From Kineosporia succinea (GTDB taxonomy: Bacteria > Actinomycetota > Actinomycetes > Actinomycetales > Kineosporiaceae), in NCBI RefSeq assembly GCF_030811555.1, contig NZ_JAUSQZ010000001.1:5887241-5951240 (forward strand): DNA of 64,000 nucleotides, given 5' to 3'. Under the pieces are notes generated by a model. It saw nothing but the letters and a program-made list of their open reading frames with translations. It was not told the origin of the DNA and did not search any database. Of this stretch, positions 1-64,000 are shown piece after piece (position 1 is the first letter of the stretch; each line of letters opens with the position of its first letter). A program made the position numbers and the translations under genes.

Positions 1-1
1 G

Positions 2-244
2 GACGCGTGCACGATCTCGGGTGTCCCGTTCGGGGTGGAGGAGGTCGAGCGGGAGGTGCGGGGTGTGACGCTAGTGAAGACTCGCGAGCGGCGCCTGCAC
101 CTGCTGCCGAGGGACTTCCGGATCCGCACTGCGTCTGCGTTCGAGCGGCACTTCATCCGGTTCCCCGTGCTGTGCCTGGTCGTGTGGCAGTCGTTCGAGC
201 TGGCTGCTGATTGTGGCCTGTTCGGGAGCCCGTTCGCGTTGTAA
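2..244 (+). CDS. Hypothetical protein, 5' end outside window
   Basis: The frame is open from the first bases of the window to a TAA at 242-244. It gives about 80 residues, basic in the middle and hydrophobic near the end (VLCLVVW). A GTG at 35 could instead be the true start, giving a 69-residue protein. No family is recognised. A hairpin terminator overlaps the stop codon, which supports a real gene end. Confidence 0.4.
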   Translation, partial: DACTISGVPFGVEEVEREVRGVTLVKTRERRLHLLPRDFRIRTASAFERHFIRFPVLCLVVWQSFELAADCGLFGSPFAL

Positions 245-266
245 ACCCGCAAGCAGAGGCGGGTTT
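243..266 (+). terminator. Hairpin terminator at end of first gene
   Basis: AAACCCGC (243-250) pairs perfectly with GCGGGTTT (259-266) around an 8-nt loop. The 3' arm ends in TTT. It overlaps the stop codon of the preceding gene. Confidence 0.55.
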
Positions 267-298
267 CACTCAAGACTGGCCATCGACGGTCGATGGTC

Positions 299-397
299 GT
301 GTAAGGGCTCGCCCCGGCTCCACTCGCACGGTTGCACCCGCGTGAGCTTCGACGCCAAGGGCGAGCTGTCCACCCGATCCCAAGGAGATCGAGCGAC
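299..397 (+). promoter_or_regulatory. Conserved structured leader of secreted-protein gene (copy 1)
   Basis: The 5' region of the gene at 398 resembles the leader at 9167-9268. Shared blocks are GTGT(C)AAGGGCTCGCCCC at the start and TCGA-GCCA-GG-CGAGCTG near the end. GCTCGCCC (307-314) pairs with GGGCGAGC (359-366), which would close a long-range stem. AAGGAG at 382-387 is the ribosome binding site. It does not match any riboswitch class I know. Confidence 0.45.
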
Positions 398-1825
398 ATG
401 TCCTACCTTTCCATGCCCGGGTTCGTGCGTCGTGGAGGCGTGCGTCGGGTGTTCGCCGGAGCTTCACTCGGTTGTCTGGCGGTGGCTGGGGCGATCCTGG
501 TCCCCGGTCCGGCGCAGGCTGCTGAGGCTCCGATCCAGGCGGCTGCGTGCCGGGAGCTCGGCTATCAGCTCGACGCCGGCCCCAAGCTGAAGGCCGCGGC
601 AGGGTTCCGGACCGAGTGGATCGGCAACCTGTGCGTCGACGGACGCGCGGGGATCTGCGACGACTACGGCCTGTCCGCACCGGACGGCCAGTGGATCGAC
701 AAGCCTGCGAAGCGCCGGCCCGGGAGCGATCGGGCGACGCAGGTCGAGCAGTACATCGCCAACGCGCACCCGACCGCGATGACCGACTCGAAGACGACGT
801 CCGCGGCGTACAAGTCGGCGATCAACCGGGCCGTCAGCAAAGGCTTCCGCTCGGACTGGGAGTCCACGTACAAGCCCAAGTTCCGCAGCCTCGACCCGCA
901 GGTCATCAAGCTCGCCGACGCGTGGCTCGCCGACGCCGAGAGGAACGCTGGCCCCGTGAAGGTGACGGGAGGGCTCACGTCCAAGCCGCTGCCGGGCGGG
1001 AAGGGCCGGATCAGCATCACGGCAACGGGCAACGGGAAGGCGCTGACGGGTGCCCAGGTTTCATGGAAGGTGTCCGGTGGCAAGGTCCTCACGTTCTCTA
1101 AGACCACCACGGCGAAGGGGCAGGCCGTACTCGACTTCACGCGCGGGTCGGGCCCGGTGAGTTTCGCGGCGGTGGTGACGTCTCCGGAGTGGCGCACGTC
1201 GATGTGGTCGCGGCCGACGTCGGGGAAGAAGCAGCACCTGATTCGCGGTGGGGTCACGGTGAAGACGACGATCACCGGGAGGTTCGACTCGTTCCCCGGG
1301 ATCACGGCGTCGACGAAGTGTGTCCCGGACTGCAAGGGCCGCCCGCCAGTGACGCTCGCCGCGAAGTCGTCGGGGTCGCCGATGCGCTGGCAGGCTCTCG
1401 TCGGGGGCAAGGTCGTGAAGACGCTCGAGGTCAGTGCCGGGAAGACGGCGGCCGGCACGTTCACGGGTGTCGACGGCCAGCGGGTGGCCTTCCGCTACCA
1501 GGTGCAGGTCGGCGGGAAGTGGTCCGGGTGGCGCACGGTCAGCAGGACGTTCGACGTCGTGTGCCCGGCCGTGCCGCTGTTCAGCATCACGGGCACGTGT
1601 GACTGTGGGGGGCACGGCATGGTCGCCCTCCACATCCAGGCGCCCGGTGGACCCCGCACCTACGACGTGACCTACGGCGGCGAGACGAAGCGGATTAGTG
1701 GCAGCGCGGCGGTCGACTTCCAGGTGCCGATGGCTCAGCTCGCCGGCGCGCGGGTCACGTACGACGCGCTTGACTCGGCGGGGAAGCGGCTCGGCGGGGG
1801 AGTGCTGACGCCGTGGACGCGGTGA
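398..1825 (+). CDS. Secreted protein with Ig-like middle domain
   Basis: 475 residues. The start at 398 is set by AAGGAG 10 bases upstream. The N-terminus is a signal peptide: two basic residues, a hydrophobic stretch (FAGASLGCLAVAGAILV), then AQA before mature AEAP. A cysteine-containing region (residues about 45-90, with APDGQW) resembles the N-terminal domain of actinobacterial surface proteins. Beta-rich segments of Ig-like type follow (about 190-290 and 330-420). No transmembrane anchor or sortase motif is seen. It probably acts outside the lysogen or on a surface. A strong terminator follows, so it is transcribed alone, typical of a lysogenic-conversion gene. The function is unknown. 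Confidence 0.8.
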   Translation: MSYLSMPGFVRRGGVRRVFAGASLGCLAVAGAILVPGPAQAAEAPIQAAACRELGYQLDAGPKLKAAAGFRTEWIGNLCVDGRAGICDDYGLSAPDGQWIDKPAKRRPGSDRATQVEQYIANAHPTAMTDSKTTSAAYKSAINRAVSKGFRSDWESTYKPKFRSLDPQVIKLADAWLADAERNAGPVKVTGGLTSKPLPGGKGRISITATGNGKALTGAQVSWKVSGGKVLTFSKTTTAKGQAVLDFTRGSGPVSFAAVVTSPEWRTSMWSRPTSGKKQHLIRGGVTVKTTITGRFDSFPGITASTKCVPDCKGRPPVTLAAKSSGSPMRWQALVGGKVVKTLEVSAGKTAAGTFTGVDGQRVAFRYQVQVGGKWSGWRTVSRTFDVVCPAVPLFSITGTCDCGGHGMVALHIQAPGGPRTYDVTYGGETKRISGSAAVDFQVPMAQLAGARVTYDALDSAGKRLGGGVLTPWTR

Positions 1826-1837
1826 CCTGAGCATGCG

Positions 1838-1877
1838 AGCGGCCCCCGACCGGATTGGTTGGGGGCCGCTTTGTTTT
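1838..1877 (+). terminator. Rho-independent terminator
   Basis: AGCGGCCCCC (1838-1847) pairs with GGGGGCCGCT (1861-1870) across a 13-nt loop and is followed by TTGTTTT. It lies between convergent genes and may serve both strands. Confidence 0.85.
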
Positions 1878-1879
1878 GG

Positions 1880-2134
1880 CTAGTCGCGCTTGAGTCGTTC
1901 GGCATGGTCTTTGTAGCGACCAGTTGCTTCGATCCCTGATTCCCGGGCGACGCGTCGGACGTATGCGGGTGACCAGCCGGAGAGGTGGACGAGCTCCGTG
2001 GGGCCGATGCCTGCTTTGAGTCCTGCGGCGACGAGTTCGCGCATGGCTTCGCCGTCCTTGGCGCTGGCTTGGTCGTGTCGCGCCTTCGACTTCGCCCTGG
2101 CGGCGAGGTCTCGGCGGATGTCGTCCGGGTTCAT
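1880..2134 (-). CDS. Small helix-turn-helix DNA-binding protein
   Basis: 84 residues. The C-terminal half (GPTELVHLSGWSPAYVRRVARESGI) reads as a helix-turn-helix; the N-terminal half is charged and helical. The gene faces away from the long plus-strand operon starting at 2237, and the intergenic region holds several palindromes, so it probably regulates that operon and itself. A TACACT -10 box ends only 6 bases before the ATG, suggesting a leaderless mRNA. It could be a repressor or Cro-like protein, or only an accessory regulator. Confidence 0.65.
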   Translation of the reverse strand: MNPDDIRRDLAARAKSKARHDQASAKDGEAMRELVAAGLKAGIGPTELVHLSGWSPAYVRRVARESGIEATGRYKDHAERLKRD

Positions 2135-2236
2135 GCGTTCAGTGTAGCGCTACCGGGTTGCGCAACGCCAAGGGGTCGGTCTACTCTGGACGCAGAGCGC
2201 AACCGAGGGGCGCTACTTAGTAGCCAGGGAGCCGAC
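2135..2236. promoter_or_regulatory. Divergent promoter/operator region with palindromes
   Basis: Two perfect 10-bp palindromes, GTAGCGCTAC (2144-2153) and GTTGCGCAAC (2157-2166), are centred 13 bp apart. A third site, GCTAC-TTA-GTAGC, lies at 2212-2224. A plausible plus-strand promoter is TTGCGC (2158-2163), 18 bp, TACTCT (2182-2187). The minus-strand -10 (TACACT, + strand 2141-2146) overlaps the first palindrome. Confidence 0.5.
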
Positions 2237-2362
2237 ATGAGCGAGACCACCTACCGAGTCCGTCTCCACATCGAGGGCGACGACTTCCCGCCGCAGACCA
2301 TGACCGCCGCCGAGATCGACGAGCTTGAGCCCGGCAGCTACGAGATCGTCGGGACGAATTGA
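2237..2362 (+). CDS. Small hypothetical protein, first gene of early operon
   Basis: 41 residues, acidic, with no cysteines. The ATG at 2237 follows CAGGGAGCC. No family is recognised. It opens an operon of small plus-strand genes running to 5959, a layout typical of actinophage accessory or early regions. Confidence 0.6.
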   Translation: MSETTYRVRLHIEGDDFPPQTMTAAEIDELEPGSYEIVGTN

Positions 2363-2397
2363 CCACCGTAAGCCGCTAGGGGAGAGCGAGACTCGCA

Positions 2398-2616
2398 ATG
2401 ACCAACCTGAACGAGACGCAGCGGGCCGCGATCCTCTCGGCGGCCGAAGAGCTCGAAGGTATTGATGAATCGGTCCGACGAGGCCAGCGCGCGCACTGGG
2501 GAACGTACGGCGAAAGCCGCAGGGACTTGGATTCAGTGGACTCGGACCTGCTCGACCTTGCCGAGCGCGTGTCGGCTCTCGCGACCGCCATCGCCGATGC
2601 GTTCCGTAAACGCTGA
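2398..2616 (+). CDS. Small helical hypothetical protein
   Basis: 72 residues, predicted largely alpha-helical, with a leucine/alanine-rich C-terminus (DLLDLAERVSALATAIADAF) that could form a coiled coil. The start is preceded by GGGGAGAG. The function is unknown. Confidence 0.6.
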   Translation: MTNLNETQRAAILSAAEELEGIDESVRRGQRAHWGTYGESRRDLDSVDSDLLDLAERVSALATAIADAFRKR

Positions 2617-2647
2617 CCGCCAGAAGCCAAGCATCCGAGGGGAAGTC

Positions 2648-2938
2648 ATGAGCATCGAGATTCCGGACCAGGCCGTTAAGGCCGCCGACCTGTGGGGCGG
2701 GCAGATCCCGTCGAGCAACCTGGAAGAGGCGTTGTACGAGGCGCTGCCTTTCATCGCGGGGGCGATCTACGCCGACCTGCGAGCCAGACTGGGCGAGCTG
2801 GCTTCCGGCATGCACGTCGCCGGGAAGGACCACTCGACGGGCGACGAGCGTAAGCGCTACTACGCCAAGGCCGAGGGCATGCGGATGGCGATCTCGGCGA
2901 TCGACAACGCCGCCGCCGAACTTTCCACCGAAGACTGA
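2648..2938 (+). CDS. Small hypothetical protein
   Basis: 96 residues. The ATG at 2648 lies behind GAGGGGAAGTC. The opening IPDQAVKAA resembles the IPDAAVEAAF opening of the gene at 4700, so the two may be distant paralogues sharing an N-terminal motif common in actinophage small proteins. No catalytic motif is seen. Confidence 0.6.
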   Translation: MSIEIPDQAVKAADLWGGQIPSSNLEEALYEALPFIAGAIYADLRARLGELASGMHVAGKDHSTGDERKRYYAKAEGMRMAISAIDNAAAELSTED

Positions 2939-2959
2939 CCAGCGCACCGAGGGGGAGTC

Positions 2960-3388
2960 ATGAGCGAGACCAGCACCCAGCCGACCGTCACGCCCGCAGC
3001 CCGCATGCTGCTCGACCGTTCACGCGGAAGCCTCACACAGGCCTGCAGTTCACGAGTCACGGCCGAGCGGTACGTCCAGGCCCACCTCGCGGCACTGCGT
3101 GCCGGGGTCGCGGTTCTCGCAGGGGTGAGCAATCCCGGCCAGCGGGGAGTCAGCGTCTGGGAGAGCTTGTCCAGCTACGTTCCCAGTCTGGCCAAATGGG
3201 CGGCCTACTTCGCGTCCACGGGGCAACGCCGCGCCGCTGTCGAAGCTGGCCGCACCGACACCGTGTCCGCCCGCGAGGCCCACGACCTGCTCCGTGACGC
3301 CGAAGCGTTCTACCACCTGGTCGAGTCCATGCTCGGTCTGCCCTACCAGCAGGTGCTTCCGGCGACACTGCCGGCCATCGAAGACTGA
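2960..3388 (+). CDS. SAV_6107-type HEPN domain protein
   Basis: 142 residues. The order of segments (RY..AHLAALRAGVAVLAG, then SVWESLSSYVPSLAKWAAYFA, then REAHDLLRDAEAFYHLVE) matches the chromosomal actinobacterial SAV_6107 HEPN family. HEPN proteins are all-helical and are often RNases or toxins, or partners of nucleotidyltransferases. The RxxxxH signature of RNase-type HEPN is not obvious here, so the activity is uncertain. No nucleotidyltransferase lies next to it. A GAGGGGGAG ribosome site precedes the ATG. Confidence 0.7.
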   Translation: MSETSTQPTVTPAARMLLDRSRGSLTQACSSRVTAERYVQAHLAALRAGVAVLAGVSNPGQRGVSVWESLSSYVPSLAKWAAYFASTGQRRAAVEAGRTDTVSAREAHDLLRDAEAFYHLVESMLGLPYQQVLPATLPAIED

Positions 3389-3403
3389 TCCTGAGGGGGA
3401 GAC

Positions 3404-3598
3404 ATGGCGCAGATGATCGTGAAGGCCGAGCTGTCGCGAGTGGACGAGAACGGCGTCCCGCACTACGCGGTCTTCATGTGGCAGAAGTCCGACGGAACGA
3501 ACGTCGGCTGGTGCTCGAATCAGGCCGGTGACGCGCTGAAAGGCATGTGCCCGGCCGGAGGTGGCTGGCACATCACGAGCTACTACAACAACTACTGA
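3404..3598 (+). CDS. Small hypothetical protein
   Basis: 64 residues, predicted beta-rich, with two cysteines (WCSN, GMCP) and an aromatic C-terminus (WHITSYYNNY). It is preceded by GAGGGGGAGAC. No family is recognised. Confidence 0.6.
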   Translation: MAQMIVKAELSRVDENGVPHYAVFMWQKSDGTNVGWCSNQAGDALKGMCPAGGGWHITSYYNNY

Positions 3599-3632
3599 CC
3601 ACCCCGGAACGCCGACCGCACAGGAGAAACCG

Positions 3633-3875
3633 ATGAGCAGCATCCCGCAGTACGCGTTCTGTGAGTCCGTGTACGCCGGACCGCAAGCCGTCGAGCACAT
3701 CCGCGTCGTGGGCCCGGAGGGACTCAAGATCGGGGGTGGCGTGAAGGGCCCGACTCTCTGTGGGCGCACCTGGCCGAACGGCTGGGATGTTGCCGGAGAA
3801 GTAAACGCCGAGAACGTGTTCAACGACCACACGTGCCGCAAGTGCGCCGAGCAGTCCATGTACAACCAGGCTTAG
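3633..3875 (+). CDS. Small cysteine-containing protein
   Basis: 80 residues with four cysteines: a lone Cys near the start (AFCES), TLCGR, and a C-terminal CRKC. The last three could form part of a zinc site. The ATG follows CAGGAGAAACCG. Function unknown. Confidence 0.6.
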   Translation: MSSIPQYAFCESVYAGPQAVEHIRVVGPEGLKIGGGVKGPTLCGRTWPNGWDVAGEVNAENVFNDHTCRKCAEQSMYNQA

Positions 3876-3884
3876 GAGAAACCG

Positions 3885-4154
3885 ATGAGCACGAAGACCC
3901 GCCCGTGGGAGCAGATCGACGTCCGGACGATGGGCGAGGCCGCGAAGACCGAAGCGCCGGAACCGTTCGCGTTCCTCTGGCGCGGCCGGCTCTACATCGT
4001 CCGGGAAGTCATTGGCACCTGGACCGAACCGCACATGGACGGCGCCACGGTCTACAGAGTCACCGCTTCCACTGGACGCGGATACGGCGATGCCGTCTAC
4101 GACATCCGTCTGCACGCCGGGCTGTGGGCCATCCAGCAGGTACGCGACTACTGA
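3885..4154 (+). CDS. DUF6504-like protein
   Basis: 89 residues. The pattern FLWRGRLYIVREVIGTW, then a strand with YRV, then VYDIRLHAGLWAIQQVRDY fits the DUF6504 family of actinobacteria, small beta-rich proteins of unknown role often found near DNA polymerase IV or imuA-type genes. Here it sits alone among small phage genes. The identification is by pattern only. Confidence 0.55.
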   Translation: MSTKTRPWEQIDVRTMGEAAKTEAPEPFAFLWRGRLYIVREVIGTWTEPHMDGATVYRVTASTGRGYGDAVYDIRLHAGLWAIQQVRDY

Positions 4155-4182
4155 CTGCACGAGAAGCCAGCAGGAGGAAGAC

Positions 4183-4395
4183 ATGTCTCGGTGGAACGAC
4201 ACTCGCATTGACGACCTCAAGACCGACAGCACACTCGTCAGAGCCACAGGCAACGGCCGGATTGAGTTTCGCCTGTACGACCCGAACGGCTTTGGCGCCT
4301 ATGCCCCTGCCTCCTTCTCCAAGGAGGAGGCCGAAGAGCTCCGCGACAACCTGGACAAGGCGCTGGCCCTCGACGTGAAGCAGGAGCAGAAGTGA
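4183..4395 (+). CDS. Small hypothetical protein
   Basis: 70 residues, N-terminal beta strands followed by a charged helix (KEEAEELRDNLDKALALDV). A strong AGGAGGAAG site precedes the ATG. The stop overlaps the GTG of the next gene. Confidence 0.6.
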   Translation: MSRWNDTRIDDLKTDSTLVRATGNGRIEFRLYDPNGFGAYAPASFSKEEAEELRDNLDKALALDVKQEQK

Positions 4396-4703
4396 CGGTC
4401 GAGATTCTCGGCATCCATTGCCCCGATTGTGGAACGCGTGACCCGCTGAACTGGTCCTGCTCGCCAGGCATCCCGGACTACTGCCTCGGGTGCGACGATC
4501 GGGGACCCGAACTGGTGGATGGCTGCGAGGCGATGTGCACACACGGGACGGTCGACGACCGCCCGCGCTACATATACGAAGCCGATGAGTTCCGTGCGCT
4601 AACGGTCGGCATGAGCGTTCCCGCCCCGGAATCCATGTGGGCACACCCGGACATGAAAGAGCTGGCCGTTCTGGCTGCCAACTACTACGAGGAGCAGTCG
4701 TGA
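4392..4703 (+). CDS. Zinc-ribbon-like small protein
   Basis: 103 residues starting at GTG 4392, overlapping the previous stop by 4 bases. Cysteine pairs CPDC (residues about 10-13) and CLGC (about 31-34) form a likely zinc ribbon. Further Cys/His residues follow (GCEAMCTH). The C-terminus resembles a helical tail. Probably a protein- or nucleic-acid-binding accessory factor. Confidence 0.6.
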   Translation: MTVEILGIHCPDCGTRDPLNWSCSPGIPDYCLGCDDRGPELVDGCEAMCTHGTVDDRPRYIYEADEFRALTVGMSVPAPESMWAHPDMKELAVLAANYYEEQS

Positions 4704-4972
4704 CCGAGATCCCGGACGCCGCAGTCGAAGCGGCCTTCCCACACATCAAGGGCTTGGCCGGAACTAGGGAGCGCGAGAACGCCCGTGCAAGCCTTGAGGC
4801 CGCCTACCCGCACCTGGTGGCCGCCGCCAAGCGTGAGGTGCTGGCCGAGCTGCGGGAGCGACTGGAGACGGAGCTGTGTGATTACGTCGAGAACACGCGG
4901 CTGAACCGTGTGACCAAAGGGATCGAAATTGCGCTCTCGTTCATCGGGGACGCGGAGAGGGAGCTGGCATGA
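4700..4972 (+). CDS. Small helical protein
   Basis: 90 residues from GTG 4700, coupled to the previous gene by a 4-base overlap. It is almost entirely helical and charged. Its IPDAAVEAAF opening is shared in part with the gene at 2648. No known family. Confidence 0.6.
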   Translation: MTEIPDAAVEAAFPHIKGLAGTRERENARASLEAAYPHLVAAAKREVLAELRERLETELCDYVENTRLNRVTKGIEIALSFIGDAERELA

Positions 4973-5235
4973 AGGCGCTAATCCTGGTCGCCCAGGTGGT
5001 AGACGACACCGGCAACGAGTGGACCGAGGCGCTGGCAATCGCCGACGAGGGGAAGCAACGACGTATCCCCGGCCATCTTCGGACGATGCTGGACTTCGCC
5101 CGCGACGACTACGAGCAGGTCCACTACGGCTACATCGACATCGAGATCCCCGACGAAGTGATTGCTTCCGTCCTACGGCAGTACGCGGACGCCGGAATGG
5201 TGGACGCGCGGCCGGCAGTCGAGGAGGCGCGGTGA
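4969..5235 (+). CDS. Small hypothetical protein
   Basis: 88 residues, ATGA-coupled to the preceding gene. An N-terminal strand (KALILVAQVVDD) is followed by acidic regions. No recognised domain. Confidence 0.6.
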   Translation: MKALILVAQVVDDTGNEWTEALAIADEGKQRRIPGHLRTMLDFARDDYEQVHYGYIDIEIPDEVIASVLRQYADAGMVDARPAVEEAR

Positions 5236-5375
5236 AGGACACGACACCGGAAGTCATCTGGACCGAAGAGCAGGAACTCTCCGGTGATGGCACGGCCGCC
5301 GAGGCCCTCAAGATGCTCGCTGTCGGCGTCCGCACTGAATGGATCGAGGGCGTCACCCCGACGGGCGTCTGGTGA
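5232..5375 (+). CDS. Small acidic protein
   Basis: 47 residues from GTG 5232, overlapping the previous stop by 4 bases. Acidic, with no recognised motif. Its place in the overlap chain is the main support. Confidence 0.5.
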   Translation: MKDTTPEVIWTEEQELSGDGTAAEALKMLAVGVRTEWIEGVTPTGVW

Positions 5376-5379
5376 GGGC

Positions 5380-5469
5380 GTGAACGCCGCCGAGCACAAG
5401 GCAAAGGGGTACACGTGGTGCCCGTCGTGCGGCGAGCTGGTGCCGGATCATCACCGGTGCAGCTCGTGA
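5380..5469 (+). CDS. Mini zinc-ribbon peptide
   Basis: 29 residues from GTG 5380. It contains CPSC and a later HHRC, a complete possible zinc knuckle. It overlaps the following GTG by 4 bases. Very short, but the position and motif support it. Confidence 0.45.
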   Translation: MNAAEHKAKGYTWCPSCGELVPDHHRCSS

Positions 5470-5777
5470 AGGTCTACACCCCCGCCGACCCTGCACCCGC
5501 CGTCGCTGCGGGCGCTCTCGCTGTCGTGCACTGGGGCGACTACCGCCGCCAGGAAGTATGGGTGGCCAGCGGCGCGAACGTGGGAAACTGGTACCCGCTC
5601 GGGAACGAGTTCCACCGCACCCCTGCCAAGAACCATCCCGTCTGGGATGACGTCGTCGCCCGCGGCCCAGTGGTTCTCGTTGCGCCAGGGGATAATGCGG
5701 GTTACCAGCAGGGCTGGGTCGACGGGCGCCGCCGATTGGCCGCTCAAGTCGAAGAACTGGCGGAGGAGGAAAGCTGA
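5466..5777 (+). CDS. Hypothetical protein
   Basis: 103 residues from GTG 5466. A small beta-rich domain with VVHWGDYRRQEVWVASG and NWYPLGNEF suggests a compact fold, followed by a helical acidic tail ending EEES. It overlaps the next ATG by one base. Family unknown. Confidence 0.6.
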   Translation: MKVYTPADPAPAVAAGALAVVHWGDYRRQEVWVASGANVGNWYPLGNEFHRTPAKNHPVWDDVVARGPVVLVAPGDNAGYQQGWVDGRRRLAAQVEELAEEES

Positions 5778-5959
5778 TGGACTATGCCGACATCAGTCTG
5801 AGCTATTTCGAGGTCGACTGCGACGGGAGTGCCTGTGGTTCAGGGAATGTGGGGGAGCACCTGCATCCGGCCCAGTTCGGCGCCCCACCGATCGCTCGCG
5901 TGATCTTCCGGAAGGGTGAGCGCGTCCGATACGAGGGGGCCCGATGGTCCGCGGCGTGA
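5777..5959 (+). CDS. Small hypothetical protein, last gene of the operon
   Basis: 60 residues. The ATG is joined to the preceding stop (TGATG) and has GAGGAGGAAAG upstream. One Cys pair (DCDGSAC). A long hairpin terminator follows. Confidence 0.55.
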   Translation: MDYADISLSYFEVDCDGSACGSGNVGEHLHPAQFGAPPIARVIFRKGERVRYEGARWSAA

Positions 5960-5970
5960 CCGCAACACAG

Positions 5971-6007
5971 TGAAGCCCCCACCTCGACCCGCGAGGTGGG
6001 GGCTTCA
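5971..6007. terminator. Strong bidirectional terminator
   Basis: TGAAGCCCCCACCTCG (5971-5986) pairs perfectly with CGAGGTGGGGGCTTCA (5992-6007) around a 5-nt loop, a 16-bp stem. It separates the plus-strand operon from the convergent antirepressor. Confidence 0.85.
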
Positions 6008-6019
6008 GTACGTTCTGGG

Positions 6020-6604
6020 CTAGCGGACGGCGAGCGTTCCCTGCTGTTCGCGCATGAGTCGCTTGTGGAGCTCCGCCAGTCCCTTCCCGGTGACACGGGC
6101 CGTGGTCGACAGCTCAGGCTCGCCGGTCTTCGGGTGGTCGAACACGCCGACCTTCGCCGCGAGCCGACCATTTTCGATCTCCCGCTGGTACGGGTGGCCG
6201 GTCCGGTCGACCCACTTGATCTGCCGCAGGTACGCCATCAACCGGTTCCGGCCGGTGATGACACCGCCACGGTTCAGAGCCTTCGCTGCGTCGCCTAGAG
6301 CCAGGTCGGAGCCGGCTGCGATCATCCGCTGAGCGATCACCGCGAGGGGCTCGAGCGCCGCGACTTTCGCGGTGGCCTCGATCGCCTTCGTCTCGGCGAC
6401 ATCGGCTCGGAGCTCAGCGGCCTCCCGGGCTTCTGCTTCGGCGATCACCATGAGGGCGAGGGCCTTGCGGTCGACCTGCGTCACGTCGACCTCGGCCGGC
6501 TGGCGTTGGGTCGGGATCTGGCCGCGACGGAGGCTGGGAAGGACCTCGCCAAAGACCCACTTCTGAAAGCCCTCGACGGTGGCGCGAGTGTTTAGATCCT
6601 TCAC
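6020..6604 (-). CDS. Phage antirepressor (KilA-C type), N-terminally truncated
   Basis: 194 residues from a GTG start. The beginning (GFQKWVFGEVLPSLRRGQ) is the end of a BRO-N domain. The C-terminal third (AKALNRGGVITGRNRLMAYLRQIKW, GHPYQREIENGR) is a KilA-C (ANT) domain. Upstream the same frame still encodes more BRO-N (VWYITEPGFYRVLGQRQS), but it runs into an in-frame TAG at 6722-6724, and the first part of the domain is missing. BRO-N binds DNA, so this copy may be inactive or act only through KilA-C. Confidence 0.8.
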   Translation of the reverse strand: MKDLNTRATVEGFQKWVFGEVLPSLRRGQIPTQRQPAEVDVTQVDRKALALMVIAEAEAREAAELRADVAETKAIEATAKVAALEPLAVIAQRMIAAGSDLALGDAAKALNRGGVITGRNRLMAYLRQIKWVDRTGHPYQREIENGRLAAKVGVFDHPKTGEPELSTTARVTGKGLAELHKRLMREQQGTLAVR

Positions 6605-6716
6605 TCGGTTGCTCTGCCTCTGACCAAGTACCCGATAGAAGCCGGGTTCGGTGATGTACCAAACACGCTGGTCGCCACCGGGGGTGGGAGCTGTCTCCCA
6701 TCCCTTGTCCTCGTCG

Positions 6717-6896
6717 GGGAACTACAACTCCGAAGACCTCGACGAGATCTACGCCCACTGGCGCAACCGCTTCGACTGGCCAGGCAAGTTCGCCCAGAGC
6801 CTCGGCATCAGCATCAGCGGCTTCCTCGGCTCCAACGGCCTCGACCTCGGCCTGTACACCGAGGATGAGGATCCAGACTTCGACATGTACGCCTAG
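6717..6896 (+). pseudogene. 3' fragment of an unidentified gene
   Basis: From about 6717 the plus frame codes protein-like sequence rich in acidic and aromatic residues (SEDLDEIYAHWRNRFDWPGK to DEDPDFDMYA). Upstream, the same bases are the antirepressor's BRO-N on the other strand. An ATG at 6651 could drive a chimeric 81-residue ORF, but the natural 5' end is gone. AGGAGG at 6895-6900 begins the next gene's ribosome site. Confidence 0.5.
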
Positions 6897-6908
6897 GAGG
6901 ACCGCAGG

Positions 6909-7331
6909 ATGACCGAAGATCGACACCTACCCTCCGCGCCCACACTGCGGCTCGCGGAAGCTCTGCCCTCGCCCCTTGCCGAAGACGCACCGAACCCCAT
7001 GCCAACGGCGACCCGCGCGGTCCCGGCACAAAGGGGCAAGCGGCGGGATAATCCCGTGCGCATCATCAAGGTGCCACCGGGCCTTACATGCTTCCGCTGC
7101 GACGAGCCGGCCGAGTTCCGCATTCTCGTCGACGGCGAGCCCAGGGCCTCGGTTTGTCAGCACCACAAGACGAACGAGTATTTCCGGATGCGCCGTGCGT
7201 TGGGGTTCACGGTCTCGAAGCCTGGAACCAGGCAACGTCGACCGCGCCCTACCTCTACCGACTCCCGGGGAGGTTCGGAGCGGTTGGGCGCTCTCTCGCT
7301 CGCTCCGCCGACCTTGAAAGCCGACGGCTAG
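6909..7331 (+). CDS. Zinc-finger-containing hypothetical protein
   Basis: 140 residues. A disordered proline-rich N-terminus (1-50) is followed by one CxxC...CxHH site (CFRCDEPAEF to SVCQHH, about residues 61-86), which looks like a single zinc finger, and then a basic tail. ATG 6909 has AGGAGGACC upstream. Confidence 0.6.
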   Translation: MTEDRHLPSAPTLRLAEALPSPLAEDAPNPMPTATRAVPAQRGKRRDNPVRIIKVPPGLTCFRCDEPAEFRILVDGEPRASVCQHHKTNEYFRMRRALGFTVSKPGTRQRRPRPTSTDSRGGSERLGALSLAPPTLKADG

Positions 7332-7354
7332 GCAGGGTGCGACCCGTCGTGGAG

Positions 7355-7672
7355 CTAACTGTCGACCGACGGCGCGAACATATCCGGCGGCCACACGTCC
7401 ACGACGATGTCGATGAGCTGCACCTCGCCGTGCTCCTCGGACCACTGGCCGACAACGGACCACGCGCCGAGTGAGCCGGCGCCGGGGAGGAAACGGTACT
7501 CGGGGAGCTCCGAGTACAGGTTCGCCATGTGCCCCCAGGCGAGCGCGACGGCCTTGAGGATGTCGCCGAGCTCGTACGCCGCGAACTGGTGCCAGTTCGG
7601 TTCCTGCGTGGCGGGGAGGGCGCGTTCGAGGGCTTCCCAGAAGGCGGGGGTGGTGACGACCCGGGACTTCAC
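7355..7672 (-). CDS. Hypothetical protein
   Basis: 105 residues from GTG 7672, overlapping the preceding stop by 4 bases. A helical N-terminus is followed by an aromatic-rich region (GAWSVVGQWSEEHGEVQLIDIVVDVW). No known family. Confidence 0.55.
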   Translation of the reverse strand: MKSRVVTTPAFWEALERALPATQEPNWHQFAAYELGDILKAVALAWGHMANLYSELPEYRFLPGAGSLGAWSVVGQWSEEHGEVQLIDIVVDVWPPDMFAPSVDS

Positions 7673-7881
7673 GACGCGGCGCGGTCCTGACGGCGGTTGC
7701 GGAGGGCCTGGGCCTGGTGCTGGAAGATCGACCGGTGGGGTTCGGGCATGCGGTCGATCTCTTCGACGGACCGCACGGCAGAGTCGGCGAAGTAGGCGGC
7801 GCGCTCGTCGGCGGTGAGCTGGTCGAGCTGAGCCGGCGTCAGGAACCGTCCGGTCTGCTGCCACGTCTGGATCTGGTCCAT
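7669..7881 (-). CDS. Small hypothetical protein
   Basis: 70 residues with a good GGGAGGAAGC ribosome site before ATG 7881. The N-terminus (IQTWQQTGRFLTPAQLDQLTADERAA) resembles short helical proteins found before other small phage genes. Coupled to the 105-residue gene downstream. Confidence 0.55.
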   Translation of the reverse strand: MDQIQTWQQTGRFLTPAQLDQLTADERAAYFADSAVRSVEEIDRMPEPHRSIFQHQAQALRNRRQDRAAS

Positions 7882-7966
7882 GCTTCCTCCCCTGGTCACC
7901 CTGGATACGGTACCTCTGCCCGCGCGCCTAGGTCACCGAATCGGGATCGGTGGGCACACTCCGTAC

Positions 7967-8206
7967 ATGAAGTGGGGGACCGGCGGGCTCGAAGGAATCC
8001 ATCGTCATGCTGCTGCGGCGGCGGAGAAGGGCAACTTCGTTCATGTGATCAAGCTGGCGGCCAAGTTGGGCGTCGCGGATCCGGACGGCTGGGCTGACGA
8101 GATCGCCGCAGTGGAGTCGGCCGGCTGGGTGCTCACGCACTGGTCGGTGGTGTTCGAGCCGGAGTTCAATCGGTACGTGGCGTGGCCCGTGTTCCATCGC
8201 CGCTGA
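7967..8206 (+). CDS. Small conserved-type hypothetical protein
   Basis: 79 residues. The pattern GLEGIHRHAAAAAEKGNFV, then WADEIAAVESAGWVLTHWSV and a final aromatic strand recalls small proteins common in actinobacterial mobile elements. The role is unknown. It is flanked by minus-strand genes on both sides. Confidence 0.55.
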   Translation: MKWGTGGLEGIHRHAAAAAEKGNFVHVIKLAAKLGVADPDGWADEIAAVESAGWVLTHWSVVFEPEFNRYVAWPVFHRR

Positions 8207-8215
8207 AAGATCCCA

Positions 8216-8419
8216 CTACCCGAGCAGCAGTAGAACGACGATCGCCACGAAGATCAGCGCCGCGATGATGTAAGGCAGGATCTGGAACACGAACTGGATG
8301 GTCGCCAGGATGTACGCCACCCTCGACCATCGGTTCGCGGACGACGCTTGTCGGTAGGCCTCGTCAAGGTGCGCCTGGATCTCGGCCTGTGATTGCGCGT
8401 CATCGGCCGGCTGGGTCAC
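8216..8419 (-). CDS. Small membrane protein
   Basis: 67 residues. The first half is hydrophilic and helical; the second half is one long or two short membrane helices (VAYILATIQFVFQIL, then IIAALIFVAIVVLLLLG). The ATG overlaps the stop of the secreted-protein gene upstream, so the two are probably made together. Confidence 0.6.
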   Translation of the reverse strand: MTQPADDAQSQAEIQAHLDEAYRQASSANRWSRVAYILATIQFVFQILPYIIAALIFVAIVVLLLLG

Positions 8420-9141
8420 ATCCGGACCTTGACCTTCACTGCCTTCGAGTAGCCGACCTTGGAGATTCCGTCACCGGGGACCCTGACGCGCATCTCGAGA
8501 GCACCCGCGTACTTCGAGTAGAACGGTTCGCGGTAGCAACCGGTGCCGTCGGTGTAGGCATACATCAGGCGCTTCCAGGGCCGACCCTTCCAGTGGTACT
8601 CGATCGCGACCTGGCGGTAGGCCTGGCGCTTGCTGTGGGCGGTGACGCATCCGCGAATGTTGGTGGTCTGGTTGGTCTTCAGCGTGGCGTCGCCGACCTT
8701 GACGGTGGCGCGGGTGGTTGCCTTGCGGATGGTGAAGGTCAGGAGGGACTCATCGGTGGTGACGTCCCCGTAGTTCTCGTCTTTGACGTCGACGATGACG
8801 GTCGCCGTGTACCGGCCGGGTAGGTCTTGCTCGCACCACTGGATGCCCGTGGTGCCCTTCGCCGGGCCGGTGTCGTAGTCGAATCCGCCGCTGTAAAAGT
8901 CGGATTGGACGTCGATGGTCCAGTTGTAGTCGGCTGGCATCCGTGACAGGTCGTAGTGGATGGGGATGTTGATGCACGAGCTGGTCGTGATGACGACTTC
9001 GGGCATGTAGACGCGTCCGCCGTACACGTCGCCACTGTCGGCGCGCGCAGGGGTGGCGGTCAAAGCCCCTGCCGCACAGAGCGTTACGGCCAAACCTAAG
9101 CGTTGAGCCGTTCGGATGGGCGTGCGGAATCGACTCAACAT
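8416..9141 (-). CDS. Secreted hypothetical protein
   Basis: 241 residues. The ATG at 9141 is chosen for the GGGGGGA site 10 bases upstream. A signal peptide is clear (basic MLSRFRTPIRTAQR, hydrophobic core, cleavage near ARA-DSG). The mature part looks beta-sandwich-like, with four to five cysteines (SSCI, WCEQ, RGCV, TGCY) able to form disulfides. Coupled to a small membrane protein and divergent from another secreted-protein gene. Confidence 0.7.
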   Translation of the reverse strand: MLSRFRTPIRTAQRLGLAVTLCAAGALTATPARADSGDVYGGRVYMPEVVITTSSCINIPIHYDLSRMPADYNWTIDVQSDFYSGGFDYDTGPAKGTTGIQWCEQDLPGRYTATVIVDVKDENYGDVTTDESLLTFTIRKATTRATVKVGDATLKTNQTTNIRGCVTAHSKRQAYRQVAIEYHWKGRPWKRLMYAYTDGTGCYREPFYSKYAGALEMRVRVPGDGISKVGYSKAVKVKVRM

Positions 9142-9166
9142 CTGGTCCCCCCGGCCGATGTTCATG

Positions 9167-9268
9167 GTGTCAAGGGCTCGCCCCCGACTCCCCACAAGGT
9201 GTTAGCGCACCGAGCGGATCGAGGCCAGGGACGAGCTGCCAAGCACCTGCCGTTAACAGGAGCTCAGC
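9167..9268 (+). promoter_or_regulatory. Conserved structured leader of secreted-protein gene (copy 2)
   Basis: It shares sequence and layout with the leader at 299-397: GTGTCAAGGGCTCGCCCCC at the start and TCGAGGCCAGGGACGAGCTG (9219-9238) near the end. GCTCGcCCC (9176-9184) pairs with GGGaCGAGC (9228-9236) with one mismatch. AACAGGAG lies before the ATG. Confidence 0.45.
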
Positions 9269-9805
9269 ATGAGTGACTTTGTCACCCCTCCCGTGACCAC
9301 ACCGGGAGCGACCCGCACCACGAACACCCGACCCGGCCGCGGCTACGAGGCCCAGCCGCCCATCGTCCGGACGGCCAGCCGGAAGCGCACGATCCTCGCG
9401 ACCCTGGGTGCCGCTGCGGCTCTCGCTGCGGGGACCATGGTGTTCGCTGGTGTCGGGCAGGCTCAGGCCGCCGTCGACACGATGCCGACCGTGCACGCCG
9501 AGCAGGGCCCGGTGCGCACGCCGTCCGGTCGTGTCCGGTGCACGGGGCCGGGGGAGTGGCACGCGACCGCTTTCGTCCCGACGACCCGCCGCGAGCACGG
9601 CAAGCACTGGGCGCAGGTGTCGATCCAGTACCGCCACGGCGGCCGGGCGACGATCGCCGGCACCGCGAGCCGTACGAGCCGGGTCGTGCCGGTGACGTTC
9701 TGCATCACGCCCAGCAAGGTCCAGGGCGGGCACGGTCCGATCCGGGGTATCGCCACGGATCTCGTCGACGGCCGCTCCCGGTCCTTCCCGATCAGCTTCC
9801 GTTAA
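9269..9805 (+). CDS. Secreted hypothetical protein
   Basis: 178 residues. The first 40 residues are hydrophilic, followed by RKR and a hydrophobic stretch (TILATLGAAAALAAGTMVFAGV) ending AQA before mature AVDT, a long Tat- or Sec-type signal or a membrane anchor. The mature domain of about 110 residues has two cysteines (RCTG, FCIT) and looks like a small beta sandwich. The shared leader links it to the secreted gene at 398. Confidence 0.7.
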   Translation: MSDFVTPPVTTPGATRTTNTRPGRGYEAQPPIVRTASRKRTILATLGAAAALAAGTMVFAGVGQAQAAVDTMPTVHAEQGPVRTPSGRVRCTGPGEWHATAFVPTTRREHGKHWAQVSIQYRHGGRATIAGTASRTSRVVPVTFCITPSKVQGGHGPIRGIATDLVDGRSRSFPISFR

Positions 9806-9855
9806 TTCCAAGTCTCGGCGTCGGGACTTGGGATTCCAGTCTTAAATTCCAAGTC
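9804..9855. repeat. Direct repeat and hairpin after secreted-protein gene
   Basis: AATTCCAAGTC occurs at 9804-9814 and again at 9845-9855. CCAAGTC (9808-9814) pairs with GACTTGG (9825-9831), forming a hairpin. It could be a terminator for the gene ending at 9805 or a binding site before the next cassette. Confidence 0.4.
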
Positions 9856-9904
9856 CTGCGCCGGGCTTTCCTCCCCCATCAGACTTTCCGAAAGCAGGCG
9901 CATC

Positions 9905-10177
9905 ATGTCCAGTACCACGACCATGCTCGAGCTCCCGATGGACCACGAGCAGATCCAGGCGATGCTGTCCCTCGCGATCGGCGCGCTCGGTGAATCCCGG
10001 CTCCTGATCGACACTCTCGGCCGCACCGGATACGCCGTCGACCCCGAAAAGCTCCACCAGGCGCAGTACGGGCTCATGCAGATCCTCAACCACGTTCCCG
10101 ACGGGCATCCGGCGCCGAAGCTGTCGCAGGTGCACGCCGCGCGGGTCGAGACCGCGATGACGGGGGTGACCCAGTGA
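9905..10177 (+). CDS. Small helical hypothetical protein
   Basis: 90 residues, largely helical (MDHEQIQAMLSLAIGALGES). It is the first gene of a cassette running to 12496, in which nearly every junction is a 1- or 4-base overlap. Its stop overlaps the GTG of the SsgA-like gene. Confidence 0.6.
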   Translation: MSSTTTMLELPMDHEQIQAMLSLAIGALGESRLLIDTLGRTGYAVDPEKLHQAQYGLMQILNHVPDGHPAPKLSQVHAARVETAMTGVTQ

Positions 10178-10611
10178 GGCGGAACCGGCGGGTCATGACG
10201 ATCCCGTGCACGGTGAAACTCAGGCAGGCTCCGGCGCGGCACATGCAGCCGGTGATGTTCTCGTTCGATGCGGCCGAGCCGTTCGTCGTCCGGCTGGAAG
10301 TCCAGACGTCAGTGGAGGGAATCTTCGCGAAGTTCAATGTGTCACGGGAACTCCTGGCCAACGGATCGGGCGTGGCCGCGGGCGACCTGAAGCACCGGGT
10401 GTACCCGGATGACGGGCAGATCGTCATCAACCTGACCGACGAGAAGGGCACCATCACGTTCCGGGCCCTGCGCATCAACATCGACGCGTTCCTCGGGCAG
10501 ACGTACCAGATCCGGCCCGTGCAGGCCGACGCCCCGTCCCTCGACGTCGACCCCAGTCTCGCGGCGGCTCTCGATGCGTGGATCGAGCACAGTCTGAAGG
10601 AGGCGTCGTGA
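10174..10611 (+). CDS. SsgA-like sporulation/cell-division regulator (SALP family)
   Basis: 145 residues, the usual length for SsgA-like proteins (about 130-150). Family features run in order: an N-terminal strand then FSFDAAEPFVVRLEVQT, a FNVSRELLANG segment (family FARDLLAEG), GDLKHRVYPDDGQIVINL, and a C-terminal FLGQTYQIRPVQ...LDVDPSLAAAL (family FLDRTY...VP.G.E..LDLD). SALPs recruit division proteins in sporulating actinomycetes such as Streptomyces. A phage copy could alter septation or development of the host. GTG 10174 is used; ATG 10195 is an alternative. Confidence 0.8.
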   Translation: MRRNRRVMTIPCTVKLRQAPARHMQPVMFSFDAAEPFVVRLEVQTSVEGIFAKFNVSRELLANGSGVAAGDLKHRVYPDDGQIVINLTDEKGTITFRALRINIDAFLGQTYQIRPVQADAPSLDVDPSLAAALDAWIEHSLKEAS

Positions 10612-10847
10612 GCATCTCTGGCGACCGTGAGCACCGGAAGGCCCTGACCTGCCAGCGGCGCAAGCTGCGGATCGTGCAGGGGCGCCGCGACCGGTGGATG
10701 CGTGACCTGCTGCGTCTGCCGGCTCGTGGGGATCGGACGTTCGCCGAGCAGGACTTGGCCGAATGGCTTCACGGGCAGTTGATGCAGGTCGACGCGAAGG
10801 CTGACCTGCTGGCCGCGGACCTGTACTCGATCGAGGAGGCAGCATGA
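10608..10847 (+). CDS. Small basic hypothetical protein
   Basis: 79 residues from GTG 10608 (AAGGAGG upstream inside the SsgA-like gene). A basic N-terminus (QRRKLRIVQGRRDRWMRD) precedes a helical C-terminus. No known family; overlaps both neighbours by 4 bases. Confidence 0.55.
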   Translation: MSISGDREHRKALTCQRRKLRIVQGRRDRWMRDLLRLPARGDRTFAEQDLAEWLHGQLMQVDAKADLLAADLYSIEEAA

Positions 10848-11068
10848 CCGCGCGCACCGAACACCTGCTGGTGATCGCTCGCCAGCGGCGGGAGCAGGTC
10901 GAGGCTGAGCTGTCCGCGCTGGACGCTCAGATCGACGAGTTGCAGGGTGGTCGGCCCGGGAGTTTCGTGATCGACGTGGAGAAGGCTCCGCCCGCGATGG
11001 AGGCGCTGCTCGCGGACCCGGTGGGGTTCCACCGTCGGGCGCTGGCCGAGCAGGGGGTGGAGGTCTGA
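10844..11068 (+). CDS. Small coiled-coil hypothetical protein
   Basis: 74 residues. A coiled-coil-like start (ARQRREQVEAELSALDAQIDEL) precedes a C-terminus with DPVGFHRRALAEQGV. Overlaps both neighbours. Confidence 0.55.
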   Translation: MTARTEHLLVIARQRREQVEAELSALDAQIDELQGGRPGSFVIDVEKAPPAMEALLADPVGFHRRALAEQGVEV

Positions 11069-11292
11069 TGGGCGCGGGGATGCTCGCGGTTCCTCGCCAG
11101 TGTCGTCAGGTGCAGGCTCCGGCGCCGACGTCCGATCACGCCCTGCGCGAGTACCTGGCGAAGCTGAGGAGGGAACGGAACCGGCTGCTGGATCAGGCGG
11201 ACACTGCCCGCGTGAAGGCGTATGCGGCCGATCTGGCGGCTCTGGCTGTGGAGCGGGAGATCGCGCACGTGACGGATGGGTGGGCGTCGTGA
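11068..11292 (+). CDS. Small helical hypothetical protein
   Basis: 74 residues with a strongly helical, charged centre (LREYLAKLRRERNRLLDQADTARVK). The start shares one base with the previous stop; the stop overlaps the next GTG by 4. Confidence 0.55.
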   Translation: MGAGMLAVPRQCRQVQAPAPTSDHALREYLAKLRRERNRLLDQADTARVKAYAADLAALAVEREIAHVTDGWAS

Positions 11293-11471
11293 GCGCGGCG
11301 GGGGTCACTGAGGCCGACGAGATCCGCTTCAGCGTCCACGCGCCCCGCTCGACGTCGGATGCTCTGCTGGCTCTCGCGTCCCGGTGGGTGCAGGTGTCGT
11401 CGGAGCAGCGGTGGTCTGGTCGTGTCGTGGTCCGGGTGGGCCGGCTGCGGGTCGGGGTGGTGGTCGAGTGA
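11289..11471 (+). CDS. Small hypothetical protein
   Basis: 60 residues from GTG 11289, with a beta-rich C-terminus (SGRVVVRVGRLRVGVVVE). No recognised motif. Overlaps the next GTG by 4 bases. Confidence 0.5.
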   Translation: MSAAGVTEADEIRFSVHAPRSTSDALLALASRWVQVSSEQRWSGRVVVRVGRLRVGVVVE

Positions 11472-11968
11472 GCGCCCGGATACGTCGTGCGACGGCGGAG
11501 GATGCGTCTGCCGCGCGGGAGGTCGACACGCTGGCGTTCCCCGCGGCCGGCGTGGTCAGTCACCGGTCGGATCCGGGTGGCGTCGAGGCGTCCGTGGTGG
11601 CGGGCGAGGTGTTGGTGGCTGAGGTTGACGGGCGGGTGGTCGCGTACGCGCAGCGTGAGCCTGTCGCGGCTGGGGTCGAGCTCCTGAATGGGATGGGTGT
11701 GATCCCGGATTTTCAGGGTCGGGGGTTGGGGCGGCGCCTGCTGGGGCGCATGTGCGCGGAGGTTCGGGCGGCCGGGCTTGAGCTGGTGACGGTGACGTCG
11801 CCCCTGAATGTGGTGATGTTGTCGGTGCTGATGCGGGAGGGGTTCGTCGTGACCGCTTACCTGCCGGATTATTTCGGCCCTGGGCGTGATCGTCTGGCGC
11901 TTCAGCTGGGTACTGGCGGGGTGCTCGAGTCGCCTTACCGGTGGCCGGCGATGCAGGGACTGTCGTGA
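11468..11968 (+). CDS. GNAT family N-acetyltransferase
   Basis: 166 residues, typical for GNAT. Motif A for acetyl-CoA binding is clear (VIPDFQGRGLGRRLLGRMC, about residues 78-96), followed by beta5 (ELVTVTSPLNVVMLSVLMREGFVV). The substrate cannot be read; phage GNATs sometimes modify host proteins or nucleotides. Translationally coupled inside the SsgA-like cassette. Confidence 0.8.
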   Translation: MSARIRRATAEDASAAREVDTLAFPAAGVVSHRSDPGGVEASVVAGEVLVAEVDGRVVAYAQREPVAAGVELLNGMGVIPDFQGRGLGRRLLGRMCAEVRAAGLELVTVTSPLNVVMLSVLMREGFVVTAYLPDYFGPGRDRLALQLGTGGVLESPYRWPAMQGLS

Positions 11969-12117
11969 GCGAGCCGGAACGCGACGACGACCTTGTCTAC
12001 GACTCGTGGCCGGACCTGGATCCGATCAGTTTCGTGTCCGAGCGTCGCGGCCTCGGCCTGGTGCTCGCCGCCTTGTCGGTGCTGGTCATCGTGATCGTGT
12101 GCGTGGGTGCGTTGTGA
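11965..12117 (+). CDS. Small single-pass membrane protein
   Basis: 50 residues from GTG 11965. An acidic cytoplasmic-type N-terminus is followed by RRGLGLVLAALSVLVIVIVC, one membrane helix that nearly reaches the C-terminus. Four-base overlaps with both neighbours support it. Confidence 0.55.
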   Translation: MSEPERDDDLVYDSWPDLDPISFVSERRGLGLVLAALSVLVIVIVCVGAL

Positions 12118-12275
12118 GCCCGGACGTGCTGCAGGAGTGGCGTCGGTACGAGCGTGCGAACGAGGCCGCCCGTGAGCGTTACGACGTGGATCGGGACTCG
12201 ATCGACGCCCGGTATGACGTGGTCCGGCCGGGGAAAGAGGGCTGGTACGTGCGTGATGTGGTCAGGGTGGCGTGA
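12114..12275 (+). CDS. Small charged hypothetical protein
   Basis: 53 residues from GTG 12114, rich in Arg, Asp and Tyr. No recognised motif; position in the coupled chain supports it. Confidence 0.5.
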   Translation: MSPDVLQEWRRYERANEAARERYDVDRDSIDARYDVVRPGKEGWYVRDVVRVA

Positions 12276-12496
12276 GTGGCTTCTGGACCCCGGGACCTGA
12301 CGTCGAGCGGCCGAGGGTTACGGTCACGGGTGTGCAACCAGGGATGGACGATGCGACGCTCACGGAGCTGATGGGACCGAAGTGCCCCGAATGTGGCTGG
12401 CGCGGTGACCAGCATCGGGTGCCCGTGATGGACGTACCCGCGTGCTCGAGCTGGGATCCGGCGGTTCAGCCGAAGCGGGTCCGGCAAGAGGGCTGA
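12272..12496 (+). CDS. Small zinc-ribbon-like protein
   Basis: 74 residues from GTG 12272. One CPEC pair followed by a later Cys (ACSSW). Last gene of the coupled cassette, with a terminator just downstream. Confidence 0.5.
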   Translation: MSGFWTPGPDVERPRVTVTGVQPGMDDATLTELMGPKCPECGWRGDQHRVPVMDVPACSSWDPAVQPKRVRQEG

Positions 12497-12509
12497 CAAA
12501 ATGCGTGCA

Positions 12510-12547
12510 GGCCCCGCACTCAGGATCGAGGAGTGCGGGGCCGCTTT
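12510..12547. terminator. Hairpin terminator
   Basis: GGCCCCGCACTC (12510-12521) pairs perfectly with GAGTGCGGGGCC (12531-12542) across a 9-nt loop, then GCTTT. It separates the cassette from the convergent gene ending at 12546. Confidence 0.85.
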
Positions 12548-12812
12548 ACGCGTCGGGCTCGTACCTGCTCCAACCACGGTGAACGAGCAGCACGCCTTTC
12601 CAGGGCCACTCGCCGTGATCTTCTAGCCGCCACGACTGCAGCATCATCTGCCGGCCGATCTGGATCATCTCTGGCTGGCCGAGTGAGGCGCGGTCGCAGG
12701 TGGTGTCTTGCGCGGTGATCTGGATCTCCCAGTCGCCCTCGTCGAGCTGCCAGGCGTGCGCGAAGTGCCAGCGGGCGAGGGTCGCGAGTTCCTGCGGGGT
12801 CCAGTCGAGCAT
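12546..12812 (-). CDS. Hypothetical protein
   Basis: 88 residues, rich in Trp and His (LARWHFAHAWQLDEGDWEIQITAQ, DHGEWPWKGVLLVHRGW). No known family. The previous minus-strand gene ends 9 bases before it. Confidence 0.55.
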   Translation of the reverse strand: MLDWTPQELATLARWHFAHAWQLDEGDWEIQITAQDTTCDRASLGQPEMIQIGRQMMLQSWRLEDHGEWPWKGVLLVHRGWSRYEPDA

Positions 12813-12821
12813 GGGGGCAGG

Positions 12822-13391
12822 CTAGTCCTGGTCCCCGGGCTTAATGGAACCCCCGACCTTTAGGACTTGGGCGAGCCGACCTCGATGACGGACCCACTCC
12901 TTGCCTGCCGCGTCCCGGAACTCGAGGATCAGTGCGGCCGAGTAGGAGTCATTGGGTTTGACCAGGCTCATCGAGACATCGCGAATGTCGGTCGCTTGCG
13001 GCGGCAAGACCTCAAAATTTATTGGCTCGGCGTTGCCGTCGAGAGCGCGGACCCGAACCTCATAGACCGGCTGATTTGAGAGGTTGGAGATGTGCAGGCG
13101 CGCAAGTGACGGGCCGGGCTGGCCCATCTCGGCCATCGATTGCGGCGTGTAGTCGGGGTCGGGCTTCACCTCAAACCAGGCGCCGATCAGTCGAGCCTGC
13201 TCCCTAATACTTTGCATCTCATTCGCTGCGTCGCGGCCCCGCTCAACCTGCAGCAGGTTGTGGCTACTCGCCGCAGCTCGCTTCGCGTAAACCGCGGCGA
13301 CACTGGCTGCGATCAGCGCCCCTGCAGTGCTGAACCCTCCGATGATGTCCGCCCAGTCAACCCATGTCCCCAATGCGCCCATGGCGCGCAT
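12822..13391 (-). CDS. Membrane-anchored hypothetical protein
   Basis: 189 residues. One N-terminal membrane helix (IIGGFSTAGALIAASVAAVYA), a short coiled coil, then a C-terminal beta-rich domain of about 110 residues (LHISNLSNQPVYEVRVRAL to SYSAALILEFRDAAG) of the kind seen in small actinobacterial membrane proteins. Starts at 13391 or 13382 are both possible. Confidence 0.55.
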   Translation of the reverse strand: MRAMGALGTWVDWADIIGGFSTAGALIAASVAAVYAKRAAASSHNLLQVERGRDAANEMQSIREQARLIGAWFEVKPDPDYTPQSMAEMGQPGPSLARLHISNLSNQPVYEVRVRALDGNAEPINFEVLPPQATDIRDVSMSLVKPNDSYSAALILEFRDAAGKEWVRHRGRLAQVLKVGGSIKPGDQD

Positions 13392-13472
13392 TATGCCGGG
13401 CCTACCCCAGCTCCCGAAGCTAAAACGACCTGGCGATTCAGGTTACGAACGAGTCGTGCCGAGGTCGGCCGC

Positions 13473-13769
13473 ATGATGAGACCGATCGATTGGTGGCGCG
13501 ACGAACTGCGGGAGACCGAGCGTCGGGGGATCGCTAGTGGTGGGGGCTTGGATGACGGCGAGTTTCCTGACGAGCGTTGGCCGCTTGTGGTCCAGGCTCG
13601 CAGGTGGCATCAGGCGACAGTGGAAATGCGAGTCACCGCCGTTGAGCGGTCTCGCGAGCAGCGCATTGGCCGAAGCCTGCAGAACGATCCTTCCCATGAC
13701 TTCATCCGATGGGTGGACAGGGAGGCGTCCGTGGAGTTCTGGGCCTTTCCGCTCGCCGGCGACCGGTAG
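13473..13769 (+). CDS. Hypothetical protein
   Basis: 98 residues, charged and Trp-rich (DWWRDELRETERRG, ERWPLVVQARRWHQATVEMR). Helical prediction. No known family. It ends just before the membrane-protein gene at 13772. Confidence 0.5.
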   Translation: MMRPIDWWRDELRETERRGIASGGGLDDGEFPDERWPLVVQARRWHQATVEMRVTAVERSREQRIGRSLQNDPSHDFIRWVDREASVEFWAFPLAGDR

Positions 13770-13771
13770 CG

Positions 13772-14275
13772 ATGTCCTGGGAGCCAGTGATTCCTGGCGT
13801 GTTCGCTCTTGGGGGTGTGCTCTTGAGCATGACCGGAGGAGCCGTGTCTGCGACTTACAGGAACCGTCGGGCGGACCGGGCTGAGGTTAGGCGTGGTCGC
13901 GATCAGAGGCTTGTGGCCGTCTCGGTGGAGCTGTCGACGTTCGTGGCGAACATGATTCCGATCGTGTCTGACGATCGGCTCACGCTGGGTTCGCTACTGT
14001 GGAAACAAGCCCACCAAGAGCGTCAGCACCTCCTGGAGCGCAACGTGCGGGTGTACGCGAACGTTCGGACACTTCGTTTTGAGTTGCTGAGGTTCGGCCC
14101 CGACCGGGGGGTCCCGCTTGTCGACGAGGCGCTGACCCTGATGGAGAAATCGCAGCACGCGGTCACCCGCGACCCGATAGGTCGCGTTCCTGACAAGGCC
14201 GCGAATGCAGTGCGCGAATGGCTGGTTCGCTTAAGGGGCATCGCTGACGATCTCGCAACGCTGGCGCCAAACTAG
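13772..14275 (+). CDS. Membrane-anchored hypothetical protein
   Basis: 167 residues. One N-terminal membrane helix (FALGGVLLSMTGGAVSATY), then a helical cytoplasmic domain with many Arg and Leu (VSVELSTFVANMIPIV). The single-helix plus helical-domain design is common in phage and host accessory proteins, sometimes in superinfection exclusion, but nothing here proves that. Confidence 0.55.
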   Translation: MSWEPVIPGVFALGGVLLSMTGGAVSATYRNRRADRAEVRRGRDQRLVAVSVELSTFVANMIPIVSDDRLTLGSLLWKQAHQERQHLLERNVRVYANVRTLRFELLRFGPDRGVPLVDEALTLMEKSQHAVTRDPIGRVPDKAANAVREWLVRLRGIADDLATLAPN

Positions 14276-14279
14276 CGAA

Positions 14280-14310
14280 ACGGCCCACCCCCGGCGCGAG
14301 GGTGGGCCGT
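14280..14310. terminator. Bidirectional terminator between convergent operons
   Basis: ACGGCCCACCC (14280-14290) pairs perfectly with GGGTGGGCCGT (14300-14310) across a 9-nt loop. It ends both the accessory gene at 14275 and the minus-strand tail operon at 14332. Confidence 0.85.
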
Positions 14311-14331
14311 ATCGAGCAAGCCGGGCATGCC

Positions 14332-15942
14332 TTACGAGACCAGGCCGCGTCTCGTGAGGTTCTCCATGGTGAGCTGCGCGACAGACAGTGCCACCCCCGC
14401 GCCCGTGACCGACATTCGGAACTGCATCGTCGTCGCGCCAGCCGGCACGGTCTCCTCTGCGGTCCAGACCGACCAGGACGGCACGTCGGCTGTCAGTTGC
14501 AGGTCGGTGAGGTTGCCGGGCGTGACGCCGCCGCCGTAGAAGACTTGCAGGCGGACGGCTCCCGAATTGATGTCCAGGCCGGACACTTTGAGCATGAACC
14601 CGACCCGGATGCGGTCTCCGGCAACGAAGTCGGTGCCGACGGCAAGGGCGGGTCCCTCGCCGATGCGGATCGCGTATGCGCCTCCCGTGATGGTGAAGAT
14701 GTTCCCCGCGATCCCGGTCTCCGTGGTGATGCTGCCCGTGGAGGTCGGCTCGCCGTAGAACCCCCAACCGGTGGGCGCGGTGGCCCCATTGACGGCGGGC
14801 AGGAGCGCGCCGTTCGAGGTGCCTCCGGTCTGGTTCTGGCGGGCGCCGAGCATCGTGCCGGTGTATCTAGGGTCGATCGACATCCACCCGAGTGCGGCGC
14901 GGGGGAACATGTCTTGCAGTTTCGACCACGCATTGACGCCCATGTCTCGCTGCGTGAGGGCGTCAGGGTGGACGCCGTCTTGCGTCATGCCCGCCTTGAA
15001 AAGCCCGGTGGCCGCGTCGGTCAGGATGAGGTACTGGTCGACGAGGGGCAGGCCGTACTTCTGCGCGAGACCTAGCGCGACCTGACGGATCGAGCTGATC
15101 TGCGTGGCGAGAGGCACCGCGGGGGAGACGCCGGGAATGTTGCCGGGAACGTTCTCGGTCGAGTTGCCCGACCCGAGAACATCGGCGGTGGGCGGCTGCT
15201 GGGCCGTGGGGGTCAGGCCGTTGTCGACGAAGTAGGGGTACGTGTCGGCGCGTCCGTAGCCTTCCCCGATCCCGCCGATGAACCCCCACGTCGATGATCC
15301 CTGAGTCCGCCGGTAGATGTGCCAGCGTGCGACGTTCTGCCGCGGCCATTTCAGGTTCACGGTGCCGGTGGCCGAGAGAGTCACGGGCACGGTCGCGACC
15401 GGTAGCCCTTCCTGGCCGCCCGCGCCGCCGGACACCCTTCCCGTGATGGTGTATTCGTAGCTGCCGGCTGCGAGAGTGCCGGAGCTGGTGAAGGTCGTAG
15501 CGGTGATCGAAGCCGTTGACGGAGAAACAAATTTCGGCATGCCCCGGGGCGGGGGAGTCAGGAGCCCGACAGCTATGCCCTTGGCCCGGGCCTGCTGGAT
15601 CATCGATTCGAGACTGGCGAGAGTCTCCGTGGTCCAGTTGATGTCGTTCGTGCCGGTCGCGATCAGGATGATCCTCGAGTTCTCGCTCAGTACGTCGTTG
15701 GGGAATCGCGCGGCGATAGCCGTCGTGCGCTGGCCGCCGATCGCGTAGTTACGGACCAGCCGCATCCGCCCGCCGGACGCGAGAGCCATGTACGTCGCCC
15801 ACGTGTCACCGTGACTGTTGTTGGTGGCCGACGAGTTTGCCTGGGTGATGCTGTCGCCCGTGACGACCGTGGAGTAGCCTGGCTGAACACTCTTCGGCAC
15901 CCCGCCACTCGGCGTAATGCGGGCGGAGCTGAATGCGCTCAC
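14332..15942 (-). CDS. SGNH hydrolase tail protein 3, catalytic domain split by an FN3-like insert
   Basis: 536 residues from GTG 15942. Block I TGDSITQ (about residue 29), an ATGTNDIN block (about 95) and a late QDGVHP block (about 320) mark an SGNH esterase. Between GTND and DGVHP is an extra beta-sandwich module (SGTLAAGSYEYTITG, VNLKWP, WHIYRRTQGSSTWGFIGG) of fibronectin-III type. The C-terminal 190 residues are a probable carbohydrate-binding or fibre tip domain. Phage SGNH proteins deacylate host surface glycans during adsorption. It is the last gene of the virion operon and overlaps the second SGNH gene by 4 bases. Confidence 0.8.
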   Translation of the reverse strand: MSAFSSARITPSGGVPKSVQPGYSTVVTGDSITQANSSATNNSHGDTWATYMALASGGRMRLVRNYAIGGQRTTAIAARFPNDVLSENSRIILIATGTNDINWTTETLASLESMIQQARAKGIAVGLLTPPPRGMPKFVSPSTASITATTFTSSGTLAAGSYEYTITGRVSGGAGGQEGLPVATVPVTLSATGTVNLKWPRQNVARWHIYRRTQGSSTWGFIGGIGEGYGRADTYPYFVDNGLTPTAQQPPTADVLGSGNSTENVPGNIPGVSPAVPLATQISSIRQVALGLAQKYGLPLVDQYLILTDAATGLFKAGMTQDGVHPDALTQRDMGVNAWSKLQDMFPRAALGWMSIDPRYTGTMLGARQNQTGGTSNGALLPAVNGATAPTGWGFYGEPTSTGSITTETGIAGNIFTITGGAYAIRIGEGPALAVGTDFVAGDRIRVGFMLKVSGLDINSGAVRLQVFYGGGVTPGNLTDLQLTADVPSWSVWTAEETVPAGATTMQFRMSVTGAGVALSVAQLTMENLTRRGLVS

Positions 15943-17153
15943 GGGGCGGCAGCCGCAACGAGATCCGGAAGATTACTGACGTCGAAGACGCCCACCTCAC
16001 CGATCCGAGCCTGTACGTTCTGACCAGTCGGCAGGCCTACCTGCATCACGAGGTTGAGTCCCGTGACTCCGGCGGGGACGGTGTAGATGCTCTGGATGAA
16101 GTCGGGGACCCTCGGGATGAGGGCGCCGAAGTTCGCGCGGGACACGAACGCCTGGTCGTGCAGGCGTAGAGCAACGGTCGCGGTCGGGCCGGCGCCCTGG
16201 GCGGCGTTGTAGTAGCCGCCCGCGATGTCGACGACCTGCATCCGCGCGGTGATGAGCAGCTTCTGGCCAGGCGTGACGGTGCCGACCGGGTAGACGAAGT
16301 AGCGGTTACCTCCGGAAGCTGTTGCATCAAAGGCCATCTGAGCCCATTTGCCGAACCGCAAAGTCCCAGAAGTGTCGGTCACCACGGAGTATGTCGGGGC
16401 CGTGCCGGTGCCCCCCGGCTGCTCGTACCAACCCGTCGTGTTCGTGAGGAACTGCGGGTTGGTGATCATGTTGAACGGGCCGCCGACTGAGTCGACGATG
16501 TGTGGCACGTCTGGGGTCAGCAGCTCGAGAAACGCCTTGACGAAGGCTTCAGCGATCTTCTGGTGGCCGACCGTCTCAGGGTGGATGCCGTCGGTGTCGT
16601 AGCCGCCCGCCATGCCGTAGCCGCCGCCGCTGACCAACGCGCTGTAGACGTCCGCGATCTTGATGCCCTGGGTTGGCGCCCAGATCCGCAACCATGCGTT
16701 GAACTGGGCGACCCGCAGGTGATTCGCGGCCGGGCGGGATCCGCCGAGCGGCGGCGTCGTGCCGATGATCAGCGTTATGCCGTCCTGCCTCGCCTTCGCC
16801 GCGATGCCCTTGATGGCCGCTGCGTACCTTGAGAGGTCCTGCTGCCCGGCATCGTTCGTGCCCGCCATGAGCATGACGACCTGGGCGCCGTTCGCGCGCA
16901 CGTCCATGTCGTACCGGGCGAGCATCTCGTCCGACCGCTGTCCCGGGTAGCCGCGTTCGATCCAGTTCTGGCTGATCCGCCCGCCGAGCATCTTGGCGAC
17001 CTGGTCCACGAATCGCTGCCCCGCGCTGGCGGTGCTGCCATGGGTGATGCTGTCGCCGAGGAAGACCAGCTTCGCGCCCGGCGGCGGAGGCTGGGTCGGC
17101 GTCCCGGGCCAGCGCGACTGCTGCGGCGCTGAGGTCACGATGCGGGCGGTCAT
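15939..17153 (-). CDS. SGNH hydrolase tail protein 2
   Basis: 404 residues; ATG 17153 overlaps the upstream stop (ATGA). FLGDSITHG (about 32-40), MAGTNDAG (about 95) and TDGIHP (about 190) are complete SGNH blocks with Ser, Gly, Asn, Asp and His present. A C-terminal domain (GTLRFGKWAQMAFDAT, ITARMQVVDIAGG) is related to that of the 509-residue SGNH protein and looks like a carbohydrate-binding jelly roll. Likely a tail-fibre-associated esterase. Confidence 0.85.
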   Translation of the reverse strand: MTARIVTSAPQQSRWPGTPTQPPPPGAKLVFLGDSITHGSTASAGQRFVDQVAKMLGGRISQNWIERGYPGQRSDEMLARYDMDVRANGAQVVMLMAGTNDAGQQDLSRYAAAIKGIAAKARQDGITLIIGTTPPLGGSRPAANHLRVAQFNAWLRIWAPTQGIKIADVYSALVSGGGYGMAGGYDTDGIHPETVGHQKIAEAFVKAFLELLTPDVPHIVDSVGGPFNMITNPQFLTNTTGWYEQPGGTGTAPTYSVVTDTSGTLRFGKWAQMAFDATASGGNRYFVYPVGTVTPGQKLLITARMQVVDIAGGYYNAAQGAGPTATVALRLHDQAFVSRANFGALIPRVPDFIQSIYTVPAGVTGLNLVMQVGLPTGQNVQARIGEVGVFDVSNLPDLVAAAAP

Positions 17154-17842
17154 GCGGGCAGCTCCGCCCCGCAGAGGGTGAAGGTGCACGCCGGTGCGGT
17201 GCCCGCGCCTGCCGGGCCGCCGGAAGTAGTGGCCGTGCCCGTGTCGGTGTAGCTGAGGGTGCTCTGGCCGGTGACCGCGGCCAGCAGGCTCAGGTTGCCG
17301 CTGCTCGTGCCGCGGTACACCTTGTAGCCGGTGGCGCCGCCGACCTTCGGCCAGGACAGAGCGACGGACGAGGTGGAGCCGGTGACCGCGACCGGGCCGA
17401 TCTCGAGGCAGGCCGGCGACTCCCCCTTCGCGTTCGTGGCCGCGTACCGGTAGAAGTAGCTCCCGGCCGCCAGGGTGCCGCCGGTCGAAGACGCGACGGA
17501 CGACATCTGCGGCGCCATCGGGATCGAGTCCGACTGCCCCCACAGGGTGTCACCGGGCCGCAGAGTGGTCGGCACGTCGCTCTCGTAGGTCGAGTTCGCC
17601 GGGATGACCAGCCCACCGACGAGCGACTGACTGCCGTTGGCGGTCTGACCCTGCTTCACCTGCAGAAGCTGGACAGCCACGGAACTGTTGGTGGGGTTCG
17701 CGATACGGATGCTGGTGACCTGTGTGCGCGCACCGCCACCGGTGGCTCCGGGCGCGGTGTAGACGGTTTCGCCAGCGACCGCGGGCTGGTCGAGATAGAG
17801 CCGGTCGAGGTTGACCCCGAGGGCCGAGAGCGAGATTGGCAT
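17150..17842 (-). CDS. Tail protein with FN3-like C-terminal domain
   Basis: 230 residues, GAGGAGA before ATG 17842. The N-terminal half is a beta-rich domain (VTSIRIANPTNSSVAVQLLQV); the C-terminal half is an FN3-like module (GGTLAAGSYFYRYAATN, SVALSWPKVGGATGYKVYRG) closely similar to the insert in the third SGNH protein. Probably a fibre or baseplate decoration. Confidence 0.65.
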   Translation of the reverse strand: MPISLSALGVNLDRLYLDQPAVAGETVYTAPGATGGGARTQVTSIRIANPTNSSVAVQLLQVKQGQTANGSQSLVGGLVIPANSTYESDVPTTLRPGDTLWGQSDSIPMAPQMSSVASSTGGTLAAGSYFYRYAATNAKGESPACLEIGPVAVTGSTSSVALSWPKVGGATGYKVYRGTSSGNLSLLAAVTGQSTLSYTDTGTATTSGGPAGAGTAPACTFTLCGAELPA

Positions 17843-17852
17843 GGGGGTCTCC

Positions 17853-18161
17853 TCAGAGTCCGATCAGGGAAAAGATGAGGGCGGTACCGGCGGCGTCTGT
17901 AGCCGAGATGTTTCCGGCCGTCCCGCCGGGACCGTAGGTGCCGGGGAGTGCGCCGAAGGCCGTATTCACGTCACTGGTGTTCGCCTTGCCGGTCAGGGCG
18001 CTGGCTGCGCCGCTCGCCGTCGACTGTGCGGCACCAGCTGCTGCGAGCGCCTCGTCAGCGACCTGGGCTGCGGCAAAGATGCCGTCTTGCATGTGCTGGT
18101 CGCGGGCGGCGTTGTACGGGGTCTGCCCGTCGGTGGCGGGTGCGGGCTTCGTGTAGGTCAT
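17853..18161 (-). CDS. Small tail-fibre-associated protein
   Basis: 102 residues, Ala/Ser/Thr-rich, with an extended helical middle (AAAQVADEALAAAGAAQSTA) and a final YGPGGTAGNISATDAAG segment reminiscent of fibre repeats. Possibly a trimeric fibre piece or a chaperone. Confidence 0.5.
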   Translation of the reverse strand: MTYTKPAPATDGQTPYNAARDQHMQDGIFAAAQVADEALAAAGAAQSTASGAASALTGKANTSDVNTAFGALPGTYGPGGTAGNISATDAAGTALIFSLIGL

Positions 18162-18172
18162 GTGAGTTTCCC

Positions 18173-19702
18173 TTACAGGTCGCCGGGGTTCACGCCGAGC
18201 GCGGTCAGGTCGAGGATGTCAAGGCAGCCGAGGCGGAACTTGACGTGCGCTCCGGTGGGTAGGCCAACCTTCCATTCGATCTTGCATGTGGTCACGCCCG
18301 TCGGGAGCCGGAACATCGTCAAGAACGGACCGGGGGTCGGGTCCCACGTGTTCGTCGCCCCGGAAATACCCGTGTATAGGACGCTTCCGTTGTCGGACAG
18401 GACACTGACGCCCCACCCGCCCGCGCCAGTCCCGAACGCTGCGACACCACCGGAGATGTCCTCAAGCTCAACCTGAGCGACCAGCGCGCACAAGCCGCCG
18501 GCGGTCAGCCCTGTCATGCCCTTGGCCAGCCCCGTGAAACCTCCTTGAGTGGCCGTGCAGTCGAGTTGCGCCCACTTCCCGGCAGCCAAAGCGGAACCAG
18601 CGGCCGGATCCACGCAGGCATAATCAGGCGTCGTCATCGTCGAGCCGAAAAGCGCCTGATAGCCAGTCGGGCCGCCGCCAGCAGTCGCCATCAGCGGGTT
18701 GCTGTTCACGCCCACACCAGCGGACGCGATCAGAGGCGCGACGGGCGGACGGACCGCCGCGATTGCGGGCCCGATCACCTTGCCCATAGCGATGTGACCG
18801 GTGTTGACCGGGTGGATGCCGTCGCCGTTGTGGTCGCTGCGGATCCAGCCCGTCGCAGGGTCGACCATCGCCCGGTGCGTGTCGGCGAGTGGCACGTCGT
18901 TCGCGGGCGCCCACTGCCTCAGCCAGAGGTTCTGCGCGTTGATGAACGCCCGGCGGTCGCTTGCGTTCGCGACGGTGGACCCGACGGGCGGCACCGTTCC
19001 GATGACCATGGGGATGCCGAGAGCGCGGACCTTCGCGCGGATCGCCTTGATGTTCGACTGCCACTGCGCCAGCGTGTTACGGCCGAAGTCATTCGTCCCG
19101 GCGAGCAGGAACACGCCGCCGGGCTTCGTCGCGATCACATCCGTGTCGAACCGGTTGAGGAGCTGCCCCGAGTCCTCCCCGGGGAAACCGCAGATGCTGG
19201 AAATACCGCCAGCGGGCGGGTTCTGGGCGCCCGGAGCGGCAGGCGACCGAAGGTTCGCGACGCGTGCCGTGCCGCCCGCCGTTGAGACCGCCACGTAAGG
19301 GAAACTCACGCCCGGGTCTGCGTTCGCGCCGTTCGTGATGCTGTCCCCGAGGAAAGTCCACGCACGCCCGGCGATCAACCGGGTCGGCGCGGCGCTGCTC
19401 GTGTACGCGAACGCCAGGGATGGGCTCGCCGCGATCTGCGGCAGCGACATCGTGGCGGCGGCACCGAGACCAAGGTTGTTACGGGCCGCCACGGCCGAGG
19501 GGAGGTCGGCAAGGTTCGACGACTTCTGCACCGACCCGGCGATGCGGGTGTCGCCCTGGATCGCGGCGTCTACGCTTTCGCTGAGCTGTTCCTGCGAGAT
19601 GACGCGGGCCAGAGCAGCTGCAATCGCGGCGTTCTGGATGACAGAGGCGTTACCCGGGTCGAGATGGACGCCGGAGCCCACGAGGGAGCCTGGTGCGGTC
19701 AT
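18173..19702 (-). CDS. SGNH hydrolase tail-fibre protein 1
   Basis: 509 residues. The N-terminal attachment domain (VGSGVHLDPG, IQNAAIAAALARVISQEQL) matches that of the next gene upstream (19736-20239). A fibre-type stretch NLADLPSAVAARNNLGLG follows. The catalytic domain has FLGDSITNG (about 117), LAGTNDFG (about 200) and DGIHP (about 295). The C-terminal jelly-roll domain has GKWAQLDCTAT. The design fits a baseplate-bound fibre that carries an esterase for host surface glycans. Confidence 0.85.
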   Translation of the reverse strand: MTAPGSLVGSGVHLDPGNASVIQNAAIAAALARVISQEQLSESVDAAIQGDTRIAGSVQKSSNLADLPSAVAARNNLGLGAAATMSLPQIAASPSLAFAYTSSAAPTRLIAGRAWTFLGDSITNGANADPGVSFPYVAVSTAGGTARVANLRSPAAPGAQNPPAGGISSICGFPGEDSGQLLNRFDTDVIATKPGGVFLLAGTNDFGRNTLAQWQSNIKAIRAKVRALGIPMVIGTVPPVGSTVANASDRRAFINAQNLWLRQWAPANDVPLADTHRAMVDPATGWIRSDHNGDGIHPVNTGHIAMGKVIGPAIAAVRPPVAPLIASAGVGVNSNPLMATAGGGPTGYQALFGSTMTTPDYACVDPAAGSALAAGKWAQLDCTATQGGFTGLAKGMTGLTAGGLCALVAQVELEDISGGVAAFGTGAGGWGVSVLSDNGSVLYTGISGATNTWDPTPGPFLTMFRLPTGVTTCKIEWKVGLPTGAHVKFRLGCLDILDLTALGVNPGDL

Positions 19703-19735
19703 GAGATCTCCTGAAGTTGAAGCGTCCGGTACATG

Positions 19736-20239
19736 TCAGGCCCCGATCACGAAGGGCACCGCGAGGTTCGGGCCGATGACCGAACCGCCTGGGTCGGGAA
19801 TCGCGCTCGGTGCCGTCCACGCTGCCGTCGTCGCCGAAGTCGCCATCAGCACGTACCCGGCCTGCGGCGTGCCGGACACGGTCACACCGCGGATCCGTGC
19901 CACGGTTGGCGCCTCGGCGGTGCCGGCCAAGTCCCCGGCTGGCCGGGCGTACGTGTTGCGGAAGGCGTCCTCAGACGCGAGCTGACCGACGGAACGAGTC
20001 GCCGACGAGCCAAGCCCTAACGCCACCCGGCCCGTCTGCGCGTTCACGTTCGACAGGTCGTCCCGCGCGAGATTGCTGGTCGCGAACTCTGCGACAGCCT
20101 CCGCGACCGCCTCGGCCAGCTGTTCTTGCGTGACGACACGAGCGAGCAGATTGGCGATTGCCGCGTTCTGCACGGCCGCGAAAGTCGCGGGATCCATGTT
20201 GACCGCCGAGCCCACTCGCGAGCCAGGAATGCCACCCAT
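19736..20239 (-). CDS. Short tail-fibre protein sharing the attachment domain
   Basis: 167 residues, TAGGAGG before ATG 20239. Residues 1-45 (VGSAVNMDPATFAAVQNAAI, then LLARVVTQEQL) closely resemble the start of SGNH protein 1. The rest has fibre-like segments (LSNVNAQTGRVALGLGSSA, AGYVLMATSATTAAWTA). It lacks a catalytic domain, so it may be the plain adaptor form. Confidence 0.65.
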   Translation of the reverse strand: MGGIPGSRVGSAVNMDPATFAAVQNAAIANLLARVVTQEQLAEAVAEAVAEFATSNLARDDLSNVNAQTGRVALGLGSSATRSVGQLASEDAFRNTYARPAGDLAGTAEAPTVARIRGVTVSGTPQAGYVLMATSATTAAWTAPSAIPDPGGSVIGPNLAVPFVIGA

Positions 20240-20247
20240 GTTGCCTC

Positions 20248-21423
20248 CTAGGCCAGTTCAAGAGAGACGTTGCCGAGGACAGGCGAGGCGAGGCCATTGC
20301 CGCCAGCCGTCGCCAGCCGCAGCCACTGATCGCCGGTCGAGGCGGCCGGCAGAGTCACCCACGCCGACGAGACGCCACCAGCTGCACCCAGGGACACTGA
20401 CGGCCCGGATGCACCATCGAGAGCCACCCACACCTGCTGGTCGGTCGAACGCTGCACCAGCAGAGAGCCGACACCGGCACCAGCAATGACCGCCGTAAGT
20501 CGCGCCTTCACGTACCCGGTGAGGTCGAGGCGCGTACGGATCCGGGTGCTGCCGACCTCGAGCAGCTGGGCGCCGAGCAGGGCCAGCGTCAGGCCGCCGG
20601 TCGTCATGGTCAGTACCGCCGCACCGCGAGGACCAGCGTCCCCCTTGGCGCCAGTCCCGCCCGTGGGACCGGTGGCCCCTGCAGGTCCCGTCGCGCCTGC
20701 AGGCCCTGATGGACCTTGCGGGCCCGTGTCGCCCTTGGCGCCGGTTGGCCCTGCTGGCCCCGTGGCTCCGGTGGCGCCGGGTATTCCCTGGGAGCCCGTA
20801 TCGCCCTTCGTTCCGGCGGGACCCGCTGGCCCCGGGACGCCCTGAGGGCCGGCCGAACCGGTCGCGCCTGTAGCGCCCTTGTCGCCCTGGGGGCCTGGCG
20901 GACCGACGGGACCAGCCACTCCGGCGGGACCCGCCGGGCCGGTCTCACCCTGGACGCCCTGCAGGCCGCGTTCACCTGTCGGCCCCGCGACCCCGTGTGC
21001 GCCATCCGCGCCGGGAGTTCCTGCCGGCCCGGGATCACCCTGCGGTCCGGGGATTCCGACGCCGTCTCGCCCGTCGACCCCTGGACTGCCCTGCGCACCC
21101 TGCGGGCCGACGTCACCCGCCGGCCCCTGAGGACCACGCGGGCCGGTCACGATCGTCACCGCGGACTCGTCGTCCGCGATCTCATGGCGGATCTGGATCA
21201 GCTGCGCGGCCACATCGGCAGCAAGCCGCTCAATGACCGCCTCAGTGACCTCGCCCAGCTGCTGCGCAACCTGCGCAGCCATCATCGCGGTCGCACGCTG
21301 CACATCAGCCATCGACGGCAAACGCCCAAGCTGATCAACCAGCGCCGACCGAGTCACATCCACATACAGGCCCGGATCCGTGATGCCGGTGCCGCCAACG
21401 CGAGGGCCAGGGGCGGGCGTCAC
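20248..21423 (-). CDS. Collagen-like tail fibre protein
   Basis: About 391 residues from GTG 21423; the start is uncertain because no strong ribosome site is seen and later ATGs exist. An N-terminal helical region (about 1-100, IEADDE-type coiled coil) is followed by about 165 residues of Gly-X-Y repeats rich in GPAG, GPQG and GATG, then a C-terminal beta domain ([34 protein letters not shown]). The Gly-X-Y part would form a collagen triple helix, a common fibre shaft. Confidence 0.8.
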
Positions 21424-21464
21424 GCTATGCAGGCCCTGCTCTTCGTGCCGTCCATGAGCATGCC

Positions 21465-21929
21465 CTACAGGCCTTCGATCGCCGAAGTCGGCACGTAACC
21501 GACCGTGATCGAGAACCCGGTGAGAGCGGTGAGAGGTGGACATTGGAGCCGCACCGACAGTCGGCGCCCGGCCGAAACTCGCTGAGGTATTGACAGGTTC
21601 ACACCCTCACGGATGAACAGGCCCAGAAAGGACGGCGGAACCTCGGCCTTCAGCACCACAGAGGCGACAGCCGTCTCCGCGCCCGCAACGCCCACGCCGA
21701 CGTCGACGAATACGTTCCGATCCCGTGCAGCGTCGCCTGCCGTGCCGTAATCGGCACACAGGGCACTGACGCTCGTCAGGAGGAGGTCTGCGCCGACCGA
21801 CGGAATCAGCGCCACCCACGGCGTGAACGTGCTACCCGTCGTGCTCAGGTTCGTGGTGGCGAGCTGCTGCGACACGGTGTCGGCTCGAGCGGTCAAAGCG
21901 CCACCACCACCAGGGGGCCAAGAACCCAT
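21465..21929 (-). CDS. Tail fibre or baseplate protein
   Basis: 154 residues. ATG 21929 is chosen because GGAGG lies 6 bases upstream; ATG 21932 and TTG 21935 are also in frame. Predicted beta-sandwich ([36 protein letters not shown]). No named family; position between the baseplate wedge and the collagen fibre suggests a connector. Confidence 0.55.
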
Positions 21930-21945
21930 CATCAACCTCCGGTAA

Positions 21946-22797
21946 TCAGTGGCCTGCAGCCATGAACGTGAGCGCGGATGAGCCGGCCGCCGTCACTGAC
22001 TGGCCAGAAGGCAGGCCGTACGGCAAATCCAGCGTGAGTAGTCCACCGGGCGGGATTGGAGTCGACGCCAGCACGGCGACCCCCGCGAAGGTCACCGATG
22101 CTGTTGCTGTCGCCGTCCCGGAATTCGCCACCCACAGCTGATTCACGACCCGATCAGCGCCTGTTGCCGCGACCAGCGTCGCGCTCGACGTCACCGAAGC
22201 CAGGCCGAGGCGCGTCACAACGGCATCACTGCGGTAGCCGTAGCTGGCCAGCACCCCGACCGTTCCGCCCGAAGCGACAGCAGCCAGCGTCTCCCCGGGC
22301 GCGACCGGGATCAGCACCGGGAACTCACTGCCCCGAGCCGATGCCGTGAACGAGAACTTCGCGACCGTCACGCCCGCCAGCGTCAACGTCAGCGACGAAC
22401 CCGCTGGCCCGGACACGGTCAGGCTTTTCACGATGCGCCGCCCGGAGGTCGGCCCGGACACGAGAGTCGCCGACCCGGACGTTGACACGGGGACACCCGT
22501 CAGACCAGGCACCTCCACACCGGGGGCCGCCCAGGTCAGTAGCTCCGTGCCGCCGTGCGTGACCCACGCCGTGCCGTCATCCCAGTAGCTGACACCCTGC
22601 AGCCCGGCATCGGTCGGCTTGAAGATCCGACCAGCCGTACCCGGTGCAGGTCGAGCCGAGAGCAGGCCTTGGCCGTAAAGGACTCCCGCAGAATCGAACT
22701 TGTTGCCGATCGAGCGCTGCGACAGCCTGTACGCGGTCACACTGTCAGTGCCGTCATTCGCGGGGATGACGATTCCGGTACGGGTCAGCGTGTCCAC
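21946..22797 (-). CDS. Beta-rich tail protein
   Basis: 283 residues from GTG 22797. Repeated strands of Ser/Thr/Val/Gly (LTLTLAGVTVAKFSFTAS; SVTFAGVAVLASTPIPPG) suggest two similar jelly-roll units. Probably a tail fibre or baseplate-associated protein. Confidence 0.55.
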   Translation of the reverse strand: MDTLTRTGIVIPANDGTDSVTAYRLSQRSIGNKFDSAGVLYGQGLLSARPAPGTAGRIFKPTDAGLQGVSYWDDGTAWVTHGGTELLTWAAPGVEVPGLTGVPVSTSGSATLVSGPTSGRRIVKSLTVSGPAGSSLTLTLAGVTVAKFSFTASARGSEFPVLIPVAPGETLAAVASGGTVGVLASYGYRSDAVVTRLGLASVTSSATLVAATGADRVVNQLWVANSGTATATASVTFAGVAVLASTPIPPGGLLTLDLPYGLPSGQSVTAAGSSALTFMAAGH

Positions 22798-22825
22798 GTG
22801 ACTCCCTCGCTAGTGCCCACTGGAC

Positions 22826-23473
22826 TCACGGAAGCTGGTACTCGAAGTCGCGGACGGTAGGCCACGTCGTGTCCGCCTCGAGCCCGGCGATGGTCTGACC
22901 CGAAAGCGCGGTCTCCATCTCGTCGATCGTCCAGCCCGCCAGCACATCAACCGTCGGGATCACGCCCGCCGGGATGGCTGCCCGGATGGACCGGTTGAGC
23001 TGCGCGACGTCCGTGGCCTCAGCCTCGTAGACGCGCACGCGCACCCGGTAGGCCGAGCCCAGGTGCCGCTCGGTGAGCTGCACCTGCCGGCCGCCCGTCA
23101 GCCACTGCTGCGCCGCCGCGACAATCGACGCCGGAGTGCCGCGCTGCCAGCCGAGCGCCGAACGGACACGCAGCCGCTGCGAGGCGTCGTCGAGGCCAGG
23201 GGCGAGCTCGACGCCGACGAGCTGCGCAAGGAAACCCAGGTACGGCAACGGCACGGCGTCCACGTCCAGCAGCGGCGACCAGCCGTGCCTGACGATGTCG
23301 CCGGCCTCGTCGACGACATCCGCGGCGAGATCCTGCGTGGCTTGCAGGGAGAGCGTCACCGCGTGGCACAGGTGCAGCAGGATCCATCGCTGCTCGTCGC
23401 CGACAGTCTGCGCGCCCAGGGCCTCGTACAGTTCCTCGGCGACGTCCGAGACGACCGGGCGAGGAGGCGCCAT
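22826..23473 (-). CDS. Baseplate protein, P2 gpI-like
   Basis: 215 residues, directly after the gpJ-like gene as in P2-type baseplates. WSPLLDVDAVPLPYLGFLAQLVGV and RVRSALGWQRGTPASIVAAAQQWL are typical of phage tail protein I (gpI) family. Together with gpJ it closes the baseplate wedge. Confidence 0.7.
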   Translation of the reverse strand: MAPPRPVVSDVAEELYEALGAQTVGDEQRWILLHLCHAVTLSLQATQDLAADVVDEAGDIVRHGWSPLLDVDAVPLPYLGFLAQLVGVELAPGLDDASQRLRVRSALGWQRGTPASIVAAAQQWLTGGRQVQLTERHLGSAYRVRVRVYEAEATDVAQLNRSIRAAIPAGVIPTVDVLAGWTIDEMETALSGQTIAGLEADTTWPTVRDFEYQLP

Positions 23474-23474
23474 G

Positions 23475-24620
23475 TCAGGCCACCGTTCCTGTCATCGTCC
23501 CCGGCTGAGGCAGGGGAGCGATACCCGTCAACGTCAGGTCCGCCGCGGCACCATTCAAGGTCAGTGATCCGACCCAGGCGACGCCGTTCTCGGCTGCGAT
23601 CACGTTCGACAGCGAGAAGTACCGGACCACCTTCGCTTCGGCGGACCAGATCGCGGGAGACAGGTCGCCGCCGCCCCAGACGCTCGGCGACAGAACGGCC
23701 GCCAGGGCGTCGTCGACGCGAGCGATGACTTCCTCCGCGACATACCCGTTGGCGATGTGCACGCTGTACGCCACGTTCACGACGACGTACGTCGGGTCTA
23801 TCGTGTGGACCTGAAAGTTCACCTCGCGCAGGCTGTCCAGGTATTCGACGACCGCGAGGTGAGTGGCCGTCTCGACGGGCGTCCCGTCAGCAGCGACCAG
23901 CGCGACTGTCACCATCCGCTCGTGCGTGTCGGCGCCGTCCTCCGGGTCGTACCCGCTGATCCCCAGCCCTCTGTGAACCCCTGGGATCCGGGCAGCGAGA
24001 ACCGCGAAGTCAGACGCCAGGATCGGTCGGGGCGCCAGCAGCTTCACCTCGGCCGACAGCCGGTCAAGGTAGGAGGCGTCAGACTCCGGGTCGATGCCAC
24101 CGTCCGTTGCTGATGACACCGTCGCCGACGTCACGTAGCTCAGCGAATCGACCAGCTCCAGCGACGTACCGGGGGCAATGCCATTCGCTGCCCGGCCCAC
24201 GTCGACCGCGCGGACCGCGACCCCCGAAGCGCTCGTCGAGCCGGCCGGGACATCGACCTGAGTCACCGTCTCGAGAAGGATCATCGAGTCCCCGGACGTG
24301 CGATACCCGACCAGCGTGCCCGCAGGGATCGTCCATCCCTGGTCGGATTCCACCACCCACGTCGACAGACCCGCCGCGCGCTGACCGACAGACTGGTTGA
24401 TGCCGAGCATCTGCGTCCCGAAAGCGCGGAAGACCTGCGGCGGCACCTCGCGCACCGCGTAGGCCAGCTCGGAGTTCATGCGCGCCAGAGCTTCGATCAG
24501 CCACACCTCAAGGTGACCGTCCGAGGGCTCCCAGCCCGGGATCACGGACTGCAGGTACGCGACCGCATCGTCGGCGAGCTGATCGGCGTCGGCCGTGAAA
24601 TCAATGTTCACGAAGCTCAT
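23475..24620 (-). CDS. Baseplate J/gp47-like wedge protein
   Basis: 381 residues. The N-terminus (DELVDEAVAYLQSVIPGWEPSDGHLEVWLIEALARMN-like) and the central GIAPGTSLELVDSLSYV and DAELPYLDRL-type segments (PESDASYLDRLSAEVKLLAPRPILASDFAVLAARIPGV spans the conserved region) identify a gpJ/gp47 family baseplate wedge subunit. It overlaps the gp25 gene by 4 bases. Confidence 0.85.
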   Translation of the reverse strand: MSFVNIDFTADADQLADDAVAYLQSVIPGWEPSDGHLEVWLIEALARMNSELAYAVREVPPQVFRAFGTQMLGINQSVGQRAAGLSTWVVESDQGWTIPAGTLVGYRTSGDSMILLETVTQVDVPAGSTSASGVAVRAVDVGRAANGIAPGTSLELVDSLSYVTSATVSSATDGGIDPESDASYLDRLSAEVKLLAPRPILASDFAVLAARIPGVHRGLGISGYDPEDGADTHERMVTVALVAADGTPVETATHLAVVEYLDSLREVNFQVHTIDPTYVVVNVAYSVHIANGYVAEEVIARVDDALAAVLSPSVWGGGDLSPAIWSAEAKVVRYFSLSNVIAAENGVAWVGSLTLNGAAADLTLTGIAPLPQPGTMTGTVA

Positions 24621-24955
24621 GTCAGCCTCACGCCCGCCAGGATCACCGCGCGGGTCTCCGCGTCGTCACGGTCACCGGCAACACCCACGACCGATTCCAG
24701 GTCGACCTCAGCGCGAGGCTCCCACTCCGCGACCGCCGTCTCGACGCCCGCCGTTTCCAGCGCACCGTCCCGGCTCATCACGAACGTCAGATCGCCGACC
24801 CCGTACTCGGGCACCTCAAGCCTCGATCCAACCGGCGTGTCCAGAAGCACGGCCACACACTGGGTCACGTCGTCGATGTCGCCGTCCTCGTTCACCGCGA
24901 ACGCGCCCGCAGGAGAAAGCCGCAGCGGGATCGCCAGATGTGGGATGTCAGCCAC
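24617..24955 (-). CDS. GpW/gp25 family baseplate protein
   Basis: 112 residues from GTG 24955 with GGTGGAGGTG upstream. The pattern VTQCVAVLLDTPVGSRLEVPEYGVGDLTF is the conserved core of gp25-like lysozyme-fold baseplate wedge proteins. Size and position between gpV-like and gpJ-like genes fit. Confidence 0.85.
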   Translation of the reverse strand: MADIPHLAIPLRLSPAGAFAVNEDGDIDDVTQCVAVLLDTPVGSRLEVPEYGVGDLTFVMSRDGALETAGVETAVAEWEPRAEVDLESVVGVAGDRDDAETRAVILAGVRLT

Positions 24956-24958
24956 GAC

Positions 24959-25255
24959 TCACCTCCACCACGCGAGAATCCACGGCTCATGGTCCGATCC
25001 GGCGTATGCGACCAGGCAGGTGTCCCCGACGCGTGGCCCGTAGCCGTCATCGAGAGCGTCCTGCGCGGTGTCGTACCCGCCCAGGCTCCAGCGTGCCGGG
25101 CCCCACGCGTGCGCAGGCGACCCGGGCAGCACGAATGTTGCGCCCGCCGCCGTGGTCTTCTTCACGCGGCCGACCTCGACCGAATCGAAGCCGTCGCCCG
25201 TGGTCGATCCGGGAATGACGCCCGGCCCGAGAGGATCAAACCCGCCGCGCCCCAT
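24959..25255 (-). CDS. Baseplate spike/OB-fold protein, gpV-like
   Basis: 98 residues. Short beta strands with AHAWGPARWSLGGY, then GPRVGDTCLVAYAGSDHEPWILAWW, resemble the OB-fold domain of gpV/gp5 spike or hub proteins. No C-terminal beta helix, so the puncturing tip would be supplied by another protein. One base overlap with the hub gene. Confidence 0.6.
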   Translation of the reverse strand: MGRGGFDPLGPGVIPGSTTGDGFDSVEVGRVKKTTAAGATFVLPGSPAHAWGPARWSLGGYDTAQDALDDGYGPRVGDTCLVAYAGSDHEPWILAWWR

Positions 25256-26679
25256 CAGGATCCGATCGGGATGTTGCCGTCGTCGGGACGCTTCGGGTAC
25301 CGGCGCGGCTCGGTCCTGGCGTTGAACATGCCCGGCAACAAGCCGCCGTTCGTGAACCGGTCACCGATGTTCCCGATCTTGCAGCCATAGGCGGACCCCA
25401 TCGCTTCCATCGTCTTCCCGTTCCCCAGGCTGATCGCGATGTGATTCGTCTGCCCGACACCGACCCGGATCAGCACGGCGCCCCGGGTACGCGACGCCTC
25501 CTCGATGGAGATCAGCTGACCCCGGTCCTTGCACAGGTCGTACATGTGCGACGTCGGCTTGCTGATCCCGCTGAAACCAGCTCGCGCGGCGCAGTACTGC
25601 ACCAGGCCTGAGCAGTCGAACTTCCCAGGCCCGGACGCGCCCCAGTCGTAAGGCTTGCCGCGCTGGTCGAGGGCGGTCTGAACGAACTTCTCGACCTTCG
25701 GGTCCGCCGATTTCGTGCCCGTGGACAGGTCGGGATCGTCGGGCAGGTTGATCGAATCCCAGCCGTCTTCGCCGGCTTCACCGTCGCCGCCCCCGCCGCC
25801 GCTGGTCGCCGCCTCTTCCCGCTGCACCTCGATCGGCTCCGGAAGCGTCGGCAGCGGCAGGATCAGGTTCACGCCGACCTGCTGCGAGAAAGCACTTCGC
25901 GTGATCGACTCGACCAGCCACACGCGGTCGCCCGGGCCCATGCCCTCGAGCTGCACGGCAGTGCCCGGCACCAGGCTCCGGAAACCCGCGCGGCCGGTCA
26001 GGGAAGCAGTCGCCGTCGGCTTGCCCACGTCGTAGTCGATATCGATGTCGTCGACGCCCTGCGAGTCCTCCGTCAGGACGTACGGACTCTGCGCCTTCAG
26101 GAACGTGTCCGGCAACAGATTCAGCGTCGACCGGTACGCCCACACCCGCCACTGGATCTCGCCCATGATCCGCCCGGCTGCGGTCCACGTGTCCTCAGGC
26201 TCGCCCGCCTGATCGTTGCTTTTCGCCGTGCCACGGGACAGTTCGACCTTCGCGGTCGGGCCCTGCGTCGTCCTGACCTTGATCCAGGAGGCGTCCGCGC
26301 GGACGAGCGACTCGATGAACGCTGCCCTCGACATCGCTCCGGGAGCGACCTTCCTGAAACTGTCCTGCCGGCGCAGCTTCGCAACCGCGAGATCCTCGAA
26401 CACGATGCTGACGGTGGAGCCGGTCTTGCGGACCGCGGCGAGCTCGAACGCGGCACGGTCGATCACCAGCGTCGATCGTTGCGTCAGCAGGCCCGACCGC
26501 AGAAGCGTCCGATCCGGATCCTCAAGAGTGAGATCGACCGTCGAAGCACCCGTGATCGTCTCGGTCATCGTCAGGGCTGTCAGTGCACCCACCAGCGATG
26601 CGTGGGTCTTCTTCGCGTCCGTCCCGTTCAGCTCAAGCCGGCCGAGGTCCAGTGCGCCCACAGGCGTCTTCTTCGCCAT
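25255..26679 (-). CDS. Baseplate hub protein fused to an NlpC/P60 peptidase
   Basis: 474 residues. The N-terminal 280 residues look like a phage hub (gpD/gp27-type: ITGASTVDLTLEDPDRTLL, GTAVQLEGMGPGDRVWLVESITRS). After a Gly-rich linker (about residues 295-310) comes an NlpC/P60 domain with the catalytic Cys in FDCSGLVQYC, the His in NHIAISLGNG, and HMYD. NlpC/P60 enzymes cut peptidoglycan peptides, so this is a tail-carried lysin used at entry. Distinct from the M15 endolysin. Confidence 0.85.
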   Translation of the reverse strand: MAKKTPVGALDLGRLELNGTDAKKTHASLVGALTALTMTETITGASTVDLTLEDPDRTLLRSGLLTQRSTLVIDRAAFELAAVRKTGSTVSIVFEDLAVAKLRRQDSFRKVAPGAMSRAAFIESLVRADASWIKVRTTQGPTAKVELSRGTAKSNDQAGEPEDTWTAAGRIMGEIQWRVWAYRSTLNLLPDTFLKAQSPYVLTEDSQGVDDIDIDYDVGKPTATASLTGRAGFRSLVPGTAVQLEGMGPGDRVWLVESITRSAFSQQVGVNLILPLPTLPEPIEVQREEAATSGGGGGDGEAGEDGWDSINLPDDPDLSTGTKSADPKVEKFVQTALDQRGKPYDWGASGPGKFDCSGLVQYCAARAGFSGISKPTSHMYDLCKDRGQLISIEEASRTRGAVLIRVGVGQTNHIAISLGNGKTMEAMGSAYGCKIGNIGDRFTNGGLLPGMFNARTEPRRYPKRPDDGNIPIGS

Positions 26680-27377
26680 CAGGACGCCGGAAGTTTCAGG
26701 CGCAGGCCGACCTTGAGATGCTTCGGGTCGCGGATGCTCGGGTTCAGCTTCTTGATGTCGGCCGCCCTCTTCGCGGACCCGAGCTGCTTCGCCGCGATCT
26801 TCCCCAGCGTGTCGCCCTGCTTCACGACATAGATCTTGGTCTTGCTCCCCGAACCCTGCTTCTCCTTGGACCGTTTCGCCGCCGACGTCTTGATGATCAC
26901 GTCGCCCGGGACGTACTGCAGCAGACTCAGTGTCACCAGCGTCCGCAGCGGCACCCGATCCGAACGGCGCACGATCGTCATCGCCGTATCGTCATCGACC
27001 TGCAGGCCATCACATACCCAGTGCATGGCCTCATCCAACGGCCAAGCCCCCAGCACCCGGAATGCGGGAGGAACCAAAGCCCCGTTCGTCGGCGCGAAAT
27101 GCCTCTCCAGGTATGCGATCGACTGGGCCTGAGACTGCCCCAGCCGGGACGCAGCGAACCCGTCGAACAGCATCTGCAGTGACGCGCGCATCGGCTGCGG
27201 GCCCTGCCACTCCGTCATCGACCTCTTACGGGGCCGGTCGATGATCTTCCAACCGCCGTAGCCGTCCTGAACTTTCGGCAGAGACGGACCAAACCGCGCA
27301 CGCATCGCGATCCGCTTGTCAGAGACACGCACGAGCGTGCACAGCGGCGACGTCGTCTTCGGGGTAGCCAGAGGCAT
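26679..27377 (-). CDS. LysM-domain tail/baseplate protein
   Basis: 232 residues. The C-terminus is a LysM (YVVKQGDTLGKIAAKQLG, IKKLNPSIRDPKHLKVGLRLKL). The N-terminal 150 residues resemble gp53-like or P2 gpX-associated tail proteins. LysM would bind peptidoglycan or join tail and hub. Sits between the tape measure and the hub. Confidence 0.8.
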   Translation of the reverse strand: MPLATPKTTSPLCTLVRVSDKRIAMRARFGPSLPKVQDGYGGWKIIDRPRKRSMTEWQGPQPMRASLQMLFDGFAASRLGQSQAQSIAYLERHFAPTNGALVPPAFRVLGAWPLDEAMHWVCDGLQVDDDTAMTIVRRSDRVPLRTLVTLSLLQYVPGDVIIKTSAAKRSKEKQGSGSKTKIYVVKQGDTLGKIAAKQLGSAKRAADIKKLNPSIRDPKHLKVGLRLKLPAS

Positions 27378-27395
27378 CGCGTCACCGCCCTCTCG

Positions 27396-29639
27396 TCAAC
27401 GACGGGCCGCCAGATCATCACGCCCGCGGATCGTCTGCTCAGCCAGAACTCGCCTGTCCACCACGAACTGGACCGTGATCGGCCGGTCGTCCGTCAGCCG
27501 CAAGTCGCGCTTGACGGACGGATCCAGGGGTACGACCTGAGCGCCAGTAGGCATCTGGATCAACTCGGGGCCTTCTTCGCCGATCACCGCGACACCCGGG
27601 GCGACAGCGCGCCCACCCTTGGCGAGCAGGGGGATATCGGGGATCAGGTCAACGCTTTGCCCGGCGATGCCGTCCGGGAACCCCGGGACCTTGCCCATCC
27701 AGCCAGGGATCTTGATGGTGAGGTCGAGGCCGTTCCACAGGCCAATGACGAAGTTGATCAGATTGCGAAAGCCGGAGCCGATGGCGTCGAGGGAGGTCTG
27801 AACCAGGCCTACGGCGGCGTCGATCGGGTTGGCGAGCACATCGCCGATACGCGTCCAGGTCCGCTGAATCCAGTTCCACACGCCACGCACGGCGCCCAGC
27901 ACCAGCTTGAAGGATGCCTGCACGCCAGCCCGGAACCAGCCAACGCGGCGGTAGGCGAGCACGAAGGCGCCGATCAGCAGGATGACGCCGGTGACGATGA
28001 GGCCCACCGGATTGAGCCGCATCACAGTGTTCAGCACCCGCATGGCTATCGCCCAGGTGCGCGTGGCGATGGCGGCAGCGCGCGTCGCGACCGTACTGGC
28101 GACAGTAGCGACCCGGTGACGCACCGAGGCAACCACGCCCGTGTTCTTCGCTGCCGTGTCAGTGGCCGTTGCGCCGGCCGAAGCCTTAAGCGCAGTCGTG
28201 TTCGCCTTGAGGCTCGTCGCGAGAGCGCGCTGAGAAGCTGCCAACCGCGAGTTGGCTATGATCTCGGCGATCTTCAGCGGCACGGCGAACACGCTCATGG
28301 CGTTACTGGCAGCCTGCGCGCCCTTGTATGCGATGAGCGCGACGACAAGATAGGGCATCATCTTCGCCAGCAGGCCCGTGTGGTCGGCGAGCCAGCCCAT
28401 AGCTACGCCGGCCACGTTGAGCGTGTCGGCGACGCCCTGGCCGGCACCCGACCCCAGTGCACCCAGCGACTCGGCGAGCTTCTCGAGTGAAGCGCCGAGG
28501 CCGGAAAAACTGGAACCCTCGCCCGCGCTGCCCATCGAAGCGTCGAAGTTGGTGAAGAACTCATCCACCTTCGGCCCGTACTTCTCGGTGAGCTGGTCCA
28601 CCCAACCGAGGAAGGCCACGCCCTTGTCGCGCATGTCGCCGAGCCACGAAATGAACTTGGGCCCGTTCTTCGTCGCCGTGTCCAGGATCCAGCGAGCGAA
28701 CGGTATCGCCGACCCGGTGACGAAACCCGTGATCCAGCGGGTGACCGCAGGACCATGGTCGCTCACCCAGTCGTTGAAAGAGGGCAGAAGTTCATCATTC
28801 AGCGCCCTGACGACCGCAAGAACGGCCGGCAGAAGCGCTTTGCCGAGACGCCCCTTCAAGTCCTCCCACTGGGCGGCCAGCTTGCGTTGCATGTTCGCGA
28901 GACCCTCACCGTTACGGGTGAAGTCGCCCTGCGCCTTGCCTGTCTGCTCGAGGATCAGCTTGTACGACGCCTGCGCCTTGTCGGCCGCCGAGAGCTTCTC
29001 CTTCGAGTCCGCCAGCCCGAGCGCCATCGCCTTCTGCTCGACGGCAGCAGCCGAAATGGCGAAACCGTACCGCTGCAGCGGGTCATACTCGCCAGCCAGC
29101 GCCGACGACATCGCGTCGAGCATCTCCTGCGGCGAGGCGTTGTTGAAGCTGGCCAGGTCGGCGGCGGTGACGACGAGCTGCTTGCTCATCAGCGCGGCCT
29201 CACGTGAGGTCGCGCCCAAGTTCAGGAAGAGGTTGCCGTAGTTCGAGGCAGCGCTGAGGGCGTCGTTTTTCGACATGCCGAGACTCGCGGCGGTCGTCTT
29301 GCCCCAGTTCTTCATCGATTCCGACGTCTTGCCGAAGACCTGATCAGTCTTCTGCAGCGTCTCCCCGAGATCCGAGGCCGCACTCACAGCCTGCGTCCCG
29401 AGGATCACCGCAGTAGCACCGGCAGCGATCGTTGTCGCCGTGGCCACGCGAGTGATGTCCGTCAGCGCTCGGCGCAGAAGACCGAAACCGCCGGCAGCCA
29501 CAGAAGCGAGACGCGAGCGACGGTCGGCCTTCTCGACTTCCTCGCCGACCTCGCGGATCGCCGCCCCGGAGCGCTTCGAGTCCCGGATGAACGCCTCAAC
29601 CTGCGCGAGGCGAATTTCGATTGTGACGTCGTCAGCCAC
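27396..29639 (-). CDS. Tape measure protein
   Basis: 747 residues from GTG 29639 with GGAGG 8 bases upstream. Helical N-terminal region with a typical tape-measure core (LGETLQKTDQVFGKTSESMKNWG, NLFLNLGATSREAALMSKQL), several hydrophobic segments (about residues 440-460, 550-600), then a soluble C-terminus ending in a short strand-rich region. It sets tail length; at about 0.15 nm per residue it predicts roughly a 110 nm tail. Confidence 0.9.
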   Translation of the reverse strand: MADDVTIEIRLAQVEAFIRDSKRSGAAIREVGEEVEKADRRSRLASVAAGGFGLLRRALTDITRVATATTIAAGATAVILGTQAVSAASDLGETLQKTDQVFGKTSESMKNWGKTTAASLGMSKNDALSAASNYGNLFLNLGATSREAALMSKQLVVTAADLASFNNASPQEMLDAMSSALAGEYDPLQRYGFAISAAAVEQKAMALGLADSKEKLSAADKAQASYKLILEQTGKAQGDFTRNGEGLANMQRKLAAQWEDLKGRLGKALLPAVLAVVRALNDELLPSFNDWVSDHGPAVTRWITGFVTGSAIPFARWILDTATKNGPKFISWLGDMRDKGVAFLGWVDQLTEKYGPKVDEFFTNFDASMGSAGEGSSFSGLGASLEKLAESLGALGSGAGQGVADTLNVAGVAMGWLADHTGLLAKMMPYLVVALIAYKGAQAASNAMSVFAVPLKIAEIIANSRLAASQRALATSLKANTTALKASAGATATDTAAKNTGVVASVRHRVATVASTVATRAAAIATRTWAIAMRVLNTVMRLNPVGLIVTGVILLIGAFVLAYRRVGWFRAGVQASFKLVLGAVRGVWNWIQRTWTRIGDVLANPIDAAVGLVQTSLDAIGSGFRNLINFVIGLWNGLDLTIKIPGWMGKVPGFPDGIAGQSVDLIPDIPLLAKGGRAVAPGVAVIGEEGPELIQMPTGAQVVPLDPSVKRDLRLTDDRPITVQFVVDRRVLAEQTIRGRDDLAARR

Positions 29640-29662
29640 GAATCACCTCCGGCGCCGCAGGA

Positions 29663-30348
29663 TCAAGCGAGGATCTTCGCGAGGTTGTTCGCGACGTGCG
29701 TGCCAATGTTGTGCGCCAACACCGTCAGCTCATGATTTCGACGCTCAGCGTCAGCCTCGACGGCCTTGGCGAGCACCGCATCAACGATGATCCGATCCAC
29801 GCCATCGGCGCGGAGGTACCTCATCGGATCCCAGCCCAGCAGTAGCGCCGTCGCGGCATTCGCGACCTCGGCGGCGCCGGCTATTCCCCCGCGAAGTCCT
29901 CGTCGGCCTCGAGCTCCGCGTACCCCGAGAGCTTGTGGACCTTCCCGGCCAGCTGCAGGATGACACCGTCCTTCCCGAGGGTGAGGGCCCGCAGGATGGA
30001 CAGGTTCGTCGCGTCCGGCTCCAGGTCCAGGCCGGCGAGGAAGTCAGGGTCCTTCAGGCCAATCTCCCCGGCCGGGACGCCACTGCCGTCGTCATCTTCA
30101 CCGATCACCACCGCGTCGGTCGCATCGGCGATGATCGCGGCCGATGTCGCCAGCTCGACGCGCGCTTTCGCACCCTTCGTCGCGACGGAGATCTTGGTGC
30201 TCTGCTTGCGCAGGAACTCGTGCTCCAGCGGATGCATGCGCAGCGCCAACCGAGGCGAAGACCAGCCCGGGAGCAGCACATCCTCGCTCGCAGCCTCAGC
30301 GAGCAGCTGCTCACGTCGGGCCTTGAGCCCATCGAAAAGGGAAGGCAT
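29663..30348 (-). CDS. Tail assembly chaperone gpG-T fusion by -1 frameshift
   Basis: Just before the stop of gpG the sequence GGGGGAA (29884-29890) allows a -1 shift. The new frame then continues for 73 codons (counted back from the TGA at 29663-29665): IAGAAEVANAATALLL, then a helical acidic stretch ending NNLAKILA. The product would be about 228 residues. The frame has normal codon content and sits exactly where lambda gpGT, L5-type and other long-tailed phages place this shift. Confidence 0.85.
29881..30348 (-). CDS. Tail assembly chaperone gpG
   Basis: 155 residues; the ATG at 30348 shares a base with the stop of the tail-tube gene (TGATG). Acidic, with a DVLLPGWSSPRLALRMHPLEHEFLRKQS segment. 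Position between tail tube and tape measure, plus the frameshift signal at the end, identifies it. In related phages gpG coats the tape measure before tube assembly. Confidence 0.8.
   Translation of the reverse strand: MPSLFDGLKARREQLLAEAASEDVLLPGWSSPRLALRMHPLEHEFLRKQSTKISVATKGAKARVELATSAAIIADATDAVVIGEDDDGSGVPAGEIGLKDPDFLAGLDLEPDATNLSILRALTLGKDGVILQLAGKVHKLSGYAELEADEDFAGE
29884..29890 (-). promoter_or_regulatory. -1 ribosomal slippery sequence GGGGGAA
   Basis: Within GCG GGG GAA TAG, shifting back one base gives GGG GGA ATA and opens the T frame. The heptamer sits immediately before the gpG stop codon. Confidence 0.75.
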
Positions 30349-30782
30349 CAGCCCAGCACTCCGTCCGTCGAGCACACGAGCTCTAGCATGTTGATCGATG
30401 TGGACGACGAATCCGCGTCCGGGTAGTTGACCGTCATGAGGATCCCCGAGTACACGTGCGGCTTCCCTACCGCATCACCCGAGACGCCCAGGGGCTGCTT
30501 GGTGATCGACATGCGCGCCCGCCCACACAGTGACGCGAGCTTGCGTGCATAGTCGTGGTCACGCTCGTAGTCGTAACGTCGCCCGACAGTGACATTCCCG
30601 ACCGAGACAGGCCCGCCGTAAGCCCTCTCGCTGCGCATGCCGCCCTCGCGGTACTTCGTCTCAGACGCGGTCACATCGCCGCCGGAGCACTTGTCGAACG
30701 GGTCGGGGATCTTCACGAGTTTCCCCGACCCGATGGCGCTCTCGACGTACACGCTGATGAGCCACTGATCCTGCCTGCTCAT
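30348..30782 (-). CDS. Tail tube protein
   Basis: 144 residues directly after the sheath gene, as expected. The pattern FDKCSGGDVTASETKYREGGM and VSVGNVTVGRRYDYERDHDYARKL fits the conserved T4-gp19-like/actinophage tail tube domain. It forms the inner tube of the contractile tail. Confidence 0.8.
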   Translation of the reverse strand: MSRQDQWLISVYVESAIGSGKLVKIPDPFDKCSGGDVTASETKYREGGMRSERAYGGPVSVGNVTVGRRYDYERDHDYARKLASLCGRARMSITKQPLGVSGDAVGKPHVYSGILMTVNYPDADSSSTSINMLELVCSTDGVLG

Positions 30783-30795
30783 GGCCGCACCTTCC

Positions 30796-32271
30796 TCAGT
30801 TCACCAGGGAGTCGGTGATCGGGTACTTGACGATCTGGATCTCGACGAACTCGGCGAACGGGCTCATGCGCAAGCTCAGGGTCGCCCGGAGAACACCCGC
30901 CGCGAGCGATTCCGGAGTGTTGACACCCGGCCCGGTGTCGACCCGGAACGCCTCCTCAGCGGTCTCACCGAACAGCTCCCCGGCACTCCAGTGCAGCTGC
31001 AGCATGGCGGCGAGCGCGGCATTGAAAGCGGCGATCGTGTGACCGCGCCCGTCGAGCTGATCGAAAACGAACTGCTCGCCGATCGCGCCGGCCTCGTCGG
31101 TCAGCTTCAGCCGCAGGAGCTGATTACTGAGCATCCGCCAGGCCGGTGTGCCGTCGAGCGACCTGTACCCGTACAGGGAGACGTCTCCGTTCGCGGTCAC
31201 GCGCCGGAAAATGTTGACGCCGGAGTCGTTGAGCAGGCCGCGCTCGATGTCGGTGAACGCCTGCTGGGCGACGTCGATGACCCAGGTCGCGACACCGTTC
31301 GCGCCGGCCGCGGGCACGTTCGCCAGGCCTGTCTTGACCTGCCGCGAGATGATGCCCGCGGCGACGCTGGACGGTGGGACCACCCGCGTCGTGCCCGTCG
31401 CGACGCCGGGGACCTTCAGCCACGGAGCGAAAGTGGCCCCGTACTCGTCGAAAGTGGCGTTCGCGCGGTCGGTCGCCGCGAGGCCGGACAGGGTGAGCTG
31501 TGTGGCGTCCGCAGGCCCGTCGAGCAGCGCCTGACGGTTGAAAGCGGCGGCATGGTTGACGGCCTGGACGTGGGCGCCGCTGGTTGTCCGGCCAGGCATC
31601 GACACCAGTCCCGGCCCGAACGCCTGCCCGAAACGAGCCAGCGCCGCGGACCACTCGGCGTCGGTGATGCTGGCCCGGTCATCCGAGCCGCCCGACAGGG
31701 CCGTGGCGGAGGCCAGGGCAGGCAAGTTGGACGGCGCGGTCGACGTCGAACCGGCGTCGGTGATGGTCACCCACATCGACGTGTTCTGCGACCACTCGAC
31801 GGCGGCAGTGGGGGACGACAGGTCGGGGGACTGCTCGACCGGGGCGCCGTCGAGATAGATGACCAGGACGTAGGTGCCCGACACCGACCCGGCGAGGACC
31901 TGCACGGTGATGCGCGACCCGTACGACCCGGGCCCCTTCGGCTTCACGGTCAGCGTCGGCAGCGGACTGCCCGCACGGTCATTCAGGGTCAGGCTGGAGA
32001 ACGTCGCCGCAGGACCGACCACGCGGGCCACGCGCAGCTGTGCGCCGCCCACCCGGAAGAACGCATCCACGGCGTCGTACAGGGTGCCGTACGGGACACG
32101 CGCACCATACTGCGCGACGAAATCGGAGAGGCTGTAGATCGGCCGTCCAGTGCTGACCGTGGTCGGCCCGAGCTCGGTGATCCCGGCGACAAACCACGTG
32201 CCGAGATCCTGCCCATCGTCTCCGATCCCGGAGATCGCGGACGACGTGACGGATGTACCCGGTGCGGCCAT
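30796..32271 (-). CDS. Tail sheath protein
   Basis: 491 residues from ATG 32271. N-terminal segment (GTWFVAGITELGPTT, SLSDFVAQYGARVPYGTLYDAVDAFF) and C-terminal segment (NIFRRVTANGDVSLYGYRSLDG, AFRVDTGPGVNTPESLAAGVL, TLSLRMSPFAEFVEIQIVK) match the phage tail sheath family. It proves a contractile tail. ATG follows the stop of a 59-residue gene by one base. Confidence 0.9.
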   Translation of the reverse strand: MAAPGTSVTSSAISGIGDDGQDLGTWFVAGITELGPTTVSTGRPIYSLSDFVAQYGARVPYGTLYDAVDAFFRVGGAQLRVARVVGPAATFSSLTLNDRAGSPLPTLTVKPKGPGSYGSRITVQVLAGSVSGTYVLVIYLDGAPVEQSPDLSSPTAAVEWSQNTSMWVTITDAGSTSTAPSNLPALASATALSGGSDDRASITDAEWSAALARFGQAFGPGLVSMPGRTTSGAHVQAVNHAAAFNRQALLDGPADATQLTLSGLAATDRANATFDEYGATFAPWLKVPGVATGTTRVVPPSSVAAGIISRQVKTGLANVPAAGANGVATWVIDVAQQAFTDIERGLLNDSGVNIFRRVTANGDVSLYGYRSLDGTPAWRMLSNQLLRLKLTDEAGAIGEQFVFDQLDGRGHTIAAFNAALAAMLQLHWSAGELFGETAEEAFRVDTGPGVNTPESLAAGVLRATLSLRMSPFAEFVEIQIVKYPITDSLVN

Positions 32272-32272
32272 G

Positions 32273-32452
32273 TCACGCCTCCTTCGCCGGGACCATCGCG
32301 AGCGCCCCGGAGTCGACAAGGGCCTGCTCGTGCTCGGTCAGGATGATCGTTGCCTTCTCCCCGGGCGCGATCACGCGGCCCGTGGAAAGGTCCCTCGGGA
32401 CCGTGCTGACGTTGATGACCTCGGTCAGGACCGGGCCTCTCGGTGATGCCAC
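32273..32452 (-). CDS. Small hypothetical protein before the sheath gene
   Basis: 59 residues from GTG 32452, which overlaps the preceding TAG by one base. It contains LSTGRVIAPGEKATIILTEHE and a C-terminal helix. GAAGGAGG near its end is the ribosome site of the sheath gene. Family unknown; possibly a neck or head-tail accessory. Confidence 0.6.
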   Translation of the reverse strand: MASPRGPVLTEVINVSTVPRDLSTGRVIAPGEKATIILTEHEQALVDSGALAMVPAKEA

Positions 32453-33042
32453 TAGCTCTCCTCAAAATCCCGGTTCTGCACGGTGATCTGGTAGCGCTCC
32501 ACGACGGGGCTGGGGCTCGCTGTGGCGTAGCCGTCTACGGCGGCGTCGACCGCGATCACGAACTGCACGGTGGCTGCCCAGACGGAAACGCCCGGGTTCC
32601 AGTTGATCTCCTCAATGCGCTCGTCAACCCATCGAGTCGACGACGCCAGCCCATTCAGTCCCGCGTGCTGCAAGACGCATGCGCGGACGGCCGCCGCGTA
32701 GACCTCAGCCAGGGCCTTCGCCTCGTCGGCGGAGCGAGCGGACACAGCAACGCCGGCGGCTGCGTCCCAGGACATCTCGTAGAGGCCGTCCGAATGCTTG
32801 ACCGGCTGCCCCTGGATCCCCGGGACGACCGCGACACCCAGCGGCCGATCGCCCATGTCCTCGGGGTCGACGGTCGCGCCGTACCCGAGCGGCGGGAGAA
32901 CCGTCGCCGGGGCGAAACCGGATCGGACCGCGAGCACCTCGACGACCTGCCCGAGGTGCTCGAGCAGCACGGCCTTCAGTGCGTTGCACACGATGCCCGC
33001 AGTGATGACCTGCCCGAACGGTCCCTGCTGGGGGAGTGCCAT
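32452..33042 (-). CDS. Tail terminator-like protein
   Basis: 196 residues. Position directly before the sheath cluster, and segments such as GVAVSARSADEAKALAEVYAAAVRACVLQH and VSVWAATVQFVIAVDAAVDGYA resemble the tail-terminator (Tc1/gpU-like) family, which caps the tube. The assignment is from position and pattern. Confidence 0.6.
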   Translation of the reverse strand: MALPQQGPFGQVITAGIVCNALKAVLLEHLGQVVEVLAVRSGFAPATVLPPLGYGATVDPEDMGDRPLGVAVVPGIQGQPVKHSDGLYEMSWDAAAGVAVSARSADEAKALAEVYAAAVRACVLQHAGLNGLASSTRWVDERIEEINWNPGVSVWAATVQFVIAVDAAVDGYATASPSPVVERYQITVQNRDFEES

Positions 33043-33043
33043 G

Positions 33044-33490
33044 TCAGCTCTTCATCCACTCATCGATCGTCTGCGCGAACTGCTTCTTCATGCGCCGCGA
33101 CAGCACGATCACCGGCCGGTCACGTCGACCTTCGCCGCCCTGCTGGTAGATGGCCTGGTCGAGACTCGACCCGAAAATGACCGAGGATGAGGTTGTCCGG
33201 TAGACCGACCCGGGAGCACCGCGGCTGGTCAGCGAGCGATACAGCGCGCCCGTGGCCCGGAGAGTGCGCGGATCCTGCCCGCGCGCGATCTTCCGCCGCG
33301 AGGTGGCTGGGAGGATCGGCCGCCAGTGACCGTAACCGCGCGTGTCGAAACGGGATCGCTCAGCCCCGAGGAACCCAGCATAGAGGCGCTCCCACAGCGG
33401 GCCAGGGTTCGCGGCCTTGTCTCCAAGGTCATCGAAGCGCGCCTCGACTCGACCGACGCCATCGACGCCCATCCGCAGCTCGAGCGTCAT
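33044..33490 (-). CDS. Phage virion morphogenesis (tail completion) protein
   Basis: 148 residues, ATGA-coupled. The order ERSRF...GYGHWRPILPATSRRKIARGQDPRTLRATGALYRSLT...IFGSSLDQAIYQQGGEGRRDRPVIVLSRRM fits the PF05069-type family of P2 gpS / Mu G-like tail completion proteins. These join the tail to the head or finish the tail. Confidence 0.75.
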   Translation of the reverse strand: MTLELRMGVDGVGRVEARFDDLGDKAANPGPLWERLYAGFLGAERSRFDTRGYGHWRPILPATSRRKIARGQDPRTLRATGALYRSLTSRGAPGSVYRTTSSSVIFGSSLDQAIYQQGGEGRRDRPVIVLSRRMKKQFAQTIDEWMKS

Positions 33491-33906
33491 ACGGGACTCC
33501 ACTTGCGAGAGGCGCCGCCCGAAGCCGCGTTACGGGCCGCAGTGATCGCGTCGACACCGGACGACCCGGCGAACAGTGATTGGACCGAAAGGATGGCCTC
33601 CGTGTGATGCCATCCGCCCGAAGAGCGGGGCCACTTCTTCGCGACCCCGATGACCTCAAGGGTCATCCCGTCGTACTCGACCCGGTCAGTGGGCAGGAGG
33701 TCCAGGATGCCCCGCCGGTGCAGAACCCACTCGGCTGCTGTGGAGATGCCAGTCGCACCTTCGGTCTCGGCGGTGACGCGCGGCTGCACGTTGCACTGGC
33801 CGTAGGGAGTGCGGACGGCGTTTCCCCAGTCGCGTTGGGCTGCGGCGCTTCCGGACTCTTCGACGAGCGCGGGGGCGCGTACGACGACGATCGACTGCCG
33901 AAACAT
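33487..33906 (-). CDS. Head closure / stopper protein
   Basis: 139 residues from ATG 33906 (TGATG with the previous stop). LLPTDRVEYDGMTLEVIGVAKKWPRS is the small beta-barrel pattern of head-tail joining stoppers (HK97 gp7/SPP1 gp16-like). An internal GNAVRTPYGQCNV segment may be a lineage-specific loop. Confidence 0.65.
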   Translation of the reverse strand: MFRQSIVVVRAPALVEESGSAAAQRDWGNAVRTPYGQCNVQPRVTAETEGATGISTAAEWVLHRRGILDLLPTDRVEYDGMTLEVIGVAKKWPRSSGGWHHTEAILSVQSLFAGSSGVDAITAARNAASGGASRKWSPV

Positions 33907-34544
33907 CAGCCCGGGCCTGGCACGATCGAGAAGGCACCTGACTGCAGGAGACCGAGGTCCCTGAGTGCGGCTTTCAGCGCCGTCGTGCTTGCGGCGCCCG
34001 ACCCGACGGACTCGATCGCCCACACGGACGTCATCTGCCCGACCGTCTCCGACCGCAGCCCCTGCGGGTTGATCATGATGGACTGGACGGCATCCAGAAG
34101 GACGCCCTTCAGCCCGGCCGGCACCTCGCGATACCCGTGTGAATAGGTGACCAACACCCGCTCACCCCAGAACGGCAGACCCGACCAGCCGGCACCCCAG
34201 GACGAGGAACCCGCCATCGACGAGCGCATCAGCACGTCACCGCGGCGGAACCAGCCGTTGTCCGGGCTCACCCCGTACGGCAGGCCGCCCCACCCGATCT
34301 CTTGCACGGTGATCGGATGATCGTCGTCCACGAAAACGGGTCCGGGCAGGCGTAACTCTCGAGATCCGCCACCACGCAGCTCGATCGTGTCGTGCTCAAC
34401 GAAGTCGAGCACTCCCGGAGGCAACAGTCCGGCGATCCGGTCCGTGACCCGGTCGATAGCGGCCCGCGCCTCCGCCTCGTCCAGGCCCGGGTCCTGCAGT
34501 GCGGCACGCACGTCATCGACCGTCGCCAGGACGAGGGGAGGCAT
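33906..34544 (-). CDS. Head-tail adaptor/connector protein
   Basis: 212 residues. The helical start (ATVDDVRAALQDPGLDEAEARAAIDRVTDRIAGLL) is the usual gp6/gp15-type adaptor. The middle has aromatic strands and a C-terminal helix (LKGVLLDAVQSIMINP). It follows the capsid region and binds the portal. Confidence 0.7.
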   Translation of the reverse strand: MPPLVLATVDDVRAALQDPGLDEAEARAAIDRVTDRIAGLLPPGVLDFVEHDTIELRGGGSRELRLPGPVFVDDDHPITVQEIGWGGLPYGVSPDNGWFRRGDVLMRSSMAGSSSWGAGWSGLPFWGERVLVTYSHGYREVPAGLKGVLLDAVQSIMINPQGLRSETVGQMTSVWAIESVGSGAASTTALKAALRDLGLLQSGAFSIVPGPG

Positions 34545-34549
34545 GGGAG

Positions 34550-35371
34550 TCAGTCCGCCAGCGCGGACAGGACCGTCGAGCGGGACTTGCCGTCACGCTC
34601 GGCCTGCAGCAGACGCTCGCGCTGCTCCGGATGGTCCTTCGCGTACTGGATCACCTGAGGGCCCGAATGCTCAGCCGGGTCGAACGCGGCCGGGGAGTCG
34701 ACCTCGACACCCGCGGACTCAGCCCCGCCAGTCTGCTCGCCGTCAACGGCGGTGGCAGGCGTCGCGGCTCCCTCGATCAGCGGAGCCGACTGGGAGACCG
34801 TCGCGCCCGTGACGGGCTCGACCAGCACCGAGCTCTGCGCCTCCATCGGCACCACAACCACGCCGGCGCCGTCGGACGAGCCGTTCTCCGAGACGATGTT
34901 CGACCCGGACGGCTGACGGCCCTCGACCTGCGTGCGAGCCCGGACCGGATTCCCGGCGCCCGGGACGCCGACAGCATTCGGGTCAACCTCGACCGTCACG
35001 GGAACCGTCGTGGCCATCGCCGACCGGCCGTCCTGGGCGAGCTGCACCGGGTCCGGAGTGCCCGGCGGCAGGGACTCGTCAGGGGAGAAAGTCGCGGCGC
35101 CGGCCCGCTGCAGGGCGTTCTCGTACGACAGCGGGGACGTGTAAGCGTCCGCGGTCAGGACGGGATCGGTTCCGATCCCGGTCTGGTGGCCCGGGCCGGT
35201 CTCCCCCTCGGCCAGCGTCGGGCCGTCACCATGCGGCTCGACGATCTCGCCGGCGTTCTGTTCGAGGTAGTTCGCGAGGTCGCCCTCAACGATCTGGCCA
35301 GCTTCGAGGTCGTGGAACGTGCAGGACGGAGAATGGTAGATGCGCGCGTCGCGCTTCACACGAACGGCCAC
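34550..35371 (-). CDS. Hypothetical virion protein after the capsid gene
   Basis: 273 residues from GTG 35371 with AAGGAGG upstream. The N-terminal 50 residues look like a small domain (RVKRDARIYHSPSCTFHDLEAGQIVEGDLANYLEQ). The middle is low-complexity and Gly/Pro/Ser-rich, and the C-terminal 35 residues form a charged helical motif (VIQYAKDHPEQRERLLQAERDGKSRSTVLSAL). Possibly a decoration, head-tail or capsid-binding protein. Confidence 0.55.
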   Translation of the reverse strand: MAVRVKRDARIYHSPSCTFHDLEAGQIVEGDLANYLEQNAGEIVEPHGDGPTLAEGETGPGHQTGIGTDPVLTADAYTSPLSYENALQRAGAATFSPDESLPPGTPDPVQLAQDGRSAMATTVPVTVEVDPNAVGVPGAGNPVRARTQVEGRQPSGSNIVSENGSSDGAGVVVVPMEAQSSVLVEPVTGATVSQSAPLIEGAATPATAVDGEQTGGAESAGVEVDSPAAFDPAEHSGPQVIQYAKDHPEQRERLLQAERDGKSRSTVLSALAD

Positions 35372-35463
35372 GATGGGCCTCCTTCAAGGATGCAAGACGA
35401 AAGTGCGGACCCTGGCTCGCCGGACCAGGGAGAAACGGCGAGCCAGGGGGCTGAGATGACGCC

Positions 35464-36834
35464 CTACGCGTGACGGATCAGGACGGCTCGCTTGTAGAGC
35501 GAGGTGTCGCCCGAGGCGTTCAGCAGGTCCGTCGGGACGCCGAAGCCACCCACAGTGGTCCACGATGTCGAGACCTGCTGCTGCAGACGGTCCTGCGGCG
35601 GGCGCACGATCAGGGCCACCTCCACGCCGGGGGACGGCTGCACCATGCTGATGCTCGGCACGGACTCGACGCCCGTACCGCGCAGCAGCTCCGCGAGGCC
35701 CTGCAGCGGCGACCAGACCAGCGCGCCGCCACCGACCATCAGGCAGTTGTTCACGGGCAGCGTCCCGCCCGAGCCGCCCAGCGTCATCGGGGTCTCGTTG
35801 TTCACGACGAAATCGATGCCGTTGACCCGGCCGAAAGACCGCTCACGCCAGACCGGGGACTCGGCCAGGCCCTGCGTTGCCTGCTTCCAGTCCGGGTCGA
35901 GCCACAGCTCATTGATGGTGTCCTCGGTGACGAAGGCGGTGTAGCCACCGTTGATCCGGGGGACGTTCATCTTCGCGAGCCTGGTCGCAGCGGCCCGGAA
36001 CAGGGTCAGGGTCGCGATGTTGTTCGCGCCCAGGTCGTAGGCGTTCGTGCCCGTGGGCTGAACGACCTGAGGGGCGTTCGCGGCGATCACGGCCTGGCCG
36101 TTCGTCACAGTCACCGACGTGCCGAGAGTCAGAGTGCCCGGTCCCGACGCGGTGGACGTGCCGGTGACGGTGTTTGCGACGCCGTTCACCGTGACGGTCA
36201 GCGGGTTGCCCGCGCTGACCGCGGTCAGCCGGCCGTTCACCGAAGTGAAGCCGAAGCCCTGGGTGTTGGCGACGGCGATGGTGGTCGACGTAGCGCCCGC
36301 CGTCACGTGAGTGCGTCCACCGGAGTACGGTGCCCACAGCGCGTTCCGGGCGGCCTGCGACATCGACTGCGCCGCGTGCACACCGAGCTGCTCGACGTCC
36401 TCGACATACTTGGAGCCCAGCGCGACCGCCGAGGCCAGCATGTTCGTGTCGATCGAGCGGCCCCACTGATCCAGGGTCGCGGTCCACTGCTCGAGGCTGT
36501 ACGACGCGGCGGTGACGTCCGACCCGGGGGTGATCGGCGTCGGCGTCGGCGTCATCAGACCCTTACGGGTCCAGATCTTCTCGTCGCCGATGTTCCCGAC
36601 CCACGGCTCAGTGTCCGCGATCGTCGGGAAGATCCACTCAGGGGTCAGTGCGTCACGGAAAACACGCTGCAGCAGCCCCTTCTGAACGATGCCCTGGATC
36701 GCGGCAGGCAGGGCCGACGCGATGTCGTGCGCGTTCAGGCGCATCTGCACCTTGCCGTCGCGCGCGACATCGCGAAGCTTGATCGAACCGTGCCGCCCGG
36801 TGTGGCGGCCCGTCCGGGCGGTCATGGTGGTCAT
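35464..36834 (-). CDS. Major capsid protein
   Basis: 456 residues from ATG 36834 (GAGGAG inside the protease gene's end); ATG 36825 is also in frame. HK97-like signals: an N-terminal arm, then LSEWIFPTI-type (TPEWIFPTIADTEPW), a central domain with an inserted beta-rich module (about residues 185-260, AGATSTTIAVANTQGFGF to GTSVTVTNGQAVIAA), and a late SPLQGLAELLRGTG segment. Residues 31-40 (MRLNAHDIAS) resemble a motif in the scaffold, see the protease entry. Confidence 0.85.
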   Translation of the reverse strand: MTTMTARTGRHTGRHGSIKLRDVARDGKVQMRLNAHDIASALPAAIQGIVQKGLLQRVFRDALTPEWIFPTIADTEPWVGNIGDEKIWTRKGLMTPTPTPITPGSDVTAASYSLEQWTATLDQWGRSIDTNMLASAVALGSKYVEDVEQLGVHAAQSMSQAARNALWAPYSGGRTHVTAGATSTTIAVANTQGFGFTSVNGRLTAVSAGNPLTVTVNGVANTVTGTSTASGPGTLTLGTSVTVTNGQAVIAANAPQVVQPTGTNAYDLGANNIATLTLFRAAATRLAKMNVPRINGGYTAFVTEDTINELWLDPDWKQATQGLAESPVWRERSFGRVNGIDFVVNNETPMTLGGSGGTLPVNNCLMVGGGALVWSPLQGLAELLRGTGVESVPSISMVQPSPGVEVALIVRPPQDRLQQQVSTSWTTVGGFGVPTDLLNASGDTSLYKRAVLIRHA

Positions 36835-36835
36835 G

Positions 36836-37036
36836 TCACTCCTCAGTGAGGTTGATGGACACGAGGTCCGGGTACTCCTCAGCCACCGCAAGGAGACCGA
36901 GGGTTGCGGTGCGGGTGATCGCGGTGACAGCAGCGCAGACGCGCCCCTCATCACCGACCTGGCCCGGCCCGCGTTCGTGGCCGGTGACCTCGATGTGCGT
37001 AACCCCTTCGCGGAGAAGCGCATGAATCGCGATCAT
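36836..37036 (-). CDS. Prp-like cysteine protease (candidate prohead protease)
   Basis: 66 residues, ATGA overlap with the scaffold gene and one base before the capsid gene. The N-terminal part follows the Prp/YsxB family: MIAIHALLREG, GHE (His20) and VCAAVTAIT (Cys34). His and Cys are the known Prp catalytic pair. It lacks about 40 middle residues compared with the roughly 106-residue S. aureus enzyme, but keeps a C-terminal strand (EEYPDLVSINL). Prp cuts the L27 leader and, in Staphylococcus phage 80alpha, the scaffold and capsid. Placed here between scaffold and capsid, it is a good candidate for a phage-encoded prohead protease. Confidence 0.75.
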   Translation of the reverse strand: MIAIHALLREGVTHIEVTGHERGPGQVGDEGRVCAAVTAITRTATLGLLAVAEEYPDLVSINLTEE

Positions 37037-37800
37037 CGGCGGCGGCGGATACCCATCGAGGCAAGCTCGTCGTTCACCTCGTCGTCCGACGCCTTCATGA
37101 AGTCCTTCGGGCGCGGCCCCGGCTGATTGCCTTGACTGGGATCCGGGGCGGGCTTCGGCGGGGCAGGCGGTGTAGCAGGCGCCGGGGCGGCCTTCTTCAG
37201 CAGCGGCTTCGCCTCGAGCAGATCGGCGACCGCCTTCTCGATGGCGTCCGTGTCGACGCCGCCGTCCGTCAGGTACACGTCGAGGTTCCGGGACAGCAGG
37301 TCGACGACGATGCTGGGGTCCGCAGCCTCGGCCTGAATCGCAGCCGACCGCAGATCCGAAGACACTGCGCGGCGATTGGCCTTCAGCTCGCGCTCCGCCG
37401 CACGCTCTGCCGCGGCCTGAGCCTTCTCGAGCTCAGATTTCTTCGCGTCCTCGAACTCTTGAACCTTCTTCTCTGCTGCCTCGCGAGCGGCCTTGGCCTC
37501 TCGGGCCTCCCGCTCGGCGGCCTTGCGGGCCTCCCGCTCGGTGGTCAGAGCCTTCTGGCCGGCGTCCCCGAGGTTGCCGTCATCGGCAGGCTTTCGGGGC
37601 TCCGGGACCGGCTTGCTTTCCGGCTCCTTCGCGGGAGCTGGGGCCGCCAGCTTCGACCCGGCGGGATTGGGGACCGGTGTCGATTCGGGATCTCCGGTGG
37701 TCTCCGGGGCGGAGTCGGTGTCGTGTGCGGTCAGCTGCATCCGGATCGGATGCGACCTCAGCGCGCGGCTCTTGAGGTGGATCAGGGCGGTGGGGGCCAT
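37033..37800 (-). CDS. Scaffold protein
   Basis: 255 residues. ATG 37800 has GAGGAG upstream; an in-frame upstream ATG (37845) is less likely. A long charged coiled coil (about residues 95-150, EREARKAAEREAREAKAAREAAEKK) and Pro-rich stretches at both ends are typical of phage scaffolds. Residues 21-30 (MQLTAHDTDS) resemble capsid residues 31-40 (MRLNAHDIAS) and may be a shared cleavage site for the protease encoded next. Confidence 0.8.
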   Translation of the reverse strand: MAPTALIHLKSRALRSHPIRMQLTAHDTDSAPETTGDPESTPVPNPAGSKLAAPAPAKEPESKPVPEPRKPADDGNLGDAGQKALTTEREARKAAEREAREAKAAREAAEKKVQEFEDAKKSELEKAQAAAERAAERELKANRRAVSSDLRSAAIQAEAADPSIVVDLLSRNLDVYLTDGGVDTDAIEKAVADLLEAKPLLKKAAPAPATPPAPPKPAPDPSQGNQPGPRPKDFMKASDDEVNDELASMGIRRRR

Positions 37801-37897
37801 CGCGGCTCTCCTCGCATGGTGAACACCGGGCCGCATCGCGCGCACCCGGTTCGGTGAGGTGGTGCACCCGCCCGCACATCGCGTGCAGGCAGGGGAA

Positions 37898-39409
37898 TCA
37901 GGCAGCGGGCAGGATCAGCCCGGAATTGGGCGCCTCAGGGGCAGCAGGGGTTGCCGCGAGCCGGGCTCGCCGGGCATCCTCTTCGGCCTCCTGCGCGAGC
38001 TCAGCCTTCATTCGGGCCTGCTGCGCCGCCGAGTAGCCGAGGTCATCCCACGCCTGCCGCTGCGAAATCGTCCGGTCGGCGCGCTTCTTGACCACGGCGT
38101 CCGCGGCCTGAGCCACGGTCGGAGTGCCAGCGTCCCGCCACTTCGTTTCCATGGCCGACGCACCCTCAGGCAGACGCCCGTCGCGGATGAGCAGCGCGAT
38201 CCTCAGCACCTGCTCGTAGGACTCACCGAACATCCGCTGCTTCCGCTCAACCCGCGTCACCAGCCGGGACTCACCGGAGCGAATCGCGTCAGCAGAGCTT
38301 GGATTGTCGGCCCGGGATCCCATGTAGTGCGCGGGCAGTCCAGCGATCGACGCCGTCAGATCCGCCAGCAGCCGGATCGTCTCGTGAAAGTTGCTGAGCT
38401 GCGCCTCGGGGAACTGGCCGAACTTCACGTCCTTGTCGCTGTTCGCCCACAGTCGGCCGATGATCCGAGACAGGGCCGATTTCTGATTGCCGGAGCGGTC
38501 AACGAAGTCAGATGCATCCACGCCCGTAGCCCAACGGCGAGGCAGAGCATGAAACTCGGCGCCCGACATCATGTCCGTGGCGATCTTGCACGCCGCATCC
38601 GACAACGGAAGGATCGGAGACAGCTCCGACATGCCCAAAGTCTTCGATGCGACCGAACCCCGCAGACTCGGTTCGCGGCGGCCAGAGCCAGTACGGGGTC
38701 GGTTGATCAGAGGAACGACGTTCACCACGCCGAGCTTGTGCTCGTCGTAGCCCGGCGAGTTGTGATCGTCGATCACCCAGCCACCCGGACGTGAGTTCGT
38801 CGCCGCGCGGTGTACGAGGTACGTCGTCGCGTTGCGCGTGTACAGGGTCACGTGACTCTCGTCCTGGCCCTGATCCCCGACGCCCGTCCACCACTTCGCC
38901 GCCGAAGACACCCGTCGCGTACGAGGATCCAGGATGCAGTGCATCGCCAGCGGCGACTCCACCGTGATCAGCGGAACCTCAACACCGACCCCGGACGACG
39001 GATCCAGGTCAGCCGCGGTCCGCTGCCCCACGATCATGAAGCTGCGGCGCATCACCAACGCATCAACCTGGGCCTGATGAGAGCTCAGGTCCAGGCCGTT
39101 GCCCTGCCAGATGCTCCACAGATCCTCGCTGTACGCGCCGTCGCCCAGCTGGAACCCGTCGACATTCAGGCGGTCCTCGACGCTGCTCGTCACCAGGTCC
39201 GGCCAATGCAGCACCACCTGCTGCAGACGGTCACCCAGCTCCATGATCAGCTCGGGGGCCATGTACGACAGCGGCTGTTCGCCGTTGTAATGGTCATCCA
39301 GCAGAGCCAACTCGAGCAGCTCATCCAAGTGAGCCGCGTCGAGCTGACGCACCAGAGGCATCGCATCGTCAAGAATTCGAGACTCGACCGGGAGAGTGAC
39401 CAGCGACAA
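37898..39409 (-). CDS. Portal protein (SPP1 gp6-like)
   Basis: 503 residues from TTG 39409 (GGAGG 6 bases upstream). DHYNGEQPLSYMAPELIMEL, DRLNVDGFQL, LSDAACKIATDMMSGAEFHALPRRW and LTASIAGLPAHYMGSRADNPSSADAIRSGE are typical of the gp6-like portal family. The C-terminus is a charged helix. Forms the DNA channel at one capsid vertex. Confidence 0.9.
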   Translation of the reverse strand: MSLVTLPVESRILDDAMPLVRQLDAAHLDELLELALLDDHYNGEQPLSYMAPELIMELGDRLQQVVLHWPDLVTSSVEDRLNVDGFQLGDGAYSEDLWSIWQGNGLDLSSHQAQVDALVMRRSFMIVGQRTAADLDPSSGVGVEVPLITVESPLAMHCILDPRTRRVSSAAKWWTGVGDQGQDESHVTLYTRNATTYLVHRAATNSRPGGWVIDDHNSPGYDEHKLGVVNVVPLINRPRTGSGRREPSLRGSVASKTLGMSELSPILPLSDAACKIATDMMSGAEFHALPRRWATGVDASDFVDRSGNQKSALSRIIGRLWANSDKDVKFGQFPEAQLSNFHETIRLLADLTASIAGLPAHYMGSRADNPSSADAIRSGESRLVTRVERKQRMFGESYEQVLRIALLIRDGRLPEGASAMETKWRDAGTPTVAQAADAVVKKRADRTISQRQAWDDLGYSAAQQARMKAELAQEAEEDARRARLAATPAAPEAPNSGLILPAA

Positions 39410-39422
39410 CAGGCACCTCCGG

Positions 39423-41066
39423 TCACATCACGATGGTCTTCGACTTCCGAACCAGCTGCGTCGGTTTCCAGCCGGCAGCGAGCGCATCGGCCCGGGCCTC
39501 ATAAGCGAGCGCGGCACCGACCGTCGAGTCGATCTTCCGGTCCGAGTGCTCGTTCTCCTTACGGACCAGCCGCAGCTTGCCCCGCATCCGCACGTACGTG
39601 TTCCCGAAGTGCTCACTCATCAGCGAGTCACCCGAGTGCAGAACTTCTTCCTTGACCAGATCAGTGCGCAGGCGCTCAAGCGCCGCGGCCATCTGCACAT
39701 CTCGCGAGGTCGCCCAGAGAATGACCCGCTTCTCGCCGAACTCCGAGGCGATCGACTCCAAGTCGGTGCGCCATTCGTGCGGGTCTCCGTACATGCGGAC
39801 GATCTCGTAGCGACCAAAGGCCGCGCGCATCGCGCCGAGCACCTCGGACCGAGGAACCTCCCACCAGGCACCCTCAAGGCCTTCGGGCTTCTCCCAGATC
39901 CCGATCGGAAAGATGAACCCGTCCGACATGCGCGACCCGATCAGGACCGTCGAGTCGTCGTTCAGGCTGCCGTCAAACCCCACCGTGAGCGCGGTGCCCG
40001 GTTCTAGCGCCTCGAAACCAGGCTTCGGCTCTAGCAGGTCGGCCGACGGCGACACCCACAACGCGAGCGCCTGCCGCTCGATGATGTCCGTGCCCAGCCA
40101 CACGTCCTTCCCCGACATTGGCCGGTTCAGGAAGTAGCGGACTGCAGTCGCGACATCCGGGCAGATCCGCGTGTCGTGCATGTCCCGGAACTTGCGGTCC
40201 ATGTCGATCCGCGACGCCGCAGCACCATAAACCTGCCGCAGCTGGGCCTTCGTGTGCTTCTCGTCCTTGAGGTCGATGCGGCCCTTCGCCTCACGGTGAT
40301 TCACGAACACCGCCGGCGAGAGCGTCTTCTTCCGCCAGGCCGTCAGGGTCGCCTCGAAAACCGACTGCTCACCAGGCTTGTAAGCGGTCGACGTCTGGTG
40401 AATCCACGGGTCCGCGTCGAAGCGCTTCCCGAGGTTACGGGCGATCGTCGCGTACATCTCGCGGAGCTCAGCCGTGACGTACAGGTGCGTCTCATCGAAC
40501 ACCACGTGCGACTCGAGGCCGCCGTCCTTCGACGCCGCACCCGAGGTCGAGGCCCTGATCTCACCACCGTGCGGCAAGTAGATCGCCGAAGCTGACTGGT
40601 ACTGCCGGGTGCCCGTCGCGCCGGCATAGATCTCGGGGAAGTTGTCCTTACCCCACTCGCCCGCGATGAAAGCGATCGTCTTGAAAGTGTTCCCGGCCTG
40701 GCCTTCTTCCGTGGCCATGCACTTGATCAGCGGCGAGACCACGGGCCGGGCTACCGGCTGCCCCTCAGCGTTCCATCCGTCGAACCGCACCGGGAAAAAC
40801 GCCTCAGCGACCGCAACCCACGCGGCGATCTCCGACTTCGCCCGACCCTTAGGCCGAGACAAGACAGCCTCGTTGAACACCCGACGCCCCGTGAACGGGT
40901 CAATCCGGTAGCACTCGACGATATGGTCAGCCATCTCGTCGTCGACCTGCGCAGGCCGGCCCTGAATATCGCCCTCGCCGTGGCACATGAACGCCTCAAT
41001 GGCGTCGATGACCTCGTAACCGACCGAGCAGGCATGCCCCTCGAACTGCGGCCCAGCCCAAGGCAC
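39423..41066 (-). CDS. terL: Terminase large subunit
   Basis: 547 residues from GTG 41066. Walker A-like LSRPKGRAKSE (about residues 69-79), Walker B HVVFDE (187-192), and nuclease-domain acids such as VGFDGSLNDDS (about 345). The ATPase packages DNA and the nuclease cuts concatemers. Follows the small subunit by 17 bases. Confidence 0.9.
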   Translation of the reverse strand: MPWAGPQFEGHACSVGYEVIDAIEAFMCHGEGDIQGRPAQVDDEMADHIVECYRIDPFTGRRVFNEAVLSRPKGRAKSEIAAWVAVAEAFFPVRFDGWNAEGQPVARPVVSPLIKCMATEEGQAGNTFKTIAFIAGEWGKDNFPEIYAGATGTRQYQSASAIYLPHGGEIRASTSGAASKDGGLESHVVFDETHLYVTAELREMYATIARNLGKRFDADPWIHQTSTAYKPGEQSVFEATLTAWRKKTLSPAVFVNHREAKGRIDLKDEKHTKAQLRQVYGAAASRIDMDRKFRDMHDTRICPDVATAVRYFLNRPMSGKDVWLGTDIIERQALALWVSPSADLLEPKPGFEALEPGTALTVGFDGSLNDDSTVLIGSRMSDGFIFPIGIWEKPEGLEGAWWEVPRSEVLGAMRAAFGRYEIVRMYGDPHEWRTDLESIASEFGEKRVILWATSRDVQMAAALERLRTDLVKEEVLHSGDSLMSEHFGNTYVRMRGKLRLVRKENEHSDRKIDSTVGAALAYEARADALAAGWKPTQLVRKSKTIVM

Positions 41067-41083
41067 CCGGACCTACCCGAGAC

Positions 41084-41530
41084 TCAAGCGCCGCGAGCGC
41101 GAGCGCGATCCAGTGCAGTCACCGTCGCACGCCCAGACCCGGCACCCTTCGGCTGATGCGCGCCCCGAGGCGTACCGCGACGCTGAGGCACATTCCCAAC
41201 CTCATCCGGCAGCCTCAACGCCGCCAGCAACTGCTTCAGCAAGTTCTGCTGCTGCCGCGCCTCACCCAACGCGCTCGACACCACCAACAGCAACGCGTCA
41301 CCGTCATCACGCGGAAGCTCCACGCGCGCCCACGTCTCCACATCGCCCGAAAGCAGCTCGTCGAGCTTCTCCAGGCGATCCGCGCAACGGCATGCCTCAA
41401 GCAGAATCTCAACCTCGGCCGGCTTGCCGCGCATGTCCACGCCACCCGTAACCGCCACCCACAGCGCGGCACCACGACGGCCCAGACGAGCCGGCACATC
41501 CATCAGGAAGCCAGCAGGAGCTTCAGTCAT
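41084..41530 (-). CDS. Terminase small subunit (P27-like)
   Basis: 148 residues; ATG 41530 has GGAGGGGG upstream. Helical, with VEILLEACRCADRLEKLDELLSGDVETWARVEL and a C-terminal RGTPRGAHQPKGAGSGRATVTALDRARARGA tail, as in P27-type small terminases. Position before terL confirms it. It recognises the packaging site. Confidence 0.75.
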   Translation of the reverse strand: MTEAPAGFLMDVPARLGRRGAALWVAVTGGVDMRGKPAEVEILLEACRCADRLEKLDELLSGDVETWARVELPRDDGDALLLVVSSALGEARQQQNLLKQLLAALRLPDEVGNVPQRRGTPRGAHQPKGAGSGRATVTALDRARARGA

Positions 41531-41639
41531 CACAACCCCCTCCGCGGCATCGCGCCACGAACGAGACCCGACAGGCATCGCGCCCACCAGGCAGACAGTT
41601 GAACAGGAAACATTTCAGGTGCTCTGGACCGCGAGCTAC

Positions 41640-41752
41640 CTAGCCGACGGTGCCCCGAGGGGTGGGGGGAGTGGGGACATCCCCCCTGGGTTCCTCGGGC
41701 GCCGGTCTGCGTTGGCGACCAGGGAGCGCGGGTTCAGTCCGGCGCCCGAGGA
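41640..41752. other. Candidate cos/pac site and late promoter region
   Basis: 231 bases between HNH and small-terminase genes carry no gene. They hold a perfect 14-bp inverted repeat, TCCTCGGGCGCCGG (41692-41705) with CCGGCGCCCGAGGA (41739-41752), and GGGGGGA (41664-41670) with TCCCCCC (41680-41686). HNH next to the small terminase is typical of cos phages. The cut positions cannot be read. Confidence 0.4.
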
Positions 41753-41761
41753 GTCTGAGTG

Positions 41762-42154
41762 TTATGCGGCGTTCCATCCGCCGGGTTGTGCGTGCCCGGT
41801 GTGGGATGAGTGGCATGGGTGGCAGAGCGGCCGTCCGTGTCGCGGGTCGTCGGGGTTGAGCTTGGAGTCGACGAGTTCGCGGCGGGAGAGCGGCCAGTGG
41901 TCGGCGACGGTGGCCTTTAGGGTGCAGGGTCCGACGTGCCTGTTGGTTGGTGCGGTGCAGCCTTCGCAGGCGCACATGCCGCCGTTCTTCTTCAGCACGG
42001 CGGCGCGGAAATCGTTGCGGTGTCTGCGTCCGTAGCCGCGTTGTGTGGCGTTGCCGCGGGCCATGTCTGCTGCGGCCTTGCAGTCGGGGCAGCGGCCGGA
42101 TCCTTGGAAGACGTTGGGGCAGCCGGGCTTGGAGCAGACGGACCAGCGGGCCAT
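41762..42154 (-). CDS. HNH endonuclease
   Basis: 130 residues from ATG 42154. N-terminal CSKPGCPN and CPDC, then CACEGC and VADHWPLSRRELVDSKLN, and CHPCHSSH. The DH, N and final H make an HNH/betabetaalpha-metal site with zinc-binding cysteines. HNH proteins beside the terminase take part in DNA packaging cleavage at cos. Confidence 0.85.
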   Translation of the reverse strand: MARWSVCSKPGCPNVFQGSGRCPDCKAAADMARGNATQRGYGRRHRNDFRAAVLKKNGGMCACEGCTAPTNRHVGPCTLKATVADHWPLSRRELVDSKLNPDDPRHGRPLCHPCHSSHTGHAQPGGWNAA

Positions 42155-42156
42155 GG

Positions 42157-42255
42157 TCAGACGGCTGGCTGCGAGTGCTGAAACAGCAGCAGCCCGACAG
42201 TGAGCATGGCGATCGAGAGCAGGCAACAGACGACGAATGCTTGCCCGCGTTCCAT
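42157..42255 (-). CDS. Small membrane protein in lysis cluster
   Basis: 32 residues from ATG 42255 (TGATG with previous stop). One hydrophobic helix (FVVCCLLSIAMLTVGLLLF). Possibly a spanin-like or antiholin peptide; size is too small to decide. Confidence 0.5.
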   Translation of the reverse strand: MERGQAFVVCCLLSIAMLTVGLLLFQHSQPAV

Positions 42256-42377
42256 CAGGCCTTCCACGTGTAGTACGCGCCGATGATGGCGACAGCCCAG
42301 ATGGGCGCGGAGATCAGCAGTCCCAGCACGAGGCCACGGAAGAACCGCGGCTCGCGAGACCGCGGATCGGCGTCCAC
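42255..42377 (-). CDS. Small membrane protein in lysis cluster
   Basis: 40 residues from GTG 42377, overlapping the holin stop by one base. Basic N-terminus then one membrane helix (GLVLGLLISAPIWAVAIIGAYY). Could be an antiholin or second holin. Confidence 0.5.
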   Translation of the reverse strand: MDADPRSREPRFFRGLVLGLLISAPIWAVAIIGAYYTWKA

Positions 42378-42655
42378 TAGAGGATGTGCGTACCGGCGTC
42401 GGGGTCGTCGGTGGGCTCGGCGACGGTGACTTCGGGCACGAGCGATGCAGTGCCGTTGGATGCGGCTCCGGCGGACGCGACGGACGTGAGGAGCGACAGG
42501 ACGGCACCACCGAGGCCGAAGCCGAGAGCGTCGACCCAGGGCACGGACCAGACGTCGATGGCGCCGGCTCCGAGCGCGAGGATGGTCGACTGGGCGGCGG
42601 TCTTGGCGGATCGCTCGGCGGCGTCTCGCCAGAAGGTGCGGGTGAAGGTGGCCAC
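42377..42655 (-). CDS. Holin, phage r1t type
   Basis: 92 residues from GTG 42655 with AGGAG 6 bases upstream. TFWRDAAERSAKTAAQSTILALG is the hallmark start of the r1t holin family, followed by a second helix (GFGLGGAVLSLLTSVASAGAAS) and an acidic C-terminus. Holin lesions release the M15 endolysin. Confidence 0.85.
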   Translation of the reverse strand: MATFTRTFWRDAAERSAKTAAQSTILALGAGAIDVWSVPWVDALGFGLGGAVLSLLTSVASAGAASNGTASLVPEVTVAEPTDDPDAGTHIL

Positions 42656-42668
42656 GATGTTCTCCTGG

Positions 42669-43235
42669 CTAGTCGGCGGGTGGCCGCTGTCGTGGCGGCC
42701 TGCGTGCTGGCGGCTCGTGCATTTCGAGGCCCGCCTTGGCGATGAGCGCCCATGCGGCCTGGGCCCACGTACGGAGCTCGGTGAGTTCGGAGCGGGTGTC
42801 GGCGAGCTGGTCGGTGAGTTCGGTTTCGCGTTGCTGGGATCGTTCGCGGTCTGCTTCGAGGCGGTCGATCCTGAGCGCGAGCGAGTCGATCTGCCGGCGG
42901 GCTTCTTCGAGGGAGTGGTCTTGGCGCCCGAGTTGCTGCGCCTGCCGGTCGATCTGTTGTTCTTGCCGCTCGATCTGCGCCCTGTACGGCTCGATGAGCG
43001 ACAGCGCGGATCCGGTGAGCGTTGCCGCCGCGTTGGCCCAGGCGCCGTCTCCGCTGGCTTGGGAGGCGCGGGCGTCGGCGGCGGTTTTACGGCGGGAGAA
43101 CCAGGCGCCGAGGATGGTGGCGAGGACGCCAGTGGCTCCGGCAGCAACGAGGAGTCGGATGATCAGGTCTGAGAGGCTGCCGGTTTCGGCGGGCGGAGCG
43201 TCTGCGGCGAGGTAGGCAAGATCCGACAGGTGCAT
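42669..43235 (-). CDS. Membrane-anchored coiled-coil protein
   Basis: 188 residues from ATG 43235. One N-terminal membrane helix (IIRLLVAAGATGVLATILGAWF), a long coiled coil with Gln/Arg repeats (RQEQQIDRQAQQLGRQD), and a proline-rich C-terminus. This design fits a lysis accessory or i-spanin-like protein. Family not known. Confidence 0.6.
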   Translation of the reverse strand: MHLSDLAYLAADAPPAETGSLSDLIIRLLVAAGATGVLATILGAWFSRRKTAADARASQASGDGAWANAAATLTGSALSLIEPYRAQIERQEQQIDRQAQQLGRQDHSLEEARRQIDSLALRIDRLEADRERSQQRETELTDQLADTRSELTELRTWAQAAWALIAKAGLEMHEPPARRPPRQRPPAD

Positions 43236-43681
43236 CAGGTCCCGCTTTCGCCAGAGCCCCCAAAGTGCCGGCGTGCGGCCCTCAGCTTCCGTGTGACTTG
43301 CACGAGCCGCGTCATTGCGGCTCCTGCGATTCCCCCATGGAGGATCGCGGTGGGTACGCCGCGCCTGCCGAGTTCGAAGGCCGCGAGGGCGTAGATGGCG
43401 CCGCCGAAGAAGAGCGCGACGAGCCCGACGCGTTTGATCTCGACGCCAGTGAACGGGTTGCGCCACATGAGCCCGGCGAATGCGACTGCACCGCCGAGCG
43501 CGTAGAGCGTCGCCCAGATGCACGCCAGAGTCGGGGATAGGCTCTGCCGGATGCTCGAGGACGATCCGAGGCCGGTGAGGATGCTGATGCCGAGCGCTGA
43601 CGTGGACAGCAGGACGGTCGCCTCGAAAGCGTTGACGGGGCCTGCGGGTCGCGGCGCGAGGGTCTTCGCGAACCGTCTCAC
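43235..43681 (-). CDS. Multi-pass membrane protein
   Basis: 148 residues from GTG 43681. Three to four membrane helices (ATVLLSTSALGISILTGL, LACIWATLYALGGAVAFAGL, VGLVALFFGGAIYALAAF) and a basic C-terminal tail. GTGA overlap with the previous gene. Probably part of the lysis cluster. Confidence 0.6.
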   Translation of the reverse strand: MRRFAKTLAPRPAGPVNAFEATVLLSTSALGISILTGLGSSSSIRQSLSPTLACIWATLYALGGAVAFAGLMWRNPFTGVEIKRVGLVALFFGGAIYALAAFELGRRGVPTAILHGGIAGAAMTRLVQVTRKLRAARRHFGGSGESGT

Positions 43682-44082
43682 TGGGGGAGCCTGCGCAGGC
43701 CTACCGCGAGGACGATGCAGGAGCCGGCGAGCATCCCGTACGCGAATGGTCCGGTGGCTGCGGCGGTAGGGATCTGCATAGCCGCCTGGGCCAGGGAGAG
43801 CGCGAAGAACATGAACCAGACGCCCTCCGCGAAGAGGGTCGCACTCAGGGTCCGGTAGTGCGCCTTGCCGAATGTCGCCCACAGCACGATGAGCCCGAGG
43901 ACGACGAGAGCGCCGCCCCACGTGTCCTGCTCTCCGGGCAGCGCGCGGGCTGTGTTGAAGCTAGGCCCGCCGAACCGTTCCTTGCCGCCGAGGACGAGTC
44001 CCGCCCCGAGCAGGAGGCCGCCAAGTCCGAGGACGCCGGCGACTCCCTGCACGATCCAGCCGAGGGCGAGACGCTGGGGCAT
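43678..44082 (-). CDS. Multi-pass membrane protein
   Basis: 134 residues with four predicted helices (IVQGVAGVLGLGGLLLGAGLVLG; WGGALVVLGLIVLWATF; LFAEGVWFMFFALSLAQAAM; FAYGMLAGSCIVLAVGL). Lies between endolysin and the next membrane gene, so a role in lysis is likely but not shown. Confidence 0.65.
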   Translation of the reverse strand: MPQRLALGWIVQGVAGVLGLGGLLLGAGLVLGGKERFGGPSFNTARALPGEQDTWGGALVVLGLIVLWATFGKAHYRTLSATLFAEGVWFMFFALSLAQAAMQIPTAAATGPFAYGMLAGSCIVLAVGLRRLPQ

Positions 44083-44084
44083 GG

Positions 44085-44855
44085 CTACTGCTTGGCGCCG
44101 GGCGGGTTACCCGTGGCCTTGGCGAGCGCGGCTTTGATGTCGTTGATGCCAGCGGTGACGAGCTTGTGCCGTGCGCCGTCGTTCTGGATCTGCTGGTCCT
44201 GGTTGAGCTCGACGTTCGACAGCGCACCGACGATGGTCATGTCGCGCGCGGGGGCGTCGTCATCGTTGACCTTCTGGTTGGGCACCATCCGGTCGGTGAG
44301 GAGCATGTCGCGGATGCCGGCCAGGACGAGCTTGGCGGACTGCTCAGCGATGGCCTTGCGGTCTTCGGGGGTCACGTCGTCCTCCTGGGTGAGTCGCCGG
44401 ATCTTGTCTGCCGCCTGACGGACGGAACGCTCGCCAGCGACGACCTCGAAGTGCATGTCGTCGACGACGGTGGAGAAGTCGCCGCCCCAGCGGATGACTC
44501 GGTCGCCTCGGTCGTCGGTGATGTCGGCGAGGATTCGGCGGAGCGCGCGGACCTGCTTGGCGGTGAAGGTGCCTCGCTTGCCTCGGACGTGCCTGAGGGC
44601 GTTGAGGTCCCAGGCGGTCGCGCTCGCATGGCAGGAGATTGAGGTGGTCGAGCCGCGGACGTTGCGGACGGCGTAGGACCAGTCGTCGAGGACGGGGCCG
44701 TGAACCTTCTCGACCTCGCGATCGAAGCGGGTGATGAGGTATTCGCCGATGACGGCGACGTCCCGGTTGGCTGCGGCGAAGGACCCGCCGGCTGCCGTGA
44801 ACCAGATGAGCTGGCCGCGGTCTCGGACGGTCCATCCGTTGTAGGACGTCGCCAT
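44085..44855 (-). CDS. Endolysin, M15-type L-alanyl-D-glutamate/D-Ala-D-Ala peptidase
   Basis: 256 residues with GGAGGG before ATG 44855. SCHASATAWDLN (His76, Asp83) and DDMHFE (His135) form the metallopeptidase site of VanY/M15 enzymes, with RWGGDF between. The C-terminal 100 residues are a separate helical domain (AAIAEQSAKLVLAGIRDML, QDQQIQNDGARHKLV) likely for wall binding. It cuts the peptide part of peptidoglycan. Confidence 0.85.
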   Translation of the reverse strand: MATSYNGWTVRDRGQLIWFTAAGGSFAAANRDVAVIGEYLITRFDREVEKVHGPVLDDWSYAVRNVRGSTTSISCHASATAWDLNALRHVRGKRGTFTAKQVRALRRILADITDDRGDRVIRWGGDFSTVVDDMHFEVVAGERSVRQAADKIRRLTQEDDVTPEDRKAIAEQSAKLVLAGIRDMLLTDRMVPNQKVNDDDAPARDMTIVGALSNVELNQDQQIQNDGARHKLVTAGINDIKAALAKATGNPPGAKQ

Positions 44856-44883
44856 TTTGGCCCTCCTACGTGTTGGGCATGGG

Positions 44884-44958
44884 GGGCCGGGACAGGATTC
44901 GAACCTGCGACCTTCGGCTTATGGGGCGGACGAGCTGACCTAGCTGCTCTACCCGGAC
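44884..44958 (-). tRNA. tRNA with CAU anticodon (Met-like), degenerate
   Basis: On the minus strand GTCCGGG pairs with CCCGGCC (6 of 7), D stem GAGC/GCTC, anticodon arm TCCGC-CCCATAA-GCCGA (one C:C mismatch) with anticodon CAT, T arm GCAGG-TTCGAAT-CCTGT. Position 33 is C where U is nearly universal. CCA is not encoded exactly. It lies 28 bases upstream of the endolysin ATG. Confidence 0.75.
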
Positions 44959-44963
44959 ATGAC

Positions 44964-45000
44964 GGAACCCCCTCGCCACGGGGGTTAACGAGGGGGTTCC
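44964..45000. terminator. Hairpin terminator between early cassette and tRNA
   Basis: GGAACCCCCTCG (44964-44975) pairs perfectly with CGAGGGGGTTCC (44989-45000) across a 13-nt loop. It lies between the HTH gene ending at 45093 and the tRNA; there is no T-run on the minus side. Confidence 0.6.
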
Positions 45001-45092
45001 GAGTTTGATTGCTCGCGGGGGGTGTTCACCTACACGAGTCGCATGTTGAAGGTGACAGTACACACTCCGTTGCCACCTGTCACGTCGTCCGG

Positions 45093-45317
45093 TCAGCTGG
45101 CGACGCGTTCGGGCTGACGTTCACTCGTCCAGCGGCCTTTGCGCTTCCCTAGGCGGCTTTCGCGTTCAGCCACGAGCAGGTGTTCCTCCTGGACGTACCG
45201 CATCCCGGTGATGGGTTCGAACGTTGCCACGAGCATCTCCTGCCGAATCCACCGCCGGATCGTCTCGGGCGTGCGATGGACCCGCTGAGCGGCCTGGTCG
45301 ATCGTGTAGCAGATCAT
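45093..45317 (-). CDS. Small MerR/AlpA-like helix-turn-helix protein
   Basis: 74 residues from ATG 45317. YTIDQAAQRVHRTPETIRRWIRQEMLVATFEPITGMRYVQEEHLL is a winged HTH of excisionase/MerR type (helix 2 at AQRVHRTPETIRRWI, wing at GMRYVQEEHLL). Basic C-terminus. Possibly a transcriptional regulator of the late operon or an Xis-type protein. Coupled to the upstream gene by ATGA. Confidence 0.7.
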   Translation of the reverse strand: MICYTIDQAAQRVHRTPETIRRWIRQEMLVATFEPITGMRYVQEEHLLVAERESRLGKRKGRWTSERQPERVAS

Positions 45318-46132
45318 GCGGGCACCTCGTCTTCTTCGCGTTCGGCCATCTCTTCGAGGACTCTCCGCGCGTGCCAGGCGTAGAGGTCTTCGGCGATGGT
45401 TTCCTTGCATGTGCGGCACGAGATGACAGCCCGTCCCATGAATGCCTGCGGTGCAGTGCGTACGAGCGAGAGCATGTCGCAGGCCGGGCACGGGGTCGGC
45501 AGATAGAGCGGGCGTTCCTCGTCGGGGTACCGCTTGAGTGCGGCGCGTACGACGTCGCAGAGTTCGGTGACCATCTCGCCGGACCACTCATAGATGCACG
45601 CCCGGTCGAGGTGCGTCGAGATCCTGCCGGCCATCGTCGCGGCGGAGTGGGCATGCTGGGTCGAGATGCCCTGCAGGCGTTTCCCGGCGACGTACGCGGT
45701 CGGCATGTAGGGCGACAGGTCGAGCTCGTCGGTGACGGTCTCGTGCCAGTCGGCGAGCGACGCGTACAGGCGGTCCGCGGTGTCGACTGCGTCAAGGTTG
45801 AGCGGTGCCGGAGAGTGCTTGCCCGCAGCCCGCGGCATGTCGTCTCGTCGGACTGCCCCTGGTTCGACGCATGCCCGGAGCCACTCGATCAGGTCGGGGA
45901 TCTTCCCGACGGCCTCGGTGAGCCGGCCGTGGCAGTGGATGCAGAGCTGCCCGACGTGAGCGAGACGCGGCGAGCAGCCTGTGCATTCATCGTCGTGCTG
46001 GTGCTGCTCGTAGCAGCCGCCCTCAACTGAGCATGCGTACACGCCGTCAGCGCCCTGGTGACAGTCGCACGAGCAGGTGCGCTGCAGGTGCCGGCGGGGG
46101 ACGACGCAGCCGCGGATGCAGTGGAGGCTCAA
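45314..46132 (-). CDS. Large cysteine-rich (zinc-binding) hypothetical protein
   Basis: 272 residues from TTG 46132. N-terminal clusters CxC and CxxC (CSCDCHQGADGVYACS, CTGCSP, CIHCHG) and C-terminal CPACD and CRTC form at least two zinc ribbons flanking a helical middle. The role is unknown; it may bind nucleic acid. Confidence 0.65.
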   Translation of the reverse strand: MSLHCIRGCVVPRRHLQRTCSCDCHQGADGVYACSVEGGCYEQHQHDDECTGCSPRLAHVGQLCIHCHGRLTEAVGKIPDLIEWLRACVEPGAVRRDDMPRAAGKHSPAPLNLDAVDTADRLYASLADWHETVTDELDLSPYMPTAYVAGKRLQGISTQHAHSAATMAGRISTHLDRACIYEWSGEMVTELCDVVRAALKRYPDEERPLYLPTPCPACDMLSLVRTAPQAFMGRAVISCRTCKETIAEDLYAWHARRVLEEMAEREEDEVPA

Positions 46133-46398
46133 GCGAGGACCGCCGGGTGGTCAACGCGCCCGAGGAATTCGAGGCATTGGCAGGCGCCGTGTCCATCGTC
46201 TCCCCCGACGGGCGTCCAAGACGGACAGACGGACGTGACCTCGGCGTGGTGGCCGCAGGGGTCGTTCTCGAAACCCTCTTCACAACCGCAACGTTCGGGG
46301 TCGTGGAAGCCTCGTGCTCGTCGCCCGCACTGGTCGCAGGCCAGGAACGGGTCGCCGAAGACCACGGTGACGTGGGTCCGGGTGTGCGTCGCGCTCAT
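46129..46398 (-). CDS. Cysteine-rich small protein
   Basis: 89 residues from ATG 46398 with CAGGAGAAG upstream. Several Cys pairs (CDQCGRR, CGCEEG, CGHH, CQC) suggest zinc binding. Overlaps the next TTG gene by 4 bases. Confidence 0.55.
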   Translation of the reverse strand: MSATHTRTHVTVVFGDPFLACDQCGRRARGFHDPERCGCEEGFENDPCGHHAEVTSVCPSWTPVGGDDGHGACQCLEFLGRVDHPAVLA

Positions 46399-46568
46399 CG
46401 CTTCTCCTGCTCGTTCTCCTGGCCGAGTTTCCTTGTGGCCGCTTTCTCCCACGCCCGCACTGGTCCGGATCGACGATCACGGTCAGCGCAGTGACGCCGG
46501 CATCCGCATCCGGGCCAGCGTGACCGACCGATCATCCGGGCCGTGGGGCCGAGATCCTTTGTCTTCAC
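46395..46568 (-). CDS. Small basic hypothetical protein
   Basis: 57 residues from GTG 46568, overlapping both neighbours by 4 bases. Basic, with CGCRRHC in the middle. No family. Confidence 0.5.
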   Translation of the reverse strand: MKTKDLGPTARMIGRSRWPGCGCRRHCADRDRRSGPVRAWEKAATRKLGQENEQEKR

Positions 46569-46921
46569 TGGCCCTCCGGTGCAGGCAACATGGGATGACG
46601 GGCGAACGCATCGGTGAGCATCGCCTTCAGTTCCGTTTCGTGCGCCTTCTGGCGACGAGCTCCTCGCAGTTCGCGGAGTCTCTGCTCTTGGCCCTCGATG
46701 CGCCTCACCCGCTGGATCCGCTTGTAGGCCCGGGACTGTGCGCGGGTCATGGGAATGGGTGGCCGGCGACTGATGCGGACGGGTACTGGCGTGGCCCAGA
46801 GAATGCCCGGGTCGCTGCGGAAGACGTCGCCCCAGTGGATTTCGCCAGCGAGTGACTGAGGGATGACCGAGCGCAGGGGGAAGCGTTCTTGTCGGGCCAG
46901 GCGGCGCTTTAGGGTGGTCAA
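46565..46921 (-). CDS. Small basic helical protein
   Basis: 118 residues from TTG 46921; no strong ribosome site. Helical and Arg-rich (AYKRIQRVRRIEGQEQRLRELRGARRQK). Family unknown. Confidence 0.5.
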   Translation of the reverse strand: MTTLKRRLARQERFPLRSVIPQSLAGEIHWGDVFRSDPGILWATPVPVRISRRPPIPMTRAQSRAYKRIQRVRRIEGQEQRLRELRGARRQKAHETELKAMLTDAFARHPMLPAPEGQ

Positions 46922-46926
46922 GGCGG

Positions 46927-46998
46927 TCAGCCGACCTCTCTATGACTCGCCCACGCCAGCAGGTCTGACATCAGCTTCGGCGCAGCGAGGTACGGCAT
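46927..46998 (-). CDS. Tiny ORF before early cassette
   Basis: 23 residues from ATG 46998 with GGGAG 7 bases upstream (APKLMSDLLAWASHREVG). Supported only by ribosome site and position. Confidence 0.3.
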   Translation of the reverse strand: MPYLAAPKLMSDLLAWASHREVG

Positions 46999-47062
46999 GC
47001 GGGCTCCCTGGGTGTGCACTGACGAGTGTCGGCAGTCTATGGCAGTCAAAAGGGCTTCTGTG

Positions 47063-47284
47063 TTAGCCCGCCTTGCGCAGGGTCTGACTGGCCTGCCTTC
47101 GCCCTAGTGCGACCTCGAAAGCGATGACCTCGTCGGGGTGCCAGTACCGGTAGCGGCCGATGAGGAATCCCGGGTGGACCTGGCCGGCGCGGATCCGGTC
47201 GCGCACGGTCTCTTCCTTCCGGACGGCATACCTCTCGCAGAGGTCGGTGATGTCCCAGAGTCCCTTGGGCTTCGGTCTGGCCAT
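47063..47284 (-). CDS. Excisionase-like helix-turn-helix protein
   Basis: 73 residues from ATG 47284. DITDLCERYAVRKEETVRDRIRAGQVHPGFLIGRYRYWHPDEVIAFE is a winged HTH like Xis/AlpA proteins. It diverges from the integrase gene, and repeats between them suggest shared control. Likely directs excision or regulates int. Confidence 0.7.
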   Translation of the reverse strand: MARPKPKGLWDITDLCERYAVRKEETVRDRIRAGQVHPGFLIGRYRYWHPDEVIAFEVALGRRQASQTLRKAG

Positions 47285-47321
47285 GTCTCACACCCGTCTT
47301 TCGCTCGTTTGGGCTCCTGTC

Positions 47322-47350
47322 GGGACGGTACGGGCTACCGTTGGGACGGT
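47322..47350. promoter_or_regulatory. Operator-like repeats between xis-like and integrase genes
   Basis: GGGACGGT occurs at 47322-47329 and 47343-47350, 21 bp apart (two helical turns). ACGGTA (47325-47330) and TACCGT (47336-47341) form an inverted repeat. Suits binding by the small HTH protein. Confidence 0.45.
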
Positions 47351-47379
47351 CAACTGCGCCGACGCGTGAGGGGTGTGTC

Positions 47380-48642
47380 ATGGGATCGGTCGAGACGCTG
47401 TACGACGGCAAGGGCAAGGTGCGCGGCTACCTGGCGCGCTGGCGTGACGAGGATGACCAGGGGAGAAAGAAGACGTTCCTGCTCAAGGACGGCCTCAGAA
47501 AGAAGGACGCCGAGAAACACGCCGAGGACGAGGAGCGCAAGAAGCGCATCCCTGAACCGCCGCCGACGCCAGAAGACCTGTGGGACAGGACGGTCACCGT
47601 CGCCGAGCTCGCGGGTGAGAGCATCACGCTGCGCGTCCCGCAGCTAGCCGAGAACACGATCTTGTGTATGCGCAGCAGGTGGCGCAATCACATCGTGCCG
47701 ACACAGCTCGGACGCACGCCAGCCTTCGACGTCCAATGGACCCAGGTGCAAACCTGGGCCAACGAGATGCGTGAGGGGAACTCGAAGGGCGCCGTAGAGG
47801 CGTGCCTTGGGTTGATCCGCCGCGGTATGGAAATCGCAGTGCGGGACAAGCGGATCCCGTCATCGCCCGCAGCGCACAGGATCTATATCGCAGGCGACGA
47901 GCCTCCCGAAGATGATCAGGCAGACGCGATCGTGGTGCTGGAAGTGCCTGAGGTGGCGTGCATCCTGGCGCACCTCGAAGGCGTGATGCGGCTGATTGCC
48001 ACGATCCAGGCGCACACCGGAGCGCGAGTACACGAGGTCCTAGGCCTGCTGAAGTCGGACATCGATTTGAAGCAGCGCGCGATCCGGTTCCGCAAGCAGG
48101 CGAAGAGCCGAACGCCGGGCGCCAGGGCCAAGCTCAAGACCGGGGCGTCGCGACGAGACGTCGTCATCGGCGCGGTTCTCGCCGGAGAGCTTGAGTCCTG
48201 GCTTGCTGACCATCCTGGAGACGGCTGGCTCTGCCTTCTGGACGGCGAGGCCGTGAAGTACGACCAGTACAAGCCGGCACTGGAGAAGGCCGCCAGGGAT
48301 GCCGCTCTGGAGATGGAGGCAGCCCAGCGAGAGCGGGTCGCGCGCGGGGAGGAAGACTCGGGCTGGGAGTTGTCGAGGCTCGCGCGGCTCGACGAGCTGG
48401 GCGAGATCCGGAGCCATGCTTTCCGGCACCACCATGCGTCCGTCCTGATCGGCATGAATGTGCCGCTTCTCGCGATCGCTCGGCGCCTGGGGCACTCGAC
48501 GATCGGTCAGATCGAGAAGACGTACGGGCATCTGATGAAGGTCGTGGACGAAGCGGTGCGGGATGCCGTGGACGGGGCTTGGAGGGGACACGTGGCGCAG
48601 CGTGCCCTGTCCGTGCCCTCAGCGCTGCCGCAAGTGCCCTGA
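47380..48642 (+). CDS. int: Tyrosine-type site-specific integrase
   Basis: 420 residues; ATG 47380 follows GAGGGG. An N-terminal arm-binding/SAM-like region (about 70-165) is followed by a catalytic domain with Arg216 (TGAR), His346-xx-Arg349 (HAFRH), Gly-His372 (LGHS) and Tyr382 (TYGH). All catalytic residues are present. It would integrate the phage at an attachment site; the integrase end lies 14 bases before the MFS start. Confidence 0.9.
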   Translation: MGSVETLYDGKGKVRGYLARWRDEDDQGRKKTFLLKDGLRKKDAEKHAEDEERKKRIPEPPPTPEDLWDRTVTVAELAGESITLRVPQLAENTILCMRSRWRNHIVPTQLGRTPAFDVQWTQVQTWANEMREGNSKGAVEACLGLIRRGMEIAVRDKRIPSSPAAHRIYIAGDEPPEDDQADAIVVLEVPEVACILAHLEGVMRLIATIQAHTGARVHEVLGLLKSDIDLKQRAIRFRKQAKSRTPGARAKLKTGASRRDVVIGAVLAGELESWLADHPGDGWLCLLDGEAVKYDQYKPALEKAARDAALEMEAAQRERVARGEEDSGWELSRLARLDELGEIRSHAFRHHHASVLIGMNVPLLAIARRLGHSTIGQIEKTYGHLMKVVDEAVRDAVDGAWRGHVAQRALSVPSALPQVP

Positions 48643-48670
48643 CCTGGGGTTTCCGATGATGGCCGACAAC
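48600..48670. other. Probable attR (prophage right junction)
   Basis: The integrase stops at 48642, and host MFS code resumes at 48656 (or slightly earlier) without its N-terminal residues. The crossover must lie close to here. The core cannot be defined without attL. Confidence 0.55.
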
Positions 48671-49795
48671 ATCGAGCACGTCATCACCTACTGGATCCTG
48701 TGGGAGAAGTTCCACTCCCCGGCCCTGGCCGGGTTCCAGGTCGTCAGTCACTGGCTGCCGTTCCTGCTCTTCTCGCTGGCCTCCGGGGCGCTCGCCGACC
48801 GCTACGACTGCCGGCGCGTGATCCAGGCCGGGCAGGTGCTGTTCATGCTGGTCTCGGCGGCCTGGGGCGTGCTGTTCCTGACCGGCTCGCTGCAGATCTG
48901 GCACGCCTGCGTGCTGCTGGTGCTGCACGGCTGCGCCGGGGTGCTGTGGGGGCCGGCCGAGCAGATGATGCTGCACGACTTCGTCGGCCGCGAGGCCCTG
49001 CCCAGCGCGGTGCGCCTGAACGCGACCTTCAAGAGCCTGGGCGTGCTGTGCGGCCCCGCGGTGGGCTCGCTCCTGCTGCTCGGGCTCGGGCCCACCGGCG
49101 GCATTTTCGCGAACATCGCGATCTACCTGCCCCTGACGATCTTCCTGTTCCGCACGCGGTACACCGGGCACCGGCGCGACCTGAGCCCTGCGCGGTTCGG
49201 ATTCCGGGACACCGTGCGGGTTCTGGGCGAGGTGCGGGACGACCGGCTGCTGGTCGGCATGATCCTGCTGGCCGGGCTGGGCGCGTTCTTCGTCGGGGCG
49301 TCGCTGCAGTCCACGATGCCGGTCTTCGCGCAGGACCTGGGCGCCGGGAACGCCGGGACGACCTACGGTGTGCTGCTGTTCGCGGCCGGCGCCGGGGGAG
49401 TGGTGGGCGGTCTGGTGCTGGAGGCCACCGGCTGGATCGGCGCCAGCGTGCCCGCGGCCGTGCTCGCCACCGTGCTGTACGGCGCCAGCACCGTGGTCTT
49501 CGCGGTCACCGATTTCTACGCCCTCGCCCTGGTCATGCTCGTGGTGAGCGGGGTCGCGAACCTGGTCGCCACGTCCACCGCCCAGACCGTCGTGCAGCTG
49601 CGGGCCCCGCGGGCCCAACGCGGCCGGGTACTGGGCCTGTACGGCATGTCGTCGAGCGGGCTGCGCCTGGGCAGCGGCTTCACCGTCGGGGCCGCAGGGG
49701 CCGTGGTCGGCGTGCACACCTCACTGGCGCTCAGTGCGGGAATGCTCTGTCTCGCGGCCCTTCTCGTCTGGAGGCTCAGCACCCGCGCGCGGTGA
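48656..49795 (+). CDS. MFS exporter, N-terminus lost by phage insertion
   Basis: 379 residues from ATG 48656; the start ADNIEHVITYWILWEKFHS lies about 20-30 residues into the usual protein, so part of the first helix is missing. The loop after helix 2 (SGALADRYDCRRVIQ) is the MFS signature. About ten more helices follow. Similar proteins are EntS-like exporters. With a GGGG just upstream the ATG could still be used, but the product is probably inactive. Confidence 0.8.
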   Translation: MMADNIEHVITYWILWEKFHSPALAGFQVVSHWLPFLLFSLASGALADRYDCRRVIQAGQVLFMLVSAAWGVLFLTGSLQIWHACVLLVLHGCAGVLWGPAEQMMLHDFVGREALPSAVRLNATFKSLGVLCGPAVGSLLLLGLGPTGGIFANIAIYLPLTIFLFRTRYTGHRRDLSPARFGFRDTVRVLGEVRDDRLLVGMILLAGLGAFFVGASLQSTMPVFAQDLGAGNAGTTYGVLLFAAGAGGVVGGLVLEATGWIGASVPAAVLATVLYGASTVVFAVTDFYALALVMLVVSGVANLVATSTAQTVVQLRAPRAQRGRVLGLYGMSSSGLRLGSGFTVGAAGAVVGVHTSLALSAGMLCLAALLVWRLSTRAR

Positions 49796-49799
49796 GCGC

Positions 49800-50399
49800 T
49801 CAGGCTTCCGGACGGCCGCCGAACCTCCACGTGTACGTCTCCACCGACGCGTATCGGTCGGGCGCCAGCAGGCCGGCCGCCTGCCCGGCGTCGCTCGCCT
49901 GAACCAGGGCGGCGGTGCCCAGCCAGGTCCGGGCGTCGTCCGACAGCAGGGGCCCGTACGCGATCAGGCCGTCGACGTCGGGAACCCGATCCGGCGCGGG
50001 GCTGGTCTCGGGGCTGGTCTCGGGGCTGGCCTCGGTGGAGGGCCCCAGGCCCAGCACGAGGAAGCGCTCACCGGCCTCGCGGCGGCCGGGAAACTCCCAC
50101 ATGGTGCGGCCCAGCCGGTTTCGCCAGCGGCGCAGCAGGACGTCGCGGTAGGCGCCCGCCTGGTAGGTCGGCTCGTCGAAGGCGAAGGACCGGGCGGCGG
50201 CCGGGCCGGGCAGCCCGAGGATGTGCACACTGCCGACCGGAGGGCTCCCGGGGTGCGCGGCGGGATCGAAGACCGGGCCGCGAGCGATCATGGTCTCCGC
50301 GAAACGGTCCATGAAAGACCAGTGTTCCTGCAGCAGCGCCTCCCGCAGGGGCAGGCTCCCGGGGCGGTCTCGGTGCAGGCAGAAGAACTCCATGGGCAC
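49800..50399 (-). CDS. YciI-family protein
   Basis: About 199 residues from GTG 50399 (ATG 50393 also in frame); GGGGA upstream. N-terminal EFFCLHRDRPGSLPLREALLQEHWSFMDRFAETMIARGPV and VGSVHILGLPGPAAARSFAFDEPTYQAGAY fit the YciI/YCII fold with conserved His and Asp. An extra C-terminal domain of 90 residues follows. Three bases from the TetR gene, so co-transcribed with it. It converges on the MFS gene. Confidence 0.7.
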   Translation of the reverse strand: MPMEFFCLHRDRPGSLPLREALLQEHWSFMDRFAETMIARGPVFDPAAHPGSPPVGSVHILGLPGPAAARSFAFDEPTYQAGAYRDVLLRRWRNRLGRTMWEFPGRREAGERFLVLGLGPSTEASPETSPETSPAPDRVPDVDGLIAYGPLLSDDARTWLGTAALVQASDAGQAAGLLAPDRYASVETYTWRFGGRPEA

Positions 50400-50401
50400 G
50401 A

Positions 50402-50941
50402 TCAGTCCCCAGCCTTTCCGGTCAGGAACCGCGCCGAGGCGGCCGCGGCGAGGTCGTCGTCCGAAATCCGCTCGAAGGCCTCGAGTTTGAGAAAGTGCCG
50501 GGCCACCGTCAGGCCCAGTATGCCGCACACGGCCAGCAGGGCGCGGGTCTCGGCGTCGTCGCCCTCGAGGGATGCGCTCAGATTGAGGACGCGCCGGTCG
50601 AGGTGGTCACGCATCGCGCGTTCGGCCTCGGGAGAGGTGAGCATCGAGCGCATCAGGGCGCGGGTCTGTGGCGGCAGGTCGTCGAGGCGGGCGCCGAGCA
50701 CGTCGCTCACGTGCTCGGCGGCCGCCTGCTCGTCGTCGGCCGGCAGGCGGGCGGCCGAGGCGAAGAGACGCTCCTTGGTGCCGTGGTGCTGCATGACCAG
50801 GGACGGGTGCACGCCGGCCTTCTCGGCGATGGCGCGGACGGTCGCGCCCTTGTAGCCGTGGGCGGCGAACTCCTCGCGGGCGGCGTCGAGGATCCGTTGC
50901 GCCGTGCGGGCGCGGGCCGCGTCCCTGCTCGTGCCAGCCAT
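50402..50941 (-). CDS. TetR family transcriptional regulator
   Basis: 179 residues from ATG 50941 (GTG 50950 also possible). HTH near the N-terminus: RILDAAREEFAAHGYKGATVRAIAEKAGVHPSLVMQHHGTKERLF. The C-terminal part is helical with LTVARHFLKLEAF. Divergent from the amidohydrolase; a 28-bp palindrome between them is the likely operator. Confidence 0.85.
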   Translation of the reverse strand: MAGTSRDAARARTAQRILDAAREEFAAHGYKGATVRAIAEKAGVHPSLVMQHHGTKERLFASAARLPADDEQAAAEHVSDVLGARLDDLPPQTRALMRSMLTSPEAERAMRDHLDRRVLNLSASLEGDDAETRALLAVCGILGLTVARHFLKLEAFERISDDDLAAAASARFLTGKAGD

Positions 50942-50977
50942 ACGGCTCACTCTACAAGCGTTCAGCGAGCGTGCTAC

Positions 50978-51005
50978 CTTTCGCTCAACACCTGTTTAGC
51001 GAAAG
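50978..51005. promoter_or_regulatory. TetR-type operator palindrome
   Basis: Left arm (50978-50990, begins CTTTCGCT) and right arm (50993-51005, ends AGCGAAAG) are inverted copies over 13 bp with one mismatch, with CC between. It lies in the divergent region, 12 bp before the amidohydrolase GTG. Confidence 0.75.
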
Positions 51006-51017
51006 AAGGCTGTCACC

Positions 51018-51992
51018 GTGCCCCTCATCGCGATCGAAGAACACTGGACCACCCCTGAACTCACCGCCGCCCTCAAGGCCCTGCCCGCCGGGCGCCGCGA
51101 CGCCAGCCTCGCCTTCAACGAGATGCACGACAACCTGGACCGGCTCGAGGACCTCTCCGACGGCCGCATCGCCACCATGGACGAGCAGGGCATCGACATC
51201 TCGATCCTCGGACTGGCGCCCCCGGCCACCGGACCCCTCGACCCCGCCGACGCCCTCTCGTTCAGCCGCGTCCTCAACGACACCGCCGCCGAGGCCGTCA
51301 GCCGCCACCCCACCCGCCTGCGCGCACTCGCCACGCTGCCGATGGCCGAGCCCGCCGCCGTGGCGGGCGAACTGGAACGGGCGGCCGGCCTGGGGCTCGT
51401 CGGGGCGATGGTCTACGGGCGCACGGGTGACGTCCCGCTCGACGACCCTTGTTACGACGACCTTTTCGCCACCGCCGCCGCGCTGGGGCAGCCCGTCTTC
51501 ATCCACCCGCAGATCCCGCCCCCGGCGGTGCGCGACGCCAGTTACAGCGGTCTGGGTGAGCTGCCCGACCTGGCGCTGGCCACGTTCGGCTGGGGCTGGC
51601 ACCTCGAAGCCGCCCTGGCCGCACTGCGTCTCGTGGCCCGAGGCACCCTCGACCGGCACCCGGACCTGCGGATCGTGCTCGGCCACTGGGGCGAACTGCT
51701 GCCGTTCTGGAGCGAGCGCACCAACAGCCTGGCCCGGGCCGCGAAGCTGGAACGCACCCTGTCGGAGTACATCCGCTCGAACTTCTTCATCACCGCCTCC
51801 GGCATGCTGAGCCCGGCCCTGCTGCGCCAGACCCTCGAGGTGACCACGCCCGACCGCCTGCTCTTCTCCACCGACTACCCGTTCCAGCGCCCGACCCGCG
51901 CCGAGATCGCCGACTTCGTGCGGGAGTTCGAGCGGGACGCCGACCGGGAGGCCTTCACCTCGGGCAACGCGCGGCGGTTGTTCGGGCTCTAG
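51018..51992 (+). CDS. Amidohydrolase-2 / gamma-resorcylate decarboxylase-like
   Basis: 324 residues from GTG 51018. EEH (Glu7, His9), HPQ (His163), GHWGE (His223) and STDYPF (Asp286) match the metal and catalytic residues of gamma-resorcylate decarboxylase-type enzymes in order and nearly in numbering. Such enzymes act on aromatic carboxylates. Substrate unknown. The TetR next door probably senses a related compound. Confidence 0.8.
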   Translation: MPLIAIEEHWTTPELTAALKALPAGRRDASLAFNEMHDNLDRLEDLSDGRIATMDEQGIDISILGLAPPATGPLDPADALSFSRVLNDTAAEAVSRHPTRLRALATLPMAEPAAVAGELERAAGLGLVGAMVYGRTGDVPLDDPCYDDLFATAAALGQPVFIHPQIPPPAVRDASYSGLGELPDLALATFGWGWHLEAALAALRLVARGTLDRHPDLRIVLGHWGELLPFWSERTNSLARAAKLERTLSEYIRSNFFITASGMLSPALLRQTLEVTTPDRLLFSTDYPFQRPTRAEIADFVREFERDADREAFTSGNARRLFGL

Positions 51993-52289
51993 CGAGTGGT
52001 CTCGTGCACGACGGCCTCGGCTGGGCTGTCCGGTGCGGGCGCGCCCGGTCGCGACGGCGGTACCGGCTGGGGCGGGGCGGGGCGGGTCGGGTCGGTGTCC
52101 GGCATTCCGGCCCGAGCCTCGTGGCGCAGGGAACCCGACCGGAAGGGGCGGGGACGGTCCTGTGGCTACCGAGGCGTCCATCCTTTACCTTTACCCGACC
52201 GACCCGCCGGGCCCGACCAGCACCAAAACGTACTGGGAGGGGCAAAACCGGCGTTCTTGACTGGTGTGCGCAGAAGAGGAACCGAAGCC
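51993..52289. other. Intergenic region without a supported gene
   Basis: 297 bases between the amidohydrolase and the PAS/GAF gene. A very GC-rich stretch, with an AGAGGA ribosome site at the end. No terminator, RNA or ORF with good support; long open frames here are GC artefacts. Confidence 0.5.
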
Positions 52290-53582
52290 ATGACGGCGAA
52301 TCCCCAGGAGCCCAGGGCCGCGCACGCGACGACGGCGGGCCCGGCGAGCGCCGGGCAGAACCTGCGCGAGCTGTTCGGCTCGTCCAGCGCGGTGTTCGCC
52401 TCGATGCTGGGCGCCGAGCACGTGCTGGAGAGCGCGAACGCGGCGTTCTTCGCCACGACCGGTCACGAGCGGGCGCGCACCGGGCTGCCGGTCGCGCAGT
52501 GCCTGCCCGAGCTGGCCGAGCAGGGGTTCGTCGCGCTGATGGACGAGGTGTACCGCACCGGGCAGGCGTACACCGGGCGGGACGTGCGGGTGGTGCTGGG
52601 AGCGGGGGTGCGGGCGCAGGAGGCGTTCTTCGACTTCACCTACGAGCCGCGTCGCGGCCTGGACGGCGCCGTCATCGGGATCCAGCTGATCGGGGTGGAG
52701 ACCACCCAGGTGCGGCACGCTCAGCAGCTGATGCTCGAGCACCAGTCGCTGCTGGAGCAGATCGCCCGGCAGGCGCCGCTGACCGAGGTCCTCGACGGGA
52801 TGGCGCGCTGCATCGAGGGTCTCACCGCGCAGGGGGTGCTCGTGTCGGTGCTGCTGGCCGATCCGGACGGCACGCACCTGCGGCACGGGACGGCCCCGAG
52901 CCTGCCCGCCTTCTACAACGAGGCCATCGACGGCATCGCCACCGGGGAGGGCATCGGCTCGTGCGGGACGGCCGCGCACCGGCGGGAACCGGTCGTGGTC
53001 ACCGACATCGCGAACGACCCGTTCTGGGTGGACTTCCGCGACGTGGCCGGGCGGGCCGGGCTGGCCGCGTGCTGGTCGACCCCGATCCTGGCCCGCGACG
53101 GGAGTCTGCTGGGCACGTTCGCCATGTACCACCGCGTCCCCCGGGCGCCGCAGGACAGCGACCTGGCACTGGCCCGGGTGTTCACCGGCACCGCCGCGCT
53201 GGCGATCGAGCGGCACCGGATCGAGCTGGGCAAGGCGGTGGCCGAGGCGTCGGCGGCCGCGGCGCACCGGGCCCTGACCGAGGCGGTGGAGGCGGAGCAG
53301 AAGCTGCGGGCCGAGGCCGAGGAACGTGCATCGGCGGCCGCGGCTCTGGGGGGTCAGATGCGGGACGCGGCGGCGGCCCAGGCGGGCCTCTCGCGTCCCG
53401 GGAGCTGTCAGCTCGGGGCCCGGGTGGGATGCACCGCCCCGGTCGAGCTGAAGATCACCGACTCGTGGGGCGACGCGGCCTGGGGGTGTTTCATCCACGC
53501 GGAGGAAGCGCTGTTCAACGTGCGCACCGCGTACATCGCCGAGGAGCAGACCGACGGGCTGGCCGCCTACCTCAACCGCTGA
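52290..53582 (+). CDS. PAS/GAF sensor protein with unknown C-terminal domain
   Basis: 430 residues. Residues about 20-130 form a PAS-like domain (VFASMLGAEHVLESANAAFFATTGHERARTG... QEAFFDFTYEPRRG), 150-320 a GAF domain (LLEQIARQAPLTEVLDGMARCIEGL; DIANDPFWVDFRDVAGRAGLAACWSTPI), then a coiled-coil linker, and a final 55 residues (ARVGCTAPVELKITDSWGDAAWGCFIHAEEALFNVR). No kinase or cyclase domain. It probably senses a small ligand. Confidence 0.8.
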   Translation: MTANPQEPRAAHATTAGPASAGQNLRELFGSSSAVFASMLGAEHVLESANAAFFATTGHERARTGLPVAQCLPELAEQGFVALMDEVYRTGQAYTGRDVRVVLGAGVRAQEAFFDFTYEPRRGLDGAVIGIQLIGVETTQVRHAQQLMLEHQSLLEQIARQAPLTEVLDGMARCIEGLTAQGVLVSVLLADPDGTHLRHGTAPSLPAFYNEAIDGIATGEGIGSCGTAAHRREPVVVTDIANDPFWVDFRDVAGRAGLAACWSTPILARDGSLLGTFAMYHRVPRAPQDSDLALARVFTGTAALAIERHRIELGKAVAEASAAAAHRALTEAVEAEQKLRAEAEERASAAAALGGQMRDAAAAQAGLSRPGSCQLGARVGCTAPVELKITDSWGDAAWGCFIHAEEALFNVRTAYIAEEQTDGLAAYLNR

Positions 53583-54045
53583 GGTCCGCGGCGTTCTCGC
53601 GCGCCTCGTCGTCCTGGATCTCGCGGAAGTTGAGGTACGAGTAGACGACCGTGGCCGCGGCGATCAGGCCGGAGAAGATCAGTGACGCACCGGCGCCCCA
53701 GCCGCCGGGCAGCCACCAGCGCTCGGCCAGGGGCCACCAGCCCGGCACCGGCGGGCGCAGGCCCCAGACGACGCCGATCGCGATCAGGGCGGCGATGCCG
53801 AGCACGGACGCGCCGATCCGCAGCGGGCTGGAGACGCCGTCGGCGGCGGTGCGCAGCGCGGCCTTGCGCACCGGTTCCAGGCGGCGTTCGGCCCACTCGT
53901 ACTGGGTGGCGAGCACGGCCAGGCCGGCGAACAGGGCCAGCAGCCCGGGGCCGGGCAGCACCAGCGCGGCGATGCCGACGAGCACGAGGACCCAGCCCAC
54001 CAGTTGCAGGGCCAGGCTCTTGATCGCGCCGCCGGGCATCTTCAC
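53572..54045 (-). CDS. PGPGW-type transmembrane protein
   Basis: 157 residues from GTG 54045. Membrane helices (LVGWVLVLVGIAALVLPGPGLLALFAGLAVLA) with the PGPG motif define the PGPGW family. Two more helices follow. Role unknown. The end overlaps the convergent PAS/GAF gene by 11 bases. Confidence 0.75.
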   Translation of the reverse strand: MKMPGGAIKSLALQLVGWVLVLVGIAALVLPGPGLLALFAGLAVLATQYEWAERRLEPVRKAALRTAADGVSSPLRIGASVLGIAALIAIGVVWGLRPPVPGWWPLAERWWLPGGWGAGASLIFSGLIAAATVVYSYLNFREIQDDEARENAADLSG

Positions 54046-54213
54046 CGCGACACCCCGGGCTTGGTCGAGACAATCATCGGGCACCTGCTTCTGGTTCGGT
54101 CCGGGCCGTCCGGATCGGCGGCTGACCAGCACCGTACTGCCGATCCGGCGGTAGCGAACCTGGGCCTGGCCGGACCGGGCCGGCCCTCGCGGTCCCGCCG
54201 TATCGTGAGGCCC

Positions 54214-55056
54214 ATGGACAGGAGCAGCGAGCTCGGCGCGTTCCTGCGCTCACGCCGTGACCGGATCACGCCGTCGCAGGCCGGTATGACCGCGTTCCCC
54301 GGACCGCGGCGCGTGCCCGGTCTGCGCAAGGAGGAAGTGGCGTTCCTGGCCGGGCTGAGCGCCGACTACTACAGCCGGATCGAGCAGGGCCGCCAGAGCG
54401 CCCTCAGCGACGACATCTGCGACGCGCTCGCCCGGGCCCTGCGCCTGGACGCCACCGAGCACGCACACCTGCGGGAGCTCGCGGTCCCGGCCCGGCGCCG
54501 CCCACCGCGTCCGGCCCCGCAGCAGCCCGACCCGGGACTGCTGCGCCTCATGGCCAACCTCGACCACGTGCCCACGCTCCTGCTCGACCGGTTCTCGCGC
54601 GTGCTGGCCTGGGGCGGCCCGCTGGAGGCCGTGCTCGGTCTGACCCTGGAGCCCGGCTTCTCGTTCGGGCGCTGGCTGCTGCTGGACCCGGCCGCGCGGA
54701 CCCGCATCGAGAACTGGGACGAGTTCGCCCGCGGGGCCGTCGGGACGCTGCGCCACCAGCTCGGCCGGCACACCCCCGACCTCGAGACGCTCGCCCTGGT
54801 CGACGATGTGCGCGCCGACGCCGACCCCCGGCTGCGCCGGTGGTGGGACGAGCAGACCGTCGCCGACCAGACCTCGCTGCGCAAGCGCATCGCCCATCCC
54901 CGGGCCGGGCTGCTCACCTTCGGGATCGAGGCGGTCTCGACGCCTCACGACCGCGACCAGCGCCTGATCGTCTACACGGTCGAGCCGGACTCGGCCACGG
55001 CCGGGATGCTGCCGATGCTCCGGTCCTGGGGGACCGAGAGCGCCGACGCACCGTGA
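54214..55056 (+). CDS. XRE-family regulator with MmyB-like ligand domain
   Basis: 280 residues. Residues about 8-75 are a Cro/C1-type HTH (FLRSRRDRITPSQAG, GLRKEEVAFLAGLSADYYSRIEQGR). The remaining region is the MmyB-like PAS-type domain (LDHVPTLLLDRFSRVLAW to LDPAARTRIENWDEFARGAVGTLR). Typical actinobacterial one-component regulator. Confidence 0.85.
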   Translation: MDRSSELGAFLRSRRDRITPSQAGMTAFPGPRRVPGLRKEEVAFLAGLSADYYSRIEQGRQSALSDDICDALARALRLDATEHAHLRELAVPARRRPPRPAPQQPDPGLLRLMANLDHVPTLLLDRFSRVLAWGGPLEAVLGLTLEPGFSFGRWLLLDPAARTRIENWDEFARGAVGTLRHQLGRHTPDLETLALVDDVRADADPRLRRWWDEQTVADQTSLRKRIAHPRAGLLTFGIEAVSTPHDRDQRLIVYTVEPDSATAGMLPMLRSWGTESADAP

Positions 55057-55117
55057 GCGGGCAGCGTGCGTTCACCAGTGTCCGGCCGTGCGTCCGGCCG
55101 CGCGTCCGGCCAGGGTT

Positions 55118-56191
55118 CTACACCGGGACGATCTGACGGTTCCCGGTGCGCCCGGCCTCGGCCACGGCCTCGATGAGCGCGGAATTGCGCGCGGCGAGGG
55201 CGAAACCGGGCGCGGTGCGGGAGCCGGTGCGCAGGTCGGCGGCCAGGCGGGTGTAGACCTCGGCCACGTTCAGGGCCGGGCCGGAGTCCGGGACGGCGGG
55301 GGAGTCCGGGGTCTCGAACGGGACACTGGCGGTGAGGGTGAGGTCGCCACCCTGCACGCCGAACAGCGTGCCGCCGCGCAGACGCAACCATCCCTGCGTC
55401 CCCCGCACCACGAAGTCGAACTCGGCGTCGTCGGCGGCCACGCCCGCGAGCACGGACGCGGTGAACGCCACGCCGTTACCGGCCGAGCCGAGAATGTCGG
55501 CGTGGTCGGGAACTTCGCGCTCGATGGGGTCGGAGGTGTCGACGGCCGTGACCGTCGGGAAGAGGGTGGGGGTGTGGGCCTGGACCTCGGTCACCGGGCC
55601 CAGCACCGTCTCCATCAGGTCGAGGGTGTGCCCGGCGGTGATGGTCAGGAGGCTGGCGCCGGAGGAGGCTTCCTCGAAGTAGCGGTAGGCCGAGAGGGTG
55701 GCGGGTGCCCAGGCGCTGGTGGTCGAGACGATCCGGGCGGTCAGGGGACGCCCGAGGGCGCCCTCGGTGATCATCCGGGCGGCGCGGCGGGCGGACGGGT
55801 TGAGCCGGCCCTGCAGCCCGATGGCGGTGGGCAGGTTCCCGGCCGCCGCCGAGAGCGCCCGGGACTCGGCCGGGTCGATGCCGAGCGGGGCCTCGCAGTA
55901 GACGGCCTTGCCGGCCTTCAGGGCGGCCTCGACGAGGGCGCGGTGCGCGGGGACCCGTACGGCGACGGTGACGATGTCGATGTTCTCGTCGTGGATGAGG
56001 GCCAGGGGATCGGCGTACCAGCGCCCGGCCCCGAACGCCTCGGCCGCGGCGCGGGCGCTGTCCTCGTGACGGGTGGCGACGGCGGCCAGCTCGAAGCCGT
56101 CGAGAGCCTGCACGGCGGGCACGTGGGACAGCTGCGCCCAGCTGGCCCGGGTGTCGGCTCCGATGATCCCCACGCGGATGACCTGGTTCAT
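55118..56191 (-). CDS. Gfo/Idh/MocA family oxidoreductase
   Basis: 357 residues. N-terminal Rossmann VGIIGADTRASW, then the IVTVAVRVPAHRALVEAALKAGKAVYCEAPLG stretch, and a C-terminal domain. CEAPLG replaces the usual CEKPL. NAD(P)-dependent sugar or related dehydrogenase. Confidence 0.8.
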   Translation of the reverse strand: MNQVIRVGIIGADTRASWAQLSHVPAVQALDGFELAAVATRHEDSARAAAEAFGAGRWYADPLALIHDENIDIVTVAVRVPAHRALVEAALKAGKAVYCEAPLGIDPAESRALSAAAGNLPTAIGLQGRLNPSARRAARMITEGALGRPLTARIVSTTSAWAPATLSAYRYFEEASSGASLLTITAGHTLDLMETVLGPVTEVQAHTPTLFPTVTAVDTSDPIEREVPDHADILGSAGNGVAFTASVLAGVAADDAEFDFVVRGTQGWLRLRGGTLFGVQGGDLTLTASVPFETPDSPAVPDSGPALNVAEVYTRLAADLRTGSRTAPGFALAARNSALIEAVAEAGRTGNRQIVPV

Positions 56192-56304
56192 GACGTCCTT
56201 CGGTTGTGGTGACGGGTGCCACCAGGCAACCGGACCCGGGGCCGGCGGGCCAGGTCCGGCCGAACCTGGGCAGGCGCTGACCAGGTTGGCCGCCAGTCGT
56301 GCGG

Positions 56305-56835
56305 CTAGCGGTAGACGCCGTCGTCGTCGGTCGTGTCGATCAGTTCCTCGAACAGCACGTTGCCGATGCTGAGATTGGCGTCGAGCGTGGGGATGCTGTC
56401 GGCCGTGGCCCGGAACGACGACGGGTCGTCCTCGGGATCGGTGCTGACGACGAGCAGCGGGAAACCCTCGCCCCGGCAGGCGTGTGCGTCGAAGACGAAG
56501 TAGTAGCCGATCCCCGGCAGAGCGGCCGGATCCGCGTCCTGGTGCGCGGGGTCGTCCACCAGGTTGACGCTCGTGCCGCCCGTGTCCTCCCAAGCCCGGT
56601 CGATGTGGTCGATCATGGCGGCCCAGGCCTCGTCGTCGCTGAAATCGGTGCGGAAGAGGAAGGCCTGATCCTCCTGGTGTTCCCGCGACGGAGCGGGGGC
56701 CCGGCCCGGGTCGGGCCACTGCTGCCGGAGGCTGAGGTCGTCCTTCCAGCCGAGCATCTCGCGGGAGAAGACGCCGGACAGGGCCCGGCTCTCGAGGTCC
56801 TCGGCCCGCGCCGGCGCGGGTTCGTGACTGGTCAT
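56305..56835 (-). CDS. DUF6924-like acidic protein
   Basis: 176 residues from ATG 56835; GTG 56871 would extend it. AFLFRTDFSDDEAWAAMIDHI and YYFVFDAHACRGEGFPLLVVST match the DUF6924 family pattern. Role unknown. It diverges from the AraC regulator. Confidence 0.65.
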   Translation of the reverse strand: MTSHEPAPARAEDLESRALSGVFSREMLGWKDDLSLRQQWPDPGRAPAPSREHQEDQAFLFRTDFSDDEAWAAMIDHIDRAWEDTGGTSVNLVDDPAHQDADPAALPGIGYYFVFDAHACRGEGFPLLVVSTDPEDDPSSFRATADSIPTLDANLSIGNVLFEELIDTTDDDGVYR

Positions 56836-56971
56836 GTCAGGGCTACGCACCGGCTGCGGTGGAGGGTTCACAGGGGCGGAAATTGACGTGCACGGGTGGT
56901 GTGCGAAACGGTCGCACCAGGCATCGCACCAGGCTGATGCGCGCCCCCGGGAAATCGCCGATCATGGACGC

Positions 56972-57811
56972 ATGAGCCGACCCGGTCTGCCGTCCCGCCT
57001 TCTGCGTTCCAGCTCGCACCTGGGCTGGAACGGGGTCAGGCTGGAGGAGTACGAAGACCCTTTCGTCACCGAGGCCTTCCACACCCGCGGCGAATCCCTG
57101 ACCCTGGTGCGCGTGACCACCGGCCGCTACCGGATCGAGAGCCGGGCCGGTGGCCGCTGGCGCGCTGACGACTACCGGCCCGGCTCGGTCGGCGTGACGG
57201 CTCCCGGTCACGAGAACGTCCTGCGCTGGCGGGCTTCCGCCCCGGTGGTGATGCGCTCGCAGCACGTTCACCTCGACCCCGCGCTCGTGCCCGCGGGGGC
57301 CGCGTCCCCCGACGCCCTGAGCCTGGACGATCCCTACGTGACGGCATCGGTGCAGGCCCTGGCGACGGCCCTCGACGACGAGGCGCCGGCCCTGTACGCG
57401 GACGCGGTGGCGGCAGCCCTGGTGGCGCACCTGGTGCACCGGGTCGGCGCTCGAGCGGTGAGCCCGGTGCGCGCCGGTGCTCTCAGCGCCGGTGAGGTGA
57501 GGCTCGTCGTCGACTTCATGCACGAGCATCTGTCCGAAGACGTCACGCTGGAACAGTTGTCGGCGCTGGTCGGGCTGAGCAAGTTCCACTTCCTGCGCCT
57601 GTTCCGCTCGGCCACCGGCGAGACCCCGGCCCGCTTCCTGGCGAAAGTGCGCCTGCGGCAGGGGGCACGGTCTTTGAGCATGACCCCGGAGAGCGTCGCG
57701 GCGGTGGCGATCCGGTGCGGCTACCGCAGTGCCGGTCAGTTCGCGGCGGCCTTCCGTCGCGAGTACGGCTGCACCCCACGGGCCTACCGGCAGCAATCCC
57801 GGGGGATCTGA
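56972..57811 (+). CDS. AraC family transcriptional regulator
   Basis: 279 residues. N-terminal cupin-like ligand region; C-terminal double HTH (VRLVVDFMHEHLSEDVTLEQLSALVGLSKFHFLRLFRSATGETPARFL, then SVAAVAIRCGYRSAGQFAAAFRREYGCTPRAYR). Next to two SDR genes, which it may control. Confidence 0.85.
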   Translation: MSRPGLPSRLLRSSSHLGWNGVRLEEYEDPFVTEAFHTRGESLTLVRVTTGRYRIESRAGGRWRADDYRPGSVGVTAPGHENVLRWRASAPVVMRSQHVHLDPALVPAGAASPDALSLDDPYVTASVQALATALDDEAPALYADAVAAALVAHLVHRVGARAVSPVRAGALSAGEVRLVVDFMHEHLSEDVTLEQLSALVGLSKFHFLRLFRSATGETPARFLAKVRLRQGARSLSMTPESVAAVAIRCGYRSAGQFAAAFRREYGCTPRAYRQQSRGI

Positions 57812-57917
57812 CCGCAACCTCAGGGGATCCGGACGTCTTCGGATTGCGGGACCACCACGTCCCCGATTGTCTCGTGAACGCAAGGGATGACGGATCGTCT
57901 GAGGAGTGGTGGGCAGG

Positions 57918-58646
57918 ATGACGGATCGGGTCGCGATCGTCACCGGGGGTTCCGGTGGCATCGGGCGGGCGGTGAGCGAGCGCCTGGCCGCCGACGGAAT
58001 CAGTGTGCTGGTGACCTTTTCCGGCGGTTCACAGCGTGCGGACGACGTGGTCACGGCGATCACGGACGCGGGCGGGCGCGCCGTGGCGGCCCGGGCGGAC
58101 GTGGCCGAGCCGGCCGAGGTGAACGCGCTTCTCGATGTTGCCGAGGCCGAGTTCGGTGGTGTGGACGTGGTGGTGAACACCGCGGGGATCATGCGGCTGT
58201 CGCCGCTGGCACAGCTGTCGCTCGATGACCTGGACGCCATGTACCGGGTCAACGTCCGGGGCACGTTCGTGGTGAGTCAGGCTGCGGTGCAGCGTCTCCG
58301 GAGCGGTGGGGCACTGATCAACTTCTCGTCGTCGGTGGTGAAGCTGGCCCTGCCGACGTACTCGGCGTACGTGGCGGGCAAGGCCGCGGTGGACGGGATC
58401 ACGCGGATCCTGGCGCAGGAGGTCCGGGGCCGCGACATCACCGTGAACGCGGTGGCGCCGGGCCCGACGGCCACCCCGCTGTTCCTCGACGGCAAGCCGA
58501 CGGAGGTGGTCGAGCACCTGGCCGCCCAGGCGCCGCTGGAGCGCCTGGGGGAGCCGAAGGACATCGCCGAGGCCGTGTCGTTCCTGGCCGGACCGGCGCG
58601 GTGGGTCAACGGGCAGGTCGTCTACGTGAACGGAGGGATCGTCTGA
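57918..58646 (+). CDS. SDR family oxidoreductase
   Basis: 242 residues. TGGSGGIG (cofactor), NTAG, catalytic SerTyrxxxLys (SSSVVK, YVAGK) and a C-terminal GQVVYVNGGIV end typical of FabG-like enzymes. Next gene starts at its stop (TGATG). Confidence 0.85.
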   Translation: MTDRVAIVTGGSGGIGRAVSERLAADGISVLVTFSGGSQRADDVVTAITDAGGRAVAARADVAEPAEVNALLDVAEAEFGGVDVVVNTAGIMRLSPLAQLSLDDLDAMYRVNVRGTFVVSQAAVQRLRSGGALINFSSSVVKLALPTYSAYVAGKAAVDGITRILAQEVRGRDITVNAVAPGPTATPLFLDGKPTEVVEHLAAQAPLERLGEPKDIAEAVSFLAGPARWVNGQVVYVNGGIV

Positions 58647-59518
58647 TGGGTGTCGTCATCGTGACCGGGGCCTCGAGCGGTTTCGGGGCCATGACCGCGC
58701 AAGCGCTGGTGGAGGCCGGGCACACGGTCTACGCCGGGATGCGTGGCCTCTCCGGTCGTAACGTCACGTCGGCAGCCGATTTCGAGAAGCTGGCGCAAGG
58801 CGCGCGGGCGGTCGAGCTGGACGTGTCGTCACAGGAGTCGGTCGACGCGGCGGTGGCCCGGGTGATGTCGGAGGCGGGCCGGGTCGACGTGGTGGTGCAC
58901 AACGCCGGGCACATGACGCTGGGCCCGGCCGAGGCGTTCACGGTCGAGCAGGTGGCCTCGATCTACGACACGAACGTGCTGTCAACACACCGCCTGAACC
59001 GGGCCGTGCTGCCGGTGTTCCGCGGTCAGCGTGACGGTCTGCTGGTCTGGGTCGGCTCGACGAGTGCGCGCGGGGGCACGCCGCCCTACCTGGGGCCGTA
59101 CTTCGCGGCCAAGGCGGCGGAAGATGCACTGGCCGTGAGTATCGCGGCTGAGGTCTCGCGGTTCGGGATCGACTCGGTGATCGTGGTGCCGGGCTCCTTC
59201 ACCTCCGGCACGAACCACTACGCCCACGCCGGCACGCCCGACGACGCCGAGGTGGCCGGGGTGTACGAGGCGGAGTACGGCGAGGACGTCCAGAAGCTGC
59301 TGGCCCGTCAGGCGCAGGAGTCGCCGGCCGACGCCGACCCGGGCGAGGTGGCCCGCGAGATCGTCCGCGTGGTGGGTCTTCCCAAGGGACAGAGGCCGTT
59401 CCGGCTGTACGTCGACCCGGCGCAGGACGGGGCCGAGGAGATCTTCCGTATCGGCGACCGGGTGCGGCGCGACTTCTACCGCAACCTCGGGTTCGGTGAC
59501 CTGCTGAAGCCGGTGTGA
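58646..59518 (+). CDS. SDR family oxidoreductase
   Basis: 290 residues. TGASSGFG, HNAG, SerTyrxxxLys (STSARGGTPPYLGPYFAAK). Longer C-terminal part than the upstream SDR. GGAGGG site before ATG. Coupled to the SDR before it. Confidence 0.85.
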   Translation: MGVVIVTGASSGFGAMTAQALVEAGHTVYAGMRGLSGRNVTSAADFEKLAQGARAVELDVSSQESVDAAVARVMSEAGRVDVVVHNAGHMTLGPAEAFTVEQVASIYDTNVLSTHRLNRAVLPVFRGQRDGLLVWVGSTSARGGTPPYLGPYFAAKAAEDALAVSIAAEVSRFGIDSVIVVPGSFTSGTNHYAHAGTPDDAEVAGVYEAEYGEDVQKLLARQAQESPADADPGEVAREIVRVVGLPKGQRPFRLYVDPAQDGAEEIFRIGDRVRRDFYRNLGFGDLLKPV

Positions 59519-59588
59519 CCGTACGCCGGGGCGGTCCCGGGTCCTCGAGGGTCCGGGGCCGCCCGTTGCCGGACCGCCAGAGCGGCGC

Positions 59589-60152
59589 CTACCGCACCCG
59601 GGGGCGGCGCTCCCGGTCGCCCGACAGGCGCAGCACCACCTGGCAGTCCAGGTCGTCACGGCCTCCGGCACCCCGCAGCGCCCGGCTGACCTCGGCACAC
59701 CCGGCAGCGACGGCCTCCAGGTCCGCGTCGGCCCCGACCGAGGCCCGGATGCGGGCCGTGAAGCGCCCTCGCTCGCGGAAGAGCCGGCCGTGGGCCGAGT
59801 GGGCGCCGGTGCGGGCGGCCAGGGCCTGGGCTCCGGCCCGGGCCAGGGGACCGGTCTCGGCGCAGAGCCGCCCGGACGGGCCGCTGCCGGCCAGCGGGAT
59901 CCGCCCGGCGCCCGGGGCCGGGCGGTGGGCGAACACCCCGCGCAGGGCGAGCAGGAGGAGCAGGACCCCGGCCGCGCCGAGGGCCCAGGGCCACCAGGTC
60001 TCGGCGGTGGTCTCGCGCAGCCGGCCGAGGTCGATCGTTCCCCGCAGGTCCGGCACGCGCCGGGTGCCCCAGGCAGCGATGGTGACGCCCCCGGCCACCA
60101 GGACGAGGGCCACGACGGCGGTCACGACCCGGTCGAGCGCGGAGCGGGTCAT
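59589..60152 (-). CDS. AmaP-like envelope stress membrane protein
   Basis: 187 residues. Two N-terminal helices (VVTAVVALVLVAGGVTIAAW, ALGAAGVLLLLLAL) and a soluble Asp23-like C-terminal domain match AmaP, which anchors Asp23/Gls24 proteins to the membrane. It is the last gene of the Asp23 operon. Confidence 0.7.
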   Translation of the reverse strand: MTRSALDRVVTAVVALVLVAGGVTIAAWGTRRVPDLRGTIDLGRLRETTAETWWPWALGAAGVLLLLLALRGVFAHRPAPGAGRIPLAGSGPSGRLCAETGPLARAGAQALAARTGAHSAHGRLFRERGRFTARIRASVGADADLEAVAAGCAEVSRALRGAGGRDDLDCQVVLRLSGDRERRPRVR

Positions 60153-60691
60153 CGGGAACCACCGGCCCGGGTCGAGATCCGCAGCCGGGGCGGCGAGGCG
60201 AGCACCCGCAGACGCTCCTCGACCGCCGAGCGGACGGCCGTCTCGACGGGCTCCCGGGGCTGCCCGGGGTCCACGACGACGGTGAGCCTGAGCGCGGAAC
60301 GGCGGTGGCGGGCCCGGGCGGCCGTCACCCCGGCGACGTCCCGTGCCGACCGGGCGGCCAGCCGCCCGACGTCCCGGCGGCGCAGGAAGACGCCCTCGGC
60401 GCGGGCGAGGGCGAGCCCGGCCCGAGGACGGGGACGCAACGCCACGACGAGGAGCACCAGACCGGCCACGACCACGGCCGCTCCGGCCGGTACCGCCCAG
60501 GTCTGCGGGCCCAGACCGTCGAGCCCCTCGAGCACAGTGCCGGTCCAGGTGGTGCCGGTCAGGACGCCGGCCTGGACCAGGCTGTCGCGGACCGCGACCA
60601 CGCCGACGGCCCCGAGGAGCAGCGCAAGCAAGGTCGCGGTGGCCTCCAGGGCGCCGGTCGCGGCCGGGGCCCGGTTCGTCGATGCGGTCAT
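60149..60691 (-). CDS. DUF6286-type membrane protein
   Basis: 180 residues. Two membrane segments (LEATATLLALLLGAVGVVAV, AGAAVVVAGLVLLVVAL) and a C-terminal beta-alpha domain ending REPVETAVRSAVEERLRVL, as in actinobacterial DUF6286. Coupled by 4-base overlaps. Confidence 0.7.
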   Translation of the reverse strand: MTASTNRAPAATGALEATATLLALLLGAVGVVAVRDSLVQAGVLTGTTWTGTVLEGLDGLGPQTWAVPAGAAVVVAGLVLLVVALRPRPRAGLALARAEGVFLRRRDVGRLAARSARDVAGVTAARARHRRSALRLTVVVDPGQPREPVETAVRSAVEERLRVLASPPRLRISTRAGGSR

Positions 60692-61095
60692 CGGACCCTC
60701 CGGTCCTCGTCGTCCGGGGTCCCGGACTCGAACACGACGCGGGAGACGATGACGTCCACCGCCTCGACGGGCAGATCGAGCAGGGTCTGCACCTGGCGGC
60801 TCACGTGATTGCGCACGGCGCGGGCGACCTCGGGCAGCGAGGCGGGCCAGGCGACGGCGATGAGCACCCGGACGCGGACCCGGCGCCCGTTCCTGCGCAC
60901 GTCGGCCCGGGGCAGAGCGCCCGCGACCGGGTGCCGGAGGGACGAGCGGGACGAGATCACCGACGCGATGTCCGCGGCGGCGCGAGCGGCGGTCTTCTCG
61001 ATCACCCGGTCGGCGATGGTGAGGTGACCGCGCCCGGCGGAATCCGGCCGGGGTGCGGCCGGGGTGACCGGCCGCTGCAGCGTCGTCTCAGTCAC
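60688..61095 (-). CDS. Asp23/Gls24 family envelope stress protein
   Basis: 135 residues from GTG 61095. ADRVIEKTAARAAADIASV and VRVRVLIAVAWPASLPEVARAVRNHVSRQVQTLLDLPVEAVDVIV fit Asp23/Gls24. Part of the envelope stress operon. Confidence 0.8.
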   Translation of the reverse strand: MTETTLQRPVTPAAPRPDSAGRGHLTIADRVIEKTAARAAADIASVISSRSSLRHPVAGALPRADVRRNGRRVRVRVLIAVAWPASLPEVARAVRNHVSRQVQTLLDLPVEAVDVIVSRVVFESGTPDDEDRRVR

Positions 61096-61267
61096 GACGA
61101 CGCCCCGGCAGGAGCTGGTTCAGGTCGAATTCGCGGTCGTACTGCCCGCCGACCAGGTAGCCGGCGACACCGAGGACCACCGCGATGAGGAATCCCCAGA
61201 AGCCGCCCGTGGCCGCTGCCACTCCGAGCAGCAGGCCGGCGAGCAGACCGATCGTCGAGGTAGCCAT
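61088..61267 (-). CDS. Small membrane protein of Asp23 operon (DUF2273-like)
   Basis: 59 residues from ATG 61267. Two helices (IGLLAGLLLGVAAATGGFWGFLIAVVLGVAGYLVGG) with a charged end, like the small DUF2273 proteins that accompany Asp23 and AmaP. Ends 8 bases inside the Asp23 gene. Confidence 0.75.
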   Translation of the reverse strand: MATSTIGLLAGLLLGVAAATGGFWGFLIAVVLGVAGYLVGGQYDREFDLNQLLPGRRRD

Positions 61268-61292
61268 GTCTTCTCCTTGTCAGGACGTGCTG

Positions 61293-61646
61293 TCACAGCT
61301 CGAAGTAGCGCCGGGAGCCCGGCAGGCGCCTTGGCAGGACGGTTCTCAGACGCCGGCCGGCCCGGCGGGCCCGGGCGGTGACCCGGGCCCGGAAGGTCGT
61401 GTGCAGGACGAGGGCCGTCCGGGGCGGCTCGCCGTCGTGCCGGGCGAGCTCGGCCCGCAGACGCAGGTACGTCTGCGGGTCACCGCCCCGGTCGGGATGG
61501 TGCTGCCAGGCCAGACGCCGTTCCCGGCGGCGCCGGTCCCGGCCGTCGTCCCGGTCATTCCCGTCTTTGCGGGGCCCGGCACGGTTGCGGTTCCCGTTGC
61601 CCTCGCGGGCCCACCCGGGGTCGCGGTCACGGGAGCCGTCCGTCAC
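61293..61646 (-). CDS. Basic low-complexity protein of Asp23 operon
   Basis: 117 residues from GTG 61646, rich in Arg, Asp and Gly at the start (RDRDPGWAREGNGNRNRAG), probably disordered. No known family. Confidence 0.5.
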   Translation of the reverse strand: MTDGSRDRDPGWAREGNGNRNRAGPRKDGNDRDDGRDRRRRERRLAWQHHPDRGGDPQTYLRLRAELARHDGEPPRTALVLHTTFRARVTARARRAGRRLRTVLPRRLPGSRRYFEL

Positions 61647-61986
61647 GTCCGCCCCCTGTCCCCTCCGAGCCGGGGGTGGACGTGACGACGTCCTCGACCA
61701 CGACGTCCTCGACCACGACGTCCTCGACCACGACGTCCACCCGGGTGCTCCCGATCCCCGGGACCCCGGCCGCCGCGGCGCGGACCGCGTCGGCGGTGGC
61801 CAGGATCGGCGCCGAGGCCAGGAGCACGACGTGGACCCGGGTGACCTCCGGCCGGACCTGGATCCCGAGCACCCGGCGCCCGGGCAGGTACGTGGCGATC
61901 TCGCCGGGGCCGGGCCCGGGGTGCAGGCCGGCCACCCCGGGCACGGCCCGGACCACGTCGGCGAGGAGCTCGCTGGCCTCGGTCAC
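61627..61986 (-). CDS. Asp23-like short protein with VEDVV repeats
   Basis: 119 residues. The core (VTRVHVVLLASAPILATADAVRAAAAGVPGIGSTRVDVVV) resembles Asp23-type domains. The C-terminus has three copies of VEDVV from a 15-bp DNA repeat, then a Gly-rich tail. Confidence 0.6.
   Translation of the reverse strand: MTEASELLADVVRAVPGVAGLHPGPGPGEIATYLPGRRVLGIQVRPEVTRVHVVLLASAPILATADAVRAAAAGVPGIGSTRVDVVVEDVVVEDVVVEDVVTSTPGSEGTGGGRDGRLP
61687..61740. repeat. 15-bp tandem repeat inside a coding region
   Basis: GACGTCCTCGACCAC occurs three times in a row (61687-61731), followed by a partial copy. It encodes the VEDVV repeats and could vary in number. Confidence 0.85.
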
Positions 61987-61990
61987 CGGG

Positions 61991-62473
61991 TCACTGCACC
62001 CGGGAGACGGCGGGAGTGTCCTGGTCGTCGTCGTCCTGCGGGAGGTAGATGTCCTGCACCTCGATGTTGACCTCGGTGACGTGCAGGCCGGTCATTCCCT
62101 CGAGGGAGCCGATGACGTTGCGGCGGATACCACCGGCGAGGTCCGCGATGGACACGCCGTACTCCGCGACCAGCTGGATGTCGACGGCGGCCTCCCGTTC
62201 GCCGACCTCCACGGAGACGCCCTGCGAGTGGTTGGTACGGCTGCCGGGGATGCGCTCGCGCAGGGCGCCGACGGCCCGGGCGGCCCCGCCGCCGAGGGAG
62301 TGCACGCCCGAGACCTCGCGGGCGGCGATGCCGGCGATCTTGGCGACCACCGTGTCGGCGATGGAGGTCCGGCCCTGCTTGGTCACCAGCGCGGTCTCGG
62401 TGGACACACCGGGCGTGGTGCCGGAGGTGCTGGACGGGCTGTTGTTCGAGCTGCTCTCAAGGGTCTGAGCCAT
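61991..62473 (-). CDS. Asp23/Gls24 family envelope stress protein
   Basis: 160 residues from ATG 62473; GTG 62476 is possible. AKIAGIAAREVSGVHSLGGG, VDIQLVAEYGVSIADLAGGIRRNVI and TGLHVTEVNIEVQDI are clear Asp23/Gls24 motifs. First gene of the envelope stress operon, divergent from an ECF sigma factor. Confidence 0.85.
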   Translation of the reverse strand: MAQTLESSSNNSPSSTSGTTPGVSTETALVTKQGRTSIADTVVAKIAGIAAREVSGVHSLGGGAARAVGALRERIPGSRTNHSQGVSVEVGEREAAVDIQLVAEYGVSIADLAGGIRRNVIGSLEGMTGLHVTEVNIEVQDIYLPQDDDDQDTPAVSRVQ

Positions 62474-62715
62474 CACGAAAGTCCTTTCTGGACGCCGGAT
62501 CGACCGGTGAGTGGGTAGCCGGTCGCACTGTGACGGTGCTGAACGGTTGGACGCCCCGGGCGCCGGATCGTCACGCCCGCAACGATGTGACGGGTGTCAC
62601 ATTCACCTCTGGGCGTGAGTGCTGTTGCGGCACCCCGCCGGGCCGGGTACCCCTGATGGGGCTGGGAAAACGGGGCGCCAGGGCCAGCGATAGGCCTTGT
62701 CGCGAAGGACCCGCA

Positions 62716-63354
62716 ATGCACGTGCAGGACATGGACGGCTCGTCGCCCGACCTACCTCCCGGGACCTCCGGGCGGATCCGGAACTCCCGGGCGGCAGTCT
62801 CTTTCGAGGAGCGGGCGGACGACGCCGAGCTGGCCCGGCGGGCCGGGCTGGGGGATCGGGAGGCGTTCGCCGAGATCTTCCGGCGCCACGGGCCGGCGCT
62901 GTTCCGTTACGCCCTGGGGATGCTCGAGGGGAACGCGGCCGACGCCGAGGATGCGGTGCAGAACGCCTGGACCCGGGTCTGGCTGCGGATCGGGACCTTT
63001 CGGGGTGAGGCCCGGCTGCGGACCTGGCTGTTCGCCATCGCCGCGCGCGAGGTGCTGAACCAGCGCCGAAGACGGCGGCCCGTGCCCGTCGGGGACGACC
63101 TGCTGATCGCCGTCGCGGCCCCGCTCGACCAGGAGCCGGAGGCACACCTGGACCATGAACAGTTGCGTCAGGCACTTACCCTGGCACTGACCGAACTGCC
63201 GTGGCGTCAGCGGGAGAGCTGGATCCTGCGGGAGATGGAAGGGCTCTCGTACGACGACATCGCGGGGATCCTCGGCACCACGCCCACCGTCGTGCGGGGC
63301 CAGTTGCACCGGGCCCGCACCAGCCTCGCCGCCAGAATGGAGAAGTGGAGATGA
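62716..63354 (+). CDS. ECF RNA polymerase sigma factor
   Basis: 212 residues. Region 2 (FAEIFRRHGPALFRYALGMLEGNAADAEDAVQNAWTRVWLRIGTFRGEARLRTWLFAIA) and region 4 (ALTELPWRQRESWILREMEGLSYDDIAGILGTTPTVVRGQLHRARTSLA) are complete. It may direct the Asp23 operon nearby. ATGA overlap with the next gene. Confidence 0.9.
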   Translation: MHVQDMDGSSPDLPPGTSGRIRNSRAAVSFEERADDAELARRAGLGDREAFAEIFRRHGPALFRYALGMLEGNAADAEDAVQNAWTRVWLRIGTFRGEARLRTWLFAIAAREVLNQRRRRRPVPVGDDLLIAVAAPLDQEPEAHLDHEQLRQALTLALTELPWRQRESWILREMEGLSYDDIAGILGTTPTVVRGQLHRARTSLAARMEKWR

Positions 63355-63818
63355 TCCCCCGCGAGGTCAGCCCCTCCCGATCGCGAGAGATGCGCGCCGC
63401 CGTGCAGGCCTTCCGGGAGGTCGCGGACGCCCGGTGGGCCGCGGCGTCCCCCCGCGTCCTGCGCCGTTCGCTGAGCGTGCCGCGCCGGTCCCGGCTGGTG
63501 CGGGCGCAGGCTCCGTCCGGGCCGGTGGGCATCCGTGAGCACGTCGTGTCCGCGCACCTGGCCGCCGCCCCGGCCGTCGAGGGGGTCACGGTCGTCGGGA
63601 TACACCTGGACATCGATGACGACGACACCCTGACCGCGGTGCGCGTGGAGGTGGCCGTCGCCTTCGGCACCGTGGTGCGGCCCGCCGCCGACCGGGTCCG
63701 GGCCGAGACGAAGGAGCGGCTGCAGCGCCTTCTCGGCGCCGCGGCCGGCGACTGCGCGGAGCCGCACGTGCACATCGGTGACGTGACCGGAGGGCCCTCG
63801 CCGGAGGGCACTGCCTGA
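63351..63818 (+). CDS. Asp23/Gls24-like protein coupled to ECF sigma
   Basis: 155 residues. A basic N-terminal region and a C-terminal Asp23-like fold (VRVEVAVAFGTVVRPAADRVRAETKERLQRLL). Overlap with the sigma gene suggests an accessory or regulator role. Confidence 0.65.
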   Translation: MIPREVSPSRSREMRAAVQAFREVADARWAAASPRVLRRSLSVPRRSRLVRAQAPSGPVGIREHVVSAHLAAAPAVEGVTVVGIHLDIDDDDTLTAVRVEVAVAFGTVVRPAADRVRAETKERLQRLLGAAAGDCAEPHVHIGDVTGGPSPEGTA

Positions 63819-63830
63819 GCGAGGGCCGTC

Positions 63831-63850
63831 CCCTCCCCGGCCGGGGAGGG
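63831..63850. terminator. Palindromic terminator between convergent genes
   Basis: CCCTCCCCGG (63831-63840) is followed directly by its inverse CCGGGGAGGG (63841-63850). No T-run; it may act on both strands. Confidence 0.55.
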
Positions 63851-63851
63851 A

Positions 63852-64000
63852 TCAGCCGGTCATGGCCTCGGTGAGCCGATCGAGCAGGCCGGGGAGTTGC
63901 GCCAGGGTCTGCCGCTCGGAGGGGGTCAGCGCGGTGGTGATCGCGGCGCTGATCCGATGGTGACGGGCCTGCTGATCGGCGTCGAGTGCGGCCTGCCCGT
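63852..64000 (-). CDS. C-terminal part of MarR-like regulator (5' end outside window)
   Basis: 49 codons up to the stop at 63852. The reading ISAAITTALTPSERQTLAQLPGLLDRLTEA is the final helix typical of MarR family regulators. The HTH lies outside the window. Confidence 0.5.
   Translation of the reverse strand, partial: GQAALDADQQARHHRISAAITTALTPSERQTLAQLPGLLDRLTEAMTG

Follow-up and report, generated by a model that had tools for sequence, protein, structure and literature searches.

Does a prophage of Kineosporia succinea encode its own, much reduced Prp-type protease for the two head proteins whose genes flank it? The prophage lies within a host genome that is a single contig of 8.07 Mb. 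In the window, the whole stretch of 64,000 nucleotides that was analysed, its genes are located on the minus strand in the order small terminase (41084-41587), large terminase (39423-41066), portal (37898-39409), scaffold (37033-37800), a small gene here called mini-Prp (36836-37036), major capsid protein (35464-36834), connectors, tail sheath and tube, and tape measure. As a tail sheath gene is present, the phage is contractile-tailed. The portal (PHROG 104 portal, E 1.1e-115) is directly upstream of the scaffold, which matches PHROG 4708 (head scaffolding, E 1.1e-20) and Pfam Phage_scaffold (E 3.3e-6, under that family's cut-off). The capsid protein matches PHROG 1357 (major head protein, E 2.3e-16) and is 44.7% identical to the major capsid protein of Streptomyces phage Kromp.

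The earlier note had placed a 66-residue gene with a GH (His20) and a CAAV (Cys34) signature at 36836-37036. The open reading frame is confirmed, with GH at residues 19-20 (His20 codon 36977-36979) and CAAV at residues 34-37 (Cys34 codon 36935-36937), and the spacing is as described: the gene overlaps the scaffold stop by 4 bases and its own stop lies one base before the capsid ATG. A GAGGAG stretch precedes both the scaffold ATG (37800) and the capsid ATG (36834). No stop interrupts the capsid frame across the entire mini-Prp gene, and the resulting call has 519 residues (35464-37023, minus strand); the true capsid start is 36834. With the GAGGAG stretch ahead of this ATG and the motif of the N-terminal extension conserved in relatives, the extension is unlikely to be an artefact of start-codon choice. 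The 273-residue protein adjoining the capsid (34550-35371, minus strand) has no Pfam or PHROGs match at the limits used. A near-identical contig of the window phage (IMGVR_UViG_2734481999_000002; our loci L016 and L136) has broken scaffold and capsid frames, by sequencing error or decay.

The mini-Prp family and its fold

Taken alone, the window mini-Prp gives modest scores. It matches PF04327 (Peptidase_Prp) with E 2.2e-4 and 21.9 bits, not reaching the curated cut-off of 27, and PHROG 4478 ('peptidase') with E 7.6e-5; NCBIfam Prp is matched only at E 0.055, and phmmer against PDB sequences found no Prp. The family is clear. Scanning viral contigs with the first alignment gave 108 relatives, 80 of which were kept, and with earlier finds these make 90 loci, whose mini-Prps are 62-74 residues long. 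Every one of the 64 distinct members reaches E<=1e-3 against PF04327, the best having 2.4e-9, and this supports the assignment to a Prp-type cysteine protease that had been made from the single sequence. The family profile searched against PDB sequences matches 2g0i (E 1.8e-5) and 4peo/7kld, the S. aureus Prp (6e-4), followed more weakly by the Prps 2idl (0.0075) and 7jvs (0.054) and also by 1s12 (0.62); an unrelated coat protein scores 0.11 in the same search.

Gly19, His20, Gly31 and Cys34 (window numbering) are invariant in the alignment of the 64 distinct mini-Prps; the catalytic His and Cys are thus kept in 64/64, as are the equivalents of Gly21 and Gly29. The G, H and C are also invariant in a set of 74 sequences. 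The Ser38 equivalent is Ser in 56 and Thr in 8 of the 64, with at least one of a wider 87 departing. The gene is under purifying selection, with a median pN/pS of 0.35 (2170 pairs of 67 sequences). The His-Cys spacing is 10 in 81 of 87 loci, 11 in three, 12 in one and 14 in two. The two extra residues that had been noted between His and Cys are therefore real when set against S. aureus (14 versus 12), but they are peculiar to the window phage and a few relatives.

The published order of the Prp fold is ββαββαβ (PMC9405229). Aligned with clostridial full-length Prps, mini-Prp lacks about 44 columns in a gap that precedes the last strand, and the PDB profile search shows a second similarity, a weak one, between the end of mini-Prp and the C-terminal helix of full Prps. 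Both results agree with the shortening of about 40 residues in mid-protein that the earlier note had claimed. Setting the gap against the published order, we infer that strand 3, strand 4 and helix 2 were lost, which would leave ββαβ. An AlphaFold model had been proposed as a check on the Prp assignment, and this check did not return the Prp fold. The models of the window protein (74-row alignment; pLDDT 80.4, pTM 0.52) and of one relative (pLDDT 83.1, pTM 0.56) each consist of two strands and a helix; neither forms the last strand, both differ from ββαββαβ, and Foldseek of the two ββα models against the PDB returned no Prp (best E 2.6 and 2.4).

Loss of Asp31 kills the S. aureus enzyme, as described in PMC9405229. 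An equivalent was sought in the 64 mini-Prps and is absent; the Gly-Cys stretch is two residues shorter and has only Arg/Lys-Val there. The ribosomal role was sought in the host. Its L27 starts MAHKKGASSS (1498 of L015), with no N-terminal extension in the called ORF, and the processing of an L27 extension by which a Prp is recognised is not found. A PF04327 search of the host genome gave no match at E<=0.001 and detected no full-length Prp, and among 394 genomes of the class the single match is another mini-Prp beside such a capsid; the same search finds full-length Prp in three control genomes. These results are in line with the idea of a phage-borne enzyme, and the phage apparently supplies a tiny processing enzyme of its own where hosts have none. 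As the searches for Asp31, for the complete fold and for the L27 role were all negative, mini-Prp is not filed as a bona fide Prp of MEROPS C108; the best reading of the sequences is a putative Prp descendant with an internal deletion.

The shared N-terminal motif and the predicted cut

The earlier note had seen a common motif in scaffold residues 21-30 (MQLTAHDTDS) and capsid residues 31-40 (MRLNAHDIAS), and the residues are as it gave them. The family motif, covariation and a pattern scan point to candidate recognition sites IRMQLTAH/D in the scaffold (residues 19-27, 37720-37746, minus strand) and VQMRLNAH/D in the capsid (residues 29-37, 36724-36750, minus strand), the slash marking the predicted cut. 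The pattern ..[FLMVIY]x[LIV]x[AR]H[DENA] occurs four times in the six-frame translation of the window (94,026 residues in stop-free stretches of at least 60 residues), and two of the four are these sites. A 53-residue ORF adjoining the tape-measure gene (29663-29824, minus strand) carries ELTVLAHNIG, which fits the loose motif, probably by chance.

The motif was also sought in relatives. Kromp has WFQLTRHD in its scaffold and WFRLDRHD in its capsid, and a similar block recurs in both proteins at other loci, the consensus over 87 scaffold/capsid pairs being W-F-x-L-x-R-H-D. Starting from 183 loci with a mini-Prp gene, 98 have distinct mini-Prps and 93 of these include the capsid N-terminal region. 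In all 93, x[LIV]x[RAS][HF] lies directly before the capsid core (one pick, in L076, was corrected afterwards), although the capsid words were chosen with [LIV]x[RAS][HF], so that three positions are constrained and the capsid conservation is partly by construction. A matrix built from the capsids (43 distinct words) and run over whole scaffold frames reaches at least 5 bits in 89 of 91 non-redundant scaffolds, as compared with 1.9% of 1,820 shuffled scaffolds. The two misses are the frameshifted copy of the window phage (L136), unlike which the window phage's own scaffold carries the motif, and a locus with the motif in another frame (L185). At three loci (L036, L039, L108) the motif stands twice in tandem within one capsid extension (SWFRLDRHDGLRTL...RPWFDLGRHDVRSTLPAA).

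Scaffold and capsid motifs also change together. The statistics that follow, all for the 87 pairs, ignore relatedness, and the pairs are phylogenetically non-independent. At P7, 18 scaffolds and 13 capsids depart from W, and 13 of these departures are shared (p 8e-12). P6 is not F in four scaffolds and four capsids; three are shared, with the identical residue each time (L/L, V/V, M/M; p 1.5e-4). P2 is not R in three scaffolds and two capsids, two shared (p 8e-4). Changes at P4 (three scaffolds, five capsids) never coincide, and F at P1 coincides in one of seven scaffold cases (p 0.08). Within pairs, 5.70 of 9 positions are identical; the figure after shuffling is 5.32, and none of 5000 shuffles reaches the paired value. 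The enzyme takes part in this pattern: a His-Cys spacing of 12 or more is found only in the window phage, L018 and L166, the same three of 87 loci in which P6 is not F in both substrates (p 9e-6). Matrix scores, covariation and pattern scan together rule out a chance resemblance, and the claim of a motif common to both N-termini stands, far above chance.

The cut is predicted differently from before. The earlier register had AS at P1'-P2' and a cut at IA/S. Conservation across relatives stops at H-D; Kromp and most relatives read HD-I-R or HD-D-P, and after H-D nothing is common to scaffold and capsid. The earlier register is thus probably wrong. S. aureus substrates are KLNLQFF/A, KFNLQFF/A and KLNLQHF/A (PMC9405229, PMC5744158), and in the complex described in PMC9405229, P4 and P6 are at the interface of the dimer, with P1 stacked on His22. 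In some actinophage scaffolds the block is WLFDLARFDED. Because an alignment on the P4 Leu and an aromatic P1 fits both the S. aureus sites and those of Lactococcus phages, the comparison favours a predicted cut at H/D (or F/D). P6, P4 and P1 then agree between actinophage and Prp sites; P1' is Asp more often than Ala, with Ala in 28 of 93 capsids, whose words were partly picked by pattern. A cut at H/D would leave nearly the N-terminus that relatives lacking the extension make directly.

Co-occurrence with the capsid type and alternative explanations

Searching with capsid cores stripped of the extension gave 144 relatives, 80 of which were examined. Mini-Prp is directly upstream in 79 of these; the remaining sequence (L194) starts 102 bases before the core, at a contig end. 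With extension-less capsids as queries, at least 582 relatives were obtained, and of the 80 examined one (L029) is of the mini-Prp type. A mini-Prp gene is present in none of the other 79 outgroup loci (72 with at least 1 kb of upstream sequence), and none of their capsids has the N-terminal extension. The outgroup capsids start MGIQNFPAALQ or similar, and their nearest ATG is 5 residues before the core in 53 of 56 alignable capsids, the other three having no ATG. The distance from the predicted P1' to the core that follows is 5 residues in 65 of 93 capsids, 6 in 24 and 7 in three. As the co-occurrence contrasts two large clades, it may reflect one or few gains.

Our main reading, with a probability of about 0.8, is that a phage-encoded, internally deleted Prp would trim N-terminal tags from scaffold and capsid, most likely at H/D. 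It starts from what is found in the sequences, namely the gene with its PF04327 homology and invariant His and Cys, the shared motif, the co-occurrence and the covariation. Mini-Prp would have arisen from Prp through loss of the middle, comprising two strands and most of the second helix, and would be made from one transcript with its substrates. It would recognise a short N-terminal tag on both proteins (RMQLTAH-D and QMRLNAH-D here, mostly W-F-x-L-x-R-H-D elsewhere) and, while the procapsid assembles, cut it off by a Cys34/His20 mechanism, the likeliest bond being that between His and Asp. The trimmed capsid would be left with the N-terminus that extension-less homologues get by initiation. 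Proteolysis, the exact cut, its timing and the dimer we infer. We lean slightly towards a more specific proposal: that these actinobacterial phages have a radically reduced Prp of 62-66 residues and about half the known fold, among the smallest proteases known and probably dimeric, whose specificity for W-F-x-L-x-R-H/D (here M-x-L-x-A-H/D) would have co-evolved with two unrelated substrates, the loss of Asp31 being paired with loss of the P3 Gln that contacts it.

Asp31 and about half of the fold are gone from mini-Prp, as might be expected if it were a degenerate relative without catalytic activity, a chaperone or adaptor of assembly that binds the shared tag and gathers scaffold and capsid uncut. 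A shared binding partner would also yield covariation between scaffold and capsid, and in 80alpha an intact scaffold N-terminus is described as needed and its cleavage as not needed (PMC5744158). We nevertheless consider a pure binder unlikely. It has no need of an invariant Cys, yet all 64 members keep both His and Cys, with Ser or Thr at the Ser38 position (at least one of the wider 87 departs), and the predicted new N-terminus coincides with the start of the extension-less homologues. That the motif is merely a docking signal between scaffold and capsid or to the portal, with no proteolysis and with mini-Prp nearby through inherited synteny, is barely credible. The 79 outgroup loci are without both extension and gene and their scaffold and capsid still assemble; in addition, the two motifs change together, and classical Prp sites are found at the same place in Lactococcus phages with a full-length Prp. 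The point in favour of docking is that the loci are related, and motif and gene move in one gene block.

Another enzyme could cut or bind the motif, either the gp4 'head maturation protease' or one of the host, and mini-Prp would then be a bystander. Kromp gp4 is labelled capsid maturation protease, PHROG 1522 is head maturation protease, and tblastn finds a gp4 homologue in 70 of the 72 mini-Prp loci whose upstream sequence exceeds 2.3 kb. However, Kromp gp4 matches only positions 25-347 of 591 of PHROG 1522, and Pfam VG15 weakly. The window phage keeps the mini-Prp gene and the motif but has no gp4 homologue in its 64 kb at E<=1e-3 (tblastn), nor a gp4-type gene between portal and scaffold; the two loci without gp4 are copies of this phage. 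Its lack of gp4 means that gp4 is not required for its mini-Prp system, and since the mini-Prp His-Cys loop covaries with the motif, a bystander role is very unlikely. In L004 and L008 (3193-5184), the gp4-type head gene has 663 residues as compared to 345; with the match of L004, the one tested, to Pfam Intein_splicing (E 2.4e-6, below cut-off), it probably holds an intein.

Trimming of tags by an internally deleted Prp is therefore the reading that we carry forward. It suggests a putative function for a small gene family, in which the miniature variant is new and the Prp kind is known. If the more specific proposal of a co-evolved specificity is also true, the three proteins would be a natural record of how a protease and its two substrates, scaffold and capsid, co-evolved. 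The system would offer a minimal cysteine protease for study, with a co-evolving set of motifs from which to decode specificity, and a second case in which to ask why scaffold and capsid tags are cut, which is unclear in 80alpha.

Comparison with known systems

HK97-type and P2-type prohead proteases are phage-encoded and trim the N-termini of scaffold or capsid, as proposed here for mini-Prp; they are serine proteases of other folds. The S. aureus Prp (MEROPS C108) is a host enzyme of 106 residues with the ββαββαβ fold and Asp31, and its substrates have Gln at P3 (PMC9405229). It acts on L27 and on the scaffold and capsid of phage 80alpha, the latter described as the first phage maturation by a host protease (PMC5744158). 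Mini-Prp resembles it in PF04327 homology, in the positions of Gly-His and Cys and in the Ser/Thr at the Ser38 position. It differs in being phage-encoded, in having only 62-74 residues with the middle deleted, and in lacking Asp31. The substrates are alike in carrying N-terminal tags on scaffold and capsid with a hydrophobic P6, Leu at P4, an aromatic P1 and, in part, a small P1'; the mini-Prp sites lack the P3 Gln and have mostly His at P1 and mostly Asp at P1'. The job of the host Prp in 80alpha is apparently done here by a half-size version borne by the phage, in hosts without Prp.

In a search of open-licence literature, no paper was found that describes cleavage of scaffold or capsid by a phage's own Prp; PMC10846135 mentions an ORF for a predicted Prp-like protease in a Shewanella phage. 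Lactococcus phages PLgT-1 and TP712 have a full-length Prp in the head module (95 residues, PF04327 positions 1-89 of 90), annotated 'peptidase' or unknown. For PLgT-1 the two records (KU892558.1 / NC_031016.1) name the gene differently, one as 'ribosomal protein', one as 'peptidase'. Scaffold and capsid of these phages start with Prp-like sites (LKLNLQLFA, LKFNLQRFA, LKFNLQRFS), including FxLxRF. The recognition motif, which the earlier note had expected to be new, is less so, as LKFNLQRFAG in these phages is close to WFxLxR[HF]D. Unlike mini-Prp, the Lactococcus Prp is located between portal and minor head protein, the capsid start is unrelated, and the P3 Gln and Asp31 equivalent are kept. 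A gut phage contig with a Prp-like gene (L289) has MLQLFA-type starts on three proteins (4344, 4934 and 7695), one scaffold-like, one capsid-like and a third of 174 residues near the tail genes.

A further comparison is with gp6 of Streptomyces phage Kromp, annotated 'protease', which belongs to the same family and occupies the same place between scaffold and capsid, with the motif in both proteins. Kromp is grown in the laboratory, and our reading gives it a predicted cut site. Kromp differs from the window phage in its extra gp4, its canonical WF..RH motif and its His-Cys spacing of 10.
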